Below, in pieces: positions 1-64,000 of a DNA stretch of 64,000 nucleotides (positions within the stretch are counted from its first letter, which is position 1; each line of letters opens with the position of its first letter). Source of the DNA: Tachypleus tridentatus (taxonomy: Eukaryota > Arthropoda > Merostomata > Xiphosura > Limulidae); the NCBI RefSeq assembly GCF_004210375.1, contig NC_134832.1, positions 157,787,592-157,851,591 on the forward strand, given 5' to 3'. The notes under the pieces were generated by a model that saw nothing but the letters and a program-made list of their open reading frames with translations, was not told the origin of the DNA and did not search any database. A program made the position numbers and the translations under genes.

Positions 1-574
1 CTGCAAAATGTAATCATTTTCATTTTTCCCTTTAATGTCATCCACCAATTAAAATTAGAGTTTAATAGCACACACACTACAAATATTAAATGTCTGTGTG
101 TATGTGTGATTAGAAATGTTGCAAAAGTTACTAGGAACAAATCTTGAGGACATAATAGTGGTTTTATTTCGTGCGTTTTAAAGCTATATTGGTAAAGTTT
201 GTTCTGGTACTAATAACTCCAACCCGGATTCAATTAGTAACTAGTGCTTTAAAACGTCTGAAACAGTTTCAACCGTACATAGTAAGGAACATGATTGTTG
301 TATCATTACTAATCAGAAGATCACGTGACGAGTTAACACGTAACAGGATTTTTTAACGTATTGACACCACATCTTTATCATTTTAAAGGTTTGTGAAGGT
401 CACCTTGGCTTTTAAAAGGTTAAAAAGTTCAAAGTGAATCATCTTGTGCCTCTTAAGGTTTTCCTTTGAGGTATTTACAAATGTGGTCTCATTTTAGCGT
501 GAAATAATGGTATACTAACAATTCCATGTCTAATATGGAAACGAAGACATTGATAACTGGATTCTATATGTTCA
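1..574. other. AT-rich non-coding DNA
   Basis: I see no exon, RNA gene or repeat I can name here. The only longer open frame is about 60 codons near 170-356, has no recognisable motif, and is what AT-rich DNA gives by chance. Confidence 0.5.
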
Positions 575-650
575 GCTCTCCATTGGTTCAGAGGGGAAAT
601 CTAAAGAATTATAACACTAAAAACCGGGTTCCGATACCCGTGGTGAGGTC
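575..650 (+). mobile_element. tRNA-derived SINE, family C (5' part)
   Basis: A tRNA-like head: a D-arm-like 'ccattggttcagaggg' is followed by a B-box-like 'gggttccgatacccgtgg'. The same head recurs in reverse at 3,118 and 39,470 and forward at 41,456, so it is a dispersed family and not a tRNA gene. The 3' tail of the family ('agcacaaagctacac' read on the other strand) is missing here. Confidence 0.6.
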
Positions 651-698
651 ACTGTCTAGGTCAAGATAAAACCCTTTTCTCTGTACCAACCCCCCCCC

Positions 699-812
699 CC
701 GCTAGTACAGCGGTATGTCTCCGGATTTACAACGCTAAAATAAGGGATTCGATTCCCCTCGGTGGACTGAGTAGATAGCCCTTTGTGGCTTTGCTATACG
801 AAAAACACACAC
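699..812 (+). mobile_element. tRNA-derived SINE, family B
   Basis: Full-looking copy. The A-box region is 'gctagtacagcggtatg', the B box is 'ggattcgattcccctcgg', then the family tail 'agatagccctttgtggcttt' and a CA-rich end. Other copies lie at 1,446 (reversed), 3,820 and 34,936. A C-homopolymer precedes it at about 690-700. Confidence 0.75.
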
Positions 813-1202
813 ACTCCTCTGTACCATCATGTGAGATCTGATAACGATAGGTTTGTGGATGCGTTTAGCGTGTCTGATGTTATTGTTTCCCCCATAAACT
901 CGGTTAGTCACGTGCCTGCAAAACTTCTGAGAAGATAGAAGGTTTCAGACGTTTTTCGAAAATTAATCTCTTTTCCAGTTCATATTAAAGAAAGTCCTTT
1001 TAACCAAACACTGAAGAAATCTCGCCAAAATTTCAACCTGTGCGTACAGCAAAGCACAAAAGATATAAACTAATATTGTTGCGGTTCGTCACCAAAAAAT
1101 GAAATATGGAAAAATATCCTTCCTTCTGATTACAATGTTTGAAAGGGCGCACATTTTTTTAGACGTAGTGTAACAATAGTTTTAGTAGGACAGTGTTTTG
1201 TT

Positions 1203-1442
1203 TTTAATTTCGCGCAATGCTACACGAGGGCTATCTGCGCTAGCCGTCCTTAATTTAGCAGAGAGAAGGCAGCTAGTCATCACCACCCATCGCCAACTCT
1301 TGAGCTACTCTATTATCAACGAATAGTGGGATTCACTGTATCATTATAACACTCCCGTGGCTGATTGGTGCGACGAGGATTCTCACTCGCTACCCTCAAA
1401 TGACGAGTCGAACACCTTAACCCACATGGCCTTGCCGGGCCT
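1203..1442 (-). mobile_element. tRNA-derived SINE, family A
   Basis: Nearly full-length family A copy, read on the minus strand. It shows the tRNA-like head near 1,380-1,440, the conserved body ('aatcccactattcgttg' type) and the 3' end with the 'gctagcgcagatagccctcg' type sequence near 1,215-1,250. It is the commonest SINE of the window. Confidence 0.75.
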
Positions 1443-1445
1443 AGT

Positions 1446-1560
1446 GTATTTTTTCTTATAGCAAAGCCACATCGGGCTATCTGCTGAGTTTACTGAGTGG
1501 AATCGAGCCCCTGATCTTAGCGTTGTAAATCCGTAGACTTACCGCTATACCAGTGGGGAA
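1446..1560 (-). mobile_element. tRNA-derived SINE, family B, abutting family A copy
   Basis: Reverse-oriented family B copy. The tail 'atagcaaagccacatcggg' comes first, then B box 'aatcgagcccctgatc', then the D-arm region 'taccgctataccagtgggg'. It starts only a few bases after the family A copy, so the two are head-to-tail on the minus strand. Confidence 0.7.
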
Positions 1561-2326
1561 CAGGACAGAGCGAAGATGGTGAGTGGAATATGTCTTCATA
1601 TAAAACAACTTTAGTGTGATATCAGATGTCGATGTTTTTTTTTTTTTTTTTTTTTTGGGAGGGAGGGTTTAAGAAAAAAACTAAACCACGTACTCACGTG
1701 CTGCAAACGGATCGGTTAAGATGAAAGTTCTTTGTACTTTACAAAACGTTCCCGGATGTCCTTCTAACTGTCAAGGTCAGAGTTATGAAGCGTGCACTTT
1801 AGATGCATGAAATGACTCAGGGATAACACTTTCGTAACACCAGAATGCAGTTCTTTTCGAAATTTATCTTGAACGATTGAGAAAGGCGGAGCTATCTTCA
1901 GGTGGGACAACTTTCTGGACAAAAAAAAACAACTTATCTGCTGGCGAGTTTAATCCGGAATTTTGAATTCTCGTGCGTTGTTTATTCTAGGTCACACAAA
2001 AACTCCCGCCTTCAAATTAAAAATAAACTCCGATATCTATTTTGCGATGTCGTTTAGATATTTCAAGTCCAGAAATTTATTTACTAACGCTTAAAAAAAC
2101 GTTAATTAGGGACGTGCGTTAACGAAAAAGTGAATTTATAAGCACGTTATTGCTTACGTGGAACAACTCACCACTGTGAATCTGATATCCATGGTTGGCG
2201 TCCCGTTGTGGCAGAAAATAAAAAAAAACGTCTTCCGCAACTTGGAATCGCGGGTACTATGACGTAATGTGTTTTTCGTTTTCCAGCGCTTTCGAATTGT
2301 TCAGAATCCATAATATATTTTATTTT
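1561..2326. other. non-coding DNA with poly-T tract
   Basis: Contains a run of about 22 T at 1,635-1,656 followed by G-rich bases, compatible with the A-tail of an old minus-strand retroposon. No exon or RNA gene is recognisable in the rest. Confidence 0.4.
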
Positions 2327-2495
2327 CCCTAATTTAGCCTTGTAAGATTAGAGGAAAGGCAGCTGGTCATCACTACCCACCGCCAACTCTTGGGCTACTC
2401 TTTTATCAACGAATAGTGGGATTGACCGTCACATTATAACGTCCCCACGGCTGAAAGTATATGTATGTTTGGTGTGACCGGGATTTTATAAAACG
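2327..2495 (-). mobile_element. SINE family A, 5'-truncated/degraded copy
   Basis: The conserved body is clear ('catcactacccaccgccaac', 'gtgggattgaccgtcacatt'). The tRNA-like head decays after 'tttggtgtgaccgggatt', so the promoter part is broken. Confidence 0.65.
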
Positions 2496-3117
2496 CTCGA
2501 GTTTTAGGTCTCGTGTGAAAACTGCTACGACTTTTGTATGTAATCCTGTGTGTTAGCTTTTAACCAGAAAGGTACCTGGAATCAATTTTTGTAGTGTAGT
2601 ACTAAGAAATTATTCTCAGTTTAAATGTATAAGACAAGATGTTGTGAGGACTTAGAAAGTCAAAGAATAAGACGGAATACGGAACAGAAAAAACTGTGGA
2701 CTTTCTTGATTGAAGTAGTTTTGTTTCTTAGAAACTTAAATACATATTTTATTAAGGTGTTGTCATTATTTTGTTATAGTTATCGCGTATATTCCTGTTT
2801 GTTTTGTTTTGTGTTTGAAACAGAAATATCTCTAATTATATTTTACTACATATTTTTATTCACTAACTTGACCAAAGCTCTTTTTTTTTTTTTTTATCGT
2901 TAATGACTGCTTCTCTCTTTACTCACATGTATATATTGATAAATTTCTCGGAAACTTAAAGAAGAAAATACAAAACCACAAATAAAGTCGATGATAGTGC
3001 CATCTCACGGTATAAAGAAAAAGAAATAATAGCTTTGTTTTCTCGTTTTCTGAGAGTTCCTCCTGCGGGCAACAGTAACCATACTGATTTACAAAAGTTA
3101 AAACAGGGAATTGTTAT
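2496..3117. other. AT-rich non-coding DNA
   Basis: Nothing recognisable. A 92-codon open frame at 2,625-2,903 is low-complexity, Phe/Tyr/Leu-rich and AT-driven, without splice or domain support. Confidence 0.4.
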
Positions 3118-3238
3118 TGTTGTTTTGAATTAAGCACAAAGCTACACCCTGGGCTATCTGTGCTCTGCCCACCACGGGTATCGAAACCCGGTTTTTAGGG
3201 TTGTAAGTCCGCAGACCTACCGCTAAGCCACTGGGGGC
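3118..3238 (-). mobile_element. tRNA-derived SINE, family C (full)
   Basis: Best family C copy. The tail 'gaattaagcacaaagctaca' leads, then B box 'cgggtatcgaaacccgg', then 'gtccgcagacctaccgctaa' and 'gccactgggggc'. Read on the minus strand it is a tRNA-like head followed by a short unrelated tail. Confidence 0.7.
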
Positions 3239-3655
3239 AAATAGGGAGTTAAATCTTTTACGGAGAATACGGTAGACGGAGTGATGTAACTGGCTTTACT
3301 ATAAAACAAACAAAAACTCAAAGAAAATTTTAACATGGCTTTTTTGCTTAAAAACAAGAAAAGTTTTCCAAGCGATTTTTGTTTTGTTAATCAAATTTCA
3401 GGTAATAAAAATTAAATATTAATTTCCGCAAATGTCATTTTGGTACGTAAAAATGCCAAGAAAAATAAACTTCGATTTCTTGTTAATTTTAGTTATAATG
3501 AACAAATATAACTCAACAAATATTTCATTTTTCTTGATCTCTGTCAACTGTAGAAACTGATGGGAAAAGGAACTCACGTAGCGAACGAAAGAGAAAACAG
3601 CGCCACCAAGTGAGACAAGTGATTTTATCCGTGCAATAAAAGTACATACAACTTT

Positions 3656-3725
3656 GGGCCGAGCGTGGTCTAGTAGTTAACGTACTCGAGTAATGAATCC
3701 GAAATTTCTCGATTTGCGACCAGGA
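3656..3725 (+). repeat. tRNA-like fragment, possible SINE head
   Basis: 'gggccgagcgtggtctagta' followed by 'gttaacgtactcgag' resembles an acceptor stem plus A box, but no good B box or acceptor 3' arm follows. It may be a fourth SINE family or a tRNA pseudogene. Confidence 0.3.
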
Positions 3726-3819
3726 AGACAGGAAGATTCAGAATTAAGTGAAGGTGTTAACATTTTTTTATTTTAATTTAACTACTACATGAAATAAAAG
3801 TAGATAACTACCAGTTCTG

Positions 3820-3942
3820 TAGTGCCTCGCTGGTACAGCGGTAACTCTACAGATTTACAATGTTAAAATTAGTGATTCAATTCCCCTCGGTGGACTCAGC
3901 AGATAGCCCAATGTGGCTTTGCTATGAGAAAAACACACACGC
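3820..3942 (+). mobile_element. tRNA-derived SINE, family B
   Basis: Full-looking copy: 'gctggtacagcggtaac', 'gattcaattcccctcggtgg', 'cagcagatagcccaatgtgg' and a terminal CA run. Same family and orientation as the copy at 699. Confidence 0.75.
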
Positions 3943-4723
3943 CAGTTCAATTAGTAAAAGGTAAAAAGATTTTTACCCAATATAGTTATCATAGAAAACT
4001 CTAATTCAACATTTTCTACCTCAAAAATACTTTAGAATTGGTTATTTTATCATTTTGTAACATTTTTTAAATAAAAATTGGAATGAAAATTTAAAAAATG
4101 TAAACACTTGTTTGCATACAGCTTTGAGGGGAATCTCTTGTAAATGGTGCAACTTTAAATTATTTTCAAATTTTCATTCCATCCCAAAACATTGGTTTAT
4201 AGATAAATAAACTATCATACTTTAAATACATAATTAAACATTTTATGTTTCTTTCCTTATTTTTATTATTACAGTTTTTCAATTCCACCCTTTTATAATG
4301 TCACAGCATGTAGTCTGAACTACAATGAAGAAAAGCATAAAGAATATAGCTACAAATAAGGTTTGAATGCCATTAGATGGAGCATATTATAAACTGTTTC
4401 CATCAGTGTGAAGCAAGTAAAATATTTAAGCAGAGGTCCTCAGAGATGAACAGAGGAATCTTGTGAAAAGTTTAGTAAACATAAAACTAAACTAGAGATC
4501 TGATACTTTTATTTTTAGTTTCTTTAGGTGTGTTTCTCATTGTTAAAAGGTGTTTTTTTGTATTAAATTATATCTGTTTGAAAGCTATGAAAAGTTTCTC
4601 ATACGACCAGACATTAGTTAAATTTAGGAGGGTAGTGAAGGTAACACCAATATATTATTTTGATTCAAATCCTTATTTATTTTGTTAGGTTTATTGTATG
4701 TAAATAACACAAGTAAAATAACT

Positions 4724-4893
4724 TGATGAAACTTACATGAATAGATGGCAAATGCCTGTTGGAGAAAAACAAGTGTAGATGATAACATTTGGAAAGTCTT
4801 CCACCTCTCGTCTTCAAGTGGAAGACTTCAAAATGTCATCCTCTACACTTGTGATTTTACAGCAGTTATTGTCCATTCAACTAAGTTTCATCA
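4724..4893. mobile_element. foldback (MITE-like) element with long hairpin
   Basis: Inverted arms: the left arm begins 'gatgaaactta' at 4,725 and the right arm ends 'taagtttcatc' at 4,892. Inside, 4,769-4,804 ('acaagtgtagatgataacat...') pairs almost perfectly with 4,818-4,852 ('...atcctctacacttgt') around a loop of about 13 nt. The two-tier structure (strong inner stem, weaker outer arms) fits a foldback element or MITE. A miRNA-like precursor is the alternative reading of the inner hairpin alone. Confidence 0.55.
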
Positions 4894-7030
4894 CAAATAC
4901 TCTGTTTAAACAAACAATCAAAGAATAGTAAAACAACGTGTTATTTTGTGAAGATAGATTGGTCAAGTCTAAGAATATGGTTAGCAAACATATTTTTAAC
5001 TACTCTGACCACTTTGGTGGTGATACCTTTGTTAAAGTTCATGATGGTAGGTTATGAATAAATCTTTGTAACAGAAAGAGCCAGAAAATTTGAAAAGTAT
5101 TAATTACTGAAGAAGGTATACAAAAAATTTCAATAAAAATGTATTTATTTTCATTATGATTGAATATTCATATCTTTTATCAGGCTTGCAAAACTGTGTC
5201 AATAAAGCACAAACTATCTGTACAAATGTAGCTGTTCTGTTTTCACAGTTTTCAGAAAATATTTACAGGGTCATCACTGTGACCAGTTGTACTTGGGCAC
5301 AGTTTATAATTTGTCAAATTAGCTCTTCTGAGCCATTAGGTTTAAATGTTTGTGCTTTAGCACAGATGTGACACCATTTAAGAACTTTCATGAAATTGTA
5401 TTTTGTAAACATGAAAATGTAATTATATGAAGCTGTAGGTTTGAATTTGGGTATTTGTCTGTAGTTTGCACTAAATACTATAAAAGTGATTTGGAAGTCA
5501 AGATAATGAAATTTCATATCCAGAAGTACTTAAAATATTATAATTGTAAATTATTCATAGTGAAATGGTAAAACACCCTTAGGGTTAAAAAATGTAAAAC
5601 TGTGACAGTTATGCTGTACAACATGGTGATTAAATGCTAACAAAGCTTTGTGGAAACTTAACGATAAGATAACCACGATGTCACATTACATTTCCCAGAT
5701 AAATATTCTTCAAGATTTTAATACATTTCACCATTTCAACTTGTGACTGGTTAGATATCTCACAATAATGTTAATATGATATTTTTATTTTAAAAGAATT
5801 TCAGGATTGGTAATTTTCAATTTTGTTTGTATAAAATACATCTTTACTATAAAAAATATTGTCTGGTCATTAGTAACTTTAGTGACACAGATTTTATCGT
5901 ATCATTATTATTTATCTCAGATGCATTGCATGGTATTTTTAAATATTGTAAGTATATATTTTAAAGTGTCTAACAGATTGTATTATTTCTGTATAAAATT
6001 GTTCAATATTATTACGTTCTTTATGACAGAGACTTTTTTACTTTGAAAATAATTTATGTTTTGCAATAGATTATGTCAAACAACCTCATGTTGGATTAAA
6101 GTTATTAATGGTATTTATCAAGTTTTGGACTTCATCATAACGATGACCAGAACAGTTTAAAATAGTTCCAATTTATCTTCTTCATTTTTTATGACTTCTA
6201 ATCGATCAGATATTATTATTTCTTTGTTTTTTCTTGTCACATTTTTGAGGTTTATTTCAGTAATAACTTTATATTTTTCATTTATCTCTTTGTTATGGAT
6301 ATTTAAATATAAAACTTTGTAATTTTTCAAATGTCTGTCAAAATTCTTTATCATGAAAATTAGGGTTTCCCAGAATGGTTGATATTGATCCCCTTGGTTT
6401 GGTGAGACTGTAAAGGGGTGAATAAGGACTTAAGTGTTGATAGGAGGACAGAAATAACTCCTGTACTAAAGTTGGCCTATGCACTGTATGACTCTCCAAG
6501 TTTGTATGTTGTTAAAACTGCAATTAGTCATGTAAATGGTTGGACTTCTGAAGAGACAGAGAAATAGGTTTAATGTTAGAAACTTCAGGGACTCAAACTC
6601 TGAACCCTACAGTCTGATATTCATCAGGCAACTTTTAGAGAAAACCTCATTCTTTTTCACATTTTATGTTTCCTAATGATTGCATCATAAAAGTTGATTA
6701 TATTTTGAAGTTTCACTTCTAATTTATGTTCTAAGAATTTGAGAATCAGTGACTGCTTTATAAATTTCTAAAGGGGTCAGCATCTCAAAAGGCTTTAGGA
6801 AATCCTGATATTATTTTGATATATTTAGGTGTATGGTATACGACGTACTTGTGCTGTTTATGACCTCCAAGTTCTTATCATTCATGTTCTATGTAAAGTA
6901 TAAAATCAGTGGCCTTTTTTAATCATTTCAAACCAGTTCATGTGTTTGGTCGAATAAACGTACAACAAAAAATTTGTCATTATCAATTGCTAACTAATTT
7001 CTGTGTGTTATGAAAACAATGATTCAGGTC
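4894..7030. other. AT-rich non-coding DNA, probable SMG5 intron or upstream DNA
   Basis: No repeat family, RNA gene or exon I can name. Short open frames at 5,156-5,371 and 5,807-6,046 are AT-driven and have no similarity I recognise. If SMG5 starts further upstream, this stretch is intronic. Confidence 0.4.
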
Positions 7031-7265
7031 ATTCTGAGTCAGACTTAGAAGAACAGCAGTGACACAGCTAGTTGCACCAGTGGTAGTATAACTGAGCATG
7101 GAGTCGAAGAAGAAGAGTTGAGTGACTACTGTGAGCACAGTGGACTTAGTGTTGAGAGTGTCACGAGCACTGCTGTTGACTGCAATGGAAGACTAGAAGA
7201 AAATTTGACTAGTAATAAGGCAGTTCTACAAAATGGACTTGATTGTATTAGCATTAAAAGTAAAA
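7031..7265 (+). CDS. candidate upstream SMG5 exon (acidic, Ser-rich), frame disturbed
   Basis: After 'gattcag' the sequence reads as an acidic Ser/Glu-rich segment (GHSESDLEEQQ), then shifts by one base into a second open frame (SSDTASCTSGSITEHG, then VEEEELSDYCEHSG) that stays open to about 7,277. Such a low-complexity acidic stretch is plausible for the region of SMG5 before its C-terminal half. The shift near 7,060, and the lack of a donor whose phase matches the next exon, argue for a decayed exon, an assembly error, or a coincidence. It is the weakest member of the SMG5 set. Confidence 0.3.
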
Positions 7266-7438
7266 ATTTTGTTACATAGTGTTATTTTATGCTCAGATTG
7301 ATAAAAATAAGTGTCTGGTATTTCAGTTTTAAACATTTTTGTTTTGTATAATATTTTAATGTGATGAATGTTTTTGTCAGTCTTTGGATATAGTCAACAC
7401 CAAAATATCTTTTTTCAGTAATATCATCCTAAATATAG

Positions 7439-7577
7439 GTCTCTAGTGGAACAGGAATTGACACCCTCAGTAGTTGAAGTCATTAAAATCATCAACCAAG
7501 AAGGACTTTTGCCGGGTATCAAAGTTGTTGCTGATTGGCAAATCATCAACAGTGACATTATTGTAACTTATGGAGAG
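7439..7577 (+). CDS. SMG5: SMG5 exon (helical region)
   Basis: Acceptor 'aaatatag', donor 'gag|gtgatt'. The first base completes a split codon, then 46 codons follow, including [20 protein letters not shown]. The [11 protein letters not shown] block matches the conserved LLPxVKVxxDW block of SMG5. Confidence 0.75.
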
Positions 7578-10500
7578 GTGATTAAAGCTGTTTCTTTGTT
7601 TGTTTAAATTCTGGTATATTTATGTTAAATTGTAATTTTTTTCTGGAGTGTTATTATCTTACTACAAGTATATTTTTATTTTAAACTGTGGTCTTCATAT
7701 ATGATATCACTATTTTTGCTTTAAATAACCAATTTGTTCTAGCATTTGATTTATATTAATATGTATGACTAATTGCTATTTGATCATTTGATATCGTATG
7801 GTAATTTTTATATGGAATTAAACTTTTGAAATGCTCTGCTGGCCAAAACCTTAAAGCCAGTGAACATGAAAAAATATGCATTTTGCATTGTTAGACTCAA
7901 CCACTTATTTGAGTCGAGCTTCGAAAGATGAAAATAAGAAAAGGGAAAATAAAAATAAATACTTTTTAGCATTTAATGGGTAAAATGTGAACACTATGAA
8001 ATTAGCCTAAATACTAGCTGGTCAAAAGTTTAAGACCATACAGAAACGAAGCGTTAATCGGTAAACACGTAATGAAATTTAGTCATTTGTGTTCAAGCAT
8101 TAGTGTTGTCAACATCTCCCACTGACATCTCCTGTGTTACATTGGGTAAAAACCTAGCAAAGGCTAAAAAAGTTGACAGAGTTTGAACTTGGCAGAATTG
8201 TTGAGCTGCAAAAGCAAGGTCTCAATGTTGCAAATTTCTTAAAAGATCCTGAAAGATATGGAACGAGAATTTCAAGTGGTTGGGCCATGAAAATTTCACC
8301 GGTGTTGAGTAGTGTTGATGCAGAATGTAGATCAAGAACAATAAGATGGCATCTGTGAGAGAAAGGCTTTGAAAACTGTAAGCGTCTTCAAAGGCCATGC
8401 CTCCTTCCACACCATGAAACAGCTCAGTTAAACTTTGCTGAGAAGCACCAAACATGGGACCTAGAAAAGTGGAAGAAGGTTTTGTTCTCTGATGAGAAAA
8501 AATTTAACCTGGATGGTCCAGATGGCTTCCAACGTTACTAGCACGATAAGGATATCCTGGGGTACTTTCTCCTTCCAGTATTATACAGGGCATCAAACAG
8601 CAGCTGGTTACATTGGCATGTTGGAGAGAGCATCCTTATTGACTGAAGGCCCTTACTTTTGTGAAAATGACTGGATCTTTCACAAGAACAATACTGCAAT
8701 CCACAATGCCCACAGCACAAAGGACTGTTTCATGGTGAATAACGTGATTCTTTTGGACCATCCAGCGTGTTTGCTCAAACTGAACCCCATTGAAAATGTT
8801 TGGGGGTGGATAGCAAGGTCTTTGATGTGAAAGAATTAGCAAAAGTATAATATTACTACATATATATAGACAGACAGAGCAACACCTGGTAGTTGTTGTG
8901 AACTTACTGGACTGCTTTAAGTTGCTGTAAGTTTAATGCTTGGTATTTTCCGATGCTAGTCCTCCAAGTGTTCAAGGTTTTGTCTGGAATGGACCAGAAT
9001 GGAAACAAACACAGCCTTTGCCAGAGGACTTTACCCTACGTGGGCTAGCCCCACTTGAGAATTTTCACCTTCAGTTGGAATTTGATACATCCTATGGACT
9101 TAGTTTGAAAGAAGAAGTTAGTAATTGTTGATTTAAGTCAAATTAAATTACATGATTTATTTGCTTACATATAATAATAAAAACTCTGAATATGCAAAAG
9201 AAGTAATCTAGTAAAAGAAGAAAACTATCAGATTTTGACATAATAACCTTCTACAATATAAATATTTATCTCTGCTTAGTTTTTTTTGTTGTAGTTATTT
9301 GGAATTTTTAAAAGAAGTTCTATATGTGGAATTCTGACTAACCAGTTGTTATTTCATCTAGAAACAGTTGAATATGTAGCTTTTTTTGTATTACATGGTT
9401 GATCTTTATATTATAAATAATTATTATGTTACTGTGTAGTAAATTAAAACTTTATTGGATGATAAAACTTAAGTTTTTGTACAAATAATTTAGTGCACTT
9501 ACCCCTGTCACAACTCACATTTCATCCTTCCATAACTTAGAAATAACAACGTACTTTTGTTCAGGCAAATGTTTCAACATTTTTCTGCAGATGTTCTTCA
9601 GGTAAGTAGCTTAAGTGGGATGTGTGGAAGGCTGTAAGCTTACAACTAACCCTGTAAAAGTGATATATTACAACAGTCTCTCTGTAATAACTTATAGTTG
9701 TTTGGCTCTGTTTCTTTGTTGTTGTTTTCCTGAATTACACGTTGTACTCAAGTTTAGTGATTGCATAAAGGCTTCTACAAGTCATTATATGCTAGTGGTT
9801 TATGTCTATTTAATTTGTGTAACGAGAGTGATGTAAGATTGTGGGATATAACACTGGAACATTCATTGTAACTGAACAATGTCATATATATGTTGTTACT
9901 GCCTTCATTCTGTGTAAACATAGTTACTTTTGTTACTTCAGTATCCAAACTTTTGTCATGAGAACACTGAAACTGGCCAGTTTAGATAAAATGCTTGTGT
10001 TTATTTTTTTTTTTTTGCTCTCCAGCTTTCATTAGTTCTCTTAACTTTTTTACAATCATTTTGTGTGTTGTAATAATTAATGTTTATTTACCTGTTAGAT
10101 ATCAGTGGATATGTATTCTGGAATATCATATTATACCACTAATATGTAGACTTTTTGAGGGAAAAAAAAGTTTATAAATTAATGTACACAATATTAATGA
10201 GATTGTTCAAAAGTGTTAAGTTGAATTTTGTGTTAATCTAGATTTGATTTTCTCACACAAGTGTATGAGCTAAAATGCACACATAAACATTTGTTTTTTT
10301 GCTTGTGGTGTTACTAGGTTTTTCTCTGCATACAGTGTCTTCACAATTTTGGCCAGTTATTAGCTAGGCTCCCAAAGACAGGAGTCAATTTTAACTCTGA
10401 AAAAGAATGCTTTACTGCAAGTAGCACAGAAAAAAGTTTCAGTGGAGCTGTAAGTACTGAGGCTGTAAGTCTAAATGTTATTGTGTTATTGTAGTTATAA

Positions 10501-13500
10501 CTGTTACTGGTGTCCATCTCTAAATGTTATTGTGTTATTGACTAGTTACTGGTGTCCATGTAGTTACTGGTGTCCATCTCTAAATGTTATTGTATTATTA
10601 CTAGTTACTGTGTTATTGACTAGTTACTGGTGTCCATCTCTAAATGTTATTGTGTTATTGACTAGTTACTGGTGTCCATCTCTAAATGTTATTGTGTTAT
10701 TGACTAGTTACTGGTGTCCATCTCTAAATGTTATTGTGTTATTGACTAGTTACTGGTGTCCATCTCTAAATGTTATTGTGTTATTGACTAGTTACTGGTG
10801 TCCATCTCTAAATGTTATTGTGTTATTGACTAGTTACTGGTGTCCATCTCTTTTTCATAACTGTTTCTTTGTACACTTCTCTTTTTTTTTTTCTGTTTCT
10901 GTTATAAGCATTAATGATAAACCAAAAATTTGAATTTGATGCCGACTGAAGAAATGTGTAAATATTATGATAAGACAGTTAAAGAGTAAGTGAATATTTG
11001 TTTGAAACTTCCTGATGAAACCATAAACAACAGAAGAGTTTTGGAGAAAGAAAACTAACACTGGAAGTTTTGTCTGACTTGTATGCACCATTATTCCAAA
11101 ACTGAATTGTGAATTTTTTATTAACTTTAGAGAAGTATTGAATTAATTTCATACTTCTGTTTTATGTCATTACACAAGAAGAAACCTTGCACTAATTACT
11201 AAATGATATATATGTATATATATAAATGTATGTGTGTGTGTGTATAGTTTCTAGGCAAAGATGAGACTTGTTTAGTTTAGTGCCTGGGTTTTAACAAGCA
11301 GAATAAATTACTTTGTTTTTATTTAACCTGTTAAATTTTATTCAGGTATTTGTTGTTTTCAAGAGTATTTTTTAGTGTTAATCTTTTGAATTAATTATAT
11401 TTCTCAGGGAGTTGAGCAACCTGTAGGTCAAAGAAAACAGATGATGTGGAACATGGCTCATCTGTGGTTGAAGGTAGGAATGTTGTGAAAAATATATTGT
11501 CATGACTCTATAGTATTATTAGAAATATAAATATATGTTAACTGTCTTATGTTGTATAAAGCATATCAGTTTATGATGTCAATTTATTTTTTATATATTT
11601 TTTGTTCTTGTTTGCAAATTCTACTTGACTAATATTTTAATGTTAGTGAATTTTCCTTTAGTATACAAATTTTTTAAATGATGAAACATATCAGTAATAT
11701 TTTTTTGATTCATATGTCTAATATTTCACTGATATGGGTATGTGGATCTAGGCTGAAGTGAATGATTTGGAATCTAAAGTGAAAGGAGGAGGATTTCCCC
11801 AACTTTCCTCTTATCTGGTTCCTGACATTAGCTCCTTCTGTCAACATTTGGCATTGTTAAAGCAGCTGAGATTATTCAAGAGATTTGTTATTGTTGTGCC
11901 ATCTGTTGGTAAGTACATTCAGTAGCACAGTTTACTTCTACTATTAGTTTTTGCTTCGTAATTAATAAATAAAACTGAAGGTTATAGATACTCTTGTTGA
12001 GTCAAGAGTGCTGAGAGCACAATATGAAAGTCAAACATAGAAAATTGTGTTATTCCCTTCTTACTCAGAGAGGTTGTTCCACTATAATTACTTCTAGAAC
12101 CTTCTAAATGTGTGTTGAAAGTTTTTAATACAAATTTGTATTTCATCTGCTATTTTCTCAATTTTTAACACTATATTGGTGCTCTCTGTTTGACTGGCCT
12201 TGTAACCAACACAACAAAACATGATATCTTAATTATCCTTTCCTTCTTTTTAGGATGACTGCAGATTTCAGCAGAAAATTACAATTATTTATCCTAAATG
12301 GCAACAAGCTTGTAACAGTGTACTTCTGTTTTTAATTTTGTTGTTTTGTTTCTCTTTTATTCATGCTTCATTATAATCTATAGTAACAAAGTGCAGGGAT
12401 TTTATTTTAAAAACAATTAGGATACGTCACCTATTATCTAACAACATATATTCTTTGTGCATTCCTCAAGGCAACAAAATTCCCATTTACCTTTTTTTTT
12501 AATCTAACCTATTAAATTTTTAATTTGTACATTTTAGGACTTTTTGGTTAAAGTTTACACATCTATAAAAAAAAATAACATGTTAAAGAAAAAATTCAAC
12601 ACTTCAGGATTGAAACCTTTTTGATCTTGGAAGCTGATCTTCATCGAACCTAAGTTGGTTGTCCCAAAAATAATTGTATAATTTTCAAATACTCATTTTG
12701 GAAATAAAGTTCAAAGAGTAAACCAGAATTACTCATACTTATCTTTCTTTCTAACTTACCTACTTATGAAAAGGTTTAAAACATTTCATTACCTAGTGGA
12801 ATACTGATATCCTTTTACTAAAATGAAACAAAGACATTACAGTCACGTAGGTCATAGAATGGCTTTTTTATTGGTCATAAATATGTAATGTTAACAAGAA
12901 AGCATGAGTAAATAAATAATTTAGAAAGAGATCAGACATTCTTATTTTAATTTCTGGCCTGTTAGTATCTGTTATCAGAGTATCTAATTATGGAATATCG
13001 TAACACTTAAAGGGAAGAAAGAAAGCTTAAAACAAATAATTCAGAGCTAAAAGGTATTGTGTGACATGTAGAAATAAAGATTAAAAATTGACATAAATAT
13101 ATCCTTTTTAAACTAATTGAAACTTGAATTGTAAATTATGTATTGATGCCAAACATTTTCACGTGCATTGACAATAAAGTTGTTTAATTGCATTTTAACT
13201 GTAACTTAGTAAAAGTTATGATGTGCACTGAACACCATTGTATGACTTGAAACAATAATTCAGAGTTCAATATTGATTAAGTATTTTTTTTCTCCTAATT
13301 ATAAGTGCTTTTTTTGTGTGTTTGGCAAATGTAAGACATGATAGTTTGAATGTGATTTTATTATAACTACTTCTTTATTTCCTTACTTGTTATTAGTGAC
13401 AGCTAGTCTTGATGAACGTCAGAAAGAAAGTGTGGGAGCAAGAGAAGCAATTAGATGGCTGAAAAATGAACTGAGGCATGGAACTAGGTGAGTAACGTTT

Positions 13501-15530
13501 TTTAGTTTTTACTGAATAACCTACAAGTAAAAATGTTGTGTTGGAATACAAGAAAATGTCTGCAAAAGTATAATATTTATCCAACCATAAATTTTTATAT
13601 TCAGTTAAAAAAAATTAAAAACTAACATGTAATATACGTGTATTGTGTTGGAAAAATACTTTGATTCTGTAACCTCCATTATTTTGGTTAAATAATTCAT
13701 AGTTTATAATGTTAAAAACCATGTTTTAATACCTGTGATGAGCGCAGCACTGATTGGTAGCTCATTGTGTAGTTTGATTTTAAACACTAACCCGTTACCA
13801 TACTCTTTTTGGTTTGGAAGTATAATTTGTCATCGGTTATTATTATTATTATTTGTTTGTTTTTTTCAATTTTTCTGTGCAAGTTTCATCTATGTTTTTA
13901 TTCCCAATCTTGAAAATTGAAAATATTCTTTCCAACTTGTAAAAAAAAAAATAATGCCCTACATCACGAATTGGAAATTATCTCTATTCTTATACTTGCA
14001 CTTGTTATTTCAAAATTCTAGGCATAGTTAAAAACATTCTTTATCTTTCAGAAGTCACACTCCGTTTGTCACCTTGTAATAATTTTCATCTTTCAAAAAA
14101 AAATTAAATTCAATAAAACTATTACTGCTATTTCTTAATATTTTCATCTGGGAAATGATTGTTGTGAGGCAAATATTTTTGACTTAGTTATTACTTGCCA
14201 TCATATCATTTATAAACATCTAACTAGGGTTACACTACCTCTTTGTTTATTTCTGTATATAAATATATAATAATAAATAAATTGGAAACATTGTTTTGAA
14301 TTGGTTTGATAGTATAAAAGGTACTAATATTGTTGAGTTTGTTTCTATGTATAAGTGTAATGATAATTAGGTTTAGGATATTTTCAAAACCTCATTAAAA
14401 AAAAGAGTAATTTCAAGTAACCAATCTTGGATTGAAGACCAGAGCTTACAAGTGTTGGTGTCAAGGCCGAGAATGTTTAAACTAAGACCAGTGGCAAGAA
14501 TTTTGAAGACAAGACCACAGCCAGTAGTGCAGTTTTATTAAATGAGATAAGTTTGGCTTAAAATAGACACTTTTGATACAATCATAACAGTCATAAATAG
14601 AAAAGTCTTAAAGAATAGGCTAAATAAGTTTTTGGTCAAAACAAAGATAAGGTTTGCGTCTTTACAGAATATACTTTGTTATAGTGGTACTCAAATGTTT
14701 TATGTTACTGCCAATAACAACAACAGATACACAAGTTTTACAAAGTGCAGTCCATCCCAGAATTTGTTGGTTGGAATTTCATCTTAACATCTGATGTATT
14801 ACAAAATGGGATACTTCTCTTTGACACTGTATTGTGATTATTATTATTATTATTGCTTGCCTATTAATAATAATAGTTAGAAAAGAAGTACCATTTGATA
14901 AATATATTTTTATAAGCTATGTCACAAAAATTACCAGTTTATTACATTTTGTATAGCATTGCCAAATCAATGTGAAAACTTTTTTCTCTAACTTTATTGT
15001 TATTTTGAACTAAACCTCTGAAAATTAATGCAATGAATACCTGAGCACATCCCTGTAATATCAGGACTACAACACAGGAATCATTTTTCAAAGTTCCTTA
15101 ACAACTATTGCCATCCTTTCATAGGTTTATCAGTGACTTTTGGAATTTTTTTTTTTTTTTTTTTCAAATTTAGCTGTTGGTTATTTATTGAAGCCACTTG
15201 TGTGCATTTTACATGAAGAGAGGTTAAACAAAAATATTTATTAAATCCGTTTATAATCTGTTTGGTCTCAATGATCTTTGCCTTTCATTTTTAACACGTT
15301 GGATTCTGTTTTTTCTACGGAGAAATTTGAATATGCAAACTTGACAATTTTGGGCTGAATAAAAAACAAAACAAAAAACTGTTCCTTTAATTCTGAGAAA
15401 TTGTTTTTGTGTATGTTTTACTAGGTACAGAGTATTACTAGTGACAAACAGAAGGTTAAATATGTGTGGTGTTTATCATTCTACTCTTACTGTAGAAGTT
15501 TTACCTCAGAACTGCTTTCAGTATTGGTAA
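7439..15530 (+). CDS. SMG5: SMG5 C-terminal half (exons joined; nonsense-mediated mRNA decay factor)
   Basis: Exons: 7439-7577, 8880-8926, 8960-9116, 10318-10449, 11408-11473, 11752-11908, 13397-13487, 15425-15530. All eight have AG/GT borders and mutually compatible phases, giving about 297 residues to a TAA. Recognisable SMG5 blocks in order are [13 protein letters not shown] (helical region), [65 protein letters not shown] and [18 protein letters not shown]. The last blocks form the degenerate PIN domain. SMG5 works in nonsense-mediated decay, pairing with SMG7 on phosphorylated UPF1 to route mRNA to decay and to promote UPF1 dephosphorylation. The 5' half of the gene is not in the window. 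The end is shorter than in vertebrate SMG5, so the last exon, or the gene's integrity, is less certain. Confidence 0.8.
7836..8850 (+). mobile_element. Tc1-like transposon, inactivated, in SMG5 intron
   Basis: The terminal sequence 'ctgctggccaaaaccttaaa' at 7,837 is followed about 180 bp later by an internal copy, 'ctggtcaaaagtttaagacc', a typical IR/DR layout. A transposase relic starts at about 8,173 ([17 protein letters not shown], the helix-turn-helix) and continues with frame breaks through [17 protein letters not shown] and [10 protein letters not shown]. The DDE triad is damaged: the QDN block reads KNN and the SPDLNPIEN block reads LLKLNPIEN. No right terminal repeat is seen, so it is also 3'-truncated. 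A related 5' end lies at 47,553. Confidence 0.85.
8173..8830 (+). pseudogene. Tc1-like transposase pseudogene
   Basis: Two open pieces, 8,173-8,358 and 8,492-8,830, in different frames, plus an intervening conserved stretch ([20 protein letters not shown]). The N-terminal DNA-binding part is fused by deletion to the middle, skipping part of the paired-like domain. The first catalytic Asp survives (FSDEKKF). The second and third are substituted, so it cannot encode an active DDE transposase. Confidence 0.8.
8880..8926 (+). CDS. SMG5: SMG5 exon (short, before a 33-nt intron)
   Basis: Starts in phase 0 after 'agacagacagag' and encodes [16 protein letters not shown]. The last codon is split and completed by the T at 8,960. 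It resembles the leucine-rich helix ending in 'LLNLLP' that precedes the LPED block in SMG5. It ends at a perfect donor, 'gct|gtaagt'. Confidence 0.55.
8960..9116 (+). CDS. SMG5: SMG5 exon (LPED block)
   Basis: Acceptor 'gatgctag'. The reading frame gives [16 protein letters not shown] and then [18 protein letters not shown], and ends LSLKEE at the donor 'gttagt'. The LPEDxxLRGLxPL block is a strong SMG5 signature, followed by an F-x-F/FDTS segment as in vertebrate SMG5. Confidence 0.8.
10318..10449 (+). CDS. SMG5: SMG5 exon (FGxxLARL block)
   Basis: Acceptor 'gttactag', donor 'gct|gtaagt', exactly 44 codons in phase 0. [19 protein letters not shown] aligns with the conserved segment ending FGHFIARL in vertebrate SMG5. 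The following [12 protein letters not shown] corresponds to its variable linker. Confidence 0.8.
10475..10860 (+). repeat. 42-bp minisatellite in SMG5 intron
   Basis: About eight copies of a 42-bp unit ('ttactggtgtccatctctaa' plus 'atgttattgtgttattgact' plus 'ag'), the first ones shortened or rearranged. Because 42 is a multiple of 3, an open frame of 152 codons runs through it ([14 protein letters not shown] repeated). It begins just downstream of the exon donor at 10,450, so it is intronic. Confidence 0.9.
11208..11246. repeat. (TA)n/(TG)n microsatellite
   Basis: Alternating 'tatatatgtatatatataaa' followed by 'tgtgtgtgtgtg' in an SMG5 intron. Confidence 0.8.
11408..11473 (+). CDS. SMG5: SMG5 exon (MAHLWLK block)
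   Basis: Acceptor 'atttctcag', donor 'aag|gtagga', 22 codons, phase 0 to 0. [16 protein letters not shown] corresponds to the RNRLMRDMAQLRLQ segment that leads into the PIN domain. Confidence 0.8.
11752..11908 (+). CDS. SMG5: SMG5 exon (start of PIN domain)
   Basis: Acceptor 'gtggatctag', donor 'gttg|gtaagt'. Encodes [14 protein letters not shown] and then [20 protein letters not shown] and [14 protein letters not shown] is the conserved entry to the SMG5 PIN domain. SMG5 PIN is known to lack most catalytic acidic residues, and here only the Asp of VPD is visible. Confidence 0.85.
13397..13487 (+). CDS. SMG5: SMG5 exon (PIN domain, GARE block)
   Basis: Acceptor 'tgttattag', donor 'ctag|gtgagt'. 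It completes the Val codon left by the preceding exon, then reads [20 protein letters not shown] and [10 protein letters not shown]. This matches the conserved region ending GARDGIRYLEAEFKKGNR. Confidence 0.85.
15425..15530 (+). CDS. SMG5: putative terminal SMG5 exon
   Basis: Acceptor 'gttttactag'. The first G completes the split Arg codon, then [15 protein letters not shown] and 19 more residues to TAA at 15,528. RY after GTR agrees with SMG5, and LLVTN could be a PIN beta strand, but the long vertebrate-type segment between these is absent. This is either a shortened terminus, an incorrect exon, or a sign of a truncated gene copy. Confidence 0.45.
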
Positions 15531-17099
15531 AGGTAATTCATCTTTCTTCAGAAATTTATATTGATTTTAAAATAGTGAACTTTGGTGTAGATAACTGATT
15601 TTCAGTGCAAACTGGGATGCATGAGACAGAAGAGACGTATAACTTTGCTTAAGTTATAATTATTATTGCAAGTAGAAATCCTATGCTAAATGTCATTTTC
15701 ATTTAAACAATGACTCAAAATATGTATAAGGTATTTTTAATTGAGTACAGGTATCATACTTTAGTAACTTGGTATTCATTGAGCTACCACAATAAACAAA
15801 TTCTGTAGTAGTCTTAGTTTTGAATGGATGTCGTAAATAACTCCTGGATACTGAGGTGAGAATTTCTGGTTTGTAACAAGGCAGTTTAAGTTATTGTTAT
15901 GTGTTATATTAGTATTTTCAAAATACAGTAACTTTTTCACACAAATAAGCTGTGAATGAAGTGCTTTTAAGTGAAGGATATTTCTGTCTATTATAAGTAA
16001 AATGCTGTTCCTTTCAAATTGGAATTTCAAAATTTGATTTTAATTTGTTATTAAGATCATTGATATTTATGAATATCAAAAACCAAATTATCTATATTTA
16101 TTGTAATCACAGAAAAATAAAAATAAACAATAACTCATAATAACTGCCTTTGCCTTTAACATTTTTTCATTCTTCATGTTTTGATACTGAATTTATTTAC
16201 ATTTATACATACACAAGGTGCCTAGTTTGGTAAAAGATAACAAAGTAACATATTTAAATAATGAATTTATTCTGTTCTGTTTTTCTGTGACATTTCAGAC
16301 ATTTTTCAGGAAGTAAATACCATGTGACATAGAAACTGTATATTTTGTGGTTAATATAAGAAAACAATTTTTTACTGGGTTGGATATTGCTGCAGCATAT
16401 ACTACACTGGTTTTATAGTACACATGAAATCTTTTTTAACATTATAGTAATATGTGCACACAAAAAAATGTGTTTAACTTTAGTAAATATGAGGCCTTTA
16501 CTCTAACGTTTTAGCTTTCTTATTCATTTCTACCGTAGATTTTGTTTATTTCATTTATTTCTTACTTTATGTATTGATCAACACTTGCCACAATCAGGTC
16601 AAACTGTGAACATCATGATTTTTTAGAGTTACATTCAAGATTTAATTAAACTATGTAGTTATTATGTATGAATAAAGTTGGCATCAAAATTTAATTAATA
16701 TTTTATAAACTTTAAGTTCTTAACTTTACAAGGATTTTTTTTAAAATGCCCAGTTTCTTTTGATATGAGAATGTGATACTTGCTTTTCAGGTTTTTCTTC
16801 TTCTCTGATTTATTTATCAACTCTCTGAAAAGTACAAAATTTAACATAAATTACTCATTATGATATAGATATTACTTAGGCAAAACATAATTTTCATAAC
16901 TTTCTTGTTACTTATTTACAGAGCCATAAACCAGAAAATCAGAACCACCTTGCAACACCCATCTGTCATATCCTGTCTTACACAAATTGCCAATAGTTCA
17001 CTTGGATATTTTATACCATATTATTTATAATGAATGGAAAGCCAAAGCTGTAATCTATAAAATGACGTAATTTTGTACATTGTCTGTTTCCATTTTTAG
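15531..17099. other. AT-rich non-coding DNA
   Basis: No recognisable repeat, exon or RNA gene. An 84-codon minus-strand frame at 15,776-16,030 has no motif and sits in AT-rich sequence. Confidence 0.4.
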
Positions 17100-17278
17100 T
17101 TTCACATTTGTTCTCACTGGCATCACATCAACAAGCTCAGCTGGATTTTGAGGCTCTTATCACATAGTTAGAAAGCCGGAAAAATTATGATAATTATTGG
17201 AGATGTGTAATTCATCCATGTAATTTTTCTTTATTTTCTGATGTACATCATATAATAACAATTACCAAGTTAGATGAG
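17100..17278 (+). pseudogene. exon-like sequence with in-frame stop, unidentified
   Basis: Flanked by a good acceptor ('tccatttttag') and a donor ('gatgag|gtaaga'). One frame reads SHLFSLASHQQAQLDFEALI, then TAG, then LESRKNYDNYW and an open remainder to the donor. The amino-acid composition looks protein-like. I do not recognise the family. It could be a decayed exon of SMG5 or of a neighbouring gene, or chance. Confidence 0.25.
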
Positions 17279-17801
17279 GTAAGATAAAGAGAAACAATAA
17301 TAGACATTCTTCACAAGATTTTTCTTTCTGTTATGTAATTTCATATGGTAATTTAAGCTTTGAGTTTCCAAGTAACTTACTACTTGTATGTGATGGGATT
17401 ATTAGTTGGAGGCAGTTCAAAGGGCAATAAAATTTAAGTAAAAACAAATGTCTACTGTTTTAGTATAAATGTAGTTTGATGTTACATGTGAAGTTGCTTG
17501 AGAATGAAAAATGAAAAGATAATTTAGGTCAACTTTGTATATAGGGTACTGAAAAGTAAATTTTATAATTATTGAAAAGGTTTTTAGAGATTACATAAAT
17601 TAGTAAATTGTCAAATGAATAAAAGTATTTTTAATTTTAACATGAAAGTCACTTTGCACTTGGACTAGTTAATAAAACTACTTAATAAATTCAGAGGCAA
17701 ACCTTTATTAACAAGTACCTCATTAAAAATATGTATTTTTTATATACAGAGGTCTTGTAATGTTTACTGCCAAATTGTGTGAAAATACTAAAATATTAAA
17801 A

Positions 17802-18333
17802 GTAATAGTATGGAAATGATAATGAGTATAAAATTGCTACAAACTATTTTATATGGTAAATAGTAATAGTATGGAATTGATAATGAGTATAAAATGGTTA
17901 CAAACTATTTTATATGGTAAATAGTAATAGTATGGAAATGATAATGAGTATAAAATTGCTACAAACTATTTTATATGGTAAATAGTAATAGTATGGAAAT
18001 GATAATGAGTATAAAATGGTTACAAACTATTTTATATGGTAAATAGTAATAGTATGGAATTGATAATGAGTATAAAATGGTTACAAACTATTTTATATGG
18101 TAAATAGTAATAGTATGGAAATGATAATGAGTATAAAATGGTTACAAACTATTTTATATGGTAAATAGTAATAGTATGGAATTGATAATGAGTATAAAAT
18201 TGCTACAAACTATTTTATATGGTAAATAGTATAGTATGGAAATGATAATGAGTATAAAATGGTTACAAACTATTTTATATGGTAAATAGTAATAGTATGG
18301 AAATGATAATGAGTATAAAATGGTTACAAACTT
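17802..18333 (+). repeat. 61-bp minisatellite, about 9 copies
   Basis: Unit starts 'taatagtatggaaatgataa' and ends 'ttttatatggtaaatag'. Copies differ at two marker sites ('gaaatg' or 'gaattg'; 'attgct' or 'atggtt'), and one copy near 18,225 has lost three bases. The sorting of the variants shows expansion of multi-unit blocks. Confidence 0.92.
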
Positions 18334-18364
18334 GGTTTATTTGACCGAGCTCATGTGAATAAGA

Positions 18365-18640
18365 TTAATTAAAAGCAGCTACATACATTTTTGTTACCAA
18401 TATGGTTTACACACTTCCAATTCCATCTGGAAGGTGCACAAATCCCTTTGATAGCTGAAATCAAGTTCTTAGGACTTCTTCTTGACAGTAAGCTGACTTT
18501 TATTCCACATATTAATTAGCTTAAAGACAAATTACAACAGTATTGAATATGCTTTGCATCCTCTTTTCCACCTCTTGGGGAGCTAATAAGTGCTCTGTAC
18601 TTAAGATCTATAATTTTATCTAAGAAGGACTGTCAGTCTC
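18365..18640 (+). mobile_element. jockey-like LINE, fragment of RT C-terminal part
   Basis: One frame reads IKFLGLLLDSKLTFIPHI, then LKDKLQQY, then ISALYLRSIILSKKDC. This is the thumb/C-terminal region of a jockey-clade reverse transcriptase (FLGLxxDxKLTFxPHIxxLK). It ends where the 5' leader of a second, same-strand copy begins. Confidence 0.7.
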
Positions 18641-19089
18641 TTGACTGTCCCCTCGGTGTGGATTCCTGTACGTGGTGAGGGGACCTCCCAGGGAAGGTTC
18701 TTTTCTATCTGGTTACCTTCTCTGGGATCTAAACATCCACCCACGTGTTTGCCGTGCGTGGCGACCCGTGAAGGGGAGGAGAGGATCCTGGTGGTTGAGG
18801 GGTCCAACCTTAACACACCACTTTGGCCTCGAATTCCTGTAGACTGGCAGCCTTTGGGTGGCTTCCCTTGGGTCAATCGGCTGGTCCACTTGGGCTAGAG
18901 TCAACCAAGTACCAGTGTTGGAAGTTCTCAACGGGTGTTGTGGACATTGTGCCTGATGCTGGTGTTTGGGTATAGTGCTCACGAAACCCTGGCGTTGCTG
19001 CATTGTCCTTGCGTGACTTTGTAGTGCGTCTCCTTGTAGGGCTCCATGGTGGGTGGGGTCAGTGGATACCGAATTTTTTTCTTTTTCCT

Positions 19090-20354
19090 ATGGATCCTCT
19101 AAAAAAGTTAAATAAAATTGTAAAAAAACAGTCAGTGGGTAAGCGTACACGCCTTGAATACTCAGAACAGCAATCTTCAACATCAGTAACACACGTACCT
19201 CATTTTCTTATATTACATTCTCTTTCGGAAAAACATTTAGGGCAAATGTCCTCTTTTTTTATTCAAAAGGGACTAGAGGGACTTGCTGGATCTCCAAAGT
19301 CAGTAAAGAAACTTCGACCTGGTGACATATTGGTTGAAACATCCACATCCCAACACAGTGAACTCCTCTTGAATTCAAAGTCAATTGGGGATATACCTAT
19401 TGAGGTTACACCCCATGCTACCTTGAATTCTTCACGAGGAGTTATTGTTGAAAGGGATTTGAAGAACGTTCCCGAGTCAGAGATTCTCGCTGGTCTCTCC
19501 ACTCAAGGAGTTTCTGCAGTGAGGCGCATCTCCACTCGCAAAGATGGAGTTACACTGCCAACAAATACCCTCGTTTAACATTTACTTCACCACGTGCACC
19601 TACCACCATCAAGACAGGTTATCTCATTTGCAGGGTTCGGCCATACGTACCAAACCCTCTTCGATGTTTCCAATTTCAGAGATTCGGCCACTCAAAGACA
19701 TCTTGTTGTGGTTCCCTGACATGTGCTCGTTGTGGAGGCAAGGACCACGATGCCTATGACTGTGACATGAACCCACATTGCATAAACTGCAATGGTTCTC
19801 ACTCCTCTTACTTTCATTCTTGCCCAAAATGGTTGGAGGAAAAAGAGGTGCAGCGTTTGAAAACGACACATAACATTAGTTATTCTGAGGCTCGGAAATT
19901 GCTGTCCACAACTCCATCTCGGACATATGCTGCTGCACTTTATTCCACAACTACAGTGGGAGTGCAGACAGATCTCTTTGTGCCTCCAAGAGAATCGTTT
20001 TGAAAACAAATGAAAAGCCTTTTGACCTCCGTGGTTAAAAAGGTTGATGAATCGACTTCCACCCCCATCTCTGTTTCTCCCATACCTTCCAACAAACCTC
20101 AAGATCCATGTTCTTCAGTTTCAAATACAGACATTTCTTCTGATACATCTTTTTCTCCCACCACAAGAGACAAAACAATTATTCGTTCACGTCCTCAGTC
20201 ACTGGATTCCCCTTCCAATAACAAAAACCTACCCACCCGACCCAGAGCAGGATCCATGGAGGTTGATAGACCTCCTCCGACTAAAGACAGTAAAGAAAAA
20301 AGACGTGGTCGTAAACCGAAGGGTTCTCCAGCCACTTCACCTACCCGTTCTTAA
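19090..20354 (+). pseudogene. LINE ORF1 (gag-like, zinc knuckles), broken
   Basis: Start chosen at the ATG after the leader (MDPLKKLNKIVKK). N-terminal part to about 19,570, then a frameshift. In the next frame come LRCFQFQRFGHSKTSC, the knuckle CARCGGKDHDAYDC (C-x2-C-x4-H-x4-C) and CINCNGSHSSYFHSC, as in jockey-type gag proteins. A TGA at 20,001 interrupts a low-complexity Ser/Thr/Pro/Lys tail that ends at TAA 20,352. The product would bind LINE RNA in the ribonucleoprotein. Confidence 0.8.
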
Positions 20355-20356
20355 AA

Positions 20357-22137
20357 ATGGCCACCTTGATACAATTGAACTGTCGAGGTTTACGTTCTAA
20401 TCTGGATGATATCAAAACGCTGATTGCTTCCTACCATCCTGTTTGTCTTTCTATACAAGAAACATTTCTCAAAACTGCTGATACTGTCTCCATTCGGCAG
20501 TTTTCTCTGTACAGAAATGACAGGTTGTGTGATGGTCGAGTACATGGAGGGGTGGCACTGTTGGTTGATCAACACGTGCCCACCCTGTCTTTGTCACTCA
20601 ATACACCCTTGGAGGCTGTAGCCATCCGTGTTTCCTTGGGTCATACCATCACTGATTGTTTTCTGTACCTGTCCCCTGGAGAGACATATGATCAATCAGA
20701 TCTTGATGCTCTCGTTGAACAATTGCCATCTCCATTTCTAATCCTAGGGGATTTTAATGGACATCATCCCCTCTGGGGAAGTGCTATTATTGATGGGAGC
20801 GGATGCTATCTGATCACAATCTTTCTCTTTTCAATACTGGTTCTTCCACTTACTTTCATGCACCTAGTCAGTCCTTTACCGCTATTGATCTCTCAGTTTG
20901 CTCCCCTTCATTATTCTTCCATTTTTCGTGGAGGGTTGACAGTAATCCACTAGGCAGTGATCATTTTCCGATCCTTTTGAGAGAGACTGGCCGTGGTTGA
21001 TGCCACCATACCCGCGTGCCCCGGTGGAAGCTGGATCAGGCAGACTGGTCCACTTTCACTGCTCTCGCAGAACTTGATCCTTCCATCGTAACTCAGCCAT
21101 CAACAGACGACTGTGTAGCAGCGGTAACTGACTGTATTACACATGCAGCTGCTCAGTGTGTTCCTAAAACCTCGACACGTTTTCCACGATATTTTCGTCC
21201 ATGGTGGAATCCTGCTTGCCACTTAGCACAGAAGTCTCAAAAGCGGGCCTGGGATACTTTTCGTAGATATCCCACACTTTCAAATCGGGTTGCTTTTCAA
21301 CGGGCCCGTGAACATGCTAGGTGGGTAAGACGTCAAAGCCAGAAGGAATCTTGGATTAAGTTCACAACCAGCATATCTTCTACTACCAGTTTCAAGATCA
21401 TATGAGACAGTATTCGAAAGGTTAATGGGCACTACAATTCTGTCCCCCTCTCGATCTTACTCTCTGATGGTCAGGAGGTGACTGATGTTCGGAACATCGC
21501 TAACACTCTAGGTGAAAGCTTTTGCCGGGTATCTAGCACTTCTGCTTGTTCCTCCACCTTCCTGGCCATCAAGACTCGGGCAGAGCGATCACCTCTTTCC
21601 TTTCGAACTAACTGTTTCTTTGACTATAATCGTCCCTTTACCCTGGTGGAACTAAAAATGGCCCTTCATTGGTCTGCCAGTACGTCTGTTGGACCTGATG
21701 ATATTCATTATGACATGCTGCACCATCTATCTCCTGCTTCTCTTAATGTCCTCCTGATTGTTTTCAACCGGATCTGGCAGGAGAATGTTTTTCTTGATGC
21801 CTGGCGCCAGGCTATTATTTTACCTTTCTCTAAGCCAGGGAAAGATCTCAAGATTCCTTCAAACTACCGTCCAACTGCTTTGACGAGCTGTCTCTGTAAG
21901 ACATTAGAAAGGATGGTTAATGCTCGTTTTGTTTGGTTCCTTGAATCAAACAACCTCCTCTCGCCCACCCAGTGTGGGTTCCGTCGACAGCACTCCACCA
22001 CAGACCACCTAATTCGTCTTGAAACATCTATCAGAGAAGCCTTTCTCAACCGCCAACATCTTGTATCAATATTCTTTGACATAGAGAAGGCTTACGACAC
22101 AACATGGATGTATGGCGTTTTGCGAGACTTCCATACA
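20357..22137 (+). pseudogene. LINE ORF2 (AP endonuclease + reverse transcriptase), broken and truncated
   Basis: Starts MATLIQLNCRGLRSN. Endonuclease motifs: LNCRGLRSN, SIQETFLK (catalytic Glu) and LILGDFNGHHPLWG (Asp/Asn). A frameshift near 20,800 leads into LSDHNLSLFNTGSSTYF and GSDHFPILL (the SDH motif). TGA codons lie at 20,998 and 21,403. The RT part has SVGPDDIHYDML, LPFSKPGKDLKIPSNYRP, QCGFRRQHSTTDHL and FFDIEKAYDTTW (motif A, catalytic Asp). Sequence ends before the YADD motif, so it is not functional. Confidence 0.88.
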
Positions 22138-22436
22138 TAACCCGGAATCAGGACTGGAAAGGCCAACTTCAGGTGATTGACGGTGGATCTTGAACTTACC
22201 TGCTAGTCTTACTGACGAGTTATGATCATTACCATTTTGCTAGAGTAAATATTTTACAACTTTGAAGACTGGATGTCACCATTGGTTTTTACACCATTTT
22301 CTGTTTTAATTGCTGTTTGTTTTTACCTTCATTTACTTTTACAAATTTTACTCCATTTACTTGACTTTATCTTTTTACTGGACATTACCATCAATCACTT
22401 GAGGTTAGCCTTTCCAGTCCTGGTTCCGGGTTATGT
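22135..22436. mobile_element. 302-bp inverted-repeat unit at the LINE break
   Basis: The left arm (22,135-22,183, beginning 'acataacccggaatcaggac') and right arm (22,388-22,436, ending 'gtcctggttccgggttatgt') are about 90% reverse complements over 49 bp, around about 205 bp of T-rich DNA. It could be a small inverted-repeat transposon inserted at the LINE truncation, or a LINE 3' end with a snap-back inverted copy. No clear target duplication is visible. Confidence 0.6.
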
Positions 22437-23125
22437 GTCATAGCAGCTATTATCAAAATGTAAAAGAATAAAAAAATAGCAAATGCCATTTATCACACAG
22501 ACTAGTCATGTTATCAGGATTTTAATAGCAAAAGAGGGAAGAATTCTTTAAAAATAAGCATTTGTGAAAATTTTGAACACAAACTGGGTGGCATTCAATT
22601 GACTTTTGAAATAATCAAAACAAGTCAAATATATTTACAAAATATTCTTTTCACTATAGGAAATCACAATTTTATTTAAAACTTTAAACTATTTTTTTCT
22701 TGGATACAACTGTGGCAATCACCAAACAAAGTTAAGTAAAAGAAATATTTTAAAATTGTTAATAATTGATGTCTTAAAAGGAGATTTACAGTTTAACTCA
22801 GATAACAAGAAAAATTTGTACTGTTAAGGAGTGTTTATAAAGCCTGATACAACTGTGGTAACCCATGGGGCAATATAAATGAATTATTTGCTGGTACTTT
22901 TGTGATAAGAGAAGAGAAAAATAATTTGTCTTGTCAACTGCATTCTAAATTAATTGAATCAGCCTGTGTGGTCTTTGATGAAAGAAAACAATTATTTAAA
23001 GCTCTGGATACAACTCTGATAACCAACAGTGTAACAAACATTTGTATGTAAATTTGACTTATTTTAAAACATTTTTTTTAAAAGCAAGTGGATGTGTGCT
23101 ATTTGTTTGCTGTTGAAATTTATTG
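22437..23125. other. AT-rich non-coding DNA
   Basis: No exon, RNA gene or repeat family I can name. Confidence 0.4.
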
Positions 23126-23953
23126 CAACACACGCACGAAGCAGACCGAAGGAATGGAGGATACTGTCGGTAGGCGGCGGGCGCGGGTGATCGAATTTCC
23201 AGCTTGCTGGGTTTTAGTCGTCGAATCTGTTCGAGGGTATTCTTTAAAATTACTGTGAAAACCATCACGAGAGAAATTTATTTGTCTTTCACTCTACCAT
23301 TCACATTGACTTGGAGAAAACTTGCCATCAAACATAAAATTTCTGTTTATCTAATTCACATAAAATCCTGGCACCAAACTAATATGGATACAGCATGCAA
23401 ACAATATCCTGATCAGGATCTGGGAAAGAGTAAATCATGCAACAAGTCGGTATTAAATCTTAACTGTAAGTCTGTTGCATAATACACTAAATTATTTATT
23501 TAACAAGAATTAACATAATGATTTAATGTGTGATCTCGATGAACAATGTTGTACGCACCTCTCTCCTATAAATATAAATGGATGAAATATAAATCAAACA
23601 TGAACTAGACGCTTAAAAGTAGTAGTATTTCTTTGTGTTTTTCCGAAAAATTGATGTGGAATTGAAATACATGTATGTGCGTACAAGTAAACGGCTCCCG
23701 TGACGCTTACAAATGACAACAATTGTTCCACACATTGTCTGTTGACTCTGCTGTGTTTGGAGTTGAGCAACACGGCGGCTGTGGACCATCGGAGATGCGC
23801 CAGGGAAGCCCGACAACGGGTTTGGACAGCGAATAGAAAAAGCAATAAAGTCCAACTCTTTGTGCAACTATTGAAACGGTTTTAGGATATGTAAGAGCTC
23901 CCCAACGGATCGAGTACGAAGAAAAACTTTCGGAGAGTGTCCGACTGCTTGCG

Positions 23954-24057
23954 AACAAATCTCCCAGTCAGAGGCTGAGTCTCAATAGATCGCAGTATGG
24001 TGGCTGCTCTACTAAGTACAACACCCCGACGGATACCTAGGTCGTCTACGAACGATT
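23954..24057 (-). rRNA. 28S rRNA 3' terminal fragment (copy A)
   Basis: On the minus strand this is the last ~100 nt of 28S. The reverse complement contains 'ctgagtctcaatagatcgca' and 'cctaggtcgtctacgaacga', which match the 3' end of the longer rDNA copy at 48,226-48,330. It breaks off abruptly at 'gatttt|gtatttta', so it is a pseudogene fragment. Confidence 0.75.
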
Positions 24058-24513
24058 TTGTATTTTAGTATGGTTTTTACTTCGTTTCAATGACTATACT
24101 ACACAAATCACGGGTAAAGGGAAACAGTATTTAATCATTTGAAATCTTACAATTTTTCATTATCTTATCATCACTGACTGACCATTCAGAAAAGTTTGGG
24201 AAAATGTATAACAATGTAAAATTTATTGTATCCTAGAATAATTGTCAAAATAAGTGAAGATGGATAACTTTTGATGAGCAAACACAGTCTAGTTTATCGG
24301 AAAGTTTGTTGTTAGATCGCATATGGTGTCCTATAAACGTCAAATTACCAAGCTTCTTATGTATATTATTCACAACAGACGAGACCTATATATTTCAACA
24401 TATTAAATATTTCGTATTTTTGTCTGTTACATCAGAAATGTAGGGTAAAACGACTCATTGTCTAGTGTCAAATACTTGGAAAATTGAAGTAATAATGAGT
24501 GGGTTTAATTTCA

Positions 24514-24519
<6 letters not shown>

Positions 24520-24545
<26 letters not shown>
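24520..24545. repeat. (AT)n microsatellite
   Basis: Thirteen or so AT units. The same site in copy B of the duplication (about 54,460) has a much shorter run, showing change after duplication. Confidence 0.85.
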
Positions 24546-24547
<2 letters not shown>

Positions 24548-25102
24548 CTTTTTGTCACTTGTCTGTTATTAAGGTCACTATAATCAGATAAGTGATGGAT
24601 TCAGAAGTACGTTGATGGATATATTACTTTAAGAAGCCAATACGGACTTTTCCAGTACATCTATGGATTATAAGAAGAAAACACTGGTATTCAGAATCGC
24701 TTAACATATTAATGAAATAAAAATTCATATTCTTTTCACGAAACATGTAGAGATAAAGGCAGTAAGTATAAAGTTATAGAAATGGTTTACCTTCCTGGAG
24801 AATAGTACTTTGAATGACGTTTGGTTCCATTTCTGTGTATTTTCATCAGGTTGAGATATATCGTTATGGAGATGTTGCATTATCCAGATAAAAGAATGTC
24901 AAATTAGAACTTAAGATCGTCACATAGAGATGTTGTACTGCGGCTCAAGAATAAGGGTAGAATGTGATCGACTGAATGGAAATTATAGAATTGTTTTGTT
25001 TAGGAATACATGTGGCAAGATAAATTTTATTCCGTCCTACAAAGTATTTTGCGTGGTAATTTTCTATTAATGGAAAAATTCACCATTAATACATAATTTT
25101 GT

Positions 25103-25345
25103 TTGAATTTCGTGAAAAGCTACTAAGGGGTTTCAGGGCTATACCATTCCTGATTTAGCAGTGAAAGACTAGAGAGGCAGCTAGTCATCACCGTCCACCT
25201 TCAACTCTTGGGCTTCTCTTTTACCGACGGATAGTAGGATTGACCATCACATTATAACTCCCTCACGGCGAATAGGCGAACATGTGTGATGGGACAAAGA
25301 TTCAATCCAGCGAACCGTGGGTCGTAACAACATGACTATACCAGG
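25103..25345 (-). mobile_element. SINE family A inside duplication copy A
   Basis: Minus-strand copy with body ('gcagctagtcatcacc', 'aggattgaccatcacattat') and a decayed head. The equivalent copy sits at 55,165-55,405, so it was inserted before the segment duplicated. Confidence 0.7.
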
Positions 25346-25744
25346 CTGAGAGTTTTGGTGTAGCAGTTTATGTGTAAGTGTCCACCAAGAGCAAACATTT
25401 AGTAAATCACCCATTCAGACTCTAGTTTCAAACATTTATAAACTAAACTTTTGTCCAATACCAACGCTTAGGACATCCGGGAACTTCTAAGAAGTATGTA
25501 CATACAGAATGATCAACATCACCAAACAGTCACCCTTGTAAGGAAGTAATTCACTCATAGGGTTTCAGCATTGTTCCTGTAATGAGGTAAAGTCAACGTT
25601 AGCTTCTGAGAGGTTCATGAAATATCGTCCTGCCAACTTCATGCCAACTAATGTGAGTAGATACCTAAAAGCAGATATCAGTAAGTCGCCTAATTACAAG
25701 AAACCTGAACTATATGTTTGATTATTTGTCGAAAAATTTAATCG

Positions 25745-28700
25745 AAATTGAAGACCTGCACTGTTAAAACATTCAGTTACAGTGAAGACCAACACTGCTG
25801 AAACATACCATGAACTTGATGATGTACTATTGAAACAGTCGTTAAAAGTGAACACCAGTTGCGTTAAAGGAGAGTAAAAGTGAAAACCAACACTCTTCAA
25901 ACAGACCGTGAAATTGGAGACAGGCACTACTCAAAGAGTCATTGAAAGTGAAGACCAATACTGCTAAAGCACAGTGAAATTGAACACCAACACTGTTCAA
26001 ATCGTCAGTGAAACCAAGACCAATAGTGCTGCAAATGTCAGTGAAATTGAAGACGTACATACACTATTGAAACATTCATTAAAAGTTAAGACATTGAATG
26101 AATGTGAAGATCAACAATGTTGAAACTGACTGAAAATTAAGACAACACTGTTGAAACAGTGAAATTGAAGATCATTAGTATTGAAACAGACAATGAAACA
26201 GAAAAACAATAATGTTGAGACAGACAGTGAAATTGAAGATCAGCAATTTTGAAACAGGAAATGAAAGTGGAGACTAACAGTGTGAAAACAATGGCTGAAA
26301 CTGAGGACCAGTAGTATTGAAAGAGAAGTTAAAGAGAATACAACAACGTGAAAAGAGATTGATACTAAGAACCATTAGTGTTGAAAGTGAAGAAAAACAC
26401 TGTTAAAACAGTCATTGATACTGCAGACCAATAGTTTTAAAACAATCATTGCAATTGAATATAGAGTGAAACTCAAGACTAATAATGTTGAAACAGACAG
26501 TGAAGTTGAAGAACAACAGTGTTGAAACCGTCAGTGAAAGTGAAGACCAAGAATGTGAAAACAGTCAGTGAAACTGAAGACAAATAGTACCGAAACAGAG
26601 AATGAAATTGAAGACTAACATTTTCGAACAGTCAGTGAAAGTGAAGACAATAGTGTTAAAGAAGACTGTGAAACTGAATAAAAAGTATTGAACATAGAGT
26701 GAAACTGATGACCAATAATGTTGAAACCGATGGTAAAATTGAAAATTAACAGTGTTGAAGCAGACAGTGAAAGTGAAGACCAACAGTGTGAAGAGTCAGT
26801 GAAACTGAAGACCAACAGTGTTGAAACAGAAGTAAAAGTGAAGACCACTACTACTGAAACAGTGATATTGAATACAAACTGTTGAAACAGAAGTAAAAGT
26901 GAAGACCACTACTACTGAAACAGTGATATTGAATACAAACTGTTGAAACAGTCAGTGAATATGCAGACCAATAGTGTTAAAAGAGTGAAGTTGTAGACCA
27001 AATGTGTTGAAACAGTCAGTCAGTGTGAAAACCAAAAATGTCGAAACAGTCAGTGATAGTGAAAACCAATTGTATGAAAATAGACAGAGGAAGACAACAC
27101 TAATAGTATTGAAATGAAAGTGAAAGTGAAGACAAACAGTGTGAAGACAACAGTGGAACTGAAGACCCACAGTCTTGAAACAGTTAGTGAAAGTGAAGAC
27201 CAACAGTGTTTAAACAGTTAGTGAAATTGAATACTAATAGTGTGAAAAAGTTAAAATGAAGGTTATCACTGAGGAAACAGTCATTAGAACTGAAGACATG
27301 TAGTGTTAAATATATGGTGAAAGTGAAGGCCAACTCTGTTTACACAGTCAGTGAAATCGAAGACCAATAGTGTTGTTACAGATAGCGAAATTGAAGTCCT
27401 ACACTGTTGAAACATTCGTCAAAGTGAAGACCAGCACTGCTGAAACAGACCGAGCAATTAATGACGTACTCTATTGAAACAGTTGTTGAAAGTGAAGACC
27501 AGTTGTGTTAAAAGAGAGTAAAAGTGAAGACACTCTATTGAAACAGTCAAATTACAGACCTACACTATTAAAAAAGAATTGAAACTAAATACCAACACTG
27601 CTGAAACTGACAGTGAAATAAATGATCTCTACTGTTGAAACATTCAGTGAAAGTGAAGACCAACACTGTTGAAAGAGACCATGAAATTAACAACTGGCAC
27701 TAATGAAAGTCATTGAAACTGAAGACCACTATTGTTAAATATATAGTGAAAGTGAAGACGAACATTGTTGAAACAAAGTGATATTGAACACCAACACTTT
27801 TCAAACAGTCAGTGTAACCGAAGACCAGTAGTGTTGATACTGACAGTGAAATTGAAGACCTACACTGTTGAAACATTCAGTTAAAGTAAAGACCAACACT
27901 GCTGAAACAGACCGTGAAATTGATGATGTACTCTATTGAAACCGTCATTGAAGGTGAACACCAGTTGTGTTAAAAGAGAGTAAAAGTGAAGACACACACT
28001 ATTGAAACATACAGTGAAACAGAAGAACACTAATGTTGAAAGAGATAGTGAAATTGAACATCAACACTGTTGAAACAGCAAGTGAAAGTGAAGACCAATA
28101 GTGTTAAAACAGTGCAGTTGAAGAATAACAGTGTTGAAACAGTTAGTGAAAGTGAAGACCGATAGTGTTTAAACAGACAGTAATCTTGATGGCCGACAAT
28201 GTTGAAACAGCTAATGAATGTGAAGACCAATAGTGTGAACAATTCGGTGGAAGTGAAGACCAATAGTGTGAAAATTTCAGTGGAAATGAACAGGAATAGT
28301 GTGGAAATGGAATTGAACGTGAAAGCCATCAGTGTGAAAAGAGACAATGAAACTTAACATCAACATGAAATTGAAGATCAAGAATGTTAAAACAGCCAGT
28401 GAAAGTGAAGACCAACAGTGTTTAAACAGTCAATTGAAGTGAAGACCAACACTGCTAAAACAAACCGTGAAATTGATGACGTACTCTATTGAAACAGTCA
28501 TTGAAAGTGAAAACCAGTTGTGTTAAAATGTAGAATAAAAATGGATATAAGTACTGTTCAGACACACAGTCAAATTAGAGACCAACGCTGTTCAAACAGA
28601 GAGTCAGACTGAAAACCAACTCCATTGAAACAGTCATTGAAATTGAAGACCAGTGGTGTTATAAAGTAGAGTAAAAGTGTAGATCAACACTGTTGTAACA

Positions 28701-31700
28701 AACTGAAAACCAAGACAACATTGTTGAAAGAGAGTGAAATTTTAAACCATTAGTGTTGAAACAGGAGAACAGTAATGTTGAAACAGATAATGAAATTGAA
28801 GATCAACAATGTTAAAACAGCCAGTGAAACTGAAGACTAACAGTGTGTAAAGAGTGAGTGAAACTGAGGACCAGTAGTACTGAAAGAGAAGTTCAACAAT
28901 ATGAAAAGAGACAATGATACTCAAGACAGTTTGTGTTGAAACAGTCAGTGAAAATGAAGATCAACACTGTGAAAAGTAAATTAAAGTAAACAACAAAAGT
29001 GATGAAAGAGACTGACATTGATGTCCAACACTGTTGAAACAGTCATTGAAACTGTAACTAATAATTTCAAAACAGACATTGAAATTGAATACCAATAGTG
29101 TTGAACATACAGTGAAACTGAAGAACAATAATGTTGAAACAGACAGTGAATTTGAAGATCAACAGTGTTGAAACAGTCAGTGAAAGTGAAGACCAACAGT
29201 GTGAAAACAGTAAGTGGAAGTGACCAGGAAATGAACGTGAATACTATCAGTGTGGAAACAGACAATGAAACTTAACACCAACAGTGTTGAAAGAGTCGGT
29301 GAAAGTGAATTTCAATATTGTTGAAAGAAACTGTAAAATTGAAGACGAACAATGTGAAAACAGTCAGTGAAACTAAAAACTAATAATGTTGAAACAGACA
29401 ATGAAAGGGAAGACCAACAGTATGAAAACAGTGAAACTGAAGACAGATAATGTTTTAAGAGAAGTGAAAGTGAAGATCAAAAGTGTGAAAACAGTCATTG
29501 GAAGTGAAGATCAACAGTGTTGAAACAGTCAGTGAAATTGAAGATTAATAGTATGAAAACAGATAAAACTAAGGTCAACGCTGAGGAAAAAGTCAATGAA
29601 AGTGAAGACAAACACTATTGAAACACAGTGAAATTGAACACCAACACTGTTGAAATCGTCAGTGAAACCAAAGACCAATAGTGGTGATACAGTAATTGAA
29701 ATTGAAGAAACTACACTGTTCAAACATTCATTGAAAGTGCAGACCAACACTGTTGACACAGTTATTACAAGTGAAAAATAGTAGTGTTAAAATGTAGAGT
29801 AAAAGTAAAGACAAATACTGTTGAAACAGACTGATAATGAAGAATACACAGTTGAAACAGAGAGTGAAATTAAAGATCCGCAGTGTTGAAGCAGATAGTG
29901 AAACAGAAGAACAACAGTGCTGAAACTTACAGTGAAATGGAAGACCAACAGTGTGTAAAGAGTCAGTGGAAGTGAACAGAAATAGTGTGGAAATGGAATT
30001 GAACGTGAAAACCATCAGTGTGAAAGAGACAATGAAACTTAACACCAACAGTTTGAAAACAGACAGTGAAATTGAAGCTCAAAAGTGTTTCAACGGACTA
30101 TGAAATTAAAAACCAAGTGTTGGAACACACAGTGAAAGTGAAGACCACCATGATGAAAAGAGTCAGTGGAATTCAAGACCAACAGTGTGTGGACAGTCAG
30201 TGAAACTAAAAACCAACAGTGTTGAAACAGAAGTGGAAGTAAAGACCAACAGTGTACAAAGAGAAGAAAAATTGAAGACCACTAGATTGAAACATACAGT
30301 TAAATGCCAACAGTGTTGAAACAGCTAGTGAAACTGCAGTCCGGTAGTGAAGTTGAACACCAATACTGTTAATGATAGTGAAGACAACAGTGTGAAAACA
30401 GTAAAACTGAAGAAAAAACAGAAGTTTTTTAAAACAGAAGTGAAAGTGCAGACCAACAGTTTGGAAACAGACAGTGAAACTGAATACCAGCAGTGTTGAA
30501 ACAGACGGTAAAACTGAAAATTAACTTTGTTGGAGCAGACAGTGGAAGGGAAGGCCAACAGTGTGAAAACAGTCAGTTGAATTCAAGACCAATAGTGTTA
30601 AAACGGAAGCTAAAGTGAAGACGAAAATCGTGAAAACAGTCAAACCCAACACCAAGTGTTAAACAGATATTGAAATTGAAGACCAAAAGTGTTGAGACAG
30701 TCAGTGAAACTGAAGACGAACAGTGTTGATACAGATGTGAATGTGAAGACCGACAGTGTACAAACAGATAGTAAAATTGAAGACCAACAGAATTTATACA
30801 ATCACTGAAAGTGAAAACCAGTAGTCTTAAAATGTAGAGTGAAAGTGAATATCAAGACTGTTGACATAAATTGAAAATTGAGACTACATTGTTGAAACAG
30901 AATGAAATTGAAGACCATTAGTGTTGAAACAGACAGAGGAAGAGAAGAACAATAATGTTGAAACAGTCAGTGAAAGTGAAGATCAACACTGTGTAAACAG
31001 TCAGTGGAAGTTAAGACCAGTGATGTTAAAATGTAGAGTAAAAGTGAAGACAAATGCTGATGAGACAGCCAATCAAATTAGAGACCAACGCCGTTCAAAC
31101 AGAGAGTGAATTTGAAAACCAATACTATTGAAACAGTCATTGAAAGTGAAAACCAGTAGTGTTAAAATCTTGAGTGAAAGTGAAGTTCAACACTGTTGAA
31201 ACCGACGGGAAAATTAAGACTTCACTGTTGAAACAGAGTGAAATTGAAGACCATAAGTGTTGAAACAGACAATGAAATTGAAGATCAACAATGTTGAAAT
31301 AGTCAGTGAAAGTGAAGACCAACAGTGTAAAAATAAACTGATACCAAAGACCGCTAGTGTTGAAACAGTCAGTGAAAGTGAAGATCAACAGTGTGAAAAC
31401 AGTAAATTAAAGTAAAAACCAAAAGTGATAAAAGGGACAGTCAAATTGACGACCAATACTGTTAAAAAAGTCATAGAAACTGCACACCAATAGTTTTTAA
31501 ACAGCCTTTGAAATCGAATACCAGTAGTGTTGAACACAGAGTGCAAATGAAGACCAACAGTGTTCAAACAGCCAGTGAAAGTGGAGACCAACAGTATGAA
31601 AACAACAGTGAAGCTGAAGACAAATACTACTAAAAGAGAGAGTGAAATTGAAGACCGTGTTGGAACAGTCAGTGAAAGTGAAGACAAAGAGTGTGAAAAC

Positions 31701-32362
31701 AGTCAGTAAAACTGAAGAAAAATAGTGTTGAAACTGAAATAAAAGTGAAAACCAAGATAATGAAAACAGGCAGTGAAATTGAAAACCACTAGTGTTGAAA
31801 GAGACGGTGAAATTGAAAACCAAGAGTTGAAGCACACAGTGAAAGTGAAGACCAACAGTGTTCAAACAGAAACTAAAGTGAAGACCATATGTGTGAAAAC
31901 AGACAGTGAAACTGAACACCAACAGTGTTGGAATAAAAGTGAAAGTGAAGACCAACGGTGTAGAAACAGAGAGTAAAAATGAATACCAGTACTAATGAAA
32001 CAGACAGTGAAATTAAATACCAACAGTTTTGAAGCAGCCAGTGAAACTGTAGACCAACAGTGTGAAAACAGATGGTGGAACTAAACACCAATAGAATTGA
32101 AATGGAAATCAAAGTGAATACCAAAATTGTTGAAACAGACCGTAAAAGTGAAGGCGTATAGTGTGAAAACAGTCAATGAAATTGAAGACCAACGCCGTTC
32201 AAACAGACAGTGAAACTCAACATCAATAATATTGAAACAGTCATTAAAAGTGAAAACCAGTAGTGTTCAAATGTTGAGTGAAAGTGAAGTTAACACTGTT
32301 GAAACTGACTGAAAATTGAGACTACACTTATGAAACAGACAACGAATTTGAAGATCAACAAT
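25745..32362. repeat. 6.6-kb degenerate 34-bp satellite
   Basis: Roughly 190 copies of a 34-bp unit of type 'tgttgaaacagtcagtgaaa' plus 'gtgaagaccaacag', with heavy substitution and frequent small indels. Distinctive variants recur at longer intervals: 'gtactctattgaaac' followed by 'ccagttgtgttaaaa' near 25,820, 27,465, 27,925 and 28,475. A 60-bp block at about 26,825-26,945 is doubled. This shows higher-order repeats. The minus strand has many open frames rich in Phe/Thr/Ser/Leu because the purine-rich unit has few stops in reverse; they are not genes. Confidence 0.92.
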
Positions 32363-33638
32363 GTGACTGTACAGTATATTGTGTGCTGATGAAGTTGTGT
32401 AGGCTCATACATCGGAAAATAATTTTAGTTTTCAGTTTCTCTTTTTAATGTACTCAGCTAAGAAAATTTGTAATTCAATAACATAACTTTAGCTTTACGA
32501 TATAATGTTTATTTTGCATATAAAGTATATTTATTATAAAGAGCAACATAAGCTATAAAATATATAAAACCGAAACTCATGCTTCAGATAATACAAATTA
32601 TAATGTAATGAAACCAAATATACAAAAAATATTACTGTACAGTTCTCTGAAGATCACTAATAAACACGAGGATCAGCAATCTGACTGTGCTGTTTATTAG
32701 CGGCAGTTATTTTTATTGATACTAGTTTGATATTTCTGTGGGTGTTATGATAAGCTTGTTTCCATTCCAAAACATTACATTACTTGTTATAGGATACTAT
32801 AATTGGCTTGTATGCATTCCTGAATGTTAGCTTGATCAATTATTGGAAGATTTGTTACATGCATGTCACGTGAGATCTTATAAATGCAGTACACATGGTA
32901 CTGTACCTAGGCTCCGCCTTTAAAATGGATCATCCGACTGATCGCAATATAACATATTCATGCTTTAATGCCATCTATTGGTGTGAATTAGTAATAATTG
33001 TCTAGAAAGAAAACTTTAAGGGAAAATATGAATCTTAGTTTGCTTTATGGTTTTAAAGATTCAGTTAACCTGTACCTGTGAATAACTTCTTTAAAGATTT
33101 TTCTTAGTTTCATTTTTTTTATTGTTATTGTTAGTGTATTTCTATTCGTTATGCTCGTCCAAGTTGCAAACTTGATAACATTGGTCCCACCGCCAGACGG
33201 CTTCAGCAGAGCAACTAAAAACATAGAAATACAATACAACAATACTAATGACCGGAGATCACTGATTCCTGGATCTACATTAATTCAGAAATGTTGAACA
33301 CTGTTTAGCTTGGTAATCCAATATGTTTCTATGATGTTACTAAACTAAATCTTCATATATCACTCGATCAATTATACTAGGCATTTCAAGATTGCCCCAG
33401 AAGAAGAAAGGTCCACCTTTCAAAAGCGCTAAAGTTACAAGGGTTTCTATTTCAGTTTTTTCAAGACTTCTTGAACCTACGTGTTTTTAGCACATCATGA
33501 TTATAGTCATTAGTCATCTTACGAGAACCCTTATTATAACTATTAATTATTTTATATCCAAGGAATAATAGTGTTATAACTGTTAGTATTTTTCATCCCA
33601 GCAGTTACTTTTATACCCTACGAATAAACTTATTATAT
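32363..33638. other. AT-rich non-coding DNA
   Basis: No gene or named repeat recognised between the satellite and the mariner fragment. Confidence 0.4.
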
Positions 33639-34237
33639 CAGGTTCTCCAGAAATAAATGTCGTTTTTGAGTTGCGAAGTTTGGAGAAGTATAAACCATTG
33701 TTGTTTGTTTGTTTTTTGAATTTCGCACAAAGCTACTCGAGGGCTATCTGTGCTAGCCGCCCATAATTTAGTAGTGTAAGACTAGAGGGAAGGCAGCTAG
33801 TCATCACCACCCAGCGCCAACTTTTGAGCTACTCTTTCACCAACGAATAGTGGGATTGACCGTAACATTATAAAATCCTTACGGCTGAAAGGGCAAGCAT
33901 GTTTGGCGCGATGGGGATGCGAACCCGCGACCCTCAGATTACGAGTCTGTGCCTTAACACGATTAGCCATTTCAGGCCATGCCTATGTTGTAAAATATGC
34001 TTTAATCAAAGTAACAGCTATTTGCTTCAACACACTTTTGCCAACGTGTTACGATGTTGTTTATGTCCCTGCTGTACAATTCAGAATTTCCATGGTCAAT
34101 AAACTCCCTGAAAGCTTCTTCTGCAGCTGCTTGGTTTTGAACGCATTTATTGTTCAAAAAGGTGTCTTGAGAAAATGAAATTATGTAGGGGAAAGGTCTG
34201 GGGAATAAGGTGGATGAGGAAGAAACTTACTCTGAGT
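33639..34237 (-). mobile_element. mariner (mellifera/irritans-like) 3' fragment split by a SINE
   Basis: On the minus strand 34,237-33,985 encodes the transposase C-terminus: PHPPYSPDLSPT, a stop where the third catalytic Asp should be, then FHF, AAEEAFREFID, LYSRDINNIVTRWQKCVE and SYFD. The element's 3' end, with a terminal-repeat-like 'ggttctccagaaataaatgt', lies at 33,640-33,700 on the other side of an inserted SINE. The N-terminal two-thirds is missing. Confidence 0.75.
33704..33985 (-). mobile_element. SINE family A, full length, nested in mariner
   Basis: Best-preserved family A copy. It has the tail 'tgaatttcgcacaaagctac', the body 'gcagctagtcatcaccaccc', and a tRNA-like head with B box 'gatgcgaacccgcgaccc' and anticodon-arm-like 'cagattacgagtctg'. 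It interrupts the mariner 3' untranslated end, so it is younger than that insertion. Confidence 0.8.
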
Positions 34238-34476
34238 AGAGAGGAAACAGCAGACAATTAAGACACCTTGTAAGTAACAAATGTTGGATTAAACCAACCG
34301 ACCATTGATAAGTTACTCAATATTCAGCTGCTAAATGTCATAATGATAACTCCATGAGTTATTTATTAATCCAAGGATTAACTGTATTATCATTCTTAGC
34401 TATTTTAAACATTTATGGATGTATAATGTTTAACTAGTTAGGATTAGTTGACGAAATTAATTACTTTTAATTACAG

Positions 34477-34579
34477 ATAGCTGGGCAGTTTGATATTTTG
34501 GTCAACTGTGCAGGAATGGGGTCAAAGCAGCTGTTCGTTGACAACTACATGACACCGATGCTCGAACAAATAAATCAGG
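34477..34579 (+). CDS. single exon resembling D-amino-acid / D-aspartate oxidase
   Basis: Acceptor 'ttttaattacag', donor 'cagg|gtagtt'. It reads IAGQFDILVNCAGMGSKQLF and then VDNYMTPMLEQINQ. The FDxxVNCxGxGxxxL block is the FAD-contacting strand of DAO/DDO flavoproteins, and TPMLEQI sits where the family has PxRGQV. Loss of the Arg-Gly pair is odd for an active enzyme. No other exon of the family is recognised nearby, so this may be a lone exon of a long-intron gene or an exon relic. Confidence 0.55.
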
Positions 34580-34637
34580 GTAGTTCTATGACACTTTTGT
34601 TAACTTAGAGGGTGGAACAGTGAATAGAGAAAAATCA

Positions 34638-34775
34638 TTTATACTACATATTTTATATACATAAGTAAAACGACATGATATTTATACTACATATTTTATA
34701 TAGATAATAAGTAAAACGACATGATATTTATACTCTATATTTTATATACATAATAAGTGAAACGACATGATATTT
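34638..34775 (+). repeat. 46-bp tandem repeat, 3 copies
   Basis: Three successive units of type 'tactacatattttatatagataataagtaaaacgacatga' (shown in part), the first with a 3-bp shorter spacer. Confidence 0.8.
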
Positions 34776-34935
34776 TGGTGAGAATACGAGTTTCCATTTC
34801 CATATTAAATGATACACATTTAGAAATTTAGTTACTGTTTGACAGAATTGTAATATTATTCTCTGTCAGAAATATTAACTTTAATGTTGTTCAATAGTTA
34901 GTGTATTTTAATCCATCCCAGTCAGAAATGTTACT

Positions 34936-35053
34936 TTTCCTCGTTGGGACAGCAGTAAGTTTTCGGATTTAGGAAACTAAAATCAGGGTTTCAGTTCTCC
35001 TCGGTAGATACAACAGATAGCCCAAGGTGGCTTTGCTATAAGAACACACACAC
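34936..35053 (+). mobile_element. tRNA-derived SINE, family B
   Basis: Head 'cgttgggacagcagtaag', B box 'ggtttcagttctcctcgg', tail 'agatagcccaaggtggcttt' and terminal CA run. Confidence 0.7.
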
Positions 35054-35055
35054 AG

Positions 35056-35369
35056 AAATGTTACTTAGATTTAATAAAGTTGAAATACTGTTATACATTC
35101 TTTTCCTTCTTCAAATCCCCCAAAGAGCGAATAAAAATGTATTACAAAATACAATAGATCTAATACTGACGTCTTATAACAAGTGTAATTAATTATAATT
35201 GTGCTTTGCCAGCTTAGAAACGAAGTTCACATGATAGTAATTGTTAGTGTAAAGAGTTTTGTTCTTAGTAAGTTAAAACAAGATAAAAACCAAATAAAGT
35301 TTTAAGTATCAACAGGCTGCTTGGTTTATCACATGTTCTTCAACTTGTATAAAAACTAACTTGCACTTA

Positions 35370-35418
<49 letters not shown>

Positions 35419-36477
35419 TATTAAGTCATAATATTGCTTTCTTCTCAAAAACAATTTTAATTTAAAAAGTTGTTTTTACAGTGCTGACGACTGATTGTTG
35501 CTCCAATGATGTTTTTACACAAAAGATGAGAGTTTGTATACAACAATAATAACCGTTTATATTCATTGTTAAAAAATAAGTTAACTTTGTTTTTCAATAC
35601 AATAAATTATTATTTTTTGTTACCTCAGGTTTGTGTTTTGGTAAACGCTCCTGAGGAAGTTGTAAAGCGAAACGTTGATTGTTTAATTAAATATGAACAA
35701 TATTTTGGTCATTTATTTCTAGTATTAATGCTTTCTGTAGATAGTTATGTACTACAGAAATCAAACACATTTATTTCATAGTTCTTTAAGTGTACTGAAG
35801 TAATTTAGAACAATTTCTTGTGTGTTTATACCTGTACCTCCTGTAGTCGGTGCTTTTGTGAGTATACCGAAGCTAAATTATATAATTCAGGTGAGAATCA
35901 TTTAAGATGTTTACAACACATCTTTTTAGAAAGCCGAAATTTTATAGAAGTGAGTCGGACTTAGACCTTTCTGTTCGCGTCGAGAAAGAGACAATAAAGT
36001 TGAATCATAGAGCACAGAAGGTATAAAATAATTATAATAACCTAATTTCATAATGTTACTATTAAAAGTTTCTGTGTTAACTTTGTTTAAAAATACGTTT
36101 CAAAATATTCATGTGACTTTGTTTATCAATGCTGAAGTTTTGTCTATCGAAACAGCATGTGTATTGTGTGATGTTAAACCTAAAATATTTTATATTATCA
36201 GTACTTATTTTGTTTATCGATATGCATATGATGTTTCATCTTTTGTTTTATATTATAAGTTGCATATCAAATGAAACTATGATCACACCGAAAGTGCCAC
36301 ACGTAAATTAATTCTCTGATTTTGTTTATAAAATGATAAATTGTCACACTGGATAAAACTTTTAATATAATGTTCAGATCAAAATTACAGATACTTTTAG
36401 ACCACTATTAATCTTTTAGCCCTAAATATCTGAATATTCACATGTTACTCGTACAGTCGTACTTAGTCCTGCATAAG
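35056..36477. other. AT-rich non-coding DNA with microsatellite
   Basis: Contains a (TA)n(CA)n run at about 35,370-35,419. A 71-codon open frame at 35,566-35,781 has a 'ctgaggaagttgtaaagcga' string of a type I have seen in repeats, and no convincing domain. Confidence 0.4.
35370..35419. repeat. (TA)n(CA)n microsatellite
   Basis: About 19 TA units followed by a short CA run. Confidence 0.9.
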
Positions 36478-36720
36478 GTCGAGCCGGGTGCGACCTAGAG
36501 ATCAGCTTGTGCATTGGAAGATCCAAGATTCGTGTCACGATATACTACTGAATGCTGAAAACTCCAATTGTGATACGTTTTGATAGAAACATACAATCCC
36601 AATACTCGGTTAAGAGTAACTGAATAGACAGCGGTTACTACTGTCTGGCTGTCCTTCATCTAGTAATCATTTACAAGCCAGTGATAGCTATGGCTAAAGT
36701 TTTGGGGATCTGTTCTAGTT
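36478..36720 (+). repeat. possible additional tRNA-derived SINE
   Basis: Begins 'ggtcgagccgggtgcgacct' with B-box-like 'ccaagattcgtgtcac', followed by a body with 'cagcggttactactgtctgg'. The arrangement is SINE-like but there is no second copy in the window to confirm it. Confidence 0.35.
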
Positions 36721-37107
36721 CTTTCGCCCATGTATTGCAAAAGATGTCATTAGGATTAAAAATATCAAATACTTACATAAGTACTTTTATTACCACTTCT
36801 TAACTTAACCATAAATTGATGTTTAACCCTACAAAAGTACACATGTATTTACTTATTAACTACATACTAAGACATAACCTTACAACAAAAGTACTTTAAT
36901 ACTTTTCTTTCAAACTTCATATGTGGATTTGATTTTTATATAAACATGATAACGTTCTTTGTAACATATCACATTGAATCATCGTCCCATTTAAATTCTG
37001 AAAATTGATTAACCAACTTAATGAGACGTGGTTTAATCGCACAGTTTGTTTGATGCTGAACAGATGATGGTTGTCTTCTTTACTCCGAATGACAACATCT
37101 ACATATA

Positions 37108-38017
37108 CGAGGGCTGTTCAAAAAATACGCGGACTGTTTGAATTGCGCGGCTCCAGTTGGTTCCAGGGAAATCCGCTTGTCGTCGCTAGGTTTGCACAGA
37201 TCAGCTGATTACGACGCCATTTCCCGATTGTAGATATCTTCATTTGTGTATTAGCTACGCGGTTTTAAGTGAAGTGCGATTTTTTTCGTTTGGCGGATTT
37301 CAGAATGAATGACCTGAAGGAGCAACGACTTGCTGTGAAATTTTGTTTTAAACTTGGAAAATCTGCGACTGAAACTTTTGCTATGCTTAACACGGCTTAC
37401 GTGATGTTGCTATAAAGCGTACGGCATGTTTCAAGTGGCATGAACGTTTTAAGGATGGTCGACAGTCCATTGAAGATGATGAGCGTCCTGGACGTCCTTC
37501 CACATCAACTGACGACCCACACGTCGACAAAATCAACACCCTGGTGCGGGAAAATCGACGTCTGACTGTCAGGGAGCTTGCTGAAGAGTGTGGGATATAT
37601 CAGTTGGATCTTGTTACGAGATTTTGACCGAAAAATTGAAGATGCACCGCGTTGCTGCGAAATTTGTACCTCAGAACTCGTGAGTTTTTGGCCAAACACT
37701 CGATCACTGTTCTTCCCCACCCCTCCTACTCACCTGACCTTGCTCCTTGCGATTTTTTCTTGTTCCCCAAACTCAAAAGACCCTTGAAAGGAGGAAGATT
37801 TGAGACGATTCCCGAGATTAAGGCAAATGCGACGAAGGAGCTGGAGGACATTACAAAAGAAGCGTACCGGGACTGTTTCAACAAGTGGAAACACCGTTGG
37901 GATAAGTGTGTGCGTTGGGGAGGAGAGTTCTTTGAAGGGGTCCCAGACCTGTAACTTCTAAATAAAGTACATTTTGTTTTATGACGTCTGTCCGCGTATT
38001 TTTTTTAACAGACCTCG
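37108..38017 (+). mobile_element. mariner, internally deleted, with both TIRs and TA duplications
   Basis: Terminal inverted repeats 'cgagggctgttcaaaaaata' (left) and '...aacagacctcg' (right), about 28 bp with two mismatches, flanked by TA at 37,106 and 38,018. The transposase relic starts at 37,304 (MNDLKEQRLAVKFCFKLGKS) and reads QSIEDDERPGRPSTSTDDPH and VRENRRLTVRELAEECG. Then an internal deletion of roughly 0.4 kb joins AAKFVP to REFLAKHSITVLPHPSYSPD. It ends EFFEGVPDL. This is a 910-bp nonautonomous derivative of a ~1.3-kb element. Confidence 0.93.
37304..37954 (+). pseudogene. mariner transposase pseudogene (deleted catalytic core)
   Basis: The N-terminal helix-turn-helix half is present with a 1-base shift near 37,390. 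The core holding the first two catalytic Asp residues is gone. The C-terminal part (SPDLAPCDFFLFPKLKRP, containing the third Asp) is intact in one frame, 37,652-37,954. It cannot transpose itself, but the preserved ends could still be recognised by a related transposase. Confidence 0.88.
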
Positions 38018-38019
38018 TA

Positions 38020-39213
38020 TGTACACAGCTTGTTTCAATATTCTGATCATGCATGGTGCTACAGTCCTTCGGACCAACCTTTACTTTACTGCCTGACGTG
38101 TTAACATTTAATTACACCTATTATTTAGCTGCTTTATAGCAGCCAATAAGGGTTTGTAAATTTGACAACATGTGGAATACATTTGATCTAATTCGATGTA
38201 AAATCCAGAGAATTTGCTTCCTTCTTTTATTTACTTGGTTATGTGGTTGTATTCTGTTTTCAGAGTATAGGGGCATTTCTGTCGATACTCAAAGATCCGT
38301 CTCCCGGTAACTTTTGTTGGATAGAGTTGGATGTTTTTTTCATCTATTCATAAAAATGTTAATACCAAATGAGCTTTGTTTGATATACAGGAGGCGCGGC
38401 CCCACCTACCCCGACCTCTTCATCTGATGCCTCTGTCTGCATAAATTACTTTCATGACATATCTGTTAAAATCCTGTTAACTTCACAATCAGTATTGGTT
38501 TCCATAACAACATGTTCATCGTTTTACCTCTCCTACATAAGTTCTTCGTTTCATTACATATTTATTAACATGGATGGACATGTATGTTTTTTCTTATTAA
38601 CCAAATACTAAATTCCTTAAAATGATCAGTCACGTGCCCTCTATAAATTCACATGTTTTCCTACAAACACTGACATTTTGTCATGCATTGCGTGAATATA
38701 TAGACAAAATAAGGTGTTGCTGTCATGAATGAAAAACTAAGGATCAGTTAGAACCTGGTAGATTGAGATATATAGTGCAGAATGAACAACAGATGAGAAT
38801 GAGTTTGTACATGATAGATTGGGATATGACGTACAGAATGAACAACAACTAATCTATCCTACATTATTTGTGTAGTCATTGTTACGCGTAACGGTAACCA
38901 GAAAACATCACTAAGATGTTAAAACTATTGAAACCAGATTATAATTTTTTTCACACTATAAGATTCTGGATTGATTTCATACGTTTAAATGCTGATATGA
39001 CTTGTAGTTTTTTAAAGATGTTATTTCTTGTAAACTGTGTTGTATTCCGCACCCACCATATTTTCACATATCTCTTACAGTTAAGGAGAATTTGTGTTGC
39101 AGTAAAAATGATGAATTACGGACGAAGTAATTCGAGGCACTACTGTTACCAGGGTATAAAGATTCTTCGATCTGATGGTCGACATCAAATGTTCGATATT
39201 CCCCAGAGTTCGT
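38020..39213. other. non-coding DNA
   Basis: No gene or named repeat recognised. A pair of similar sentences ('agatgagaatgagtttgtac' and flanking 'cagaatgaacaacag') at 38,780-38,850 is a short local duplication. Confidence 0.4.
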
Positions 39214-39413
39214 AACACTTGGTACAGTTTGCACACTTAACACTTGGTACAATCTGCATACTTAACACTTGGTACAGTCTGCATACTTAACACTTGGTAC
39301 AATCTGCATGCTTAACACTTGGTACAGTCTGCATGCTAACACTTGGTACAGGCTGCATGCTTAACACTTGGTACAGTTTGCATACTTAACACTTGGTACA
39401 GTCTGCGTACTTT
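39214..39413 (+). repeat. 25-bp minisatellite, about 8 copies
   Basis: Unit 'aacacttggtacagtctgca' plus 'tactt'. Copies vary at 'gcatac' or 'gcatgc' and 'cagtct' or 'caatct'. Confidence 0.9.
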
Positions 39414-39469
39414 GATATTTACGAACAGCTCACTTGAGTGAATACTGTTAAACATTTTCACTCGACTTG

Positions 39470-39600
39470 TTTGTGCTTTGTTTTTGGAATTGCGCACAAA
39501 CTAAACAATGGGCTATTTTTGTTCTGGTCACCTATGGTATCCAAACCCGGTTTCTATCGGTGTGAGTCTACAAACATACCGTTGTGTCACAGAGGAGCCT
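39470..39600 (-). mobile_element. tRNA-derived SINE, family C, diverged
   Basis: Tail 'ggaattgcgcacaaactaaa', B box 'ggtatccaaacccggtttc' and head 'gtcacagagg', on the minus strand. Confidence 0.55.
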
Positions 39601-40812
39601 CAGTCGACTTGTTGATGTGAAAGCATCGTTTGTTCTTGTATTTATTCTGAGACAACAGAAGTTAATCGAAAATACACTTTGATCATGTAGAAGACGTAGT
39701 CAGAATATTTGTAAAGACGCGCCTTGTTTCATCTCTGGATGTTCATGTTAATGACAAATTGATGAGATGAACTTATGTTGAAAATCTCGTGATTACCATT
39801 ATCGAGATAAAGGTCAGTATCCAAAGAAGAAACCACCATGGTTAAACTGGTTTCACTTTTTATAGTTGTACAACTCTAGCTTTTAAATAAAAAGACTTTC
39901 GAAAGCTCTTGAATCTCGCTCAGCTTTTATACGTGTTAAGATATTATAAATTTGACTAGATTCTGAAACTTTGATGTGTGCCACTATTATAAGGTTCGTG
40001 AAGATCTTTATTAGTTCCAACCAATGAGAATGTTTAAGTTCCCTTTGTTGTCTGGTATATTATGGATGCTGTTCTTAGGTAAACATCAGTAATAGATCGA
40101 CTAATGTATTTTTCTGTGTTGTTTTTCTATCCTTCCGGTGATAATCTGTTCATATTACTGTTATTGAGATGAGATATTAAGCGAAGATACAAAGGGACAT
40201 TGAGTAGTTGTCCGTGACAACACCTGGTTTTGTAAACATGATATTTTTTGTGGTGTCTACTCTATGATGTCCTGAACGTTGAGTAAAGCATTTTGGATAA
40301 CAAGGTATTGCTGCCAGACTTCATCCCAGATAAACATTAGACACAAGTAAGGTTGAAAGTGTAATATTGATCCCTTCCGGAGAAAAAAGATCTATTATTT
40401 ATCGCAGTCCTAACTGGATTTCTTTTCTTGAACAAAGTTGAACTGACAGCATCTGATGTTCCACTAGATGTATAAAGAAATATCCAGATCCATAACTTGA
40501 GGCTGCAGTTTTCTAAACGTATAAAGAAACGAATACTGTGTTGAGTAAGCTGAAGATTTTCATCAAATCGGGCAAGAGATGAAGATAAATACTTATACGA
40601 TGAATAATATTCAACCAATTGGATGGAGCTGTAAGGTTTCTTATTCCAAAGAGATTCTGTGAATAAGAAATAAACTTTTATTCGAATTTAGAAAGACTAT
40701 AATTTACTACTGCATTTCAAATAAAAACTAACACTACTTTCTACAGAACATCGTGACCCTCTCATGGGGAGTAGGTGATGTTAACTAGTTGTGTTTACTA
40801 TAGTCTGTAGCT

Positions 40813-40880
40813 GCTAAATTAGGGACGGATACCATAGACAGCTCACGAGAGCAGCTTTACAGAAAATTAGAAACAAAAAC
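40813..40880 (+). mobile_element. SINE family A 3' end
   Basis: 'gctaaattagggacgg' followed by a diverged 'gatagccctcgagtagcttt' type end and A-rich tail. Only the 3' terminus is present. Confidence 0.45.
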
Positions 40881-41455
40881 ATATCTTCATGAACCTTCAC
40901 TAGATGTATAATGATGTCTCATCAGAATATGAAGTGTAAAAGTTCTACTAAACTTATGATCGTGACGAGTACAGACATCAACAACGTTTATGTCTAATAA
41001 CAAGTATATTCTGTGAATCAAACATCGTCAAAAGGAACAACGAAAAGTAAACTTGAACAAACAATGTTAAATATCTCTGTTAAGTATTCTTGTCCTGAAA
41101 CTAGATTTGTAAATGCAGAAAAACCAAAATACAAAAAGAAATATATACAGAGAATCAGCTATTGTACAAAAACACATCTTCATTATTTTCAAATATTTAC
41201 CCAAAAAATAAGTTTCCCTTTGTTTATATTTCAAGAATAAGCAGACATGTAACATCAAAAAGATAAATATTTTATTTCATTCAAAACTGTATAGAATGAA
41301 AATTGACACAGTTTGAATTTTAGTATGTATGTAAACCCAAAAATAATAATTTTGATACATATATAAACATACATTGGGTGATAATGGGTGTTTATTTATT
41401 CATACACATTTTGTAAAGCACTTCATTATTTGCATACAGAAAATAAATAAACCAT

Positions 41456-41580
41456 GTATCCTCCACTGGTTCAGTCGAAAGTCTAAAGGCTTAAAACGCT
41501 GAAAGCCTGTTTTTGATACAGGGTATGGGCATAACACAGATAGCCCAATCTGTAGTTATGTGTTTAACTAAAAACAATAC
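41456..41580 (+). mobile_element. tRNA-derived SINE, family C
   Basis: Head 'tccactggttcagtcgaaag', B box 'tgtttttgatacaggg' and tail 'cagatagcccaatctgtag' with 'gtgtttaactaaaaacaa'. Confidence 0.55.
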
Positions 41581-42741
41581 TAACCACGTGACGTGTTAGT
41601 TTACTTTTTCAAACGTATAAATACACCGACATACTGATATCAATGATCATGTTAGTACAGGTACACTGTATACAAAGTTCGTGTAAGCTGCACACCTTGC
41701 AACATATGATTAAGTTTTAACAACGAATTAAATGTTTGTTTATTGTTATTTACTTAGTGTTATAACTATACTAAATTTATGATTATAGTGTGTGTGTCTT
41801 TAAATGTGTGACAACTAAGATACAATATTCAATTTCCTGAATTCTATTTCTAACACACACTTTCACTGTTTTCTGGTGTATTCCAGAACCAGAATATCTG
41901 AGCCTTTTGGAAATGGTTACAGTTTATCCTTAACAACAACACTTTTATCCAGTAAGAAAATATGACATGAATAACAAGTGCTGGGTGATAAGTAACTTAG
42001 AAAGTTAAATTACTCTTTTTTTCTTTATTTATTTAATGAGTGAACACAAACACGAGTTATGTGACTACAAAACATTGACGAACAGGAACTTGAGGTATTG
42101 TGTGAGTGGAGATATTGTCATTAATATAGCCAGTTTAATTATAACACATATAATGTTTCTCCTGATAAATTATATTTATCATATAATTCTGAAATTACCA
42201 TCTCTATGTAGTAGGTGAGCTCCTGTAATGTTTCCACATATTAAATCCACCATACAAACTAAAACTTTAAATTGTTTTCTGTAAAATTTTAACAGAAAGC
42301 GTCACTTGGTATAAAAATAATCCACGGTGAAACTTTACAGTGAAAATATCAAGGAGTTAAAATTGTATTAATCTGAATGTAAGCGACAGTTTTACGTGTG
42401 GTCACAGTTTATTCAATTTCTTGTTGATTGTAAACGTCAATCATAAATCACGAGTGAATTAATTTATGGATCATGTTGGCGAAGCATGATTATAATTAAT
42501 GTACACGTCATCAGACATGAATGTTAAACCTACCATACTTATAATACTATATTCTATAGCCAGTCCATTGGAAAGTTTCAACAATTAGAAGGATACATAA
42601 TAATAGTATTCAAATCACACTAATTCGGTCGTATCAGTCACTCCAGAGCTCATCAATAAAGTGCATTATATTAAAAGATATAATATGACTAATACTGGTA
42701 TATGGTAATTGGGTTTATTCGATTGTTACGAAAGCTACAGA
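41581..42741. other. AT-rich non-coding DNA
   Basis: Nothing recognisable. Short open frames are AT-driven. Confidence 0.4.
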
Positions 42742-42838
42742 ATGGCTAGTTGTGTTTTATATCCCAGGATCATCGAAACCTGGTTTTTAATGTCATGAGA
42801 CTGAATACTTACTACTGAGCCACCATTGGTGAGAGTGA
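42742..42838 (-). mobile_element. SINE family C fragment
   Basis: B-box region 'gatcatcgaaacctggtttt' and head 'actactgagccaccattgg' on the minus strand. The tail is degraded. Confidence 0.5.
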
Positions 42839-42998
42839 AAGATGTTTCATGTTGGTGTGTTTTTTATAGAAAGTGATTAATATGATAAGGCAGTGTTGAA
42901 AATGATGGCGTATATCCGTTGAATAACATGTCTTAAAACATAGACAATTGACAAATGAAGGTTTAATATCTACTAATTAATTATGTCTGCGGTGTTTT

Positions 42999-43080
42999 GC
43001 TAAATTAGGGACGGCTAGCGCAGATAGCCCTCGAGAAGCTTTGTGCGAAATTAAAAAATACAAAAACAAAACAAACAAAC
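42999..43080 (+). mobile_element. SINE family A 3' end with A-rich tail
   Basis: 'gctaaattagggacggctag' and 'cgcagatagccctcgagaag', then 'ctttgtgcgaaatt' and an (aaaac)n tail. This fixes the true 3' end of family A. Confidence 0.7.
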
Positions 43081-43902
43081 TGAAACAGATCAGGACAATA
43101 GAGCGATTACCACTGTTGATTAGAATTCTGGAAAACCTTTACTGTGAGCTACACATTTCTCACATGATGGAGGCTTTGACAGAGGAAAAGAGTAAAGGTC
43201 TAAGGAGAAAAATGTAACAACTTTTGAAACAAATTTAGCCTGAAATGTGTCATGATGCAAATAAGATGAAAAAATTTATTAAGTTTCTCTGTCACTTGAT
43301 TCAAACTGGTTCTCAGACGTTCGAACCAACACAAAATGTCAAAGATTTTGTAAACATGCACTCAGAGTAGACACATTTTAGAGAAGAGATTACAAGTATC
43401 TATGTCAACCTCCTTGTATACATTGTACCAACTGTGCACTAATACATAAACCTATAGCTACAACATAAATTTCGTATGAAATTATATATAATGATATACA
43501 TATCAACTTCAGTAATAAATTTTATTGAATAAAGAAAGAACTGAACCACACACTACATCACAGATGTTTATACTTTGAAATTTCAACTAAATACCAAATC
43601 CACATATATATCAGTATCTCTAGATAACAAATCAACTAACAAGTTATGTGTCCATATATTTATATATGTTAAGTCAGGTAAAGTAAGACTTTCTTAATGA
43701 TTGTTTCACTATACAAAACAACAGTGTTTTGTATCGTTTTAATAATTATTTGTTTGATTTGTTCACAGTGGACTCTTTTTATCTAACGGAAAAACTTTTT
43801 ATCTTGTACACAGTCAGCTTAATGTTTGTTTAAAAGTAATCCTACATGATTTAAATATTGTCTATTATTCATTATGAACTAAATAAAAGTATTCATAATT
43901 TA

Positions 43903-44770
43903 TCAGGTCATTTCATAAGTGATTTCCGAAATTTCAATACACAAAATGCATCATCATTTCTGTCTTTGTAGAAGGTGTTAATCACTAAAACATGTCGTTG
44001 GACGTGTATGAAAATGTTGAAACAAATAAAAGAAACTATCACAACTCCACTTTTTGAGATAATTAATCAAATAAATCCTTATGAAGATGGATGTGTCTGA
44101 GGAGCACATTAGGCATATAATTCTTTATGAGTTTAAAAAAAAAAGGCAATAGTGCAGCAGAAACCACACAAAACATTCAAGGCGTTTATGGTGCAGAGTC
44201 TCTCAATGAAAGTAAACGTTGAACGTAGTTTTAGAAGTTTGTATCAGGTGACTACAGCTTAAGTTTAATGATGACTTGCTGCTGGCTGCACTTGATAAAG
44301 ACTGTGCTGTAGAAGCTTAATTCAACATTCACTGTCATCTGCAACAACTTGGAAGCCAACCTTAGAGAATGAATGAACATTTGCACTTCTCTGCACTCTT
44401 GTGAACGTAACTCACCTTTTTTGGACAGTTTAGTGACTGGAGATTAATAATGGATATATTATAAAAATGTTAAGAGCCGCACATAATGACTCATTTCAGG
44501 TAACTTGGCTAAAGCACAGCCCAAAATGGACCTCCACCATAGGAAAGTCTTGTTAATATTGCATAACTTTAAGTCATAATGGGTACTGAATAAATTAATG
44601 AACTTGGGTCACATACTCTAATGGGTCGTTCTACACAGTTTAGCATATCTTTTTCTGTTGTTTCCACATAAGTACGTTGATCACTTGACACTGAATGATA
44701 TTGGTTGTTATTTTCTACAGTTAGAGATCATGAATGGCTTAATGCTAATGATTAGGGTATGATTTTATAT
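43903..44770 (+). mobile_element. cecropia/Hsmar1-like mariner fossil
   Basis: The left end, 'caggtcatttcataagtgat' then 'ttccgaaat', resembles mariner terminal repeats of this group. The transposase relic begins at 44,081 (MKMDVSEEHIRHIILYEFKK) and continues NSAAETTQNIQGVYGAESLN, matching the N-terminus of Hsmar1/SETMAR-type transposases. Beyond it are scattered pieces (LRAAHNDSFQ, and PKMDLHHRKVLL near 44,520-44,560, the block before WWSAAG). Large deletions and stops run throughout. No right terminal repeat is found. Confidence 0.8.
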
Positions 44771-45023
44771 AATTGACACATTCTATCGTTTGCTTTCAAA
44801 GGTATCTCTGTGAACATTCTTTACGTATCCTTTACTGGGGCTGTTTTTACATCAGCCTATCTATAATACATGTAAGTCTCTTTTCTATGTGTAGGAATTA
44901 TAGATTGTAAGTACGGAGGTAACTCACTTTCAATATCGTCTAATACTTTTTTTCTAATTAACTTGGAGCTATAAAGTATGAACTCAACTTTCTGTCTACA
45001 GTTACGTACAATGCTTGTACTGA

Positions 45024-45251
45024 CTAAGCTAACTCAGTCCCACTATTCCCAACTATAAATGATAATTGTTGTAAATCAGAATGAATTCTAGAATTTAAAA
45101 CTAACATTTCAATTCCTTCCTTATGAAACTCAGTCTGTCTTATTCTAGTATGTATCAAACTGTTTGTAATATTTACTAATGCTCTAGACACGCTTTTAAT
45201 TTCCTGTTCCTGTAATTCGAGTGTCTGGTTTAATGAAGTCATTATAGTCAT
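45024..45251 (-). CDS. unidentified 75-codon open frame, coiled-coil-like
   Basis: Starts MTIMTSLNQTLELQEQEIKS and continues with heptad-like spacing of Leu/Ile/Val (SRALVNITNSLIHTRI) to TAG. It follows a weak 'atttag'. Composition is more protein-like than the other AT-rich frames around it, but I recognise no family. It may be a coiled-coil exon, a relic of a mobile-element protein, or chance. Confidence 0.25.
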   Translation of the reverse strand: MTIMTSLNQTLELQEQEIKSVSRALVNITNSLIHTRIRQTEFHKEGIEMLVLNSRIHSDLQQLSFIVGNSGTELA

Positions 45252-46019
45252 CTAAATCTAAAATTTATTGCTGAAAGAATTTAATAAAGTTATTTTTTAA
45301 TATCATTTTATATTGTATTCAGTGTATTTTACACTATGTGTTTGATTAACAGGCACATAAAATTGTCTTACTTTCATATCTGTACAGCAACAATGGAATA
45401 AAACCTAATCATTTAAAAAACCCTTGATTACAGTTCTCAAAAATGTTACTCATTATTCATATCACATCACAATTAACAGTTAGTATAAATATCTACTGAC
45501 AATACTGTTCACGAAAAGTTATTATTTGACAACCCTATAGTTACACCTATAGTAGAGAGATGTTGAGATGTTTCAATACTAGTTTGAATAATTGTTAATG
45601 TTACATAATAAATTACTTTTCAATTTGTATTGTAAATAAAGACTATACACACATGTGGGTTCATTGATTAATTATACAGCTTACCTAAAAATGAAATTTA
45701 GAATGAATCATTTCAAATATGAAAGAAACTAAAGAATGATACAACTGTAATTATACAAATATAAAACTGTTCATAAGGACATATTTACAACTCAGAAATC
45801 AACACTGTCAGAAGTCAACATATGTTGCAAAGTTCTGTATAGAATTCATAATTAATTATTACACATCTCAACTGGCAAAAAATTGTGGCAATGTTAACCC
45901 AATGTAATCTTGTTTTTCTTACCATCTTGGACAGCTTTATAACATTTAAGCAAGCAATAATGGATGTAATAAACTCTTTATAATACTAGATCTTTTGCGT
46001 ACAAAGTTTATACACTTAC

Positions 46020-46204
46020 TTGTAGAGTACCAAGAAAGGTATCATCAAACTCCCTGTACACTTCCCAGATGATATCACCTTGGGTAACATAGAGGCCTAC
46101 AGCACTGACTGCCCATTGAAAAGCATGCCAAATACTTTCTATGCCATCTTTCACTTCCACGACGTCAATAGAGCACATTCTAACCAGTGATGTACAGCTT
46201 ATGA
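46020..46204 (-). CDS. SART3: SART3-like exon (HAT repeat)
   Basis: On the minus strand the acceptor is 'tttatttgttag' and the donor is 'ctacaa|gtaagtg', 61 codons plus two leading bases. DGIESIWHAFQWAVSAVGLY followed by VTQGDIIWEVYREFDDTFLG matches the SART3 HAT repeat with the AlssVGLHxTxGxxxWExYREFE pattern. SART3 recycles U4/U6 snRNPs and its HAT repeats bind protein partners. No other SART3 exon is recognised. To the right lie SINEs and the rDNA block, so any 5' neighbour exon would be far away. Confidence 0.6.
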
Positions 46205-46685
46205 CTAACAAATAAAAAAAATGACATATACAGTTACAAATCCAACAACGTATTTTGAAGACTCCCTCATTAATATTTAAACTATTTAAAATGTATCCTC
46301 CATTAGGGTTAACATAATTCCTATATCTGCGTCTAACTTTTGAACGAAATAAAACATGACATCACATATGTGTATGATGTCACATAGCTCATTGGTTCCA
46401 AGCTTGTCTGATTAAACTACAACATATCTAACCTAACCTAACAATTACTAATTGTTACGAATATAATTATACTTCATATAAACATACATTGAAATTGTAA
46501 CAAGTGGTACTGCATCTAATTGCATCACAAAGTTTCAAATTTGGAACAGTTTCAGCTATGACGTCATGCTTCATTTTGTTCGGGATTTAGCCGCTTATCC
46601 AGATCTGGCTTTTTTAAAAGACAGTTGGCATCACTACCCAAAGTTGACTGATGGTTCACACGAAAGTTACTAGGCTGTCTTGCAT

Positions 46686-46905
46686 CTCCAATGACAGCCC
46701 GGCATGGCCAAGCGTTTTAAGCCGTGCGACTCGTAATCTGAGGGGCGCGGGTTCGCATCCCGGTTGCGCCAAAGATGCTCGCCCTACCAGCCGTGGGGGC
46801 GTTATAATATGACGGTCAATCCCACTATTAGTTGGTACAAGAGTTGGCGGTGGGTGGTGATGACTAGCTGCCTTCCCTCTAGTTTTACACTGCAAAACTA
46901 GGGAC
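46686..46905 (+). mobile_element. tRNA-derived SINE, family A, with intact-looking head
   Basis: Starts 'cccggcatggccaagcg', anticodon-arm-like 'gcgactcgtaatctgag', B box 'cgggttcgcatcccgg', then the body to 'aactagggacgac'. The usual 3' end is replaced by unrelated sequence. Confidence 0.75.
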
Positions 46906-47048
46906 GACTCAGGTTTCTCCTTTTGGTTGGGGGTTGTGCAGTAGGCTAACAATCTGCTCACATTAAAAACCAGCCTGTTAATGAATCCGCAAGCGATTGC
47001 GGCCCTATGTTCCTTCGGGGAATGGAGAGGCATAATAATAATAATAAC
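46906..47048 (+). repeat. LINE-3'-end-like segment with (ATA)n tail
   Basis: 'cggccctatgttccttcggg' and 'gaatggagaggc' followed by 'ataataataataata'. A GC-rich stretch ending in a trinucleotide tail is typical of some insect-type non-LTR 3' ends. It is fused directly to a SINE that has lost its own 3' end. Family not identified. Confidence 0.35.
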
Positions 47049-47552
47049 TATTTTCTAAGAGAAAAATATTTTTTACGGTAATTAATGCAGATGGAAACTG
47101 TTCTGATTGTGATAACACAAATACTATTTTTTATCTAAGTATGGTACCGTTTATTTAAAAATCAACAGACTTTTTATGTGCATTTCTTAAAAGTAAATTT
47201 ATAAATTACATCAATAAAAATATAATTAAACATTTAGATTTAGTCATAGTGAAAGTCGAGTTCTTGTTACAAGAACAGTACTTTAAAATTCTGTTCTTTG
47301 AAAAACAAATGTTTGTGGTACGTATCGTAGTTATTTTTATAATTGTGTGAATTTAGAATACCAAAGTGGGAATTGTTTATAGATTTTTGTTTGTGGTGCC
47401 AATATATAGGTAGTGACACAATGTATTTATTATTTCGGACACATTTTTACAGATATGCACTCTATGTCTTTAAAATAATTGTAAAATTAGAAAATATCAC
47501 CAAATTATTTCTTGATATTGGATTTACCAGAAATTTATATCTTCAACATTAT

Positions 47553-47785
47553 ACTGCTGGCCAAAATCTTAAGGCCAATGAATATAAAAACAAAATATGC
47601 ATTTTGTGTCGTAAGACTCAACCACTTATTTGAGTAGAGCTTCGAAACATGTAAATAAGAAAAGGGTAAATAAAATTTAAAAAACTTTTTTAGCATTTAA
47701 TAGAGAAAATGTAAACACCATGAAATTAGCCTAAATACTAGCTGGTCAAAAGTTTAAGACCATACGAAAAAGAAGTCCTAAACAA
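47553..47785 (+). mobile_element. Tc1-like element, left end only
   Basis: 'ctgctggccaaaatcttaag' and, about 180 bp on, 'ctggtcaaaagtttaagacc', with matching sequence between. It is clearly the same family as 7,836-8,045. After about 47,785 the two diverge and no transposase is present, so it is a truncated or nonautonomous copy. The sequence up to about 48,110 may still belong to it. Confidence 0.75.
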
Positions 47786-48117
47786 GGTAGGAATAGCCTA
47801 AAAAGGGGTAACAATAGTGAGTTGCATGGTCGTCATTGCGAATAACTTCAAACATTTGCTTTTAACACCTAGTGGTTGAATTAATTAAATACAGAAGTAG
47901 TCACAAAGTTATTTTAGTGATTAAAACAGGACTATTTAATTCTATAAACAAGGAAAAACTGCTGTCTGCAGTAACATGTATAGGAGCGTCATAAACCACA
48001 AGAAGACCTTCTTCCCAAATTTAGCTAATCTATACTAAATAGAAAGGCCGAATTTACACCCTGAACTGCCCTCTAGGCAGACTGTCACTTTTTTTCCGCT
48101 GTGTCAAGTCAAAATTA

Positions 48118-48225
48118 CAAATTCCAACTTCGTGTGCGACCATCGAAACGGTTTTAAAATATGTAAAAGCCCCTTAACAGATCCAGTACGAAGGAAAACT
48201 TTGGGAAAGTGTCCGACTGCTTGCG
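48118..48225 (-). other. rDNA 3' external spacer remnant
   Basis: About 108 bp just beyond the 28S 3' end that matches the same flank in the two other copies ('gaaacggttttaggatatgt' type, near 23,870 and 53,860). Homology stops at about 48,118, marking one edge of the rDNA block. Confidence 0.6.
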
Positions 48226-48636
48226 GACAAATCTCCCAGTCAGAGGCTGAGTCTCAATAGATCGCAGTATGGTGGTTTCTCTACTGAGTACAACATCCCG
48301 ACTGATACCTAGGTCGTCTGCGGACGATTTGGTGCCCTCGACATTTCACCGTGTGGTTCCGTATCGAAAAGCAATGGGTACCATTTGCCTTTTTAAACGT
48401 CGGATGCTCTCTACGACGAAGCTGATTCCCCGGAAGGAGACTCTAATGTAGGGGGAAAAAACGGTATCATTGCAGTGACTAGACGGGATTCTTACTTAGA
48501 GGCGTTCAGTCATAATCTCACGGATGGTTGTTTCGCACCACTGGTCGCTCGACCAAGCATATGTATCAAGTGTCCGAACCTGCTGTTCCTCTCGTACTGA
48601 TCAGGATTACTAGCGCAACGACAAAGTCATCAGTAA

Positions 48637-48685
<49 letters not shown>

Positions 48686-49060
48686 ATTAGTGGGTGAACA
48701 ATCCAACGCTTGGCGAATTCTGCTTCGCAATGATAGGAAGAGCCGACATCGAAGAATCAAAAAGCGACGTCGCTATGAACGCTTTGCCGCCACGAGCCAG
48801 TTATCCCTGTGGTATCTTTTCTGACACCTCTTGCTAAAAACTCATAAGGTGTAAAGGATCGATAGGTCCTGCTTTCGCGGTGCGTATTCGTCCTGAAAAT
48901 CATGATCAAGCAAGCATTTGCCCTTTTGCTGTACGCGAGGTTTCTGCCCTGGCTAAGCTCGCCTTAGGACACCTGCGTTACCTTTTGACAGATGTACCAC
49001 CCCAGTCAAACTCCCCGCCTGACACTGTCCTCGGAGCAGACAACACCCATATCGTGGAAC
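48226..49060 (-). rRNA. 28S rRNA 3' part
   Basis: The reverse complement carries universal LSU landmarks. The sarcin-ricin loop is seen on plus as 'gttcctctcgtactgatcag' (48,585-48,605). Peptidyl-transferase-region strings are 'aactaacctgtctcacgacg' and 'gccagttatccctgtgg', and there is 'cttaggacacctgcgttacc'. The 3' terminal ~250 nt are more diverged. Several substitutions fall at positions that are nearly invariant in animals, so this looks like a pseudogene or divergent paralogue. Confidence 0.92.
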
Positions 49061-49880
49061 CTATACCATCAGACGAAGTGAGGGAAGCACTTCCAAACAT
49101 AAAGAGACGGGTCCCTCGATCCCGATAACATCACTCTTCCATTCCCACTCTACACCCTTACGTTTGGTATCGACGCCTCCTTGGCAAGTCAGTTCAACAT
49201 ATGGTTATTCACGGGTCGCATCCCAGAATGCATGAAGATCAATAATCCCAGACAGCGTGATTTCATTCCTCCAGTGGCAGTTTGATTAGTTGCAGCACAA
49301 ACACCTTGAATCTGAGATTGGTTGTCGGAATAAGTAATAGACATTACCTCTATTCCTGGTGTTAAGCAACCATCTCCCTCGTTTCTGGGGAATCGCTCGT
49401 AAGCTACCATACCCGGGTGGTGCCAAGTAGCTTGATATTGGTCGTTGTCGTGTCACCCCACGTACGCCAACCATAGCTTTTATCTATCGTTTTATCTATT
49501 TACCTTTCATTCTCAAAAATGACCAGATCTGATGTAGGGTGGGTCAAATCCCTACAAAAGGCTAATAATCTGATGTAGGGTGGGTCAAATCCCTACAAAA
49601 TGCTAATACAGGGTAAGGCTGCAAACATCTACGGGGTACCCATACAGCTGACGAGGTTTGTAAGGCCTCATCAGGGTTTGAAATGTATTCCTTCCTTGGT
49701 CTGGGGTTAATTACCCCTGCCTTTGGACATATGATGGTCGGCGAGCTCATCATACAAGTTTTTAGTGTTCTCCTTGACGTGTGGAGGTTTAGTTACAGGT
49801 TTCCCAGCATTCAGCTGCACCAGACGGAGGTACATCCAAGGACAATGCATAGGCAGTGTTCTATGACTAAGTACTTATGC
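49061..49880 (-). rRNA. highly divergent/rearranged rDNA middle section
   Basis: Between two clear 28S blocks lies about 0.8 kb, several hundred bases longer than expected there. On the minus strand 49,480-49,190 has faint similarity to the 18S 3' domain ('attccgacaaccaatctcag', 'ctgtctgggattattgatct'). About 49,880-49,660 has faint similarity to the 28S core that follows the usual R2 site. These are eye alignments only. A 41-bp tandem duplication lies at 49,527-49,608. Confidence 0.35.
49527..49608. repeat. 41-bp tandem duplication inside rDNA
   Basis: Two copies of a unit containing 'gatgtagggtgggtcaaatc' and 'cctacaaaa'. Each contains the short palindrome gtaggg/ccctac. Confidence 0.85.
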
Positions 49881-50210
49881 AACACCTCAGTAATAGTTAC
49901 TCCGGCCGGTTACCCGCCCGTAATCGAATTTCTTCACTTTGACATTGAGAGCATCGTCCGACGGCCATTGCAATGCTTTGTTTTAATTAGACAATCGGAT
50001 TCCCTAGTCTTGCCAGTTCTGAGACGGCAGTTAGTTGCTGGGCGAAACGGTCCCGCCAGGGAAGATGTGTTTTGGCGACTTCCCTTACCTACATTGTTCT
50101 ATCGAGTAGTGATTGTTCACCTTGGAGACCTGCTGGACATATGGGAACAGTCCAGCACGAATATCACACTCTTTCCCTCGGATTTTCAAGAACTGATAGG
50201 ATAAGCCAAA
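49880..50210 (-). rRNA. 28S rRNA internal block
   Basis: Plus-strand landmarks: 'gaatttcttcactttgacat', 'gctttgttttaattagacaa', 'cttcccttacctacattgtt', 'gttcaccttggagacctgct' and 'cggattttcaagaactgat'. These belong to the middle of 28S. Variable stretches between them are shortened. The 28S 5' portion does not follow: within about 100 bp the sequence becomes 18S. Confidence 0.85.
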
Positions 50211-50294
50211 GGTCTATCTCCACTTCACCCTCTGAGAAGATCGACCGACATGTGTGATCAGTCGTCTATTTAATAGGCAAGAGTCTCAATCAAG

Positions 50295-51549
50295 TAAAAT
50301 CTCTTAATCTGTCAATCCTTCCAATGTCTGGGCCGGGTGAGTTTCCCCGTGTTGCGTCAAATTAAGCTGCAGGCTCCACTCCTGGTGATGCCCTTCTGTC
50401 AACTTCTTTAAGTAACAGCTTTGCAAAAATACTTCCCCCGGATCCCAAACACTTTGGTTTCCTGGAAGCTGCCCGGCGAGTCATTTGAGGAACTCCGGCA
50501 GATCGCTGGATGGCATCGTTTCTGGTTAGAACTAGGGCAGTATCGAATCGCCTTTGAATCTCTATCTTTCTTTCTTTATTAATAAAAACATTCTTTGCAA
50601 ATGCTTTCGCAGTAGTTCGTCTTGCGACAGTCCATGAATTTCACCTCTAGCGTCACAATACGAATGCTCCCGTCTGACCCTCTTAATCATTACCTCGTGT
50701 TCCGAAAACCAACAAAATAGAACCGAGGTCCTATTCCATTATTTCATGCACCATTATTCAGGCGTTTCGCCTGCTTTGAGCACTCTAATTTTTCAAAGTA
50801 AACTTGCCAGCCACCCAAGACACTCAATCAAGGGCACCGAGGGAAAACCGGCAGGATGTTTAGGCCAGGAAGTAACCGCCAAAGCGGACCCCCTGTCTAG
50901 AACTGAGATCCAACTACGAGCTTTTTAACCGCAACAACTTTAATATACGCTATTGGAGCTGGAATTACCGCGGCTGCTGGCACCAGACTTGCCCTCCAAT
51001 AGATCCTCGTTAAAGGATTTAGAGTGTACTCATTCCAATTACGGGGCCTCGATAGAGTCCCGTATCGTTATTTTTCGTCACTACCGCCCCGTTCTGGGAG
51101 TGGGTAATTTGCGCGCCTGCTGCCTTCCTTGGATGTGGTAGGCGTTTCTCAGGCTCCCACTCCGGAATCGAACCCTGATTCCCTGTTACCCGTTACGACC
51201 ATGGTAGGCGCATATCCTACCATCGACAGTTGATAAAACAGACACTTAAAAGATGCGTCGCCAGTGCTAGACCGTGGAATCATCCAAAAGTTATCCAAAG
51301 TCACCATCATTTGCGGACCAAAGTCCGATTGGTCTTGGTCTAATAAATGCGCTCATCCCCTGAGGTCGGAGCTTTGTTGCATGTATTACCTCTAGACTTA
51401 CCACAGTTATCTAAGTAGGAAAGTACGATCTAAGGACCAACGGCTGGATAATGAATCATCGCGGTTTCACCTTATTCTGGCACGTATTTAAACATACATG
51501 GCTTAATCTTTGAGAAAAGCATATGACTACTGGCCGGATCAACCAGGTA
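50295..51549 (-). rRNA. 18S rRNA 5' two-thirds
   Basis: The 5' end is exact at 51,549 (reverse complement TACCTGGTTGATCC). Landmarks on plus: 'ggaattaccgcggctgctgg' with 'caccagacttgccctccaat' (50,965-51,000), 'gagatccaactacgagcttt', 'caaattaagctgcaggctcc' and 'gaagctgcccggcgagtcat'. It stops near 50,295 at 'aatctgtcaatcc', so the last ~600 nt are missing in place. Substitutions occur in conserved helices (for example 'catatgctttt' for the usual 'catatgcttgt'), suggesting a pseudogene or a second rDNA type. Confidence 0.92.
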
Positions 51550-53904
51550 TCTTTTCTCGTTAGATGCACTCCACCCGCTCCCAAGGCGAGTAGAAACACC
51601 ACTCTCAAAGCAGCTGACTGCATGGCTAGAAACACGCCTGCCATTCACTGTCTACCTTTTGCCACCATTCTCGAGACAGACGTCTAACACACTCTACAGT
51701 ACAAGTCCTCCAAAACTGCAGTTCCGATAATACGAAACCACCTACTATGTATCAGGAAGAACTGACCTTCGGAGGACAGCTCAACCCACATTAAACTACA
51801 ATTAAAACGGATGCATATTCCGATGTCTCGGCATTGTTACCGAAACTCGTCGCATCAGGAGAGGAAACAGAACGTCTTTCGTAACAAAAGACAAACGTTG
51901 ATTGCTCGGATTAACTCTTAGGCGTGTGGTCGAACGCCCCGACAGCTTTCTCCTCGCTCGAACAAAGAGAGAACCGGAAATAGTCACTGGTATATTTTAC
52001 GACATTAAACTCTTCCACTAAGGCACGCCAAAAACCATCTTCCCAAGTGGTATCGAATCCAACTAGACTGGTAGAAGGACAAACATTATTTGAAAACGCC
52101 GCACAGTGTTCTTAAAACCATCGCTTCTCGCAACGTTTTTTACCCCATATATCGTTTTCAATGCATCATTGTAGTTGTTCATGAAATCTCTCCTGGCCAC
52201 TTTCATTTTATGTTCGGCCATTTCCTTACACTTTCAGCAGTCGTTTTCGCTAGTACTCGCCACCAGTGTGAAAACGGACCGTAAACGGCCCACAGGTCCC
52301 ACGGGTAAATAGGTGAGAGGAGTCTGAACACAGTGTCCATCCAGTCTCAGACAGACTATGACCCCATATATAGAAGGAAACTAAATTTAATGCCATCATA
52401 ACCCAATAGTACGGCACTTTTATGTGCGGTAAAAGGCGAGTGTCCAAGCGAGAAAGTTCCGCGTCGCAAGCCTCGGCTGCATCAAATTAGTGCTCAGTTT
52501 TGAGTGAAAAGGTGGTGAAATTACACGTTGAAAAAAAAAGCGTTTGTGCCTATCAAAAAGATTTGGACGTCTCTCCCTCCCTTCGAAACTTCCCAAACTC
52601 TTTCCACATCGATGCCCGCTTCGGCATCAAACTCTTTGGGAGAAAATCTTTTACAGTCGTACTCCCTATAAATTCCGTCTCAGACAAACTATGCCCCCTA
52701 TATATAGAAGGAAACTAAATTTAATGTCATCATGACCCAATAGTACGGCCTTTCTATGTGCGATAAAAGGCGAGAGCCCAAGGGGGCCAGTTCCGCGTCG
52801 CAACAATAAGTTGCGTAAAACTGGTGCTGAGTTTTGAGAGAAAATGTCGTGAAAACTCTCGTTTGAAAAGAATGTTTGTGACTATCAAAGAGATTTTGAC
52901 GACTATCGCAAGTTTCGCTGGCATTCTCCGTATCGACATCCATAACGCCGTCGAAAGACGCGTCGCGTGCTCGACCGCGCATATGTCCGAAGGGCAGGAG
53001 GCCACTGCGGGTAGTCGGCGGCAGCAGGTGATCGAAATTCCGACACTTTTCCCAATGGCTACGGCTAGCTCCCGCACAGACTTCCAGCACACCGTCGCAT
53101 GCTACTACGAGTCCACACACGCACGAAGCAGACCGAAGGAATGGAGGATACTGAAGGTAGGCGGTGGGCGCGGGTGATCGAATTTCCAGCTTGCTGGGTT
53201 TTAGTCGTCGAATCTGTTCGAGGGTATTCTTTAAAATTACTGTGAAAACCATCACGAGAGAAATTTATTTGTCTTTCACTCTACCATTCACATTGACTTG
53301 GAGAAATCTTGCCATCAAACATAAAATTTCTGTTTATCTAATTCACATAAAATCCTGGCACCAAACTAATATGGATACAGCATGCAAACAATATCCTGAT
53401 CAGGATCTGGGAAAGAGTAAATCATGCAACAAGTCGGTATTAAATCTTAACTGTAAGTCTGTTGCATAATACACTAAATTATTTATTTAACAAGAATTAA
53501 CATAATGATTTAATGTGTGATCTCGATGAACAATGTTGTACGCACCTCTCTCCTATAAATATAAATGGATGAAATATAAATCAACCATGAACTAGACGCT
53601 TAAAAGTAGTAGTATTTCTTTGTGTTTTTCCGAAAAATGGATGTGGAAGTGAAATACATGTATGTGCGTACAAATAAACGGCTCCCGTGACGCTTACAAA
53701 TGACAACAAATGTTCCACACATTGTCTGTTGACTCTGCTGTGTTTGGAGTTGAGCAACACGGCGGCTGTGGACCATCGGAGATGCGCCAGGGAAGCCCGA
53801 CAACGGGTTTGGACAGCGAATAGAAAAAGCAATAAAGTCCAACTCTTTGTGCAACTATTGAAACGGTTTTAGGATATGTAAGAGACCCCCAGCGGATCGA
53901 GTAC
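51550..53904 (-). other. rDNA intergenic spacer with external transcribed spacer
   Basis: Lies exactly between the 18S 5' end at 51,549 and the 28S 3' tip at about 53,905, both on the minus strand, so it is a complete spacer of about 2.35 kb between two tandem rDNA units. It contains a 333-bp direct duplication (52,344 and 52,677) carrying a TATATA motif. The part from 53,115 rightward recurs in duplication copy A. Confidence 0.75.
52344..52930 (-). repeat. 333-bp spacer duplication with promoter-like motif
   Basis: Two copies begin 'gtctcagacagactatgacc' (52,344) and 'gtctcagacaaactatgccc' (52,677). Each holds 'ccccatatatagaaggaaac' or its variant and 'taaatttaatg'. On the transcribed (minus) strand this gives TATATAxGGGG. 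Duplicated Pol I promoter blocks are common in arthropod spacers, so one may be the gene promoter and the other a spacer promoter. That role is inferred. Confidence 0.6.
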
Positions 53905-53995
53905 GAAGAAAAAACTCTCAATAGATAGCAGCATGGTGGCTACTCTACTAAGTACAACACCCCGACGGATACCTAGGTCGTGTACGGACGATTTT
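53905..53995 (-). rRNA. 28S rRNA 3' terminal fragment (copy B)
   Basis: Minus-strand 28S tip with 'ctctcaatagatagcagcat' and 'gatacctaggtcgtgtacgg'. Same breakpoint into AT-rich DNA as copy A ('gatttt|gtatttta'). Confidence 0.7.
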
Positions 53996-55164
53996 GTATT
54001 TTAGTATGATTTTTACTTCGTTTCAATGACTATACTACACAAATCACGGGTAAAGGGAAACAGTATTTAATCATTTGAAATCTTACAATTTTTCATTATC
54101 TTATCATCACTGATTGACCATTCAGAAAAGTTTGGGAAAATGTATAACAATGTAAAATTTATTGTATCCTAGAATAATTGTCAAAATAAGTGAAGATAAA
54201 TTACGTCTGATGAGTAAACACAGTCTGCTTTAGCGGAAAGTTTGCTGTTAGATTTTATATGGTTTTCTTTAAACTTCGAATTACCAAGCTTCTTTTGTAT
54301 ATTATTCACAACAGACGAGACCTATATATTTCAACATATTAAATATTTCCTGTTTTTGTCTGTTACATCAGAAATGTAGGGTAAAACGACTCATTGTCTA
54401 GTGTCAAATACTTGGAAAATTGAAGTAATAATGAGTGTATTTAATTTCAACACATACATATATATATATTACTTTTTGTGACTTGTCTGTTATTAAGGTC
54501 CCTATAATCAGCGAAGTGATGGATTCAGAAGTACGTTGGTGTATATATTACTTTAAGAAGCCAATACCGACTTCACCGGTACATCTATGGATTGTAAGAA
54601 GAAAACACCGGTATTCAGAATCGCTTAAAATATTAATGAAATAAAAATTCATATTCTTTTCACGAAACATGTAGAGATAATGACAGTAAGTATCAAGTTA
54701 TAGAAATGGTTTACCTTCCTGGAGAATAGTACTTTGAACGACGTTTGGTTCCATTTCTGTGTATTTTCATCAGGTTGAGATATATTGTTATTTGCCGTTG
54801 ACATCCATAAATATTAGCTTAATGTGGCTTCTAAGGATGCAATGGCAGCATCAGGTTATCGATTTAACGAAGAAATAATATAATATGATTAAAGTAAAGT
54901 ATTACTTAAGGAAGACAATATAAAAACAGACAAATTTTAGACATAAGTCTACTGATAACCAAATGACTAGTTAGAACCCATTATCGTCACATTGAGATGT
55001 TGTACTGAGGCTCAAGAATTAGGGTAGAATGTGATCGACTGAATGGAAATTATCGAATTGTTCTGTTCAGGAATAAATGTGGCAAGATAAATTTTATTTC
55101 GTCCTACAAAATATTTTGCATGGTAATTTTCTATTAAAGGAAAAATTCACGATAAACACATAAT

Positions 55165-55405
55165 TTTGTTTGAATTTCGCGAAAAGCTACTAAGGGGTAT
55201 CAGGGTTTTACCATTCCTGATTTAGCAGTGAAAGACTAGAGAAGGTAGCTAGTCATCACCATCCACCTTCAACTCTTGGGCTTCTCTTTTACCGACGGAT
55301 AGTCGGATTGACCATCACATTATAACTCCCTCACGGCGAATAGGCGAACATGTGTGGTGGGACAAAGATTCAAACCAGCGAACCGAGCGCCCTAACCACT
55401 TGGCT
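55165..55405 (-). mobile_element. SINE family A inside duplication copy B
   Basis: Counterpart of 25,103-25,345. Keeps a slightly better head ('gaaccgagcgccctaacc'). Confidence 0.7.
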
Positions 55406-56032
55406 GTACCAGACTGAGTGTTTTGGTGTAGCAGTTTATGCGTAAGTGTCCACCAGGAGCAAAAATTTAGTAAATCACCCTTGCAGAATATAGTTTCAAA
55501 CATTTATAAACTAAACTCTTGTCCAATACCAACGCTTAGGACATCCGGAAACTTCTAAGAAGTATGAACAGACAGAATGATCAACATCACCAAACAGTCA
55601 CCCCTGTAAAGAAGTAATTCACTTATAGGGTTTCAGCGTTGTTCCTGTAATGAGGTAAAGTCAACATTAGCTTCTGAGAGGTTCATGAAATATCGTCCTG
55701 CCAACTAATGTAAGCAGATACCTTAAAGCAGATATCAGAAAGTCGCCTAATTACAAGAAACTTGAACTATATGTTTGATTATAATTATTTGTCGAAATAT
55801 TTAAGAGCAACTTAAATGTTTTTTAATCCAAGTTATTTACAAATTAATTTAAAAAAGCACAGATATTGATGAAAACGTAGACAAATTATTTGTTATATAT
55901 TGCGGTGCGTCTGAAGGTATTCAGTAACTACAATGGCAATACTGTAGGATTTATTGGTCTATTACATTATTCTGACTCCTTAAGAGTTGTGGAAGCATGT
56001 TTAACAGAAAACAGTAACTTCACGTGATTTTC

Positions 56033-56308
56033 TTTGTTTGTTTTTGAATTTTGCGCAAAGCTACACCAGGGCTATTTGCGTCAGTCGTTCTTAATTCAGC
56101 AATGTAACATTAGAGAGAAGGCAGCTAGTTATCACCACCAACCAACTCTAGGGCTATTCTTTAACCAAGGAATACTAGGATTTACCGTCACGTTATAACA
56201 CTTCAATGGCTGAAAGGGCGAGCATGTTTGGTGTGACGGGGATTCGAACCCGCAACCGTCAGATTACGAGATGAGTGCCTTAACCACTAGGCCATGCCGT
56301 GCCTAGTT
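56033..56308 (-). mobile_element. tRNA-derived SINE, family A, full length
   Basis: Complete copy from 'tgaattttgcgcaaagctac' to 'aggccatgccgtgcc'. The head has B box 'gggattcgaacccgcaac' and 'cagattacgag'. Confidence 0.8.
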
Positions 56309-56387
56309 TCTTTTCTATTCTCACAGTTTGTTTGTCTTGCATACCAGCGGATCTTTACTTCACCTTAATGTTACAATACTACCAATT

Positions 56388-56530
56388 CTCACGGCCAGGT
56401 GGGTTAAGGTGTCAGACTCGTAATCCGAGGTGATGACTAGCTTTCTTCCCTCCAGTGTTACACTGCTAAATTAGGGACAACTACTGTGGATAGCCCTCGA
56501 GTAGCATTGCGCAATATTAAAATAAAACAA
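56388..56530 (+). mobile_element. SINE family A, internally deleted, inverted to its neighbour
   Basis: Head 'cggccaggtgggttaaggtg' is joined directly to 'gtgatgactagctttcttcc', missing the B box and part of the body, then a normal 3' end. It forms an inverted pair with 56,033-56,308. Confidence 0.75.
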
Positions 56531-57051
56531 ACTAATTCTCACTCTAGAAGCATGGAGCAGAGGGTTAAATCTATACCTGCTCAGACGAGACAGTTACATA
56601 ATTCTCTTCAGTTATAAATAAATCTTATCACATCAATTAATGAAAACAAATCCTCACTACTTCATCAGGTCACTATTGTTCCCAGAGACTATGTCGCATA
56701 GTTATCCAGTTAAAATCACAATTTAAAAAAAAAAAATCAAATTAGTAAGCTTGATAAATCTTTAGGTTTTCTGGTTGTAGTGATTAATTTTTAAAGTACA
56801 ACTGGAATATGAGCTATAAACCTAAATTTAGGGGGTTTGATAAATCTAAATAAATCAAAATGACAGAATTTCACACACACCATTAGATTTTACAGACACA
56901 GATTAGTAGAGTTACATTACAAGTTTAAGTATTTAGTTCATAATTAATGAAAACAATTAAAAATGATTGATTCTTGAATAGTGATTTCTCATCCCATTCT
57001 ACCTTTTCACTGGAACTATGTTAACAGAATACAAGTGATTTATAATTTTAC
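56531..57051. other. AT-rich non-coding DNA
   Basis: Nothing recognisable. Confidence 0.4.
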
Positions 57052-57148
57052 CTGGTAAAGTGGTGCTGCATGACACCTATGTCAAAGCAAGATAAAATGT
57101 AGTCCCAAGAAAACTGATCAATGCCCATCTCGTACATGTAAGTACATA
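57052..57148 (-). CDS. candidate exon of an unidentified minus-strand gene
   Basis: On the minus strand the acceptor is 'attcatccatatag' and the donor is 'accag|gtaaaa'. It is open in one frame: CTYMYEMGIDQFSWDYILSC followed by FDIGVMQHHFTR. Composition is protein-like and the splice sites are good. I do not recognise the family and cannot place it in SART3. Confidence 0.35.
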
Positions 57149-57442
57149 CTATATGGATGAATGAAGTGAACATTATCAAAACCAAGTGTTAGAAATGAAG
57201 TAGGAACTTGCCTGTATACTTATGAAAGTAAAGGGGTATTTTACTGACATTAGTTGAAATTTTGAAATTGTGATTGACAGATACTTACAAGTAGTAAACT
57301 ACCCATTCTATATCGTGTCATGACATAATTCATAAATCACATCTTTAAGTACAGAATATTAGTTATCCCAAGATACGTCCATAATACAAAAGCTTAGGAA
57401 AGAAGTGTTTGTTATTGAATTAGTGAGGAAACTGGTAATAAG

Positions 57443-57850
57443 TAAGGATATACCATGATATTATTTAAAACCATTAGTAATAAAGATGGCCTATTCACAG
57501 AAAGGATATACCATGATATTATTTAAAAACCATTAGTAATAAAGATGGGCTATTCACAGTAAGGACATACCATGATATTATTTAAAAACCATTAGTAATA
57601 AAGATGGCCTATTCACATAACATACCATGATATTATTTAAAAACCATTAGTAATAAAGATGGGCTATTCACAGTAAGGACATACCATGATATTATTTAAA
57701 AACCATTAGTAATAAAGATGGCCTATTCACAGTAAGGATATACCATGATATTATTTAAAAACCATTAGTAATAAAGATGGCCTATTTACAGTAAGGATAT
57801 ACCATGATATTATTTAAAAACCATTAGTAATAAAGATGGGCTATTCACAG
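57443..57850 (+). repeat. 59-bp minisatellite, 7 copies
   Basis: Unit 'ggatataccatgatattatt' plus 'taaaaaccattagtaataaa' plus 'gatggcctattcacagtaa'. A 'ggcct' or 'gggct' variant alternates for the first copies, and one copy near 57,620 has lost about 9 bp. Confidence 0.92.
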
Positions 57851-58194
57851 AATAATTATTGGTATAAATCAGATTAACAACTTGTAATATATGTACATAA
57901 ACACCAGTGAATTTTGGTGATACTGCTTTTTAACATTTTGTTTGCTCTTCACTATCTGGAATGCACATGCTTTAATTTTCAGATATTATATTTATTATAA
58001 TTATGTTAAATCTTAAAGCACAGTGCAAATATATTTTTTATGACTGTGTTGTCCTTGTTCCACTAAAGAAATTGTCATATTTATTCACAAATACACATGG
58101 AATGCATTAAGATTATAGCATATGTTCAGTTTTGTGACTTACTTCATTTTCACTTTATGCAGATGCTGATTGTATAACTCTGTAAGTTAGAGGA

Positions 58195-59375
58195 AATCCA
58201 CCTACCTGGGACCAGAGGAAGTGAATCTTGGGATTTCCTGAAATGTAAGTTAGGGATAGAGATAGGTGTTGAAGTTGATTCATTAACTATTTTAACCATG
58301 GAGGTTAAAAGACTTTTCATGTGTTTGGAGAAAGATTCTTTTGGAGGCACAGAGATACCTGTCTGCACTCCCACTGTAGTTGTATAACAAAGTACAGCAA
58401 CATACGTCTGAGATGAAGTGGTAGACACCAATTTTAGAGCCTCAGGATGAGCAGTGTAATGAAACCTTTTCAAACGCTGCACCTCTTTTTCTTCCAGTCA
58501 TTTAGGGCAAGAAAGAGAGTAGGACATGTGAGAGCTACAACATTTGATGCAATGAGGGTCCATTTCACACTCATAGGTATCACGGTCCTTGCCACTGCAA
58601 CGAGCACATGTCAAGCAACCAAGACATCTTTGAGTGACTGAAATGCTAACTCTTGAAAAACGGGAGAGGGTTTGGAATGTATGACTGTTCTCTGCAATTA
58701 AGATAACCTGCCTTGATGGTGGCAGGTAGACGTGGTGATGTAAATGTTAGAATGAGAACATTGGTTGGCATCGTAATTTCATCATTGCGAGGTGAGATAT
58801 GCCTCACTGCAGAAACTCCTTGGGTGGAGAAAAAACCAACAAGAATCTGACTCCAGAATGTTCTTCAAATCCCTATCAACAATAACTCCTTGTGACGAAT
58901 TCAAAGTAGCATGAGGTGCAACCTCAACAGGCATATCCCAAATCATCTTTGAATGAATGAAGAGTTCACTGTTTTGAGATGTGGATGTTTCCACCAATAT
59001 GTCACTAGATCGAAGATTCTTTAGTGACTTTGGAGAGCCAGCAAGTCCCTCTAGTCCCTTCTGAATGAAAAAGGGAGACATTTGCCCAAAAGGTTTGTCT
59101 GAAAGTAAATGCAATATAAGAAAATGAGGTACAACAGGTGGTACAGATGGTGAGGATTGCTGCTCAGAATCTTCAAGATGTGGTCGTTTACCTAAGTGTT
59201 TTTTTTTCAGTATTTTATATAGATTTTTATTTGGAGGATCCATAATGAAGAAAGGAATATTTCGCTGCCCACTGATCCCACAAGCTGCCGCACTACAATG
59301 TCAAACAAGGACACTGAGGCAATGCCAGGGTTTCATGAGGTCCCCTCATCACGTACAGGAATCCACACCAATGGG
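58195..59375 (-). mobile_element. jockey-like LINE relic (leader and ORF1)
   Basis: Minus-strand copy of the family at 18,640. The leader is shortened by an internal deletion (59,375-59,245). ORF1 runs from 59,243 (MDPPNKNLYKILKKK), is open to about 58,782, then broken. A decayed knuckle region lies near 58,500-58,620, followed by VSTTSSQTYVAVLCYTTTVG and the Ser/Thr-rich tail. It stops before ORF2. Confidence 0.85.
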
Positions 59376-60025
59376 AATAAATCCTTAATAATGTACACAG
59401 ATGAGTTGTTGACATGTCCAAAGTTTGACTTTGGCAAAAACTCCTGACACATTATAAAATTAACATAATATATCTAATAAATCATAAAATATATATTTGA
59501 TATTCTTATGTCATAAAAATAATATTCAGTTGGGTATAAAATTATAATTACTTTAAAATCTGATGATTTCTCACACTAGCATCAATGTTCTTATTGAGTC
59601 AAAGATTAATATTTTTGTTGTCAAAATCATTAGATAATTCTACTTTTTAAATTTTGCATCAAAGAACATTTTAAACTGCTTCACCTTATGAAAAAGTAAT
59701 TAAAAATTCTGACTTTAGAAGTGGAATATAATTCTAGGGTCTGATTAAATTATGGAGATAAAAATGTATACATAATGTGAATACATTTGTTGCATGAAGG
59801 AACAACTGTGACTTAGAAACAGTTTACAATAATTAACAAAACTTGTTTTGTTTACAGCAAAATCTAACTGAACAAAATACAAGAAACAAATAACTTAATT
59901 GTTATGACCTTATGTCAGTACACATGAACATGAGTTATTAGATGTTGTGGTTGTATTGAAGAATAAATACTCTTTCAAACAATTTGAAAACTTAATTTCC
60001 CAAACTGTATGAAGCCAATGCATAC
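59376..60025. other. AT-rich non-coding DNA
   Basis: Nothing recognisable. Confidence 0.4.
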
Positions 60026-60105
60026 CTGTTCATATGATATCATAGAGTGTGTACTGGCCTTCAAGGATTGCATAAGCGCTGGACTTAAGATAGCATATTT
60101 GTTTC
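60026..60105 (-). CDS. candidate exon of an unidentified minus-strand gene
   Basis: Minus-strand acceptor 'cattcttttag' and donor 'gaacag|gtatgc' are both good. One frame is open throughout: NKYAILSPALMQSLKASTHS then MISYEQ. Family not recognised. It may belong with the candidate at 57,052-57,148, which is on the same strand. Confidence 0.35.
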
Positions 60106-61124
60106 CTAAAAGAATGAAATAAAGTCAATTTAATAAAAGAAAAACCACATCCATACTAAAGTTTATTCTCAGGTCTGCTTTTCTTGATCAATATAGAAAC
60201 AATGACTTTAAACATTTTCTATAGTTAAAAAAGGAAAAGAAAATCACAATCTCATTGGATATGAAATAATTTCAAAATGTTGTGATAATAATTTGATATA
60301 AAAATGTTAAAACATTTGTAGTACAAAAAATTTTCAAAGTCAGAATTCCTTTGATTAACATTTAGAAACTATGGAAACAAAATAACATTACATTAAATCA
60401 GAAATTTAGTCTAAACATATTAAGAACTCAATTTTCTTTTTAAATAAAACAATTAATTTGCCTAAAAAGTCCTTAATACAGAGCAACTCCTTTGATTCTC
60501 AACAGAAACAAGATCCATAACTTAAAATTTCGATTGACAGGAATAGATCTACAGTTAAAATTTTACAAACAGCAAAATAATGTTTTTGTTATATCAGTGA
60601 TACTGGGAAACAATAAAATGTGTGATATACAGCATTACATTTTTCTAGTGATGTATGTACACACAGTACTAGTGTGGGAATTACAAGGACATGTGGGGGT
60701 CCCAGCTGTTGCATCATAAGCAAATGTTTTTGCAACACCGTTGGGAAAATTCACTTGTTGCACCAAATAGCATTTAAATGTCAAGTCAGATAAATCCAAT
60801 GATAGCATCCAAAGAGTTTTAAAAATTTCCATTTGCTAGATTATGGAGTGGTTGGATGAGAAAAGCAAAATATTGTTACTAATGGACTTGCCTAATACTG
60901 AACACAATATTTTTGTAAATACAACCTAAAATCCTGTTTGTTCTATCACTAACAACAACACAATGCTTAAATGATTTAAGAGACTGATCAACCATAACAC
61001 TAAGATCCCTTTCTTTCACGAAACTGTTATTTGCATCTAAATTATACTCATAATTCAAATTGTGATATCTTGCATACAATACTTGGATTTATTATTATTA
61101 AAACTCATTTTCCATTTACTTCCC

Positions 61125-62330
61125 CCAAAGATTCATAACATTACTTATCCTGAGGCTCGAAAGTTGCTGTCCACCACTTTATCTCGGATGTATGCTGCTG
61201 CACATTGTTCCACTACTACAGTGGGAGTTCAGATGGATCTCTCTGCCTCCAAAAGAATTGTTCTCAAAACAAAGGAAAAGTCTTTTAACCTCCATGGTTA
61301 AAAAGTTGATGAATCAACTTCAACACCCATCTCTGTTTCTTACATACATTCCAACAAATCACAAGATCCACTTCCCTTGGTTACAGGTACAGGTATTTTT
61401 TTGGATATATCTTCTCCCACCCCAAGATGTAAAACGATCATTTGTTCATGTCGCTGGAATCCTCTTACAACTGCAAAGACCTGCCCAGTTGACCCAGGGC
61501 AGAATCCACAGAGATCGACAGATCTCCCTTGAATAAAGACAGTAAATAAAAAAGTTGTTATAAACTGAAGGGTTTTTCCACACAATTTGCATACACATAA
61601 ATAAAAGTGGACACCATAATACAATGGAACTGTTCTAATCTGTTTATGTTCTAATCTGGGTGACACTGATTGCTTCCTACCATCCTGTATTTATATCCTT
61701 ACAGGAAAAATTTCTGAAAACTGGCAATACAGTCACATTTCGGCAGGTTTCTTTGCACAGTTGTGTGATGGATGAGTGCATGGAGGGGTGATACTGTTGG
61801 TTGATCAGTATGTGCCCACCCTGTCTTTGCCACTCGACACACCCTTGAAGGCCGTTGCCATCCGTGTTTCCTTGAGTCATACTATTGTTGTTTGTTCTCT
61901 CTGCCTGTCGCCTGGGTTCCTTGAATCAAACTACCTCCTCTTGCCCACCCAGTGTGGGTTCCAACAACAGAGTTCCACCATGGACCACCTGATTAGACGT
62001 GAAATGTCAATCAGAGAAGCATTTCTCAAGCGACAACATCTTGTATTAATACTCTTTGACATTGAGAAGGCTTATGATACAACATGGAAGTATGGCATTT
62101 TGTGAGACCTCCATATATATGGGCAACGTGGCCATTTGCCCATTTTTATTGAAACATTTTTAATCGACAGGAGTTTCCAAGTTCCTCTGGGTTTCACACT
62201 TTCCCGTTCTTTTCTGCAGGAACTTGGAGTCTCCCTGGGCTGCGTTTTGAGTGTCACACTTTTCAGTATAAAGATTAATGCCATCACTGAACAACTCCCT
62301 CTTACTGTTGCAAATGGGATGGTGCAAAAG
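61125..62330 (+). mobile_element. jockey-like LINE relic, internally deleted (ORF1 end to RT)
   Basis: Begins within ORF1 (ITYPEARKLLSTTLSRMYAA), passes the ORF1 tail, then ORF2 endonuclease pieces (GVILLVDQYVPTLSLPLDTP). A deletion of about 1.2 kb joins the endonuclease to the RT at LSPGFLESNYLLLPTQCGF. It continues through LFDIEKAYDTTWKYGIL and a piece with FQVPLGFTLSRSFLQELGV, beyond the point where the 18.6-kb copy stops. It ends before the catalytic YADD. Confidence 0.85.
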
Positions 62331-62616
62331 AAAGGGATTACTGCCTGAAAAGAAGCAGAAGTTTAAAAACAATACTCCATGATAACCTGCATAGGTCAGA
62401 ACAGACAGGCCCTGGATGAAAAACCAGGTCAATCTCATATGTCAGAAAAGGAACCAGACAAGTTTTACCGTATGAAGGTGCAACACCCTGTCATGAAAAT
62501 GGATGATTGAGGTCAACTGAGAGGAACCATAAAATTGGGTGTTGCAAAAGTATTGAAGAGGGATCCAAAATTTAAAAAAATCAACAGATAATTAAAGGAT
62601 GTAAGGACTACTCCAA

Positions 62617-62882
62617 GGTTTGTTTTGAATTTTGCACAAAACTACAGGAGAGCTATCAGTGTTAGCCTTCCCTAATTTAGCAGTAAAAGAATAGAGGGAA
62701 TGTAGCTAATTGTAACCACCCACTGCCAACTCTTGGGTTACTCTTTTACCAATGAATAGTGAGATTGACTATCAGTTTACGATGGCTCCATGGCTGAAAA
62801 GACAAACACATTTGGTGGAATAGCAATTCAAACCCTCAGACCATGAGTCAAGCACCCTAACTACCTGGTCATGCTATCCTGT
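62617..62882 (-). mobile_element. tRNA-derived SINE, family A, old copy
   Basis: Full-length but heavily substituted: 'ttgaattttgcacaaaacta', 'ccactgccaactcttggg', 'ctaactacctggtcatgct'. Confidence 0.7.
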
Positions 62883-64000
62883 AAGATGGTTCCTGTCAAG
62901 ACAAGAAAAGCGAATGATCAGCAGATACAAATGTAAAGGAATATAATAATATAATAATTGTAGACCCAAGATAGAAGTTCCCAGTTAGAAATGCAGGTCC
63001 CAGAAGCAGATGCTTCCCTGGTGATTGGTTGAAGTAATGACCACATAATTGTTAGAGTAGATCATCATAAGATCACCAAGCAACCACAACCAAACGAAAG
63101 GATGAGAATACGAAGACACACACTGCCCCCTTCCATACAGAAATAGAAGCATCAGTGGAAAGATGAAAGTTACTCCAAAGAGGGATCAGTATATGCAGGA
63201 ATATGGTGTAGATAAGAGATGTTCCAGTGGTCCTCTAGAGTCTATTAAAGGGGATGCTTGTGTACATGACTATGAGGAATCAGGAATTCCAGAGAAGCGA
63301 GAGCCCCCAAATGCAAAAACAAATGTGAACTGTATAGAAAAATTTCTATAGCACATATACACAAGGCAGAGGATTGAGCCCAACATGTGCTGTAGTCGAG
63401 TTAAACACCCAGGTAAACAAGAAACTATATTTGAAATATTATATCAGTTAACAAGAAAGTTCCAAAAGAACAATAAAGGTAGCACATGCCATTTCCTGCC
63501 AAGACAGTTTCCATAAAAAGCCATACAACCACAGAATAATAGTAATGTGGGGAAAGACATCTGAAATATGCAGTAAAACCAAGAGAGAGTACATTACAGA
63601 CCAAGAAAGCTGTACACACAGACCTGAGGAATAATCAAAAAAGTGATTCAGAGTTGATAAAGAAATGACAGAAACCCCCAACTTTATAGTGACAACAAAA
63701 AGACTAGAATAAAAATCCAGAGTAGAGTGGGAGACAGATTCTATAATTCTCCCTGTTAATAATGAAGATACAGAGGATCAGTAAGAAGTGGATAGAAAAG
63801 ACAACAATAAAAAAAGGTAAAGTATGTAAAAAGGAGATTGAAATGATGAGATAGAACACACAAAGCCCCAGGATTGCTAGAAAAGAAAGAAGACTGGGAG
63901 ACGAAGTGAGAGAGGTAAGCACTGACAGGACCAAAGCCTAAAACTGGTTCCAAAGAAGAACAACCTCTGAAAACTGTAACAACTAGCCTTGCAGGAGGGA
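62883..64000. other. purine-rich non-coding DNA
   Basis: A-rich and G/A-biased on the plus strand. Open frames on the minus strand (63,425-63,953) are Leu/Phe/Ser-rich and come from that bias. No domain, exon or repeat family recognised. Confidence 0.4.

Follow-up and report, generated by a model that had tools for sequence, protein, structure and literature searches.

A probable R2-bearing rDNA orphon decaying outside the main rDNA of Tachypleus tridentatus

A 64,000-nucleotide stretch of the Tachypleus tridentatus genome (contig NC_134832.1; hereafter the window) contains pieces of rRNA genes in a scrambled order. A sequence-only reading of the window placed these pieces at 48118..51549 and left three options for their origin: a decayed orphan unit, a second diverged rDNA class, or a rearranged assembly. 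Which of these accounts for the block is the question addressed here. The results indicate that the block is very probably a single R2-bearing rDNA unit outside the main rDNA (an rDNA orphon) that decayed after escaping concerted evolution. The scrambled look appears to be explained by deletions and the remains of R2, and the block looks like ordinary genome debris.

The block lies on the minus strand at 48,119-53,997 and comprises rRNA genes, spacer, a 5' ETS and a second, short 28S 3' end. The original coordinates fit the rRNA genes correctly but leave out the ETS, the spacer and the 28S end copy lying upstream, up to 53,997. All rRNA matches at gathering score across the 64-kb window fall inside the block, which is an isolated unit. 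In the labels used here, the window block is on C8 (L001), the C13 copies are L009 and L010, L011 is a main copy and L026 is the second C10 copy. In minus-strand order, the block reads 28S 3' end copy, unmatched 610 nt, spacer and 5' ETS, 18S, 28S, a non-rRNA stretch (49,887-49,044), 28S 3' part and a final 110 nt, as follows.

53834..53997, minus strand: second 28S 3' end copy and start of the following spacer (164 nt), lacking the segment that corresponds to 48199-48251
53224..53833, no strand assigned: stretch inside the block, spacer by position only (610 nt, no match to other loci)
51550..53223, minus strand: rDNA spacer and 5' ETS, with patchy homology to the C13, C10 and C19 copies (BLAST to L013, L009 and L011)
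50220..51549, minus strand: 18S pseudogene with its 3' end missing (Rfam and alignment to a main copy)
49888..50202, minus strand: 28S internal block with internal deletions (Rfam LSU; alignment to the C13 and C10 copies)
49270..49887 (approximate limits), minus strand: putative R2 5' junction and 5' leader in sense orientation (collinear with L009 5613-6441)
49044..49269 (approximate limits), plus strand: putative fragment of the R2 reverse transcriptase, internally deleted and antisense to the rRNA (match to the C13 R2 protein)
48229..49043, minus strand: 28S 3' part, model about 2583 to 3399 (Rfam LSU)
48119..48228, minus strand: post-28S sequence common to the upstream copy; the repeat stops at 48119, the limit of detected rDNA homology

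Rfam searches and alignments confirmed the reported minus-strand order of 18S, internal 28S, an unclear stretch and the 28S 3' part. SSU_rRNA_eukarya matches 50439-51546 (minus strand, model 4-1116 of 1831, 806 bits), with a weaker SSU piece at 50248-50370 below gathering score, and LSU_rRNA_eukarya matches 48229-50103 (minus strand, model 1889-3399 of 3401, 612 bits). Relative to the 1808-base main copy, the window 18S consists of positions 1-1263 and 1333-1400, with a 69-column internal deletion and a 1-base deletion. A break that the Rfam search placed at model position 1116 in main 18S copies was considered as a rearrangement and rejected: the neighbouring matches are collinear, and L017 and L015 resume at model 1118, two bases later. 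Similarity to 18S stops at 50220 and similarity to 28S begins at 50202, with 17 bases between them. The 28S internal block, which enters the Rfam LSU model at position 1889 (window 50103) and aligns well to about model 2272, is 84% identical to C13 over 139 nt and 90% identical to C10 over 50 nt. The Rfam consensus and the C13 and C10 copies are the sole references for 28S decay here; the main copies read are incomplete in the assembly, and the 28S of L011 reaches only model 664. The remainder of 18S and the 5' half of 28S were not found in the block, and 5.8S gave no Rfam match at gathering score in the window; the same search finds 5.8S in 3 of the 20 loci searched (L011, L013 and L031), the window being among the 20. 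The absence of 5.8S, the 18S 3' part and the 28S 5' half, recognised before any model search, is borne out by the SSU, LSU and 5.8S models. With these parts missing, a working product is implausible, and the block presumably makes no functional rRNA.

Both ends of the block lie in the 28S 3' region, so that it looks like slightly more than one unit. The upstream copy at 53834-53997 is formed of direct repeats of 48119-48198 (79% identical) and 48252-48333 (88%). Among the 34 loci compared, 53,224-53,833 has no match to any other locus at E 1e-3, and the outer flanks (47,400-48,118 and 53,998-54,797) likewise match no other locus. A short interspersed repeat flanks the block in both orientations (window 46697-46909, 55164-55385, 56026-56302 and 56429-56538). 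Elsewhere, the window contains a diverged satellite of roughly 34-bp unit that spans ~6 kb with strong AT and GC skew (25873-32266), and a further non-LTR retrotransposon with an endonuclease frame and a reverse-transcriptase frame (20357-22140, plus strand).

The long stretch between the 28S parts had been described as unclear, and its identity was missed. By its sequence, it is a remnant of an R2 retrotransposon, composed of a sense 5' leader and a reversed reverse-transcriptase piece. The fragment is assigned to R2 because it matches the R2 copy on C13. Window 49270-49887 is collinear with L009 5613-6441, the C13 28S end and leader (66% identical with gaps), and the L009 leader region runs into the R2 reading frame at L009 6429. 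The window leader also has a 41-bp tandem duplication at 49527-49608. For the reversed piece, a plus-strand frame in the window agrees with the C13 R2 protein at 32 of 41 residues, and 49,005-49,245 is 78% identical in DNA to L009 7554-7793 of the C13 element, in the opposite direction. A second antisense piece, at about 49,245-49,284, matches L009 7928-7964, which implies that the antisense R2 piece has lost internal sequence; at its edge, it shares a few bases with the leader match. Searched by itself, the window R2 fragment gave no match in PDB or Pfam up to E 0.1. Pfam likewise returned no family, up to E 0.01, for the frame at 52698-53255 or for an antisense frame at 49683-50204. In the window, good 28S alignment runs to near model 2272, and in C13 to 2328. 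The 28S R2 site lies in this region, and R2 may have inserted there. Repeated 28S pieces blur the junction, and the C10 28S/R2 junction was lost in a deletion.

The identity of the window remnant is established through the C13 copy, in which a leader of about 550 nt separates the 28S block from a 415-residue frame. This frame matches three R2 proteins in the PDB (9dou, 9nl3 and 9nl2; E 2.6e-33 to 3.7e-31), and a 554-residue frame matches the same three at E 3.5e-108 to 1.3e-106 and RVT_1 at 1e-31; R2-type protein sequence is found in the C13 copy. A third frame of 64 residues has no Pfam match. The three lie in different frames within L009 6429-9455, an R2 that looks almost complete but disrupted. 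A ribozyme at the R2 5' end was sought with Rfam at permissive settings in L009 5700-6500, and only LSU came up. The C13 R2 element is also present in the C10 copy, with 91% identity in DNA across 1872 columns, and a deletion has joined it there to a shortened 28S. Each of the three diverged loci (the C8 window, C13 and C10) has R2 sequence after its 28S part, with longer copies in C13 and C10. Compared to the nearest solved relatives, R2Tg (9dou) and 9nl2/9nl3, the C13 copy is alike in the N-terminal region and the reverse transcriptase, and the position inside the 28S gene is alike in C13 and the window. Unlike these relatives, the window R2 appears to retain only the leader and the antisense piece, with no coding capacity. 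The C13 copies L009 and L010 form an inverted pair about 25 kb apart (G000:C13:140109624-140112941, plus strand, and 140081486-140084800, minus strand), and agree at 3893 of 3895 aligned sites across the compared stretch; the pair is either a young palindrome or an assembly artefact.

A whole-genome search, in which 40 of 475 first-look candidates were scored, returned at least 69 matches. Among the matches listed, the 18S on C19, C3, C14, C15 and C71 is 94-96% identical to the window (91-97% for short pieces at 1263-1330), that on C10 is 93% identical (short piece 90%) and the two on C13 are 88% identical. The block could instead be an assembly error joining rDNA pieces. rDNA is a common site of misassembly, and 22 of the 34 loci compared contain N. 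Most of the main copies examined run into N, many of them ending in long N runs, and rDNA similarity in three main copies without N (L017, L019 and L031) ends after 18S or shortly after 5.8S. The window, in contrast, contains no N, and its divergence from the main copies (5.8% in 18S and 15% in the ETS) is not expected from misjoined main units. Misassembly is not needed to explain the block, and is very unlikely to have produced it. The three main copies that end without N have 18S without substitutions and no R2 match, and may be truncated units or assembly joins. L011 (7147-10000) and L012 contain long inverted arrays of a roughly 337-bp spacer-like repeat, which lie after a 500-N run that trails the 28S start of a main unit.

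The pattern of sequence decay separates an orphan unit from a second, diverged rDNA class still in use, for instance in particular tissues. Twelve 18S copies were aligned and seven were chosen as the main consensus, with further main copies among the 34 loci left out. The seven have no substitutions over the span of the window 18S and 0-4 gap columns each. Against this consensus, the window has 77 substitutions in 1330 sites, the two C13 copies have 38 in 1324 and 38 in 1320, and C10 has 23 in 1400; the second C10 copy, which is cut by N, has 18 in 1039. Of the 77 changes in the window, 43 are transitions and 39 are C-to-T or G-to-A, 19 of the latter at CpG. The sequence-only reading had noted substitutions at nearly invariant sites, which is right for 18S and is expected from unconstrained decay. 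Over Rfam positions 4-632, the window changes hit 11 of the 278 strongly conserved sites, 19 of the 346 weakly conserved ones and 1 of the 8 insert positions. Strongly and weakly conserved sites did not differ detectably in the window (Fisher p 0.45), C13 (0.32) or C10 (1.0), in a test that spans 632 sites and whose small counts are compatible with weak constraint. In the 444 nt before 18S, the window differs from main copy L011 at 67 of 440 sites, C13 at 26 of 442 and C10 at 23 of 440, whereas the four main copies compared are identical. The corrected ratio of ETS to 18S distance is 2.8 for the window, 2.1 for C13 and 3.3 for C10. Ratios near 2 are the expectation if the orphan 18S is neutral, the main 18S is frozen and the ETS is free on both branches.

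The changes in the three diverged loci are also largely private. Deletions in 18S are at different places, with 69 columns lost in the window and 46 and 31 columns lost in C13. Where 18S changes coincide, the window and C13 have one that is the same and three that are different, the window and C10 have two that are the same, and C13 and C10 have two that are different. Both scrambled units, C8 and C13, are missing part of 18S and have it joined to 28S. Their common ancestry was considered on this ground and rejected, given the different places of the deletions and the same change at only 1 of 4 sites changed in both. The window, C13 and C10 copies have decayed separately. If rates are equal, the window block would be the oldest of the three by 18S divergence.

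A second working class would account for the further diverged copies on C13 and C10 and for the partly kept spacer and ETS. Yet no 5.8S, 18S end or 28S 5' half turned up, leaving no complete set of constrained rRNAs in the block; few derived 18S changes are common to the three loci, conserved 18S sites are not detectably spared, and all three loci have R2 sequence after the 28S part. This option, raised when the block was described, does not hold up and is highly improbable. The option of a decayed orphan unit is supported: with 77 of 1330 18S sites changed relative to none among the main copies, and conserved sites not detectably avoided on small counts, the block has escaped concerted evolution under relaxed constraint. 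The decay pattern fits neutral decay of separate orphans.

We infer the following order of events and route of dispersal for the R2-bearing orphon. One rDNA unit would have left the main rDNA and now stands alone at another place. Either before or after departure, an R2 non-LTR retrotransposon would have entered the 28S gene, and R2 alone would disable the gene. Away from the main copies, substitutions and deletions would have piled up because concerted evolution no longer corrected the block. One or more deletions may have fused the 18S core to mid-28S, with loss of the end of 18S, the ITS-5.8S region and the 5' half of 28S. R2 would have been reduced to its leader and a turned-round reverse-transcriptase piece, and about 300 28S model positions beyond the R2 region would have been lost; the antisense piece and this loss imply at least one inversion and deletion. 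Dispersal as either a linear fragment or a circle, just over one unit long, could have left the repeated 28S end.

Alternatively, the block could be a reverse-transcribed copy of pre-rRNA inserted by LINE machinery, for which the join of 18S to 28S might be a template jump. The spacer sequence in the block and the upstream repeat of the 28S 3' end are hard to reconcile with a copy of this kind, and no target-site duplication was seen at the block edges, where the best local score (9.0) was equalled in 46 of 300 shuffles. Such an origin is extremely unlikely. A more specific possibility within the orphon reading is that R2-bearing units are a preferential source of orphan rDNA, with the R2 endonuclease cutting 28S and the broken, R2-carrying unit being re-inserted elsewhere. 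R2 is present in 3 of the 3 diverged loci readable past mid-28S (C8, C13 and C10), a count that may be chance. R2-driven dispersal is an unlikely proposition; under it, the reversed R2 piece of the window would mark where such a break was repaired.

The orphon has counterparts in other systems. Degraded rDNA units of nearly full length are dispersed in the human genome (Robicheau et al. 2017, summarised in PMC6562748). As that summary describes them, the human units resemble the window block in being degraded, in containing both coding region and spacer, and in lying off the arrays. The summary names no R2 in its account of these units, whereas the window has R2 after 28S and lacks 5.8S and half of 28S. 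Several Drosophila species have R2 copies that are not inserted in 28S and are often incomplete and diverged (PMC2718515). The window likewise has an incomplete, diverged R2 away from the rDNA locus but, unlike the Drosophila copies as portrayed there, retains 28S together with a large share of the rDNA unit. A model paper (PMC3542110) considers how crossovers eliminate R2-inserted units. The window block adds one more case to a known kind.

Finally, the results remove a likely false lead, in that nothing in the block speaks for a second working rDNA class in T. tridentatus. They also warn that orphan copies could appear as false variants when 18S primers are used or reads are mapped. The genome holds a small set of R2-bearing rDNA orphans of different divergence, which is usable for studying escape from concerted evolution and could address whether R2 aids the dispersal of rDNA units.
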